The position numbers and the translations under genes are program-made. Below the pieces are notes generated by a model. That model was not told the origin of the DNA. It did no database searches and saw only the letters and a program-made list of their open reading frames with translations. Positions 1 through 33,559 of a stretch of DNA of 33,559 nucleotides are shown here, piece by piece (within the stretch, counting starts at the first letter, position 1; every line of letters starts with the position of its first letter). Origin of the DNA: Acetobacteraceae bacterium. Its GTDB lineage: Bacteria > Pseudomonadota > Alphaproteobacteria > Acetobacterales > Acetobacteraceae. The stretch covers positions 1 to 33,559 of the forward strand of contig JAIYDD010000251.1 of the NCBI GenBank assembly GCA_027487675.1, given 5' to 3'.

Positions 1-125
1 CTGCCGCCGCCGCGATTCCGCAAGGCCGCCAAGCCAAAGTTGGCGCCTATGGGGCAGAGCCCCGGCCGGAGCGCGAGGCGGGGCCTCGCACTTCCTGCCG
101 CCGCCATTCCCATGGTCGCAAAGCC

Positions 126-263
126 AAAGTCAGCGCCCATGGGGCAGCGGCCCCTTGGAACCCCTTTCATGGATTTGCTTGTTTTGACGCCGGTCGAGGA
201 CGGCCAGCCCTGGTGGCGGGGGGTACCGGGCGCAGGGGAAGCCTCCCGCCGGGCCATCAGGCA
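126..263 (+). repeat. Dispersed intergenic repeat, left copy
   Basis: This stretch matches, in inverted orientation, 33221-33377 at the other end of the window. Shared blocks include GGGGCAGCGGCCCCT, GACGCCGGTC, AGCCCTGGTGG, GGGGGGTA and CCGGGCCAT, in the same order with small gaps. Its first part is also locally duplicated: 1-68 and 95-155 both read CTGCCGCCGCC, then AGCCAAAGT, then GCGCC and ATGGGGCAG. No credible gene was found in 1-301. The region lies downstream of the helicase stop codon, so the hairpins here could also end helicase transcription. Confidence 0.75.
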
Positions 264-301
264 TTGGCTCGGCCATAGCTTCGCCGTGAAGGGCTGCGCC
301 C

Positions 302-1993
<1,692 letters not shown>

Positions 1994-2205
1994 CGGGCGG
2001 GGCTCGCGCTGGGTCGTCGGGGCTGGGGTGGCAACGCGGCGAAGGCCGGGCCGGCACGCGCGATGGTGCAGAGATGGGCCATGGCGGCGCCAAGCGCCAC
2101 CGTTGCGTCGGGGGGGCTGCCTTGCGCGGGGCGGGGGCGCGCGCCGGCTGGCGCCGCCAAAAACCCAGGGGTGCAGGGGCCCACTGGCCCCTGCCCGGGG
2201 GGTAT

Positions 2206-2474
2206 CGGGGGGTGCGGAGCACCATACGCGCGAAGCTAGGGTCGCGAAGTCGGCAAGACCCCCACCCCGACCAGCCTGCGGCGCCGCGGCGGTGCCGCAG
2301 CCCCCCGCAACTGCGGGAGAGGGAGAAGTGGGCGCCTTCGTCCCCTCTCCCGCGAAGCGGGGGGTACGACGCCGAAGGCGTCGGGCGGGGCCCGCGACGC
2401 GAAGCGTCGTGGGAGGGTGGGGGCCGCGCCAACGGTGCGCCTATCTTTGCGCGTATGGTGCGGAACACCCCCCG
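2206..2474. mobile_element. MITE-like palindromic element A
   Basis: Two 35-bp arms in inverted orientation, 2206-2240 and 2440-2474, share CGGGGGGTG, GCACCATACGCGC and TAGG with about six mismatches. Between them are smaller nested hairpins: CTGCGGCGCCGCGGCGGTGC with its complement, a CCTCTCCCGC/GCGGGG pair, and GACGCCGAAGGCGTC. No open reading frame is credible inside. Just upstream (about 2150-2215) is a partial relative of the edge repeats, including CGGGGGGTATCGGGGGG. No target duplication was clear. The rest of 1994-2490 holds nothing else that I can recognise. Confidence 0.6.
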
Positions 2475-2490
2475 GGAAATGGCGCCGCGC

Positions 2491-3786
2491 CTAGGGCGAA
2501 ACCCCCCTCAACTCCGCTGAAACCAGCTCCCTCTCCCGCAGCAGGAACCCGCCGTCGCACAGCACATGCACCAGGTCGCGCGGCCTGGCGGCGAACAGCA
2601 GCCGCGCCGCCAGCTCCTCCGCCCGCGCATTGGCGAAGGCCGGCGCGCCGAGGTCGAAGGCGATCAGGTCCGCCGGCGCGCCGGGGGACAGCGTCGCGCC
2701 CTGCGTCGCCATCGCCAGCACCTGCTCCGGCGTCGGCCATTCGGCATCGGGCCGGCCGATGCGCGGCAGCATCAGGGCGCATTTCGCGGCTTCCAGCATG
2801 TCGTGCGTGTCGGCGCTGCCGGCGCCGTCCGAGCCGATCGCCAGCCGCACCCCGCGCGCCCGCGCCCGCGCCACCGGGGCGATGCCGCTGCCCAGCCGCA
2901 TGTTCGCCAGCGGGTTGTGCACCATCAGCGTGCCGGCCGCCGCCATCCGGTCGAGCTCCGCATCCTCCAGGTGCACGCAATGCGCGTATTCCACCTGCGG
3001 CCCGGCGACACCCAGCGCCTCCAGCGCCGGCACGGCGGGCCGGCCGAAGCGGGCGCGGCAGCGGGCGGCGTCCTGCGCCGTCTCGCAGACATGCAGGTGG
3101 ATGAAGCCGCCATGCTCGGCGACCAGCCGCGCCACAGCTTCCAGCAGCGCGTCCGAGCAGCGCTGCGGCGCGGAGGGGCCGAGCCCGATCTCCGCACCCG
3201 CCGGCTTGTCGCGCAGCACCGCCCGGGCGACGGCCAGCACCTCCTCCGTCGGCGGCGGCAGGCCGGGCGCGGTGGGGGAGGCGAGGTCGCGCAGCAGCAC
3301 CGCCAGCCGCGCCTTCATCCCCGTGCCGCCCCAGGCCGCCGCCGCGGCGGCGACGGCCCGCCCCGAGGGCGGGACCTGCCGGAAATGGTCGGTCACCCGC
3401 ACCGCGCCGCCACGGATGCATTCGGCGGCGGCCAGGCGGATGGCGTGGGCGATGGCGGCGTCCGGCAGGGTGTCCTGCCCGCCGGCATATTCGGCGGCGA
3501 GCCACTCATCCAGGCGGGCCATCGGCGCGCGGCCGCGCGCCAGCGCCTCGGGCGAATGGGTATGGGCATTGGCGAAGGCGGGCAGCACCAGCAGGCGGGC
3601 GGCGCCCAGCACCTCCGCCCCGTCCGGCGCGGCCAGGCCGGGCCCGATGGCCGCGATCCGCCCGCCCGCCACCAGCAGGTCCTGGCCGGGGCGAGGCGTC
3701 CAGTCCTCGCCGCCCGGCAGCAGGGTGGCGCCGCGGATCAGCAGCGGGCGGGCCCGGTCGGGGGCGGGGATGGCGGCGTCTGGCAT
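2491..3786 (-). CDS. Amidohydrolase / chlorohydrolase-family deaminase
   Basis: A 431-residue metal-dependent hydrolase of the amidohydrolase superfamily, in the branch that includes S-adenosylhomocysteine/5'-methylthioadenosine deaminases and atrazine chlorohydrolases (TRZ/ATZ). The protein has an N-terminal beta-sandwich segment, then the TIM barrel with metal-binding HxH (His75 and His77 in NAHTHSPE), HLHVCET (a further His), AHCVHLEDAEL, HNPLANMRLGSG and the Asp of AIGSDGAGSADTHD. All expected metal ligands are therefore present. The substrate cannot be read from the sequence; deamination of a purine derivative or removal of an amine or halide from a heterocycle are the family options. 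I chose the ATG at 3786 because homologous sequence starts just after it; the upstream extension is low-complexity Arg/Pro. It is isolated, with no operon partner on its strand. Confidence 0.88.
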   Translation of the reverse strand: MPDAAIPAPDRARPLLIRGATLLPGGEDWTPRPGQDLLVAGGRIAAIGPGLAAPDGAEVLGAARLLVLPAFANAHTHSPEALARGRAPMARLDEWLAAEYAGGQDTLPDAAIAHAIRLAAAECIRGGAVRVTDHFRQVPPSGRAVAAAAAAWGGTGMKARLAVLLRDLASPTAPGLPPPTEEVLAVARAVLRDKPAGAEIGLGPSAPQRCSDALLEAVARLVAEHGGFIHLHVCETAQDAARCRARFGRPAVPALEALGVAGPQVEYAHCVHLEDAELDRMAAAGTLMVHNPLANMRLGSGIAPVARARARGVRLAIGSDGAGSADTHDMLEAAKCALMLPRIGRPDAEWPTPEQVLAMATQGATLSPGAPADLIAFDLGAPAFANARAEELAARLLFAARPRDLVHVLCDGGFLLRERELVSAELRGVSP

Positions 3787-3947
3787 GGCGGTATCCGGGC
3801 GGCAGGGCGGGTCGCGGATGGGGCGTGCAGGTCGACCGGCCGTGAAGCAAGCCGGGGGCCAGCGGACCCGGTGCGGCGGGAACCCGGCGCGCACCGCGGG
3901 GGTTACGCCCCCGGTCCAAGGCGAAGCGGCATGGCGCCGCCGCCGGC

Positions 3948-3953
3948 AGGAGG
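3948..3953 (+). promoter_or_regulatory. Shine-Dalgarno AGGAGG of the 24-residue microprotein
   Basis: A perfect AGGAGG, 7 nt before the ATG at 3961. In this window most genes have weaker sites, so this strongly supports translation of the very short reading frame that follows. Confidence 0.8.
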
Positions 3954-3960
3954 CAGAGCC

Positions 3961-4035
3961 ATGAACAACATCGTCTACATCGTCGGCGCCGTCGTGATCG
4001 TCATCGCGATCCTGTCCTTCCTCGGGCTGCGTTAG
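3961..4035 (+). CDS. 24-residue single-pass membrane microprotein
   Basis: A tiny gene of 25 codons including the stop. The product starts MNNIVYIVGAVVIV and ends SFLGLR. Residues 4-22 form one hydrophobic helix, with a polar Asn-Asn start and an Arg end, so it should sit in the inner membrane. Evidence for it being real is the ideal AGGAGG site with 7-nt spacing, a clean start and stop, and a composition (Ile/Val/Phe rich) that random GC-rich DNA would rarely give. Nothing is known of its function from the sequence. It is divergent from the amidohydrolase gene (starts 174 bp apart), and palindromic element B begins at the base after its stop, so it is probably a monocistronic gene ended by that structure. 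I recall similar short membrane proteins in related bacteria but cannot name a family. Confidence 0.75.
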   Translation: MNNIVYIVGAVVIVIAILSFLGLR

Positions 4036-4255
4036 CAGGCTGCGGAAATTCGGCGGCGGAAGAATGCAGCGGGAGGGCGCTGCCCTCCCGCACCCACCCG
4101 CCAGGAAACTGAGTTTCCTGGACCTTCCCGAAATTTAACGAGACATATCAATAATTCATGGGAGGTGCAGGAACATCAGGTTCCTGCCGGGGTGCTCGAG
4201 GGGCGGAGACCCTCGACCTTTCCCTTTGCTTCCCGAGGCGAACTTCCGCAGCCTG
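4036..4255. mobile_element. MITE-like palindromic element B with nested hairpins
   Basis: Terminal inverted repeats of 17 bp with one mismatch: CAGGCTGCGGAAATTCG at 4036-4052 and its complement at 4239-4255. Inside are several hairpins: GGGAGGGC/GCCCTCCC around 4071-4089, the palindrome CAGGAAACT-G-AGTTTCCTG around 4103-4121, GCAGGAAC/GTTCCTGC around 4168-4188, and CGAGGG/CCCTCG around 4197-4215. A short AT-rich stretch (about 4135-4160) separates the halves. The hairpins resemble those at 23893-23975. It lies between the microprotein stop and the 3' end of the convergent AsmA-like gene, so it may act as a two-way terminator. Confidence 0.65.
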
Positions 4256-4305
4256 TCTGGAAGGCGGGGCGCCGGGCGGGCCCGCCCGGCCGGCAGGCAC
4301 GGCGT

Positions 4306-7300
4306 TCAGGGCTGCGCCGGCGCCTGGCCGATGCCGAACAGCCCGCGCAGGAAACCCGGCGTCAGCGCCGCCAGCGGGTTGACGCTGACCTGCGGGTCAT
4401 CCGCGGGGCCCTGCACCCGGAAGGTGGCGGCGAAGACGCCGCCGCCGCGCTCCGGCGAGAACAGCCGCCCAAGCACCGGGATGTTCCCCAGCAGCGTGTT
4501 GAACATGTAGGCCGGCACGATCGTGCCCTCGATCGCCAGCCGGCGGCGCCGGCGGTCCAGCGTGCCGCGCGCGGTGACGCCGAGCGAGGCGGAGAAGGCG
4601 CGCGCATCCTCAAGCGTCAGCGTCTCCGGCGTCAGCCGGAAGGGCGCGACGAGCTGCCCGAAGCCCAGCCCCGGGCCGGACATCGCCTCCAGCAGCCCGT
4701 AGAGCGTCATCGCCTGCAGCACCTTGCCCAGCGCGGGGGCGTTGCGCACCGCGAAGTCGCTCATCTCCGCGGTGCCGGACAGCGGCGCGCCCGCGCCGTT
4801 GTGCGCGTAGCGCGCGGTGACCGAAAGCCGCCCGCCTTCCAGGTGGCGCAGCACGTCGAAGGCGCCGAGCAGCGCGCCGGCATCCTCGGCCGACAGGCGC
4901 AGGGCGCGGCCGGCGCCATCGGGGGCGATGGTCGCCTCGAAGGGCCCGCGTTCGCCGGCGCGGCCGGCCAGCCGCCCGGCGCGGACCACGCCCCGGCCAT
5001 CCACCTGCACCGCCGCCTCCACCGCCGCCAGCTCCCGCCCCGGGCCGAGCAGCACGCGGTCGAAGCGGGCATCGACGGCCACCGCCGGGCCGGGCTCCGC
5101 CGGCGGGTCGGCGGGGGCGGCGGATGCCTCGTCGTCCAGGGCGCGGCGCAGGTCCAGCACCTGGCCGCGCAGCCGGATCGCCCAGGGATCGCCGGGGCGG
5201 GCGGGGGGACGGGCCTCGGCCGCGAAGCGGCTGGCCTCCACCGCGCCCTCGGCGATCGTCACCCGCTCCAGCCGCGTGCCGGCGCCGAAGCCGACATCGC
5301 CGCGCAGCCGCAGGCCCGGCGCCTCCACCCGGAACTGCTCGATCGCCTGCAGCCTCTCGCCCTCCAGGCGCAGCACCGCCTCCGCCCCGCCATTCTGGCC
5401 GGAGGGCTTGGTCCAGCCGAGAGCGTCGACGGCCAGCGTCGCCTCCCGCAGGTTCGCCGCCACCACCACGCGCCCGGCGCCGCTGCGCCGCCGCTCGGTG
5501 CGGACATCGAGCGTCACCGGCCCGCGCAGCACCTCCTCCGCGCCCAGGCCGAGCGCGGCCAGCCGCGCGCCGTCGGTGCGGGCCTGCACCGTCTCCCGCA
5601 TCACCACCTGCCCGGCCGGGCCGGCGCGGAAATCCATCTCGAGGCCGATCCGGGCGGCGATCTCGGCCAGCGTCGCGGTGCCGGTGCCGCGCAGCCCGTC
5701 ATTGTCCACCACCAGGTCGAACTGGCCGCGTTCCAGCGGGCGGCCGAGCAGCACGTCGCCGAGCCGCACCTCGCGCAGCCGGGCCTGGGCGCGGATGCGC
5801 AGCTGCTCCACCGGCAGCGCGTCCAGCAGCGGGAAGCCGACCGAAAGCCGGCCCTCCAGCGCGCCCTGCGGGTCGGTCAGCGGCAGCGGCCGGCGCTGGA
5901 ACAGCCGCAGCCGCGGGTGGCGGATCACCGCCAGCACGTCCGGCACCGGCCCGGCGAGGCCAAGCCCGATCTCGGCCTGCGGGACCTGCCCCGGGGGGAA
6001 GGCGAAGCGGATGTCGCCGCCCTGCACCTGCACGGCGCCGCCCGATTGGCGGCCGCCGGCGACGCGGATGCGCACCTCGTCGAGCCCGAAGGCGATGCTG
6101 CCCCGCACGGCCTCGACGGGCGGCATGGGGCGCAGCCAGTGGATGGTGGCGTCCGCCACCTCCAGCGTGCCGGACAGCGCGGTCACGTTCACCGCCGAGA
6201 GATCCGCCGGGGCTTCCGCCGCGATGCGCCAGGCGCCGTCGCGCGCGGTGCCGGCGGTGATGTTGGCCAGGATCCAGGCACGTTCCCCGCCGCCCAGGCC
6301 TTCCGGCCACCAGCGCGCCAGCTCCGCCACCGGCAGGGCGTCGAGGCCGAGCCGTGCCTCGGCCTTCCACAGCGCGCCGTCGCGCCGCGCCTCGGCCGTG
6401 GCGGCCAGCACCGGGCTGCCGGGGCCGGCGAGGCGCAGCCGGGCGCGCGGCAGGCGCAGCCCCTCCGGCGTCCATTCCGCCGATGCCTCCAGCCCGGCGA
6501 GCGGGATGCGCCGCCCCTGGCCGAGATCGAGCCGCCCTGCCCCGGCCGAGAGCGTGGCGGCCAGCCGGCGCGGCTGGAAATCGGCCCCCAGCTCGCCCTC
6601 CAGCTCGATCCGCGCCGGGGCGTCGAGCTGGCCGAGCGGCGCCAGGAAAGGCGCGGCGGCGGCGATCACGGCGGGCTCCAGTTCCGGCGTCGAGACGCGG
6701 AAGGCGACGGCAAGCGGGTCGCCCGCGGCCTCGGCGGAGACGAGGACCGGCAGCCGGGCGGCCCCGAGCGCGGCGGTGGCGCTGCCGCGGCCGGCGATGC
6801 CGCCCTGCGGCTGGCGGCGGAGGTCCACCTGCACCTCCTCCAGCCGCCAGGTGGCGCCGAGCGCCTCGTCCTCCACCGTCACCCGCCCGCCGGAGATGCG
6901 CAGCGCCATCAGCGCGCCGCGCGGCGTCGCGTCCGAGGGCGGGCGCATCAGCTCGGCCAGCAGCTCCTCCAGCGGCGAGGGGCCGGGCGGGGCCTCGGCG
7001 GGCGCGCCGGGCGACGGCGCGGCATCCAGCGACAGCGCCAGGCTGCCATCGGCGGCGCGGCGCAGGCGCAGCGCCGGGGCGCGCAGCACCAGCTGGCGCG
7101 GCGCCGCCTGGCCGCGCAGCAGCCAGGGGATGGACAGGGTGACGGCGGCATCGGGCAGCTCGGCACGCACCGCGCCGGCGCGGTCCACCAGCTGCACCGC
7201 TTCCAGCCGCAGCTCCACCGGCGCCAGCTGGCCGTCGCGCCAGCCCTGCCAGGCGATGCTGGCCTGGCCCACCGCCAGCCGCGTCTCGCCGGCGGCGTCG

Positions 7301-7467
7301 AAGGCCTGCGCCTCGATGGCGCGGGCGAGCACCGGCAGCTCGAGCGGCCCCTGCGCCAGCCGCAAGGCCAGCGCCGCCGCGGCCAGCAGCAGCAGCAGGC
7401 ACAGCCCGAAGCCGAGTTGCAGCGCGGTGCCGTAGCCGCGGGCCACTTGACCGGCGGCCTGCCTCAC
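4306..7467 (-). CDS. AsmA/YhdP-like (DUF3971) envelope protein
   Basis: A 1053-residue protein with one N-terminal membrane helix (about residues 17-39, Leu/Ala rich) and a very long periplasmic part rich in beta strands. This matches the YhdP/AsmA-like family, whose members in E. coli bridge the inner and outer membranes and help move phospholipid to the outer membrane. The C-terminal block, including IVPAYMFNTLLGNIPVLGRL and the following FSPERGGG and VSVNPLAALTPGFLRGLFG segments, is the conserved AsmA-like C-terminal region. Length is near that of other alphaproteobacterial members (about 1000-1250). The start is a GTG preceded by GGCAGGCTGGCG; a downstream start would remove the helix. 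It is divergent from glnE with only 17 bp between start codons, so each promoter must lie inside the neighbouring gene or further upstream. Family is confident; precise role is inferred from the family. Confidence 0.88.
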   Translation of the reverse strand: MRQAAGQVARGYGTALQLGFGLCLLLLLAAAALALRLAQGPLELPVLARAIEAQAFDAAGETRLAVGQASIAWQGWRDGQLAPVELRLEAVQLVDRAGAVRAELPDAAVTLSIPWLLRGQAAPRQLVLRAPALRLRRAADGSLALSLDAAPSPGAPAEAPPGPSPLEELLAELMRPPSDATPRGALMALRISGGRVTVEDEALGATWRLEEVQVDLRRQPQGGIAGRGSATAALGAARLPVLVSAEAAGDPLAVAFRVSTPELEPAVIAAAAPFLAPLGQLDAPARIELEGELGADFQPRRLAATLSAGAGRLDLGQGRRIPLAGLEASAEWTPEGLRLPRARLRLAGPGSPVLAATAEARRDGALWKAEARLGLDALPVAELARWWPEGLGGGERAWILANITAGTARDGAWRIAAEAPADLSAVNVTALSGTLEVADATIHWLRPMPPVEAVRGSIAFGLDEVRIRVAGGRQSGGAVQVQGGDIRFAFPPGQVPQAEIGLGLAGPVPDVLAVIRHPRLRLFQRRPLPLTDPQGALEGRLSVGFPLLDALPVEQLRIRAQARLREVRLGDVLLGRPLERGQFDLVVDNDGLRGTGTATLAEIAARIGLEMDFRAGPAGQVVMRETVQARTDGARLAALGLGAEEVLRGPVTLDVRTERRRSGAGRVVVAANLREATLAVDALGWTKPSGQNGGAEAVLRLEGERLQAIEQFRVEAPGLRLRGDVGFGAGTRLERVTIAEGAVEASRFAAEARPPARPGDPWAIRLRGQVLDLRRALDDEASAAPADPPAEPGPAVAVDARFDRVLLGPGRELAAVEAAVQVDGRGVVRAGRLAGRAGERGPFEATIAPDGAGRALRLSAEDAGALLGAFDVLRHLEGGRLSVTARYAHNGAGAPLSGTAEMSDFAVRNAPALGKVLQAMTLYGLLEAMSGPGLGFGQLVAPFRLTPETLTLEDARAFSASLGVTARGTLDRRRRRLAIEGTIVPAYMFNTLLGNIPVLGRLFSPERGGGVFAATFRVQGPADDPQVSVNPLAALTPGFLRGLFGIGQAPAQP

Positions 7468-7484
7468 CGCCAGCCTGCCCGCGC

Positions 7485-10400
7485 ATGCCCAGAGGCCGCG
7501 CCCCGACGGCGCCCAAGCTGCCCGCCCTTCCCGGCCTCGGCCCCGCCCGGGCCCTGCCCCGCCCGCATGACCGCGCGGCGGCGGAGCGCCTGCTGGCCCG
7601 CTTCGCGGAGCGCGGCGCGGCGGAGCGCGCCTGGGCGGCCACCGAGGACGGCGCGGCGCTGCTCGGCGCGCTGGGCGGCCACAGCTCCTACCTGGCGGAT
7701 CTGGCGGTGCGCGAGGCGCCGACCCTGCTGCGGCTGGCCGAGCGCGGGCCGGAGGACGCCTTCATGCAGGCGCTCGACCCGCTCGGCCGCACCGATCCCT
7801 CCGCCGGGCGGCCGGCGGTGGCGGCGCTGCTGCGGCGGGCCAAGCGGCAGGCGGCGCTGATCGCCGCGGCGGCCGACATCGCCGGCGCCTGGCCGCTGGA
7901 TCGCGTCACCGGCGCGCTGTCCGACCTGGCGGAGGCCGCCACCGATTATGCCTGCGCCCACCTGCTGCGGGAAGCGCAGGCGCGCGGGGAGCTTCGCCTG
8001 CCCGGCGGCGCGGCGCGGCACGACCCCAGGGCCACGGGGAAGGGCTCGGGCCTCGTCGTGCTCGGCATGGGCAAGCTCGGCGGGCGGGAGCTGAACTACT
8101 CCTCGGATATCGACCTCATGGTGCTCTACGATCCGACCGCCTCAGCCTACGACGCGGACCGGGCGGGCGCCATCTATGTGCGGCTGGCGCGCGACCTCGT
8201 CAGGCTGCTCGAGGAACGGACGGAGGATGGCTACGTCTTCCGCACGGATCTGCGATTGCGCCCGGACCCGGCGGCGACGCCGCTGGCGGTCTCCCTGCCC
8301 GCCGCCATCGCCTATTACGAGAGCATGGGGCAGAACTGGGAACGCTCCGCGATGATCAAGGCCCGCCCGGTCGCCGGCGACCGCGCGCTGGGCGAGGCCT
8401 TCCTGCGCGAGATCCGGCCCTTCGTCTGGCGCCGGCACCTGGATTTCGCGGCGATCGCCGACATCCACGCCATCAAGCGGCAGATCCACGCCCACAAGGC
8501 GCACAAGGGCGCGCATGCCCAGGTGCAGGTGGCGGGCCACGACGTGAAGCTCGGCCGGGGCGGCATCCGGGAGATCGAGTTCACCGCGCAGGTGCTGCAA
8601 CTGATCTGGGGCGGCCGCGACCCCGGGCTGCGCGACCCGACCACCTTGGGGGCGCTTGCGGCGCTGGCCGCCGCCGGGCGGATCGAGAGGCGGGCGGCGG
8701 CGGACCTGGCGGATGCCTATGGCTTCCTGCGCAGGCTGGAACACCGGCTGCAGATGGTGGCCGACCGCCAGACGCACCGGATGCCGGAGGACGCGGCCGG
8801 GCTCGCCCTGATCGCGAGCTTCATGGGCTTCGCCGGGCCCGAGGAGTTCGCGGCGGCGCTGACGCAGCATCTGTCGCGGGTGGAACGGCACTATGCGGGG
8901 CTGTTCGAGGCGGCGCCCGACCTCTCGGGCGGGGAGACGGTGGCGGGCAACCTGGTCTTCACCGGGGTGGAGGACGATCCGGAGACGCTGGCGACCCTGC
9001 AGGGGCTCGGCTTCCGGAACCCGTGCTCCATCGCCGCCGCGATCCGCGGCTGGCACCATGGCCGCACGCGCGCCACGCGCAGCCCGCGCGCCAAGGAACT
9101 GCTCACCGCGCTGACGCCCGCCCTGCTCTCGGCCTTCGGCCGGCAGCCGCAGCCGGACGTGGCGCTGCTGCGGCTGGATGCCGCCTTCGGGCGGATGCAG
9201 GCGGGCGTCCAGGCGCTGAGCCTGCTGCACCGCAACCCCGCGCTGATCGAGCGGCTGGCCTTCGTGCTGGGCGCCGCGCCGGCACTGGCCGACCATTTCG
9301 CGCACAGCCCGGCGGCGCTGGAAGGGCTGCTGGCCGGCGACGTGGCGGGCTCGATCGAGGCGCCGACGACGCTGCCCGCCCTGGTCAAGGAAGCCCGCTT
9401 CCTGGAGGAGGCGCTGGAGGCCGTCCGCCGCGTGGTGGCGGAGCGGAAGTTCGAGATCGACGCCGCGGCGCTGGAAGGAAGGCTGGACGCGGACGCCGCC
9501 GGGCTGGCGCGCAGCGCGCTGGCGGATGCCGCGATTGCGGCGCTGCTGCCGCGCGTGACGGCAGAATTCGCGCAGCGCCACGGCAAGGTGCCGGGCGGCG
9601 CGCTGGGGGTGGTGGCGCTGGGCAAGCTCGGGGGTCTGGACATGCTGCCGGCCTCCGACCTCGACCTGATCCTGGTCTACGATCATGACGAGGACGCCGA
9701 GGCGAGCCGCGGCGGGGCGCGCGCGCTGCCGCCCAGCCAGTATTTCGGGCGGCTGGCGAACCAGATGGTGGCGGCGCTGACGGCGCCGGGCGCGGAGGGC
9801 AAGCTCTACGAGGTGGACATGCGGCTGCGGCCTTCGGGGTCGAAGGGGCCGGTCGCGGTCTCGCTGCCCGCCTTCAGCCGCTACCATGCCGAGAGCGCCT
9901 GGACCTGGGAGCGGATGGCGCTGACGCGGGCGCGCTTCGTCGCCGGCCCGGCCACGCTGAGGCGGAAGGTGGAGGCGGCGGTCAGGGTCGCGCTCACGCG
10001 CGCGGGGGAAGGTGGGCTGACGCGCGCGGGGGATGGTGGGCTGGCGCGGGCGGGGGATGTCGCGCCGGGGCGCGCGGGGGATGTCCCGCCGGGGCGCGCG
10101 GGGGATGTCCCGCCGGGGCGCGCGGGGGATGTCCCGCCGGGGCGCGCGGCGGCGGACGCGGCGGCGCGGGGCGGCGGGTGGCCCCCTGCCATCCACGACG
10201 CCGCGCGGTCCGCGCCGCAGGGTCCGCAGGCGCCTGCGCGCGGCGGCGACGCGGCGGCGGTGCTGGCCGACGCCGCGGCGATGCGCGCGCGCATGCTGCG
10301 CGACCTGCCGGCCGAGGGGCCCTGGGACATCAAGCTGATGCCGGGCGGTCTGGTGGAGGTGGAGTTCATCGCCCAGGCGCTGCAGGTGGCGCATGCGCCG

Positions 10401-10727
10401 CGGGTCGCCGGCGTCCTGGCGCCCAGCACGCGCACCGCCCTGGCGGGGCTGGCGCGCGCCGGGCTGCTCGACCCGGCGGAGGCGGAGGCGCTGGTCGCGG
10501 CGGAACGCCTGTGGCGGGCGGTGCTGGCGCATCTGCGCCTGACGCTCGGCCGCTGGCGGGAGGAGACGCTGCCCGAACCCGTGGCGGCCGCGCTGCTGCC
10601 GGCGCTGCGCGGGCTGGTGCCCGCCGGCGTGGTTGACCAGTCGGGCCTGCGCGCACAGATGCGCGAGGCGGCGGGCCGGGTGCGCGACAGCTTCGTGCGG
10701 CGCATCGGCCCGCTCGACCTGCCCTGA
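7485..10727 (+). CDS. glnE: Bifunctional glutamine synthetase adenylyltransferase / adenylyl-removing enzyme
   Basis: GlnE adds AMP to, and removes it from, a tyrosine of glutamine synthetase in response to PII and glutamine, thereby setting ammonia assimilation. The N-terminal half (about 1-450) has the adenylyl-removing nucleotidyltransferase domain with LGMGKLGGRELNYSSDID near residue 195; the C-terminal half has the adenylyltransferase domain with LGKLGGLDMLPASDLDL near 712. Each has a GS-x-D-like DxD active-site pair. The 1080-residue length exceeds the usual 950-1000, because residues 839-886 are six copies of an 8-residue repeat (RAGDVPPG type), followed by about 35 low-complexity residues, before conserved sequence resumes at DAAAMRARML. 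The ATG at 7485 has no clear Shine-Dalgarno. The bcp gene follows 42 bp downstream on the same strand, a likely operon. Confidence 0.95.
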   Translation: MPRGRAPTAPKLPALPGLGPARALPRPHDRAAAERLLARFAERGAAERAWAATEDGAALLGALGGHSSYLADLAVREAPTLLRLAERGPEDAFMQALDPLGRTDPSAGRPAVAALLRRAKRQAALIAAAADIAGAWPLDRVTGALSDLAEAATDYACAHLLREAQARGELRLPGGAARHDPRATGKGSGLVVLGMGKLGGRELNYSSDIDLMVLYDPTASAYDADRAGAIYVRLARDLVRLLEERTEDGYVFRTDLRLRPDPAATPLAVSLPAAIAYYESMGQNWERSAMIKARPVAGDRALGEAFLREIRPFVWRRHLDFAAIADIHAIKRQIHAHKAHKGAHAQVQVAGHDVKLGRGGIREIEFTAQVLQLIWGGRDPGLRDPTTLGALAALAAAGRIERRAAADLADAYGFLRRLEHRLQMVADRQTHRMPEDAAGLALIASFMGFAGPEEFAAALTQHLSRVERHYAGLFEAAPDLSGGETVAGNLVFTGVEDDPETLATLQGLGFRNPCSIAAAIRGWHHGRTRATRSPRAKELLTALTPALLSAFGRQPQPDVALLRLDAAFGRMQAGVQALSLLHRNPALIERLAFVLGAAPALADHFAHSPAALEGLLAGDVAGSIEAPTTLPALVKEARFLEEALEAVRRVVAERKFEIDAAALEGRLDADAAGLARSALADAAIAALLPRVTAEFAQRHGKVPGGALGVVALGKLGGLDMLPASDLDLILVYDHDEDAEASRGGARALPPSQYFGRLANQMVAALTAPGAEGKLYEVDMRLRPSGSKGPVAVSLPAFSRYHAESAWTWERMALTRARFVAGPATLRRKVEAAVRVALTRAGEGGLTRAGDGGLARAGDVAPGRAGDVPPGRAGDVPPGRAGDVPPGRAAADAAARGGGWPPAIHDAARSAPQGPQAPARGGDAAAVLADAAAMRARMLRDLPAEGPWDIKLMPGGLVEVEFIAQALQVAHAPRVAGVLAPSTRTALAGLARAGLLDPAEAEALVAAERLWRAVLAHLRLTLGRWREETLPEPVAAALLPALRGLVPAGVVDQSGLRAQMREAAGRVRDSFVRRIGPLDLP
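9999..10142 (+). repeat. In-frame 24-bp tandem repeat within glnE
   Basis: Six 24-bp units encode RAGEGGLT, RAGDGGLA, RAGDVAPG and then three identical RAGDVPPG. The last three units are identical at the DNA level (CGCGCGGGGGATGTCCCGCC core), which points to recent expansion. The unit is a multiple of three, so the glnE frame is kept. It sits in the helical part after the second nucleotidyltransferase domain, presumably a surface loop. Confidence 0.9.
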
Positions 10728-10769
10728 GGGGGGCGGGCGCGCGACAGCGGGAGCGAGGGGGACCGGCCG

Positions 10770-11489
10770 ATGCCGACGACGAAGACGCAGGCGGGGAAGC
10801 CCGCAGCGACGAAGACAGCGACGATGAAGGCCGCGCCGGCGAAAAACGCGGCGAAGCCCACGCCGGCGAAGACGACGACGAAGACCGCGACGGCGAAGCC
10901 GACGGCGAAGACCGCGACGGAGAAGGCCGCCGCCCCCAAGGCGGCCGCGAAGGCCGCGCCGCCCAAGGCCGCGAAGCCCGAGGCGGCGAAGCCGGCCGCC
11001 GCGCCCGCCCCCGCCGCCGGGCCGGCGGAGGGCATGCCCGCCCCCGCCTTCTCCATGCCCGCCACCGGCGGGCGCACCGTCAGCAGCGCGGCGCTGAAGG
11101 GCAAGCCCTACCTGCTGTATTTCTACCCGAAGGCCGACACGCCCGGCTGCACCAAGCAGGCCTGCGGCGTGCAGGAAGCCCTGCCGGCGCTCGGCCGCCT
11201 CGGGCTCGAGGTGATCGGCGTCTCGCCCGACCCGATGTCGCCGATCGAGAAGTTCGCCCGGAAGTACAACCTGACCTTCCCGCTGGCCTCGGACGCCGAC
11301 CAGGCGGTGGCCACCGCCTATGGCACCTGGGTCGAGAAGAGCATGTACGGCAAGACCTACATGGGCATGGAGCGGTCGTCCTTCCTGGTCGGTCCCGACG
11401 GCGTGGTGCGCAAGGTCTGGCGCAAGGTGAAGCCGGAGGCGCATGCGGCCGAGGTGATGCAGGCGACGAAGGCGCTGGTCGGGGGCTGA
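10770..11489 (+). CDS. bcp: Bcp-type peroxiredoxin with histone-H1-like N-terminal tail
   Basis: A 239-residue protein in two parts. Residues 1 to about 85 consist almost only of Lys, Ala, Pro and Thr in AAK/TKTA/KPA patterns, like histone H1 or bacterial H1-like proteins. Residues of about 88-239 are a complete AhpC/TSA-fold peroxiredoxin of the Bcp/PrxQ group, which reduces hydrogen peroxide and organic hydroperoxides using thioredoxin. The peroxidatic Cys127 lies in DTPGCTKQACG with Cys132 five residues on, the usual atypical 2-Cys arrangement of this group. AGGGGGA lies 7 nt before the ATG, supporting this start and so the tail. The tail has no signal-peptide character. Downstream of glnE in the same direction. 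The role of the tail is unknown; nucleic-acid binding is only inferred from charge and composition. Confidence 0.92.
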   Translation: MPTTKTQAGKPAATKTATMKAAPAKNAAKPTPAKTTTKTATAKPTAKTATEKAAAPKAAAKAAPPKAAKPEAAKPAAAPAPAAGPAEGMPAPAFSMPATGGRTVSSAALKGKPYLLYFYPKADTPGCTKQACGVQEALPALGRLGLEVIGVSPDPMSPIEKFARKYNLTFPLASDADQAVATAYGTWVEKSMYGKTYMGMERSSFLVGPDGVVRKVWRKVKPEAHAAEVMQATKALVGG

Positions 11490-11691
11490 CCCGCGCGCGT
11501 CCCTCCCCCTGCCGCGTCCGGCGCGGCGGGCGGCCGGGCCATGGCGCGCCCGCGCGGCACCGGGCGCCCGCCATCGCCCGGCCCGCGCGGCGCAACCGTC
11601 CCAGGCGTAGAAGGTGATGATGAACGCAACATCTATATTGTGCGATCGTCGATAACCGAGCCCGACATTCTTGATCCTGGCCGGTGTCACG

Positions 11692-11716
11692 CCCAAGTCT
11701 TGCGCAAATGCTTGGG
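11692..11716. promoter_or_regulatory. Nested inverted repeat upstream of the BLUF gene
   Basis: CCCAAG (11692-11697) and CTTGGG (11711-11716) flank the perfect palindrome TTGCGCAA (11700-11707). It follows a locally AT-richer stretch (about 11610-11680, including TATATT at 11634-11639) that stands out from the surrounding GC-rich DNA and probably holds the promoter. The dyad could be an operator for the BLUF gene, 30 bp ahead of its proposed start. The rest of 11490-11747 shows no gene. Confidence 0.4.
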
Positions 11717-11747
11717 ACACCGCGGCGTGACCTCCTCCTCCTCCGCG

Positions 11748-12230
11748 ATGCGTACGGCTTCTGGCCCTGGCAGCCTCCTGTGCCGGCGCCTGCACCGCAT
11801 GGTCTATGTCAGCCGCGCGCTGGAAGCCGACCCCGCTCGGCTGCGCGCGCAGGCCGAGGCGATCGCCCTGGCCTCCGCCCCGCGCAACGCCAGGGCCCGC
11901 GTCACCGGCGCGCTGGCAGTGGGCGGCGGCTGGTTCGCGCAGATCCTCGAAGGCCGGGCGGAGGTGCTGGTCGCGCTGTTCGACCGCATCCTGGCCGATC
12001 CGCGGCACGCCGACATCCGGCTGCTCGACTTCGCGGAGATCGGCCGCCGGCGCTTCCACGGGTGGTCGATGGCCTGGTCCGGCGAGATCCCGCCCGACCT
12101 GGCCGCCACCGCCGCGGCGGACTACCTGGCGCAGGAACGGCACGCCGGCGCCCCGGCCGCGCGGCATGTGGAGCCCCTGGCGGGCGCGCTGCGGCTGGGC
12201 CGTCGGCGGGCGGCGCAGCCGGCGGCCTGA
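11748..12230 (+). CDS. BLUF-domain blue-light sensor (FAD-binding)
   Basis: A 160-residue protein made of a single BLUF domain with a short C-terminal extension. BLUF proteins bind FAD and change hydrogen bonding on blue light. All key residues can be placed: flavin-contacting Tyr20 (VYVSRA), Asn47 (PRNAR), Gln65 (FAQILEG), and Trp106 and Met108 (GWSMA), with spacing nearly that of AppA (Tyr21, Asn45, Gln63, Trp104, Met106). No output domain is fused, so it belongs to the short BLUF class (like PixD) that signals through a partner protein, which is not obvious nearby. The start at 11748 is chosen because the frame upstream is not BLUF-like; no Shine-Dalgarno is visible (the preceding bases are CTCCTCCTCC), and the ATG at 11799 is an alternative but would remove most of the first strand. 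Confidence 0.9.
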   Translation: MRTASGPGSLLCRRLHRMVYVSRALEADPARLRAQAEAIALASAPRNARARVTGALAVGGGWFAQILEGRAEVLVALFDRILADPRHADIRLLDFAEIGRRRFHGWSMAWSGEIPPDLAATAAADYLAQERHAGAPAARHVEPLAGALRLGRRRAAQPAA

Positions 12231-12353
12231 AGGGCGGCGCAGCAGCGCCCGACGGCGCCGGGATCGGCCGGGACGCGCCGGCCCCATTCGCATGGGTCAT
12301 GCCCGGCCCCGGTCTTCCCGCGAGGCCCGGGCGCCAGGGATGGCCGGTCCGGG

Positions 12354-12851
12354 TCAGGCCCGCGCCACCGGATCGCCCAGCCGGATCGCGCCGCCTTCCA
12401 CGACCCGGGCGGTGATGCCGCCATGGCCGCGCACGGCGTTGTAGCCGCCGGGGCCGAATTCCTCCTCCATGCGGGAACAGGGGTGGCATTCGCCGCTGCA
12501 TTCCAGCAGGGCGGCGCCGATGCGCAGGCGCTGGCCCTTCAGCGCCAGCAGGTTCAGCCCCTCCACCACCAGGTTGCGGCGCAGCCTGGCAGGGGCGACG
12601 GCATCCAGGCGCAGGAAGCCGGCGATGGCGCGAAGATGCTCGGCGCTGACCAGCGTGACCTGGCGCGCGCCGGTGGCCGCGCCGCGCCAGCGATCGCCCT
12701 CCAGCCCGCGTCCGGGCTCCAGCCGAGCCTCCGCCACCTCCCGCATCGGCGCGCGGCGGTCCGGGCGAAGGCCGATCCAGGCGAGGCGCCCGGGCAGCAC
12801 GGGTGCGTCCACCAGCCGGGCGAGGACGGAAGCTTCGGGGAAGCGGGACAT
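12354..12851 (-). CDS. MOSC-domain protein
   Basis: A 165-residue single-domain MOSC protein. This fold is found in the C-terminus of molybdenum-cofactor sulfurase and in YiiM/YuaD, where it binds or transfers Moco or sulfur. The typical segments are present: LEGDRWRG, RQVTLVSAEHL, RRNLVVEGLNLLAL, and the conserved cysteine region ECHPCSRMEE, which supplies the putative sulfur- or Moco-binding Cys. The ATG at 12851 is preferred over the one at 12896, because the extra 15 residues are Pro/Ala low complexity. It converges with the BLUF gene (123 bp between stops; a GGGC.../...GCCC hairpin follows the BLUF stop) and lies downstream of cysA on the same strand but separated from it by tandem repeats. 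A role beside sulfur uptake genes would fit but is not shown. Confidence 0.9.
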   Translation of the reverse strand: MSRFPEASVLARLVDAPVLPGRLAWIGLRPDRRAPMREVAEARLEPGRGLEGDRWRGAATGARQVTLVSAEHLRAIAGFLRLDAVAPARLRRNLVVEGLNLLALKGQRLRIGAALLECSGECHPCSRMEEEFGPGGYNAVRGHGGITARVVEGGAIRLGDPVARA

Positions 12852-12902
12852 GGGCGGGGGTGGTCCTGGCGGCGGCGCGGGCGCGGCCCGGAGCATAGGC
12901 CG

Positions 12903-13076
12903 CCCGCGCCCCCGCCGCAGCCCGCACCACCAGCGGCAGCGCGCGGGCCGGGGCGGCGCCGCTACGCCCGCACCCCCGCGCGCGCCACCAGCGGCAGCGC
13001 GCGGGCCGGGGCAACCCGGCTACGCCCGCACCCCGGCACGCTCCACCAGCGGCAGCGCCCGTGCCTGCGCGCCGGC
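12903..13076. repeat. 58-bp tandem repeat spanning the 3' end of cysA
   Basis: Three units of 58 bp: 12903-12960, 12961-13018 and 13019-13076. All share CCACCAGCGGCAGCGC at the same offset, and the two right-hand units both begin GCTACGCCCGCACCCC. The right-hand unit is the coding end of cysA including its TAG; the other two lie beyond the stop. The unit length is not a multiple of three, so copies carry the stop in different frames. The pattern suggests duplication of the last codons of cysA outward into the spacer. Confidence 0.85.
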
Positions 13077-14099
13077 GGCCCCAAACACCTGCGCGGCGCG
13101 CAGCTGCACGCGGCAGGCGCCGCCGCGCACCGCCCAGGCGCCCTGCGGATGCAGCAGCGCATCCAGCGTCGCCTCGCCGGCTTCCACCACCGCCCGCGCC
13201 TCCCCGGCCGTGCCCGCGCGGACCAGGCGCAGCACCGCGCCCTCCCCCGGCCCGGCCAGCGTCTCGTGCGGGCGGACGAAGGCCTGCGCGGGGCCGTCGG
13301 GCAGCGCGACGCGCATCGGCGGCAGCGGCAGCGGGTCGAAATGCGCGACGCCGTGGCGCACCGCGCAGGGGATGCGCGCGGCCTCGCCCACGAAGCCGGC
13401 GACGAAGGCAGTGGCCGGCGCGTCCAGCAGCGCCGACGGCGCGTCGCATTGCACGATGCGGCCGCGTTCCATCACCGCGACGCGGTCGGCCATCTCCATC
13501 GCCTCCTCCTGGTCGTGGGTGACCAGGATGGTGGCGATGCCGAGCTCGTCATGCAGGCGCCGCACCCAGCGCCGCACCTCCTTGCGCACCAGCGCGTCGA
13601 GCGCGCCGAAGGGCTCGTCCAGCAGCAGCAGGCGCGGCTGGATGGCCAGGGCGCGGGCCAGCGCCACGCGCTGCCGCTGCCCGCCGGAGAGCTGGTCGGG
13701 GTAGCGCCGCTCCAGCTCCGGGATCCGCACCAGCTCGAGCAGTTCGCGCACCCGCCGCGCCGTCTCGGCCCGCGTCGGCCGTTCGGCCCGCGGCCGCACG
13801 CCGAGCCCGAAGGCGACGTTGTCGAACACCGTCATGTGGCGGAACAGCGCGTAGTGCTGGAACACCACGCCGACGCCGCGTTCGCGCGCCGGCACGCCGG
13901 TCATGTCGCGCCCGCCGATCCCGACGCGGCCGGCATCGGTGCCTTCCAGGCCCGCCAGCACGCGCAGCAGCGTGGTCTTGCCCGACCCCGACGGGCCGAG
14001 GAGCGCGACGAATTCCCCCGGCGCGACCTCGAGCGAGACGCCATCCAGCGCCGCGGCGGCGCCGAAGCGGCGATGGACGTTTTCGACGGAGACGGTCAT
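13020..14099 (-). CDS. cysA: Sulfate/thiosulfate ABC transporter ATPase CysA
   Basis: A 359-residue ATPase that powers sulfate/thiosulfate import through CysT-CysW. Walker A GPSGSGKT is at 35-42, then the Q-loop VVFQHYALF, the signature LSGGQRQR, Walker [14 protein letters not shown] and the H-loop VTHDQEEAM. After residue 240 comes the regulatory TOBE-like domain typical of CysA. The ATG overlaps the cysW stop codon (ATGA), showing translational coupling. The final ~19 codons lie inside a 58-bp tandem repeat, so the extreme C-terminus (ending VERAGVRA) may be a recent alteration. Identity as CysA rather than another import ATPase rests on the order sbp-cysT-cysW-cysA. Confidence 0.95.
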
Positions 14100-14941
14100 G
14101 CGGCACCTCCCGAAGGGCGGCCCGACAGCCGCTCGAGGATGGACTTGGCGGCGAGCGTGACGAGTCCCAGCAGGGCGAGCAGCGCGGCGACCGCGAAGGC
14201 ACCCGCGAACTGGTACTCGTTGTAGAGGATCTCCACATGCAGCGGCATGGTGTTGGTCTCGCCGCGGATGTGGCCGGACACGACGGAGACCGCGCCGAAT
14301 TCGCCCATCGCGCGCGCGTTGCACAGCAGCACGCCCGACAGCAGCGCCCATTTCACGTTGGGCAGGGTGACGCGCCAGAAGGTCTGGAAGCCGGTGGCGC
14401 CGAGGGTCGCGGCGGCTTCCTCCTCCTCCCGCCCCTGTTCCTGCATCAGCGGCATCACCGTGCGGGCGACGAAGGGGAAGGTGACGAAGACGGTCGCCAG
14501 CACCAGGCCCGGCAGGGCGAAGATGACCTGGATGTCGCGCGCCTGCAGCCAGCCGCCGAGCCAGCCCTGCGCGCCGAAGATCAGCACGAAGACCAGCCCC
14601 GCGATGACCGGCGAGACGCTGAAGGGCAGCTCGATCAGCGTCACCAGCAGGCGCTTGCCGGGGAAGTCGCACTTCGCCACGGCCCAGGCTGCGGCGACGC
14701 CGCCCACCAGGTTCAGCGGCACGGTGATGGCGGCGACGACCAGCGTCAGGCGGATTGCGGCGAGGCTGTCCTCCTCGACGATCGCGTCCAGCGCGACCGG
14801 CAGGCCGCGGCGCAGCGCCTCCACGAAGACGGCGGCGAGCGGCAGGACCAGCAGCATGAAGGCGACGGCGAGCGCGGCACCGATCAGCACCGCGTTGAAG
14901 GCCGGCGCATCGGCATGGGCGGGGCGGAAGCGCGCGCTCAT
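14096..14941 (-). CDS. cysW: Sulfate ABC transporter permease CysW
   Basis: A 281-residue inner-membrane permease with about six hydrophobic segments. The EAA-loop that contacts CysA reads [20 protein letters not shown], followed by [12 protein letters not shown]. The C-terminal part has [19 protein letters not shown], which is characteristic of CysW proteins. It forms a heterodimer channel with CysT. The start overlaps the cysT stop (ATGA) and the stop overlaps the cysA start (ATGA), so it is the central gene of a tightly coupled operon. Confidence 0.95.
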
Positions 14942-15786
14942 CGGCGCCCCCGGCGCAGCGCGCGCTGCAGCAGGTTGAGCCCCAGCAGGATGGCGAAGGA
15001 CAGCAGCAGCATGGCCAGCCCCACCGCGGCGGCGCCCGCATAGTCGAACTGCTCCAGCCGGATCACGATCAGCAGCGGCGCGATCTCGGTCTGCATCGGC
15101 ATGTTGCCGGCGATGAAGATGACGCTGCCGTATTCGCCGACGCCGCGCGCGAAGGCCAGGCCGAAGCCGGTCAGCAGCGAAGGCGCCAGCGCCGGCAGCA
15201 CCACGCGGGCCAGCGCCTGCGGCCGCGTGGCACCGAGCGTCGCCGCCGCCTCCTCCGCGTCGCGGCCCATGTCGCGCAGCACGGGCTCCACCGTGCGGAC
15301 GATGAAGGGCAGGCCGACGAAGACCAGCGCGGCGACGATGCCGGCCTGGGTATAGGCGATTTGCCAGCCGAAGGCGGCCATCAGCGGCGCGCCGAGCCAG
15401 CCGTTCGGCGCCAGCAGCGCCGTCAGCGCGATGCCCGCGACCGCGGTGGGCAGCGCGAAGGGCAGGTCGATCGCGCCGTCCAGCACGCGCCGGCCGGGGA
15501 ATTCCAGCCGCACGATCGCCCAGGCCAGCAGCAGCCCGAGCGGCAGCGCAACCAGCGCCGCCGCCAGCGCCGCACCGAAGGAGACCGACAGCGCCGACAC
15601 GACCCGCGGATCGGCCAGCGAGGCGAGCACGCCCGCGACGCCCAGCTCCCACGGCTTGATCGCCAGCGCCGCCAGCGGGATCACCACGATCAGCCCCGCC
15701 CAGGCGATGGTCACGCCGAGCGACAGGCCGAGCCCCGGCACCGGCGCGACGCGCGCCGGCCTTGCATGGATCAGGGTGGCGCTCAT
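14938..15786 (-). CDS. cysT: Sulfate ABC transporter permease CysT
   Basis: A 282-residue inner-membrane permease, also called CysU. It shows about six hydrophobic segments, the EAA-loop [20 protein letters not shown], and the typical [17 protein letters not shown] and [18 protein letters not shown] motifs. It pairs with CysW to carry sulfate or thiosulfate delivered by the periplasmic binding protein. The ATG at 15786 overlaps the stop codon of the binding-protein gene (ATGA) and the gene ends overlapping cysW in the same manner. Confidence 0.95.
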
Positions 15787-16808
15787 CGGGCGGTGATCCG
15801 GTCGAAGACGCCGCCGTCGTTGAAGTGCAGGCGCTGCGCCTCGGCCCAGCCGCCGAAGCTGTCATCCACGGTGATCAGCTCCATGCGCGGGAAGCGCGCG
15901 GCATTGGCGGCCAGCAGGGCGGCGTCGCGCGGGCGGTAGAAATGCTTCGCCGCCAGCGCCTGGCCTTCGGGCGCGTAGAGGCCCTGGAGATAGGCCTCGG
16001 CCGCCGCGCGGGTGCCGCGGCGGTCCACGTTGCCGTCCACCACCGCGACCGAGGGCTCGGCCAGGATGGAGAAGCGCGGATAGACGATCTCCAGCCCCGC
16101 CTCGCGGAATTCCTCCAGCGCCAGATGCGCCTCGTTCTCCCAGGACAGGAAGACGTCGCCCTGCGCGCGCTGGGCGAAGGTGGTCAGCGAGCCGCGCGCG
16201 CCGGTGTCCAGCACCGGCACCTGGCGGAACAACTGGCGCGTCGCGGCTTCCGCGGTGGCGGCGCTGCCGCCCGGCTGGCGCAGCGCCCAGCCCCAGAAGG
16301 CGAGGTAGTTCCAGCGCGCGCCGCCCGAGGTCTTGGGGTTCGGCGTGATGATGCGGACATCGGGCTTCAGCAGGTCGCCCCAGTCGCGGATGGCCTTCGG
16401 GTTGCCGCGACGCACCAGGAAGACGATCGTGCTCGTGTAGGGCGCGGAGTTGAAGGGCAGCCGTGCCATCCAGTTCCGCGCGATCAGCCCGCGCTCGGCG
16501 ATGGCGTCGATGTCGTAGGCCAGCGCCAGGGTGACGACATCGGCCTGCAGCCCGTCGATCACGCTGCGCGCCTGGCGGCCGGATCCGCCATGCGAGGTGT
16601 TGACCCTGAGCGCCTGCCCGGTGCGGGCCTGCCATTGCCGGGCGAAGGCGGCGTTGTACTCCCGGTACAGTTCCCGCGTCGGGTCGTAGGAGACGTTGAG
16701 CAGGGTCGCCTGCTGCGCCGAGGCGGGGCGGATCGCGCCGTGCGCGGCCAAAGCGAGGGCGCCGCCGATCAGGGCGCGGCGCGGCGTGGCAGGGCCGTGG
16801 GGCGGCAT
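15783..16808 (-). CDS. sbp: Periplasmic sulfate-binding protein (Sbp/CysP family)
   Basis: A 341-residue extracytoplasmic binding protein. The signal peptide has a twin-arginine-like TPRRALIGG near residues 8-16, a hydrophobic core and a likely cleavage after ASA (residue 31), although the motif is not a perfect Tat consensus. The mature protein starts with [17 protein letters not shown], the standard Sbp opening, and has [41 protein letters not shown] and SWENEAHLA, all known from this family, including the sulfate-contacting backbone regions. I selected the ATG at 16808, which has GGAAGGA 8 nt upstream, rather than the longer frame reaching back to 17123. First recognised gene of the cys transport operon; only the small unknown gene at 16834-17049 precedes it. 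Confidence 0.95.
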
Positions 16809-16833
16809 GCGTGCTGTCCTTCCGTGCGGGGTT

Positions 16834-17049
16834 TCAGTACTGGCCGCCAGGGGTGGCGACGAAGGGCGCGGACGGCAGGGCCATGCCGCTCCGCCCGGCG
16901 GCGAGCAGCGCCGCGACGAAGGAGAGGTCGCCGACCGGCGCATGGCGCGCGGCCTGCGCCAGCAGCGGCAGGACGCAGCCATCCAGGGGGTGGCGGGCGA
17001 CCGGGGGGCGGTCGGCGGGCTGGTCCAGGGTGTCTTGGCGGACAGGCAT
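16834..17049 (-). CDS. Small protein of unknown function at the head of the sulfate operon
   Basis: A 71-residue reading frame starting at an ATG with GGAGG 5 nt upstream. It ends 25 bp before sbp, so the two are likely co-transcribed. The protein has no membrane helix or signal peptide. It is Ala/Pro rich but has a mixed, protein-like middle ([19 protein letters not shown], then [12 protein letters not shown]) that could form two helices, and has a single Cys at about residue 25. I do not recognise a family. Its place and Shine-Dalgarno argue for a real gene, perhaps an accessory or leader peptide of sulfate uptake. The alternative is that it is a leader whose translation tunes sbp expression. 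Confidence 0.65.
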
Positions 17050-17097
17050 GGGAACCTCCGGAGCCGGGCGCCTCCGGAAGGTCCGGGGCGCGCAAAA

Positions 17098-17127
17098 ACC
17101 CTATCGGCTTTATGGAGATTCAATCAA
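17098..17127 (-). promoter_or_regulatory. Candidate promoter of the sulfate transport operon
   Basis: On the minus strand TTGATT (17122-17127) and TAGGGT (17098-17103) are spaced by 18 bp, about 50 bp ahead of the first small gene of the operon. The local stretch is visibly less GC-rich than its surroundings (runs AAAAA and TTTTT). The -10 is a weak match, so the exact boxes are uncertain. Confidence 0.35.
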
Positions 17128-17237
17128 GCGCTTTTTCCGGGTGCCGCGTCCAGCTGCCCGTCCCGCGGCCCTGATGGCGGAATGCCACGCGCGGCCGGGC
17201 ACCGACAGCAAGATCGCAAGAACAAAAGTCGCGGAAT

Positions 17238-17248
17238 GATACCGTATC
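17238..17248. promoter_or_regulatory. Palindrome GATACCGTATC, candidate operator
   Basis: A perfect 5-bp-arm dyad with a 1-bp centre, about 190 bp upstream of the sulfate operon's first gene. Part of it (ACCGTATCG) resembles ACCCTATCGG at 17098-17107, which overlaps the candidate -10 box. Two related sites in one promoter region, beside an Rrf2 regulator gene, make an operator plausible, but this is inference. Confidence 0.3.
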
Positions 17249-17290
17249 GTGCGCGTGCGTGCTGACACGCGCAATGCCGCCCGGGTTTGG

Positions 17291-17539
17291 ACGCAGGGCG
17301 ATCGCACACGCGCAGACGCGGAGAACATCTCCCTCCCCCGCCTCGGCGGGGGAGCGCCGGCGCAGTGCGCCGTCGGGGGTGGGGGTGGGGCGCGCAACGC
17401 TGGACGGAAGAAATCGACTGAACGGTTGCTTGACGCAGCGCTACGCCCCCCCCACCCGACCCTCTCCCCCCATCGGGGGGAGAGGGCAAGAACATCTCCC
17501 GGTTTCGCGCTTCGTGCCGCGTGTGCAATTGCCCTGGGT
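17291..17539. mobile_element. MITE-like palindromic element C
   Basis: Inverted terminal arms of 22 bp (17291-17312 and 17518-17539) match at 19 positions, reading CGCGTGTGC then GCCCTG inward. Inside, a 12-bp direct repeat AGAACATCTCCC occurs at 17322-17333 and 17489-17500. Between these are the hairpins CCCCCGCCTCGGCGGGGG and CCTCTCCCCCCATCGGGGGG and a central pair of GGGTGGGG/CCCCACCC arms. No credible gene inside. It lies in the spacer between the sulfate operon promoter and the 3' end of the Rrf2 gene; with the promoter it accounts for nearly all of 17050-17605. Confidence 0.6.
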
Positions 17540-17605
17540 GTGGACGCGGCGCCCGCGCAGGCGGAAGGCGTCCGCGGGTCCGGAAGCGGGCGGCCGGCGG
17601 CGGCG

Positions 17606-18106
17606 TCAGGCCGGGGAGGTGTCGCGCGCCGCCACCGGCGCGGCGGCCCCGGGCAGCGCGCCGTCCGCCACCGCATGCTCCCGCGCCGCCAAGTCCGCCA
17701 GGCTCGTCCGGTCCAGGATCGCCGCCGTCGCGTCCCGCACCTGGCGCATCACCTGGCGCACCGCGCAATGCGCCGGGTCCGGGCAATCCGCGCAGGGGCG
17801 ATAGGCGGTGAGGCTCGCGCAGGGGATCGGCGCCAGCGGCCCGTCGATGGCGCGGATGATGGCGGAGACCATGATCTCCGCCGGCGGCCGCGCCAGCGCA
17901 TAGCCGCCCGCCTTGCCGCGCAGGCTGTCGACGAAGCCGTGCCGCCGCAGGTCCAGCAGGATCGCCTCCAGGAATTTGCGGGGCGCATGGGCGCGGTCGG
18001 CGATCTCGGCGATGGGCATGGGGGCGCGCGGCAGGCCCGGCGCGGGCTCCACCTCCGCCAGGACGCGGAGCGCCTGCAGGCCGTACTTCGCCTTCTGCGT
18101 GAGCAT
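17606..18106 (-). CDS. Rrf2-family transcriptional regulator with four-cysteine cluster
   Basis: A 166-residue regulator. Residues 1 to about 80 form the winged helix (MLTQKAKYGLQALRVLAE, then PRKFLEAILLDLRRHGFVDS and the wing LRGKAGGYALARPP). The sensor part has cysteines at 96, 105, 108 and 114 (PCASLTAYRPCADCPDPAHC), consistent with an iron-sulfur cluster as in IscR, NsrR and RsrR, although the C-x2-C-x5-C spacing differs from that of IscR. The gene's orientation towards the cys operon (same strand, upstream) suggests it regulates sulfur uptake or assimilation, as CymR and related Rrf2 proteins do. The start at 18106 gives the canonical N-terminus; there is no strong Shine-Dalgarno. The C-terminal 20 residues are Ala-rich. 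Confidence 0.92.
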   Translation of the reverse strand: MLTQKAKYGLQALRVLAEVEPAPGLPRAPMPIAEIADRAHAPRKFLEAILLDLRRHGFVDSLRGKAGGYALARPPAEIMVSAIIRAIDGPLAPIPCASLTAYRPCADCPDPAHCAVRQVMRQVRDATAAILDRTSLADLAAREHAVADGALPGAAAPVAARDTSPA

Positions 18107-18125
18107 GGCGGGTGGGTAGCGGCAA

Positions 18126-18148
18126 GGCGGGCCGCCGAAAAGCCCGCC
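18126..18148. terminator. Possible hairpin terminator after the amidohydrolase gene
   Basis: GGCGGGC (18126-18132) and GCCCGCC (18142-18148) form a 7-bp stem with a 9-nt loop, in the spacer between the minus-strand amidohydrolase stop and the Rrf2 start. There is no U-tract, so intrinsic termination is doubtful. Confidence 0.3.
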
Positions 18149-18204
18149 CCGCCCCCGCGTCGTGCCGCCGCCTACAATTTCATGCGCCGGGCGGCGGCCG
18201 GCCT

Positions 18205-19650
18205 TCAGTGCAGCGGCAGGGAGAGCGGCGCGATCGCATCGCCGTCGCGGCCGCGGTAGTCGTGCCGGGCGGCGTCGCGCAGCATCCGCGCCTGCGCCTC
18301 GGCCACGATCCCCGCCGCCTCCACGAGGTCCAGCCCGACCGCCACGCCGTCGCGCAGCACCTGTTCGCCGGCGACGAAGACATGCCGCACCGCGCGGTCC
18401 GCGGCGTGGAAGATCAGGCTGCGCAGCGGGTCGCGCGCCGGCGTCATCAGCGGGTGGTCGAGCGAGACCAGCACCAGGTCCGCCGCCATCCCCGGCGCCA
18501 GCCGGCCGAGATCCGGCCGCCCCAGCGCATCCGCGCCCCCCACCGTCGCGGCGTGGAAGACCGCGGCGGAATCGGCCGCCGCGATGTCGCGGCAGGCGTT
18601 GCGCGCCAGGATGATGGCCAGCCGCATTTCCTCGATCAGGTTGTGCGGCGCGCAATCCGTGCCCATCGCCATGCGCACGCCGCGGCCGCGGTAGCGCCCG
18701 AAATGCTTCAGGTGCTCGCCATAGCGGGCGAAGGGGCTGGGGCAATGCGCCACCGCCGCGCCATGCTCGGCGATCAGCCCGATGTCTCGCGCGGTGTGCC
18801 AGCCGATGGAGGGATGCTCGTCGACGAAGATCGCATGCCCCAGGATGCTGCGCGGCGTCAGCAGGCCGAGCGAGGCCGCCCATTGGATCGGCGAGGTGCC
18901 GTGGCGATCGACGATCTCCCGCACCTCCACGACCGATTGCGCGATATGGGTGGTGAAGGGCCGGCCGGTGGCCGCGGCCAGCGCCACCGCCTCCCGCAGC
19001 AGGTCTTCCTCCACCGTGTCGATCTGGGCGGGGAAGACGATGCCCGAGAGCCGGCCGGAGGGGTCGCGATCGGCGGCGTCCATCACCGCCTGGGCACGGG
19101 CGAAGCCGGCGCGGCCCATGGCCGGGTCGAATTCCCAGCGCATGCGCTGCGGCGCCTCCAGCCGCCAGCGGGCGGAGGCGAAGGCCGGCCCCACCCAGAC
19201 CCGCAGGCCGGCTTGGCGCATCACGCCGAACCAGCCGTCGAAGGGCGCGGAGAGGTCGACCAGGCTGGTGACGCCGGCCGACAGCAGCTCGGCATAGGAC
19301 AGGCGCATCCCGGCCTCCCGCCCCGGCTCGTCCAGCTTGAAGGCCAGAAGCCGTTCGTAGAGGCCGGTCATCTGCTGTTCCGGCACGCCATGGTCTTCCC
19401 GCACGCCGCGATAGCCGGGCTCGGTCGTCGGGTGGCTGTGCACATCGATCAGGCCGGGGATCGCCAGGAAGCGGCTGCCATCCAGCACGCGCGCGCCGGC
19501 CGGCGGCGGCGCGGCGGGGTCATGCGGGGCCATCGCCGCGATGCGCCCGCCCTGCATCAGGATGTCGAGGCCGCGCGCATATGCGTGGCGGCCGGCGGCC
19601 TCGTCCCAGCGGACGACCCAATCGGCGTTGCGGATCAGCGTCGCGTCCAT
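18205..19650 (-). CDS. Amidohydrolase (guanine/cytosine-deaminase-like)
   Basis: A 481-residue metal-dependent hydrolase. The metal-binding HxH is His71 and His73 (GLIDVHSHPTTE). Further ligands lie in TTHIAQS, ILGHAIFVDEHP, and the Asp of MGTDCAPHN. The N- and C-terminal ends form the usual beta-sandwich (ARVLDGSRFLAIPGLIDVH, and GMAADLVLVSLDHPLM). The subgroup includes cytosine/guanine deaminases and related N-acyl or aminohydrolases; no substrate can be assigned. The ATG at 19650 has GGGGAA upstream and gives the conserved start. Downstream partner of the NIPSNAP gene (85 bp away, same strand). Divergent from the phnCDEE transporter, so the imported compound or a derivative may be a substrate, though this is inference. 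Confidence 0.88.
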   Translation of the reverse strand: MDATLIRNADWVVRWDEAAGRHAYARGLDILMQGGRIAAMAPHDPAAPPPAGARVLDGSRFLAIPGLIDVHSHPTTEPGYRGVREDHGVPEQQMTGLYERLLAFKLDEPGREAGMRLSYAELLSAGVTSLVDLSAPFDGWFGVMRQAGLRVWVGPAFASARWRLEAPQRMRWEFDPAMGRAGFARAQAVMDAADRDPSGRLSGIVFPAQIDTVEEDLLREAVALAAATGRPFTTHIAQSVVEVREIVDRHGTSPIQWAASLGLLTPRSILGHAIFVDEHPSIGWHTARDIGLIAEHGAAVAHCPSPFARYGEHLKHFGRYRGRGVRMAMGTDCAPHNLIEEMRLAIILARNACRDIAAADSAAVFHAATVGGADALGRPDLGRLAPGMAADLVLVSLDHPLMTPARDPLRSLIFHAADRAVRHVFVAGEQVLRDGVAVGLDLVEAAGIVAEAQARMLRDAARHDYRGRDGDAIAPLSLPLH

Positions 19651-19735
19651 GCCCGTTCCCCGCGCTCGGTGCGGCGCAAGTCTCGGCGTGGCGGCGCCCG
19701 GCTGTCCAGCATGGCGCCGCCGCGCCCCGGCGGAA

Positions 19736-20074
19736 TCAGCCCGCCATCGCCGCCTGCCGCGCGGCAAAGAAGGCGGTCGGGCGGATGATGCGGTTTTCCA
19801 TCTTCAGCAGCAGGCCGCGCTCGGCGGCCTCGTTCAGATACTCCCCCCAGGCCGGGTCGGCGGCCATGGCGGTGCGGCGGCGTTCCCGGTCGCCCTGGTC
19901 GGCATAGCCCCACATGTGGACCACCGTGTTCAGCTCGCCCTCCACCGTGGTGTACCAGCCCAGGCAGTTCTCCAGGTATTTCAGCTGCAAGGGCCACGCC
20001 TTCGCCTCGTAGAGCGCGACGAAGGCCGGCAGCTTGTTGGGCAGCGTGGTGTAGATCCTGAGATCGACGATCAT
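19736..20074 (-). CDS. NIPSNAP-family protein
   Basis: A 112-residue protein starting MIVDLRIYTTLPNKLPAFVA, with the ferredoxin-like alpha/beta dimer pattern of the NIPSNAP family: the conserved WYTTVEGELNTVVHMWGYAD segment, then RRTAMAADPAWGEYL. Function of bacterial members is poorly known; many are near hydrolases or catabolic genes. GGAGGAA lies 8 nt before the ATG. It is the first gene of a two-gene minus-strand unit with the amidohydrolase, and is divergent from phnC with 161 bp between starts, which should hold both promoters. Confidence 0.9.
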   Translation of the reverse strand: MIVDLRIYTTLPNKLPAFVALYEAKAWPLQLKYLENCLGWYTTVEGELNTVVHMWGYADQGDRERRRTAMAADPAWGEYLNEAAERGLLLKMENRIIRPTAFFAARQAAMAG

Positions 20075-20235
20075 GGCGGGTTCCTCCCTGTCGGGGGGAG
20101 AGGATCGCAGCCCCGCGCCCTGGCTGGAAGCCGGCTTTGTAGCGCTGCGTCGCAGCACGACACCCGGACGTCATCCAACCGTCGCCAAGTCGTCACGGAC
20201 CGCCTGTATAGGCGCCCCGCGGAAGAGGGGCAGGA

Positions 20236-21051
20236 ATGCTCGAAATCCAGGGACTCACGCGGCGCTTCGGCAGCGTCACGGCGGTTGACGACATCCGGCT
20301 GGTGATCCCCGATGGCCAGATGGTCGGCGTGATCGGCCGTTCCGGCGCCGGCAAATCGACCCTGCTGCGCATGATCAACCGCCTCCAGGACCCCTCCGAA
20401 GGCCGCGTGCTGTTCGAGGGGCGGGACATCACGGCGCTCCGCGGCAAGGCCCTGCGCGAATGGCGCAGCGAGTGCGCCATGGTGTTCCAGCAGTTTAACC
20501 TCGTCCCCCGCCTCGACGTGCTGACCAACGTCCTGGTCGGCCGGCTTGGCCATGTGCCGGCCTGGCGGTCCCTGCTGCGGCTGTGGCCGGAGACCGACCG
20601 CGCCGTCGCGCTCTCCGCGCTCGAACAGTTCGACATGGGCGCGCTCGCCGCGCAGCGGGCCGAAAGCCTCTCGGGCGGCCAGCAGCAGCGCGTGGCGATC
20701 TGCCGCGCCCTGGTGCAGGAACCGCGGATCATCCTGGCCGACGAGCCGGTGGCCTCGCTCGACCCGCGCAACTCGCTGCTGGTGATGGAGGCGCTGGCCG
20801 ACATCAACCGCCGCTACGGCATCACCGTGCTGGTGAACCTGCATTCCCTCGACCTCGCGCGGAACTACTGCGAACGGCTGGTCGGGCTGGCCGCCGGCCG
20901 GCTGGTCTTCGACGGCCCGCCGGAGGCGCTGACCGACGCCGCCGCGCAGACCCTCTACGGGCTGGAGGCGGCCGAGGCCGTCGGGCCCGCCAAGCCGGGA
21001 CCCGGCCCGCAGGGCGGGGACCCGCACCGGCCGGCCGACGCGCTGGCCTGA
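20236..21051 (+). CDS. phnC: Phosphonate ABC transporter ATPase PhnC
   Basis: A 271-residue ATPase. Walker A GRSGAGKS is at 34-41, then [23 protein letters not shown] (typical of PhnC), the signature LSGGQQQR near residue 146, Walker [14 protein letters not shown], and NLHSLDLA as the H-loop. PhnC drives import of phosphonates, phosphite or related organophosphorus compounds through PhnE. The last ~25 residues are Pro/Gly-rich and not part of the fold. GAGGGG lies ahead of the ATG. First gene of phnCDEE. Confidence 0.93.
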
Positions 21052-21061
21052 GAGCCTTTGG

Positions 21062-21122
21062 ATCGATGCCCGACCGCGCCAACCCTGCCAGGACAACGCG
21101 AGCGATACCGACCGGCATCGAT
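21062..21122. promoter_or_regulatory. Inverted repeat between phnC and phnD
   Basis: ATCGATGCC (21062-21070) and GGCATCGAT (21114-21122) are perfect 9-bp inverted arms with a 43-nt loop, in the 131-bp phnC-phnD spacer. It could fold in mRNA and adjust the larger expression of the binding protein, or be a regulator site. No evidence favours one reading. Confidence 0.35.
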
Positions 21123-21182
21123 GCTCAGGCTCGATCTTTCGACGCGCCCTGACACCCCGCAAGATCACCGGAGAAAACCGCC

Positions 21183-22097
21183 ATGTTCACCCGCCGCCTC
21201 CTGCTCGGCGCCGCCCCGGCGCTGGCGCTTCCCGGCCTCGCCGCCGCCCAGCCCGCGCCGGCCTGGCGCGCCCAGTTCCCCGAGCTGGTCTTCGCCATCG
21301 TGCCGGCCGAGAACGCCGCCGGCGTGACCGAGCGTTTTGCCGGCTTCATCGAGTATCTGGGCCGCACGCTCGGCACCCGCGTCACGCTGCGCATCGCCAG
21401 CGACTACGCCGCGGTCATCGAGGGCCAGCGCGCCGGCAACATCCACATCGCGATGTACGGCCCCGCCTCCTTCGCCCGCGCGCTGACCACCGGCGCGCAG
21501 GTCGATGCCTTCGCCATCGAGGTGAACCGCGACGGCACCAAGGGCTACTACTCGGTCTTCTACGTGCGCGCCGACAGCGCCTTCCAGCGCATCGAGGATC
21601 TGCGCGGCCGCAACCTCGGCCTGGTCGACCCGAACTCCACCTCGGGCAACAACGTGCCGCGCTTCGCGTTGAACCAGATGGGCATCACGCCCGAGCAGTT
21701 CTTCGGCCGCGTCGTCTACACCGGCAGCCACGAGAACGCGGTGATCGCGCTCCAGCAGGGCACGGTCGACGTCGCCGCCAATTGGTGGAACGACGAGCAG
21801 GAGAGCAACCTGCGGCGGATGGAGCGGCGCGGCATGGCCCGCTACGACAATTTCCGCGTCATCTTCCGCTCCGAGCAGATCGTGAACTCGCCCATGGCCT
21901 TTCTGCGCGCCCTGCCCGACCCGCTGAAGGCCGCGATCCGCGACGCCGTCTTCAACCTGCCGACGCGCGAGCCGCAGATCTTCCAGCGCATGACGGACGG
22001 CCAGTCGCAGCCCTGGCAGCCGGTGGACAACGCCGCCTACAACCCGATCATCGAGCTGAACCGGTTCGTCGACAATCTGCGCCGCCAGCGCGGCTGA
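21183..22097 (+). CDS. phnD: Phosphonate-type periplasmic binding protein PhnD
   Basis: A 304-residue PhnD/PtxB-family binding protein. The signal peptide (TRRLLLGAAPALALPGLAAA) has an RR pair and probable cleavage after residue 22. The mature part has LVFAIVPAENAAGVTERF, IHIAMYGPASFARAL, the anion-binding loop DPNSTSGNNVPRFAL (Ser-Thr-Ser-Gly contacts the phosphonate group) and ALQQGTVDVAANWWNDE. GGAGAAA lies 8 nt before the ATG. It captures the substrate and hands it to the two PhnE permeases downstream. Ligand may be phosphonate, phosphite or a phosphate ester. Confidence 0.93.
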   Translation: MFTRRLLLGAAPALALPGLAAAQPAPAWRAQFPELVFAIVPAENAAGVTERFAGFIEYLGRTLGTRVTLRIASDYAAVIEGQRAGNIHIAMYGPASFARALTTGAQVDAFAIEVNRDGTKGYYSVFYVRADSAFQRIEDLRGRNLGLVDPNSTSGNNVPRFALNQMGITPEQFFGRVVYTGSHENAVIALQQGTVDVAANWWNDEQESNLRRMERRGMARYDNFRVIFRSEQIVNSPMAFLRALPDPLKAAIRDAVFNLPTREPQIFQRMTDGQSQPWQPVDNAAYNPIIELNRFVDNLRRQRG

Positions 22098-22103
22098 CGC
22101 CCG

Positions 22104-23009
22104 ATGAGCGCCGGCGCCACCAGCACGCCGATGCTGCCGGCCGAGCGGCTCGCGCCGCTCATGGCCGGCTATGCGGCGGTGCGCCGGGCCGAACGGCGGC
22201 GCCTGCTGATCGGCGCCGCCATCATCCTCGCGCTCGCGCTGCTCAGCGGCTGGGTCGCCGATGTGCGCCCCGGCGTGCTGTGGGAGCGCGGCGGCCAGTT
22301 CTTCGGGTATTTCGACCGGCTGCTGACGCTGGAAGGCGGCGACCGCGCCGGCCAGCGCGTGTGGATGGACCCGGCCGAGTGGTTCTGGGGCCTCGACCGC
22401 TGGCTGTGGCAGCTGGGCGACACGCTGCTGATGGCCTATCTCGGCACGCTGCTCGGCTGCCTCGGCGGCTTCGCGCTCGGACTGCTGTCGGCAGCCAACA
22501 TCGTGCGCTCCGCGCCGCTGCGCTGGGGCGTCAAGCGCGTGCTGGAATTCTGCCGCACCGTGCCGGAGATCGTCTTCGCGCTGATCTTCGTCATCGCCTT
22601 CGGCCTCGGCCCGCTGCCCGGCATCCTGGCGATCGCCATCCACTCGCTCGGCGCGCAGGGCAAGCTGTTCTCCGAGATCGTCGAGAACATCGACATGAAG
22701 CCGGTGGAGGGTGCGATCGCCGCCGGCGCGTCCTGGACCGAGATGGCGCGCTTCGCCGTGGTGCCGCAGGTGCTGGCGGGCTTCATGAGCTACGCGCTGC
22801 TGCGCTTCGAGGTGAATGTCCGCTCCGCCGCGGTGCTGGGCTTCGTCGGCGCCGGCGGCATCGGCCAGGACCTGATCGAGGCGGTGCGCAAGTTCTACTA
22901 CAACGACGTCGCGGCGCTGCTGGTGCTGATCATCCTGACGGTCACGCTGATCGACCTCGGCACCGGCTGGCTGCGACGGCGCCTGCTGGACGCGGAGCGG
23001 CCGGCATGA
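22104..23009 (+). CDS. phnE: Phosphonate ABC transporter permease PhnE (first copy)
   Basis: A 301-residue inner-membrane permease with an N-terminal helix (about 32-50) and a block of core helices. Conserved segments include LGDTLLMAYLGTLLGCLGGF, FCRTVPEIVFALIFVIAFGLG, the EAA-type loop GKLFSEIVENIDMKPVEGA, and NVRSAAVLGFVGAGGIGQDL. It starts 6 bp after the phnD stop and its own stop overlaps the next start (ATGA), so translation is coupled. Works with the second PhnE, probably as a heterodimer. Confidence 0.93.
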   Translation: MSAGATSTPMLPAERLAPLMAGYAAVRRAERRRLLIGAAIILALALLSGWVADVRPGVLWERGGQFFGYFDRLLTLEGGDRAGQRVWMDPAEWFWGLDRWLWQLGDTLLMAYLGTLLGCLGGFALGLLSAANIVRSAPLRWGVKRVLEFCRTVPEIVFALIFVIAFGLGPLPGILAIAIHSLGAQGKLFSEIVENIDMKPVEGAIAAGASWTEMARFAVVPQVLAGFMSYALLRFEVNVRSAAVLGFVGAGGIGQDLIEAVRKFYYNDVAALLVLIILTVTLIDLGTGWLRRRLLDAERPA

Positions 23010-23881
23010 GCGGCGCCATGCCCAACCGCGCGCCGCTGACGGAAGCCGCGCGCGCCCGCCTGCCGATGCTGCGCGCCGCCTATCCCGCGCAGTTCCGCGC
23101 GTTGACGCCCGGCCGTGTCACCACCGCCGCGGTCCTGGCCGCCGCGCTCGCGCTGTTCGGCTTCGGCGTCTGGCGGCTGGAGATCGATGCCTCCCGCCTG
23201 CTGAGCGGCGTCGGGCAGCTGTTCCACTTCCTGACGCTGATGGTCCCGCCCGCGCCGACGCGCGGCGCCAGCCTGGAAGGCGTGCTGCTGGCGCTGGCCG
23301 AGACGCTGGCCATCGCCTTCCTCGGCACGCTGCTAGCCGCGCTGATCGCGCTGCCGATCGGCTTCGTCGCGGCGCGCAACACCACGATGAACCAGGTGCT
23401 GCGCTTCGTCTCCCGCCGCGGGCTCGATTCGCTGCGCGGCATCGATGCGCTGATCTGGGCGCTGATCTGGGTCTCCGTCGTCGGGCTGGGTCCCTTCGCC
23501 GGGGTGCTGGCCATCATGACCAACGACATCGGCACCTTCGGCAAGCTGTTCTCCGAGGCGATCGAGGCCGCCGACCGCAAGGCGCAGGAAGGCGTCGTCG
23601 CATCCGGCGGCGGCGGCGCGGCGAGGGTGCGCTTCGGGGTGGTGCCGGGCGTGCTGCCGGTGCTGGCGGGCCAGGTGCTCTACTTCTTCGAGAGCAATGC
23701 GCGGTCGTCCACCATCATCGGCATCGTCGGCGCGGGCGGCATCGGCCTGGTGCTGGCCGAGATGATCCGCACGCTGGAATGGCAGGCGGTCTCCATGATC
23801 GTGCTGCTGGTGCTGGTGATGGTGGCGGCGATCGACTTCGTGTCGGGGCGGCTGCGGCGGCGGCTGATCGGGGCGGGGTGA
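23006..23881 (+). CDS. phnE: Phosphonate ABC transporter permease PhnE (second copy)
   Basis: A 291-residue permease homologous to the previous gene product. It has an N-terminal helix, ALAETLAIAFLGTLLAALIA, FGKLFSEAIEAADRKAQEG and SNARSSTIIGIVGAGGIGLV as the counterpart core motifs. Start overlaps the previous stop (ATGA). Two different PhnE genes in one operon are common in alphaproteobacteria. No phnF regulator or phnG-M C-P lyase genes follow; the next gene is convergent. Confidence 0.93.
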   Translation: MSGAMPNRAPLTEAARARLPMLRAAYPAQFRALTPGRVTTAAVLAAALALFGFGVWRLEIDASRLLSGVGQLFHFLTLMVPPAPTRGASLEGVLLALAETLAIAFLGTLLAALIALPIGFVAARNTTMNQVLRFVSRRGLDSLRGIDALIWALIWVSVVGLGPFAGVLAIMTNDIGTFGKLFSEAIEAADRKAQEGVVASGGGGAARVRFGVVPGVLPVLAGQVLYFFESNARSSTIIGIVGAGGIGLVLAEMIRTLEWQAVSMIVLLVLVMVAAIDFVSGRLRRRLIGAG

Positions 23882-23892
23882 TCTGACGGCAC

Positions 23893-23975
23893 GGGGCAGG
23901 AGGGAGGGGCGCCGCCCCGCAAAACGCCCCGGCAGGAAGCTGAGGTTCCTGCCCCTCCCCGATCTTTGGGTTCGA
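23893..23975. terminator. Nested hairpin region, probable bidirectional terminator
   Basis: GGCAGGAA (23931-23938) pairs with TTCCTGCC (23946-23953); GGGGCAGG (23893-23900) can pair with CCTGCCCC (23948-23955), and GGGGC/GCCCC flank 23921-23923. The structure sits between the convergent phnE and ompA-like genes. The repeat-like motif GGAA..GAGGTTCC..CCCGAT resembles the interior of element B at 4071-4190, so it belongs to the same family of hairpin repeats. Confidence 0.6.
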
Positions 23976-24040
23976 CCTTGATCCTGGTGAGGTCGTCGAA
24001 GCCCGCTATGCGGCTCTGGCGGCCGATCCCGGAAGGGAAG

Positions 24041-24784
24041 CTACCGCTCCAGCACGAATGCCACGCGCCGGTTGCGGGCGCGGCCTTCCTCGGTGTCGTT
24101 GGTGGCGACGGGCTCCGCCTCGCCGCGGCCTTCCACCACCACCGCGGGCATCGCACCGCTGCCGACCCGTTCCTCCAGCCAGCGCTGCACGGCCCGTGCG
24201 CGGCGCAGCGACAGGTCGCGGTTCAGCGCCTCGTCCCCCACCGCATCGGTGTGGCCGACGATGCGGATCGCCTGCGGCCGCAGCGTGCGGATCAGCTCCG
24301 CCACCTCCGCCAGGCCTTCCGCCGCCTCGCCCCGCAGCCGGTCGGCGCCGGAGGCGAAGAGCACGTCGCCCGACAGGTTCAGCGCGACGCCGCGCGGCGT
24401 CTCGCGCCGTTGCACCTGGCTCTCGCGCCCCGGCGGGCCGGCCTGCACCTGCGCCACGCTGATGCCCTGGCCGTCGGTCGCGATGCGCGGCGCCGGGCCG
24501 CTGCCGAGCTGCGCCCAGCGCAGCGCGATGGTGTCGCCGCGCAGGCTGACGCGCGCGCCGGGGGCGAGCTCGGCCAGGATCTCGCTGGTGCCGCCCGTGA
24601 CTTCCAGGCTGCGGCAGCCGCCGGTCAGGTTCAGCCGGTTGCGCTCCCCGCGCACCACCACGTCGCGGCCGGCGCAGTCCAGGCTGCGGGATTGCGCGTC
24701 GCCCTCCACGATCAGCGGGCCCATGCTCTGGGCGAGGGCGGGGCCGGCCAGCAGCGTGGCGGCGACGGCAAGGGCGCGCAGCAT
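24041..24784 (-). CDS. DUF3060-OmpA C-terminal fusion envelope protein
   Basis: A 247-residue exported protein. Signal peptide MLRALAVAATLLAGPALA with cleavage at about 18. Residues of about 30-100 are a DUF3060-like beta domain (LDCAGRDVVVRGERNRLNL, then GGCRSLEVTGG) with two Cys that may form a disulfide. After a linker, residues of about 135-247 are an OmpA-type peptidoglycan-binding domain (VLFASGADRLRGEA, IRIVGHTDAVGDEALNRDLS, RGRGEAEPVATNDTEEGRARNRR), with the Asp and Arg that bind diaminopimelate. It should hold the periplasmic domain to the cell wall. Start at 24784 has GGAG 10 nt upstream. Divergent from icd. Confidence 0.88.
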   Translation of the reverse strand: MLRALAVAATLLAGPALAQSMGPLIVEGDAQSRSLDCAGRDVVVRGERNRLNLTGGCRSLEVTGGTSEILAELAPGARVSLRGDTIALRWAQLGSGPAPRIATDGQGISVAQVQAGPPGRESQVQRRETPRGVALNLSGDVLFASGADRLRGEAAEGLAEVAELIRTLRPQAIRIVGHTDAVGDEALNRDLSLRRARAVQRWLEERVGSGAMPAVVVEGRGEAEPVATNDTEEGRARNRRVAFVLER

Positions 24785-24926
24785 CGGCGGGGCAACTCCA
24801 TGTCCGCGCCGTGAACGCGCCGCCATGCGGGCCGTCGCGACGCTCACGCAAAGATGCCGGCCATCGCCAGCGATGCAGTCCCGATCTATACCGGCCGGCG
24901 AGGAAGAAGCTGCCGACGAGGTGCCC

Positions 24927-26381
24927 ATGGACGCGACCCCCGCCACCGTGACCACGACGAAGGTCACGGCCATCCCCGGCGACGGCATCGGGCCGGAGGT
25001 GATGCGCGCCACCCAGCAGGTGCTGGCCGCCGCCGGCGCCCGGCTGGAATGGGAAGATGCGCTGGCCGGCGCCGAGGCCTTCAGGAAGGGCATCGTCTCC
25101 GGCGCCCCGCAGGAGACGCTGGACAGCATCGCCCGCAACGGCGTCGCGCTGAAGGGGCCCCTCGAGACGCCGGTGGGCTATGGCGAGAAGAGTGCGAACG
25201 TCACTCTTCGAAAAATCTTCGAGATGTACGGGAACATCCGCCCGGTGCGGGAGATCCCGGGCCTGCGCACCCCCTTCTCCGGCCGGGGCATCGACTTCGT
25301 CGTGGTGCGCGAGAATGTCGAGGACGTCTATGCCGGCGTCGAGCACATGCAGACGCCGGGCGTCGCGCAGACCCTGAAGCTGATCACCGAGGTCGGCTGC
25401 GAACGCATCGTGCGGCTGGCCGCCGCGCTGGCGGTGGCGGAAGGCCGGCGCAAGGTCACCGTCAGCACCAAGGCCAACATCATGAAGCTGACGGAAGGCA
25501 TGATGAAGCGCGTCGGCGAGCAGGTGCTGAAGGACTACCCGCAGCTCGCCCACGAACACATGATCGTCGACAATTGCGCGCACCAGATGGTCATCCGGCC
25601 CGAGCAGTTCGACGTCGCGGTGATGACCAACATGAACGGCGACATCCTGTCGGACCTGGCAGCCGGCCTGGTCGGCGGGCTCGGCGTCGCGCCCTCGGCC
25701 AATCTCGGCGACCAGGTCGCGATGTTCGAGGCGGTGCATGGATCGGCGCCGCAGATCGCCGGCAAGGGGCTGGCGAACCCGACCGCGCTGCTGCTCTCCG
25801 CCGTGATGATGCTGCGCCACATCGGCGACTTCGCCACGGCGGCGAAGGTGGAGCACGCGCTCTATGTCACGCTGGAGGAAGGGGTGGACCTGACCGGCGA
25901 CATCGCGGCCCCCGGCCAGGGCGTCTCCACCTGGGCCTTCGCCGACCGCGTGGTGGCGAACCTCGGCCGCGAAAGCGCCAAGGTGCCAGCGCGCGAATAC
26001 CGCCCGCTCGAGATGAAGCGCTGGCCCGCCATCACCTGGTATCGCGCGGCGACGACGCGGGAGCTGGTCGGCGTCGATGTCTTCGTCGAATCCGAACGCG
26101 ACCCGCGCGCCATCGGCATCACGCTGCAGGCGGCGGCCGAAGGCTCGGCCTTCACGCTGGAGATGATCTCCTCCCGCGGCGCGCAGGTCTGGCCGGACCT
26201 CGGCGGCAACACCTTCCTGGTGGACCATTTCCGCGCGCGATTCATGTTCAAGGAAGCCCCGAAGGGCAACGGCATCGCGGAGATCACCGACCTGCTGCAG
26301 CGCATCGGCCGCCAGCACAACTGGATGCACATCGAGAAGCTGCAGCGCTTCGACGGCGCCGATGCCTTCAGCCGCGCCTGA
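24927..26381 (+). CDS. icd: Isocitrate dehydrogenase (alpha-proteobacterial/Thermus type)
   Basis: A 484-residue oxidative decarboxylase converting isocitrate to 2-oxoglutarate in the TCA cycle. It begins KVTAIPGDGIGPEVMRATQQ, has the substrate site GEKSANVTLRKIFEMYGNIR, catalytic Lys in STKANIMKLTEGM, the metal Asp residues in MNGDILSDLAAGLVGGLG, and the coenzyme loop HGSAPQIAGKGLANPTA. The extra ~130-residue C-terminal domain (ITWYRAATTRELVGVDVFVE onward) places it in the Thermus/Rickettsia-type group (TIGR02924-like). NAD versus NADP use was not decided from the sequence. The ATG at 24927 has GAGG nearby (GACGAGGTGCCC). Single gene. Confidence 0.93.
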   Translation: MDATPATVTTTKVTAIPGDGIGPEVMRATQQVLAAAGARLEWEDALAGAEAFRKGIVSGAPQETLDSIARNGVALKGPLETPVGYGEKSANVTLRKIFEMYGNIRPVREIPGLRTPFSGRGIDFVVVRENVEDVYAGVEHMQTPGVAQTLKLITEVGCERIVRLAAALAVAEGRRKVTVSTKANIMKLTEGMMKRVGEQVLKDYPQLAHEHMIVDNCAHQMVIRPEQFDVAVMTNMNGDILSDLAAGLVGGLGVAPSANLGDQVAMFEAVHGSAPQIAGKGLANPTALLLSAVMMLRHIGDFATAAKVEHALYVTLEEGVDLTGDIAAPGQGVSTWAFADRVVANLGRESAKVPAREYRPLEMKRWPAITWYRAATTRELVGVDVFVESERDPRAIGITLQAAAEGSAFTLEMISSRGAQVWPDLGGNTFLVDHFRARFMFKEAPKGNGIAEITDLLQRIGRQHNWMHIEKLQRFDGADAFSRA

Positions 26382-26404
26382 CGCGCCCGCGCGGCCGGGC
26401 GGTG

Positions 26405-26524
26405 GTCGCGCCGCCCGGCGCGCGGGCTCAGGTCGCGCTGCCAGGCGCGCGGGCTCAGGTCGCGCCGCCCGGCGCGCGGGGTTGGCTCGCGCCGCCCGGC
26501 GCGCCCGCTCAGGCCGCGCCGCCC
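26405..26524. repeat. 27-bp tandem repeat after icd
   Basis: Four units (26405-26431, 26432-26458, 26459-26485, 26486-26512) plus a partial fifth, each close to GTCGCGCCGCCCGGCGCGCG followed by GGCTCAG. The last units run into the 3' end of the DUF2892 gene, whose stop codon lies inside unit 4. The unit is a multiple of three and codes for Arg/Ala/Gly-rich peptide in two frames, but no gene reads it. Both this unit and the glnE repeat contain a GGCGCGCGGG core and a CCGCCCGG/CCGCCGGG element. Confidence 0.85.
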
Positions 26525-26709
26525 TTCAGCGGGCAGGTGCTGAGGCCGAGCAGCCCATAGGCCGGGCAGACGCGCATCACGCCCGTGGCCAGCGGTACCA
26601 GCCCGACCAGCCCCCACCAGCCCAGCGGCGTCAGCGCGCCCGCCGCCAGCAGCGCCAGCCCGGCGACGATGCGCAGCCCGCGATCCAGGCCGCCCACATT
26701 CGGGGTCAT
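26509..26709 (-). CDS. DUF2892 (YgaP-like) membrane protein
   Basis: A 66-residue inner-membrane protein with two helices (LRIVAGLALLAAGALTPLG and GLVGLVPLATGVMRVCPAYG). The start MTPNVGGLDRGLRI and the end CPAYGLLGLSTCP are the standard features of DUF2892, a domain also found at the C-terminus of rhodanese YgaP; two conserved Cys are present. AAGGAGA lies 7 nt before the ATG, an unusually good site. Function unknown beyond a guess at sulfur or redox links. Divergent from arfB. The 3' end overlaps the 27-bp repeat array. Confidence 0.88.
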   Translation of the reverse strand: MTPNVGGLDRGLRIVAGLALLAAGALTPLGWWGLVGLVPLATGVMRVCPAYGLLGLSTCPLKGGAA

Positions 26710-26813
26710 CGTGTCTCTCCTTGCCGTCCGCCCGCGGCGGGGCGCCGCGGCATGCCGGCATGGAAGCACCGCGCCCGCGCCGCGTCGGTGACCATGTCAC
26801 CCAGGCGGCCGCG

Positions 26814-27218
26814 ATGATCGCGATCCCCGAGGCCGCGATCGAGGAGCATTTCGTCCGCGCCTCCGGCCCCGGCGGCCAGAACGTCAACAAGGTCTCGACC
26901 GCGGTGGAACTGCGCGTCGACCTCGCCCGGGCCGACCTGCCGGAGCGCGTGGCCCAGCGCCTGGCCACGCTCGCCGGACGGCGGCTGACCGCCGGGGGCG
27001 TGCTGGTCATCCAGGCCAACCGCCACCGCAGCCAGGACCGCAACCGCACCGAGGCGCGCGAGAGGCTGGCCGATCTGCTGGCCCGCGCCGCCGCGCCCCC
27101 GCCCCCGCCGCGCCGGCCGACGAAGCCAACCCGCGGCTCACAGGAACGCCGGCTGGAGGGCAAGGCCAAGCGCGCCGGCGTGAAGCGGATGCGCGGCGAG
27201 AAGCCGGCCCCGGACTGA
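26814..27218 (+). CDS. arfB: Alternative ribosome-rescue factor ArfB
   Basis: A 134-residue class I release-factor-like peptidyl-tRNA hydrolase that frees ribosomes stalled on broken mRNA. The GGQ motif is at 20-22 ([17 protein letters not shown]), and the C-terminal tail is basic ([20 protein letters not shown], then RAGVKRMRG), which in ArfB enters the empty mRNA channel. The tail has a Pro run before it. ATG at 26814 matches E. coli ArfB, which also begins close to its GGQ domain; the upstream in-frame ATG at 26760 would add a non-conserved stretch. Converges with the Crp/Fnr gene; the stop codons are only 5 bp apart. Confidence 0.9.
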
Positions 27219-27223
27219 CGCCG

Positions 27224-27865
27224 CTACGCCCCTTCCGCCCGCGCCCGCAGCCCGGCGCGGTCCAGCACCGTCACGCTGCCGCGGCCGATCGCCACCAGGC
27301 CCTCGCGCGCCAGCGCCTGCAGCCGGCGCGTCACCACTTCCCGCGCCGTGCCGACCTCGACCGCCAGCGCCGCCTGGGTGATCGCCACCGCCGGGCCCGG
27401 CGCCGCCAGCAGCGCCGCCGCCAGCCGCCGGTCCACGCTGCGGAAGGACAGTTCCTCGATCCGCATCATCAGCGCCCCGAGCCGCGCCCCGAAGCCGGCC
27501 AGCACGAAGCGGCGGAACGGCGCGCTCTCGGCCACCAGGGCGTCGAAGGCGGGACGCGGCAGCAGCAGCCCCTCCACCGGCGCTTCCGCCCGCGCCTCCG
27601 CCGCATGCGCCTCGCCCGAGAACAGGCAGGCGGTGGAGAGCAGGCAGGCCTCGCCCGGCGCCAGGCGATAGAGCAGCAGGGCGTGGCCGTCCTCGGCCAG
27701 CAGGTCCACCCGCACCAGCCCGGCGCCGAGCAGCACGAAGCCGCGGCAGGGCTCGCCGGGGCGGAACATCACGGCGCCCGCCGGCGCGGCGAAGGGGTGG
27801 GCGGCGGCCCGCAGCAGGTCGCGGCTGGCGGGGTCGAGTTCCGGCGGCAGGGCGATGGCGGCCAT
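27224..27865 (-). CDS. Crp/Fnr-family transcriptional regulator
   Basis: A 213-residue regulator: a cyclic-nucleotide-binding-like beta barrel (about 20-115: [20 protein letters not shown], then [20 protein letters not shown]), a dimer helix, and a winged helix (about 145-205: [31 protein letters not shown]). It lacks the N-terminal Cys cluster of FNR and the typical cAMP-binding Arg-Ser pair is not obvious, so the signal is unknown. Divergent from ftsK with about 105 bp between starts. It could be autoregulated; no FNR-box TTGAT-N4-ATCAA was seen in that gap. Confidence 0.9.
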
Positions 27866-27970
27866 GGCGGGGGCCAGCCTGCACCGCGCGGCGCCGCGAC
27901 GGAAGCGGACCGTGCAATTCCAGGCAGATCCGGTGTATGCCTGCGGCGGAACGTCAGGATGGAACCTCGC

Positions 27971-30559
27971 ATGCCGCGCAGCGCCGAGGGCCGGGCCGGG
28001 GGTGTGGTGGGCGATCGCCTCGCCGCGGCCGGCCGCCGCTTCGCCTCCCCCGCCGTCAAGCAGGCGATACGCCGAAGGCTGGCGGAGTTGGTCGCGCTGG
28101 CGCTGGTGGCGCTGGCGCTGCTCGGCGGCGTGGCGCTGGCCAGCTACGACCCGGCCGATCCCTCCTTCTCCACCGCCACCGCGCGGGCTGTCGGCAACCT
28201 GGCCGGGCCGGTCGGCGCGCATGCGGCGGATATCCTGCTGCAGGGCCTGGGCTACGCCGCCTGGCTGCCGGTGGCCTGCCTGATGGGCTGGGGCTGGCGG
28301 CTGGCGACCCATCAGGGCCTGTCGCCGCTGCCGCTGCGCATCGCCTGCCTGCTGGCCGCGCTGCCGCTGCTGGCGGGCAGCCTTTCGGTCCTGCCGCTGC
28401 CGGCCGGGGCGCCGGCGCCGGCCGGGCCGGGCGGCTTCATCGGGCCGCTGGCGACCGAGGCGGGGCTCGACCTGCTGTCCCGGCTGCTCGGCCCGGTCGG
28501 CGAGGGGATCGCGCATCTGGCGCTGTTCGGGCTGACGGCGCTGCTGGGCTTCGTGGCGCTCGGCCTGTCGCCCGGCGAATGGCGGCGCGCGGGCCGGGCC
28601 GCGGGCAGCGCGGTGGCGACCACGGCGGCCGGGGCGGGGCTCGCGGCGCGCGCCGCCGCATCCGGCGCGCGGCGCACCGGCCTGCCCGGGCGGATCGTCG
28701 GCGCGCTGGCCGCGCCCTTCCGCGCGCTGGGCGGCCTGGCGCGCCGCCGCGCCGCCCCGGTGCCGCTGGCCGATGTGCTGCGCCGCGCCGACGAGGCGGC
28801 GGAGGCCACGCCGCCCGCCGGCGCCGTCATCCGCCGGCGCGAGCCCGCCTTCGGCGTGCCGGTGGTGATGCGGCACGCCCCGCCACCCGTCGCCGGGGAA
28901 CCCGCCCTGCCCGCCGCCGCCCCCCGCGCCGGCGTGCCGGAGCCCGCGTCCCGCAAGCCCGCGCCGCCGCGGGTCGCCGACCGCGTCCAGCCGCCGAAGC
29001 CCAGCCCGCAATCCCGCCAGCCCAGCCTGCCCCTGCCCGACGGCACCTGGCACACCCCGCCGCTGTCGCTGCTGGCCGCCCCCCCGGCCCGCCGCGCCGC
29101 GGGCCCCTCCGAGGAAGCGCTGCAGGGCAATGCCCGCATGCTGGAGACGGTGCTGGAGGATTACGGCGTGCGCGGCCGCATCGTGGAGATCCGCCCGGGC
29201 CCGGTCGTGACGCTCTACGAGCTGGAACCCGCCCCCGGCACGAAGTCGGCGCGCGTCATCGGCTTGGCCGACGACATCGCGCGCAGCATGTCCGTCACCG
29301 CCGTGCGCATCGCCACCGTCCCCGGGCGCAACGTCATCGGCATCGAGCTGCCGAACGCGAAGCGGGAGACGGTGCTGCTGTCCGAGCTGCTCGGAGCCGA
29401 GGATTGGGCGCGCCATTCCGGCCGGCTGAACCTGGCGCTGGGCAAGGATATCGGCGGCGCGCCGGTGATCGCCGACCTGGCGCGCATGCCGCACCTGCTG
29501 ATCGCGGGCACCACGGGCTCGGGCAAGTCGGTGGCGATCAACACCATGATCCTGTCGCTGCTGTATCGCCTCAGCCCCGACGAGTGCCGCTTCATCATGA
29601 TCGACCCGAAGATGCTGGAGCTGTCGGTCTATGACCGCATCCCGCATCTGCTGGCGCCCGTCGTCACCGACCCGCGCAAGGCGATCGGCGCGCTGAAATG
29701 GACGGTGCGGGAGATGGAGCGCCGGTACCGGGCCATGTCGCAGCTCGGCGTGCGCAACATCGCCGGCTACAACGACAAGGTCGCCGCCGCCCGCGCCCGC
29801 GGCGAGGTGCTGACGCGACGCGTGCAGGTCGGCTTCGACCCGGAGACCAACAAGCCGCTCTTCGAGGACCAGCCGCTGGCGCTGGAGCCGCTGCCGATGA
29901 TCGTCGTCATCATCGACGAGGTCGCCGACCTGATGATGGTCGCCGGCAAGGACATCGAGGCGGCGGTGCAGCGCCTGGCGCAGATGGCGCGCGCGGCGGG
30001 CATCCACGTGATCATGGCGACGCAACGGCCTTCGGTCGACGTCATCACCGGCACCATCAAGGCGAACTTCCCGACGCGCATCAGCTTCCAGGTCACCTCG
30101 AAGATCGACAGCCGCACGATCCTGGGCGAGCAGGGCGCCGAGCAGCTGCTCGGCCAGGGCGACATGCTGCACATGGCCGGCGGCGGCCGCATCAGCCGCG
30201 TGCACGGTCCCTTCGTGTCGGATGCTGAGGTGGAAGCGATCGTCGCCGTGCTGCGCGAACAGGGCGAACCCGCCTATGTCGAGGAAGTGACCGAAGCCGA
30301 GGACGACGAGGACGGCGCCGGCGCCGCCGCCGGCCTGCTCGGCGGCAACACCGACGCCGAGGGCTCGCTCTACGACCAGGCCGTGCAACTGGTGACGCGC
30401 GAAGGCAAGGCGAGCACCAGCTTCGTCCAGCGCCACCTCGGCATCGGCTACAATCGCGCGGCCAAGCTGATCGAGCAGATGGAGAAGGAAGGCGTGGTCG
30501 GGCCTGCGAACCATGTCGGCAAGCGGGAAGTGCTGGCGCCGGGGCCGCGGGAGGAGTGA
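27971..30559 (+). CDS. ftsK: DNA translocase FtsK/SpoIIIE
   Basis: An 862-residue septal DNA pump that moves chromosome ends and activates dimer resolution at dif. N-terminal membrane helices occupy about 45-200; then comes a Pro/Ala/Arg-rich linker, the motor (Walker A GTTGSGKS at 513-520, [11 protein letters not shown], Walker [28 protein letters not shown]), and the C-terminal gamma winged helix (about 800-860: [39 protein letters not shown]) that reads KOPS sequences. The ATG at 27971 has AGGATGG 8 nt upstream; the ATG at 27959 is an alternative. Stop is directly next to the ATPase/Toprim module. Confidence 0.95.
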
Positions 30560-30564
30560 CAAGG

Positions 30565-31755
30565 TTGAGCAGCGCCCCCTCGTCGCGACGCCGGGCGGCA
30601 CTAAGGATCGCCCGTCTGCGGCTGCAGAACTGGCGGAACTTCCGTCGCGTCGACGTCGCGCTGGCACATCGCGCCTTCTTCGTCGGACCGAATGCGTCCG
30701 GGAAGTCGAACCTGCTCGACGCGCTGCTGTTCCTGCGGACTATTGCCATGACGGGCGGCGGCGGACTGCGCGCCGCCGTTGACCAGCGTGGCGGCGTCAG
30801 TCGCGTCCGGGCGCTTGCCGCACGCGATACGTCCGACGTCGTCCTCGAAGTCACGCTCGGAGAGAACGCAGACCAGGCGCTGTGGCGGTATGCGCTGGAG
30901 TTCAACGCCGCCCGCGGCGGCGCACCCGCCGTGAAGCGGGAGCAGGCGTGGAGCGGCGGCGAACTCGTACTCGATAGACCGGACCGCCGGGACCGTGACG
31001 ACCCGGACCGTTTGCAGCAAACCCATCTGGAGACGACATCGGAGAATGCACGGTTCCGCCCCCTCGCAGAATACCTGGCGGGCATCCGCTTCTTGCATGT
31101 AGTGCCGCAGTTGCTGCGCCATCCGCAACGTGTAGTCCTGCAACGCGACGACCCGTTCGGCACCGACCTGCTGGAGCGTGTGGCGCGGCTTCCCGAACGC
31201 CAGCGTGCCACGCGGCTCGACCGTATCGCGGAGGCGATGCGTGTGGCGGTCCCTCAGCTTGGCTCGCTGAAGCTGCACCCGGACGCGCGGGGCGTGCCCC
31301 ATCTCGTCGGCCATTTCAGGAACTGGCGTGCCACCAAGGCGCGACAAGACGAGGTGGATTTCTCCGACGGCACGCTCCGACTGTTCGGCATCCTCTGGTC
31401 CCTGACGGAGCCTGGCGGACCCCTTCTGATGGAGGAGCCTGAGCTGTCGCTTCATCCCGCCCTGGTCCGAAGGCTGCCTAGCCTGCTTCACAACATGCAC
31501 CGCCGCAGCGGGCGCCAGACGCTGATCTCGACCCATTCGGCGCCCTTGCTTGACGATCCGGGCGTCGAGCTCGACGAGATCCACATGCTCATCCCCGGCG
31601 AGAACGGGACCGAGGTCCGCAGCTGCGCCGACCGGCAGGATCTTGCCGCGCTGCTCGAGCGCGACGTGCCAATCGGCGAGCTGGTCCTCGCCGAGACGGC
31701 AGCCTCCGGGCTTCGCGGGCACGAGGACCTGCCGCTGTTCGCCGGGCGGAGCTGA
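30565..31755 (+). CDS. SMC/RecF-like AAA ATPase of a putative defence module
   Basis: A 396-residue ABC-type (AAA_21/OLD-like) ATPase. Its start is read as TTG at 30565, since GGAGGAG (30550-30556) is then 8 nt upstream; a GTG at 30556 would overlap the ftsK stop but with a site too close. Walker A GPNASGKS is at 41-48 after RIARLRLQNWRNF, the usual RecF-like opening. The signature-like FSDGTLRLFGILWSL, Walker B LLMEEPELSLHP (about 286-297) and the H-loop STHSAP (about 322-327) follow. The C-terminus ends GELVLAETA...DLPLF, typical of ATPases in two-gene units with small Toprim-like partners. Codon and base use is less GC-extreme than in ftsK. The partner gene starts 10 bp downstream. A role in anti-phage defence is inferred from family architecture. 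Confidence 0.85.
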   Translation: MSSAPSSRRRAALRIARLRLQNWRNFRRVDVALAHRAFFVGPNASGKSNLLDALLFLRTIAMTGGGGLRAAVDQRGGVSRVRALAARDTSDVVLEVTLGENADQALWRYALEFNAARGGAPAVKREQAWSGGELVLDRPDRRDRDDPDRLQQTHLETTSENARFRPLAEYLAGIRFLHVVPQLLRHPQRVVLQRDDPFGTDLLERVARLPERQRATRLDRIAEAMRVAVPQLGSLKLHPDARGVPHLVGHFRNWRATKARQDEVDFSDGTLRLFGILWSLTEPGGPLLMEEPELSLHPALVRRLPSLLHNMHRRSGRQTLISTHSAPLLDDPGVELDEIHMLIPGENGTEVRSCADRQDLAALLERDVPIGELVLAETAASGLRGHEDLPLFAGRS

Positions 31756-31765
31756 GGGGCGGACA

Positions 31766-32362
31766 GTGGAGGTGACGCTCGTCGGCGAGGGCGATCTCGA
31801 CATCGCCGTCGGCACCCGGCTACTTGGCGAGGCCGGCCTTTCGGTAGGGCAGGCACATGTCACTCGTGGTGACGGCACGCTCAAGCAGCGGCTGCCCGGA
31901 TATGCGGCCGCGTCGCAGCACAGGCCCTTCGTTGCCCTGCTTGATCTCGACCAGTGGAGCGGTTGCGTAGGCAACTTCGTGGCCACGCATCTGCCGAGCC
32001 GGCCGCCCTCCCTTCTCCTGCGTTGCCCGGTGCGCTCCATCGAGGCGTGGCTGATGGCGGACCGTGCTGGCCTGGCGCGCGCCGTCGGGCTGCGCGCAGG
32101 CGACCTCCCGCGCCGGCCGGAAGGCGTCGACTTTCCGAAGCGACTGCTTCTCGACGCCATCGCGCGACGCCGCCCGGCGGAGCGCGGCCGGCTCATCGCT
32201 AGGCTGCCGCCGCTTCGGCAAGGTCCCGAGTACAACCGACGCCTCGGGAGCTTCGTCGCCGAGCAATGGAATCCTACCGCGCCCGACGTGCTGTCGGCTT
32301 CGCCTAGCCTTCACCGCGCCATGCTTCGCTTCCGCGAGTTGGCGGAGAGGTTGAAGGGCTGA
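31766..32362 (+). CDS. Small Toprim-like partner protein (DUF4276/RloB-like)
   Basis: A 198-residue protein read from a GTG at 31766 with GGGGCGG upstream. The pattern is that of a compact Toprim-like fold: an early acidic GEGDLD (Glu8 in strand 1), then FVALLDLDQ (Asp60 and Asp62, DxD) as the metal site, and a conserved helix VRSIEAWLMADR (Glu93, Asp99) seen in small partners of AAA ATPases. The rest is Arg-rich. It is not clearly AriB (DUF4435), RloB or DUF4276, though it is similar in plan. In known systems this subunit is the nuclease, activated when the ATPase senses phage. Starts 10 bp after the ATPase stop, so they form one unit. Confidence is high for a real gene, moderate for the fold. 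Confidence 0.7.
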   Translation: MEVTLVGEGDLDIAVGTRLLGEAGLSVGQAHVTRGDGTLKQRLPGYAAASQHRPFVALLDLDQWSGCVGNFVATHLPSRPPSLLLRCPVRSIEAWLMADRAGLARAVGLRAGDLPRRPEGVDFPKRLLLDAIARRRPAERGRLIARLPPLRQGPEYNRRLGSFVAEQWNPTAPDVLSASPSLHRAMLRFRELAERLKG

Positions 32363-32370
32363 CGCGGGAC

Positions 32371-33183
32371 ATGGCCATACTGGCTGGTGCCGCCTTAACG
32401 ATGGCCCTGGGCCTGCTCGGCGCGGGCGCGGCGCTCTATGCCTTCCAGGACCGGCTGATCCACTTTCCCGATCCGGCGGCGCCGCCGGCGCCCGCCGCGC
32501 TCGGGCTGCGCGGCGTGCAGGCGGTGGAGTTGCGCACCGCGGACGGGCTCGCCCTGCTCGGCTGGCACCTGGAACCGGCAAGGGCCGATGCGCCGGTCCT
32601 GCTTTACCTGCACGGCAATGGCGGCAGCCTGCTGCACCGCGCCGGCCGCGCGCAGCGCTTCGCCGATCTCGGCTGGGGCGCGCTGTTCGTGCAGTGGCGC
32701 GGCTATGGCGGCAATCCCGGCAGCCCGTCCGAGGCCGGTCTGGCGCTGGACGCCGCCGCCGGGCTCGACTGGCTGGCGGCGCGGGGCGTGCCGCCGGCGC
32801 GGATCGTCGCCTGGGGGGAATCGCTCGGCACCGGGCTCGCGGTACGGCTGGCGGCGGAGCGGCCGGCGGCGCTCGGCGCGGTGGTGCTGGAATCGCCCTA
32901 CACCTCGATGCTCGACCTGGCGCGGCTGCACTACCCGATCCTGCCGAGCGGCCTGCTGCTGCGCGACCGCTTCGACAGCCTCTCGCGCATGCCGGAGGTG
33001 CGCGTGCCCGTGCTGATCCTGGTCGGCGGCCGCGACCGCCTGGTGCCCGCCGGGATGGGCCGGCGCCTGGCCGCCGCGGCCACCGCGCCCGTGCAGCTCT
33101 GGGAAGCCCCCGAGGCCGACCACAACGAGATCGGCCGCGCCGGCGGCATCGAGGCCGCCGCGGCGTTCCTGGCGCGCCGGTAG
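32371..33183 (+). CDS. Alpha/beta hydrolase of the BEM46/ABHD13 type
   Basis: A 270-residue serine hydrolase with one N-terminal membrane helix (about 5-24), so it is probably anchored with the catalytic domain outside. YAFQDRLIHFPDP and LLGWHLEPA are standard for this family; the oxyanion HGNGG, nucleophile GESLG (Ser near 152), LESPYTSM, catalytic Asp in VGGRDRLVP and His in EADHNEIG are all present. Substrate unknown. The ATG at 32371 lies 8 bp after the Toprim-like gene. An alternative ATG at 32401 would shorten the helix. It returns to the GC-rich codon use of the host, so it is probably not part of the module. Confidence 0.92.
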   Translation: MAILAGAALTMALGLLGAGAALYAFQDRLIHFPDPAAPPAPAALGLRGVQAVELRTADGLALLGWHLEPARADAPVLLYLHGNGGSLLHRAGRAQRFADLGWGALFVQWRGYGGNPGSPSEAGLALDAAAGLDWLAARGVPPARIVAWGESLGTGLAVRLAAERPAALGAVVLESPYTSMLDLARLHYPILPSGLLLRDRFDSLSRMPEVRVPVLILVGGRDRLVPAGMGRRLAAAATAPVQLWEAPEADHNEIGRAGGIEAAAAFLARR

Positions 33184-33220
33184 CGCTGCCTCATGGGCGG
33201 GGAGTTGCCGGTCGGTCAGC

Positions 33221-33377
33221 GCCGAATGGCCCGGGTGGAGGCTTCGCCTCACCCCCGATACCCCCCACCACCAGGGCTGCCGCCCTGGACCGGCGTCAGG
33301 GAAAAAACAAAGGGGGTTGTCAGGGGCCGCTGCCCCTGACCGGGGCGCCGGGGCGCTGCCCCACAGGCGCCAACTTT
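33221..33377 (-). repeat. Dispersed intergenic repeat, right (inverted) copy
   Basis: The complement of this stretch follows the left copy (126-263): AAAGTTGGCGCC, GGGGCAGC, a CAGGGGCAGCGGCCCCTG hairpin, GACGCCGGTC, AGCCCTGGTGG, GGGGGGTA, GAAGCCTCC and CCGGGCCATTCGGC. Downstream of the hydrolase gene and just before the transposase fragment. Spans most of the 33184-33411 spacer. Confidence 0.75.
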
Positions 33378-33417
33378 AGGGTTTGTTCTCGGAATCGAGG
33401 TGTGATTCTGGGTGCTG

Positions 33418-33559
33418 ATGCAGATTGCATCCGCCCTCATTTCGCGCTGGCCTGATGTGGTTGGCGCGATCTCTGAAGCGATCGATCTTGAAGCCACGGC
33501 ACGGACCAGCGGCGCGCTGGTGCGGCGGCGCGAGATCCGGACGGCCGAGCAGTTGCTCC
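33418..33559 (+). CDS. Partial transposase, N-terminal end (IS4-family-like)
   Basis: An open frame that runs off the window edge. The 47 visible residues include ASALISRWPDVVGAISEAID, LEATARTSGALVRRREI and RTAEQLL. This is the N-terminal pattern of IS4-type transposases: a helix, then an Arg-rich segment with RRREIRTAEQLL resembling the R-x-K-s-x-x-LL motif. It is less GC-rich than the host. The ATG at 33418 is used, but GTG at 33412 is in frame. The catalytic DDE residues would lie beyond the window, so it is unknown whether it is intact. Confidence 0.6.
   Translation, partial: MQIASALISRWPDVVGAISEAIDLEATARTSGALVRRREIRTAEQLL

Follow-up and report, generated by a model that had tools for sequence, protein, structure and literature searches.

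By their sequence matches, the two genes that follow ftsK in the window (the whole 33,559-nucleotide stretch of DNA that was analysed) are a copy of HEC-01, a candidate system already catalogued in PADLOC-DB. The upstream protein, A, is identified by PADLOC as HEC-01A (PDLC04180, E 5.1e-135, residues 17-384 of 399) and the downstream protein, B, as HEC-01B (PDLC04194, E 5.4e-39, residues 3-196 of 198; also PDLC04197 and PDLC04193). We consider that the pair is probably a horizontally acquired HEC-01 and a candidate anti-phage system, in which A, an OLD/AbiEii (AAA_21) ATPase, senses infection and B, a Toprim-like nuclease, is released or activated. The original prediction had described a candidate defence module of an ATPase and a Toprim-like protein, possibly an undescribed variant. 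The kind of module was right, with a Toprim fold of B that is likely rather than proven (the model of B is confident and has no PDB match at E <= 0.001), whereas the suggestion of an undescribed variant gives way to the PADLOC assignment.

We take the source of HEC-01 to be the 2024 bioRxiv preprint of Payne et al. (10.1101/2024.01.29.577857). The name HEC stands for Hma-embedded candidate, and PMC12988326 credits a 2024 preprint from Payne and co-workers with showing antiviral activity for several HECs, HEC-06 among them. HEC-01 itself has been recorded in a Desulfovibrio strain (PMC12724379). Our literature search returned no report of a test of HEC-01, although most of its results were left unopened and such a report may exist. 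The features of the pair and its surroundings are as follows.

30550 to 30554, forward strand: GGAGG, resembling a ribosome-binding site, within the 3' end of ftsK (sequence)
30560 to 32370, no strand assigned: span missing from three genomes of the same genus, G154, G157 and G095 (genome comparison)
30565 to 31755, forward strand: gene A, HEC-01A, ABC/AAA_21-type ATPase of 396 residues (PADLOC, Pfam, AlphaFold2, Foldseek)
30685 to 30708, forward strand: Walker A, GPNASGKS (sequence and alignment of A)
31360 to 31383, forward strand: ABC-signature-like FSDGTLRL (alignment of A)
31423 to 31458, forward strand: Walker B and following residues, LLMEEPELSLHP (sequence and alignment of A)
31528 to 31545, forward strand: H-loop, STHSAP (sequence and alignment of A)
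31766 to 32362, forward strand: gene B, HEC-01B, 198 residues, GTG start, distant DUF4276 relative and probable Toprim-fold nuclease (PADLOC, profile comparison, AlphaFold2)
31784 to 31801, forward strand: GEGDLD, with Glu8 just past the first strand (model and alignment)
31943 to 31951, forward strand: DLD within LLDLDQ, with Asp60 and Asp62 past the third strand (model and alignment)
32039 to 32062, forward strand: IEAWLMAD, with Glu93, Trp95 and Asp99, aligning with the HEFEALLFSD-type motif of DUF4276 (alignment and profile comparison)
32371 to 33183, forward strand: alpha/beta hydrolase, a chromosomal flank outside the system (Pfam Abhydrolase_1)

The two-gene arrangement that had first been noticed is borne out, with A at 30565-31755, the 198-residue B on the same strand after a gap of 10 bp, and every quoted motif present. 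An alternative start for gene A is the GTG at 30556 (30556-31755, 399 residues), which overlaps the ftsK stop; because the GGAGG lies 10 nt before the TTG at 30565 and 1 nt before this GTG, the TTG is the likelier start. When A was aligned with 15 relatives, giving 16 rows, G.NA.GKS was found in all 14 rows that reach Walker A, SDGTLR was identical in every row, and both EEPELSL and the H-loop TH were invariant in 16 of 16. Pfam assigns protein A to AAA_21 (106.5 bits, cut-off 27) and AAA_15 (51.2 bits), while its match to SMC_N is weak (30.2 bits, cut-off 40). The AlphaFold2 model of A has a pLDDT of 86.5, and a Foldseek search with it placed PtuA (Septu/retron) first among the matches listed, followed by Rad50 and condensin, with a best E-value of 3e-13. 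A PDB sequence search with A found the OLD-family nuclease 6p74 (E 2.1e-5), with GajA and PtuA following.

The Toprim layout is an alternating beta/alpha sheet in which a Glu follows strand 1 and a DxD follows strand 3. The AlphaFold2 model of B, which is confident (mean pLDDT 92.8), alternates strands and helices (strand 2-7, helix 10-22, strand 26-32, helix 36-49, strand 55-58, helix 68-75, strand 83-86) and places Glu8 after strand 1 and Asp60 and Asp62 after strand 3, as in that layout. The residues E8, D60, E93, W95, K125 and W168 are invariant in the 21 aligned pairs, and D62 is kept in 20 of them. A Foldseek search of the PDB with this model gave no match at E <= 0.001; among the 50 matches listed, the highest probability (0.84) went to the Toprim of RNase M5, 6tg6, but with an E-value of 0.16 and TM scores of 0.28/0.41, and response-regulator folds came next (probability 0.75). 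Comparing B by sequence with the PDB, either singly or as a 17-member profile, brought up nothing believable, the best scores being those of a thioredoxin-like protein at E 0.07 and of a PTS component at E 0.59. Judging from the predicted structure, B likely has a Toprim fold and is a candidate nuclease.

The family relationships of B are distant. A Pfam scan of the window B at E <= 1 matched no family, including DUF4276, RloB (PF13707), DUF4435 and HNH. When the 17 aligned B proteins were scanned with an E limit of 10, 15 of them matched DUF4276 (PF14103) weakly (best E 8.3e-7), the window B not being among them; two matched DUF3226 and one OLD-like_TOPRIM (E 0.3), also weakly. Against the curated DUF4276 cut-off of 30.2 bits, five HEC-01B relatives scanned singly scored 13-25 bits, all under it, and five weaker B relatives all matched, at 28-71 bits, with four exceeding the cut-off. 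A profile of the 17 B proteins aligned with one of 16 weaker relatives (99.1%, E 1.1e-18, 181 columns), with the E, DxD and ExW motifs in register; these 16, out of 29 weak loci, had been collected with the HEC-01B model, so that likeness to the B profile is expected. Against 15 regions found independently with the DUF4276 model, the B profile gave 91.6% (E 8.4e-7) over 43 columns, which centre on IEAWLMAD and leave the DLD motif outside, and the weaker relatives gave 98.7% against the same independent set. B therefore appears from these profiles to be a distant relative of DUF4276, which we take to be grouped with Toprim-like families, connected through intermediates and no plain member. Membership of B in RloB or DUF4435 was rejected, as it has no Pfam match to either and hhalign gave 0.7% against 15 RloB regions and 1.3% against eight DUF4435 regions (four further loci, L147 and L149-L151, were left out of the latter). 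Thus, the earlier view that B does not clearly match DUF4435, RloB or DUF4276 stands for the first two but has to be amended for the third. The identification as HEC-01 holds despite this weaker link because the PADLOC match is independent of DUF4276.

Two observations concern DUF4276 itself. By eye, 14 of the 15 classical DUF4276 regions (L155-L169, with L169 the exception) have no counterpart to the second Asp in the HEC-01B DxD (12 of these 14 have D-x-Y, L159 has D-Y-F and L161 has D-L-C), so the metal site may not be the same in the HEC-01B and classical DUF4276 branches. Elsewhere in the window's genome (contig C190, L154 2400-4391) there is a second pair of an ATPase and a small protein, in which a HEC-01A-like ATPase (103 bits) is followed by a 212-residue protein that scores 28.9 bits against DUF4276, just under the cut-off.

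The association of A with B was surveyed in 30 loci, with 24 weaker loci of the phylum (L094-L117) left out. Of the 23 loci whose B is strong (at least 149 bits), 22 have A immediately upstream in the same orientation; the remaining one, L011, starts inside B at the end of its contig. Among the other seven loci, four (L084-L087) carry a weak A and a weak B in tandem and one (L088) carries the ATPase alone; the Synergistales and Acetomicrobium hits (L013 and L014) were rejected as relatives, having a weak B and no A partner that could be seen. A relative of A with 41-52% identity adjoins the strong B in 15 of 16 relatives, two of these 15 being without the N-terminal part, and for this reason the motifs of A and B are not a product of chance. 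Over 21 full pairs, the window's included and two loci dropped for an A without its N-terminal part (L007 and L081), the distances of A and B correlate with r 0.77, a value that none of 5000 permutations reached and to which shared organism history may contribute, although the loci span several phyla.

The distribution of the pair is patchy. HEC-01B was found in 9 of 150 genomes of the family and in 45 of 398 of the phylum (six above 100 bits in each case, the window's genome counted), while within the genus it occurs in one of 15 genomes, the window's own, as does HEC-01A at E 1e-10. In three genomes of the genus (G154, G157 and G095) ftsK directly adjoins the hydrolase, with 11-18 bp between the matches, and nine more genus genomes gave only weak hydrolase matches. 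BLAST searches for A or B around ftsK in the 14 other genus genomes found neither. A fixed linkage to ftsK, which would have counted against the original prediction, is therefore refuted, and the same findings bear on a housekeeping role tied to FtsK or chromosome segregation, which the position of the pair directly after ftsK and the weak SMC_N match of A might suggest. We regard such a role as extremely improbable, since the pair is missing from 14 of the 15 genus genomes, its relatives adjoin unrelated genes, and its GC3 (0.81 for A, 0.79 for B) is lower than that of its flanks (ftsK frame 0.92, hydrolase 0.93). Of 26 other frames picked in the window, 19 have a GC3 of 0.90-0.97 and seven, which look like non-genes, one of 0.75-0.85; the score by which frames were picked itself favours high GC3. 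Protein A is 50% identical to its nearest relative in the same family and 42-48% to the other family members, and the Verrucomicrobia and Chloroflexi proteins are both at 48%, so that, apart from the nearest one, the family relatives are no closer to A than these. The pair was probably acquired horizontally.

Searches for B at E <= 0.001 in 50,697 phage records and in 72,556 plasmid records gave no match. Among IMG/VR viral contigs, the pair is present in two of the 12 stretches that match the pattern. On one of the IMG/VR contigs (L118 1-9119), genes resembling those of a terminase and a portal protein lie close to the HEC-01 pair. Phages or prophages may thus carry HEC-01 too.

Insertions at the junction between the ftsK 3' end and the hydrolase (window 30500-32400; L065-L069) vary within the genus, with HEC-01 in the window, a patatin-like gene in G153 and, in G151, an RTX/Hint gene at the least, while three genomes have none. 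On both sides of the RTX/Hint stretch lie copies of the ftsK 3' end that form a direct repeat of 55 nt (87%; L066 4143-4197 and 7025-7079), a pattern such as an integration site would leave; inspection of this insert by eye revealed no recognisable recombinase gene. Short partial copies of the ftsK 3' end are present elsewhere in G155 and G160. At the end of the window, an open frame at 33418-33559 is cut off by the contig edge; its 47 residues have no Pfam match, and elsewhere the genome holds a copy that is identical across 39 residues, together with two that are similar (44-47%), as would be the case for a transposon gene.

The neighbours of the pair were scanned in 22 loci, up to two per side, which gave 70 proteins, some of them perhaps no true genes; 36 families matched, and the counts given here are among the matches listed (the best 25 of the 36). 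Ten proteins had first been chosen by eye, and the scan of the 70 gave the same families. In L010 the pair has a type III methyltransferase gene, mod (E 6e-87), on one side and the type III restriction gene, res (E 4e-15), on the other; in L005 a type I methyltransferase gene begins just downstream; PDC-S39 adjoins the pair in L083, and PD-Lambda-2 genes are near it in L007 and L080. In all, six of the 70 immediate neighbours, in five of 22 loci, are confirmed as defence-type. The remaining neighbours are mostly ordinary by eye (carB, alaS, nifHDK, thiG, radA-like, parAB-like). Several matches were set aside: 'mad3', 'mad8' and 'AriA' all fell on one protein which, from a reading of its sequence, resembles an ABC-F ATPase, 'RTasRmuC' fell on a protein that likewise resembles RmuC, and no count was made of 'mad2' (4 of the 70 proteins, with one followed back to L009) or of the single matches to 'PDC-M05A', 'HEAT-ARM_XIII' and 'PD-Lambda-2_B'. 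Judged by eye, most relatives stand among ordinary chromosomal genes and not in defence islands, which speaks against a defence role. An association of HEC-01 with defence genes appears to exist but is not strong.

Two close genes with a patchy occurrence, isolated among housekeeping genes in many relatives, could also represent a self-maintaining module similar to a toxin-antitoxin system, in which a toxic B is neutralised by A and protection from phages is incidental. We judge this quite unlikely, as A retains the full set of ATPase motifs, which is unusual for an antitoxin. Moreover, in the similar PARIS pair, deletion of either gene is reported to be non-toxic (PMC9122126).

A defence role of the pair is likely, and we infer nuclease activity of B, its hold and release by A, and RNA as the substrate. 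A would bind ATP, oligomerise and keep B inactive, until a phage product or a DNA structure made during infection alters A; the altered A would free or activate B, which would cut nucleic acid through a two-metal site of E8, D60 and D62, with RNA, perhaps tRNA, more likely than DNA, and growth would stop before phage release. This sensor-effector reading fits the conserved ATPase and nuclease-type motifs, the fixed gene order and the co-varying distances of A and B. In PARIS, AriA is described as holding AriB, which phage triggers free to cut tRNA, and the active site of AriB as resembling that of RNase M5 (PMC12409363); the suggestion of an RNA substrate for B is an analogy drawn from its likeness to RNase M5 and AriB. 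The B protein might instead be an endonuclease within a stable complex that cuts invading DNA, as in OLD or Gabija, with A as a nucleotide- and DNA-sensing clamp and no release of B. Such a mechanism would suit PtuA and Rad50-type ATPases as the top folds for A among the matches listed, and DNA cutting has been reported for OLD-family proteins (PMC10568477), but the tie in sequence is weak, with the best OLD-like_TOPRIM match being that of a single member out of 17, and we consider it unlikely, though less so than the toxin-antitoxin-like module. The release or activation of B by A remains the reading that we prefer.

The window provides a further intact example of HEC-01, a catalogued candidate system for which no mechanism was found in the literature searched. 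The empty sites are evidence of gain, and the map of motifs (E8, D60, D62, E93 and the Walker lysine) makes the nuclease hypothesis testable. DUF4276 occurs in 33 of the 120 phylum genomes sampled, and through the tie between HEC-01B and DUF4276 results on one would bear on other pairs of an ATPase and a DUF4276-like protein, including the second one in the same genome. As a tentative proposal, with somewhat less than an even chance of being correct, HEC-01B and DUF4276 could form a large, little-studied branch of Toprim-type ribonucleases restrained by ATPases, as AriB is in PARIS. If so, many ATPase and DUF4276 pairs across bacteria would be translation-blocking defences.

Compared with other HEC-01 pairs, the window pair has the same gene order and near-contiguity, with no feature found that sets it apart; its A is 39-50% and its B 22-36% identical to those of the 20 other pairs compared. 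PARIS likewise consists of a gene for an AAA_15/21-type ATPase followed by one for a Toprim-like protein, and the PADLOC AriA model matches A with E 9.5e-29. The two-gene rule published for PARIS asks for AAA_15 above 32 bits or AAA_21 above 27 bits together with DUF4435 above 27 bits (PMC9122126); A exceeds both ATPase values, at 51.2 and 106.5 bits, whereas the window B has no DUF4435 match. OLD nucleases and GajA share the theme of an ABC ATPase with a Toprim domain, and the GajA and Old models match A weakly (E ~2e-15), but the window system is made of two separate proteins and, unlike Gabija, adjoins ftsK and an alpha/beta hydrolase with no GajB-type helicase partner. Septu and retron PtuA provide the top solved folds for A among the matches listed; the partner of PtuA is the HNH protein PtuB, whereas the window B has no HNH match in Pfam. 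The AbiL and RloB-type pairs also combine an ATPase with a small nuclease-like protein, and the AbiLi model matches A with E 3.6e-24, but B has no RloB match (Pfam; hhalign 0.7%). From DUF4276 the window B differs in having no Pfam match, and HEC-01B relatives scanned singly fall under the cut-off. The coupling of OLD-ABC ATPases to several types of nuclease has been presented as a theme of backup defences (PMC12839542), and HEC-01 fits this theme.
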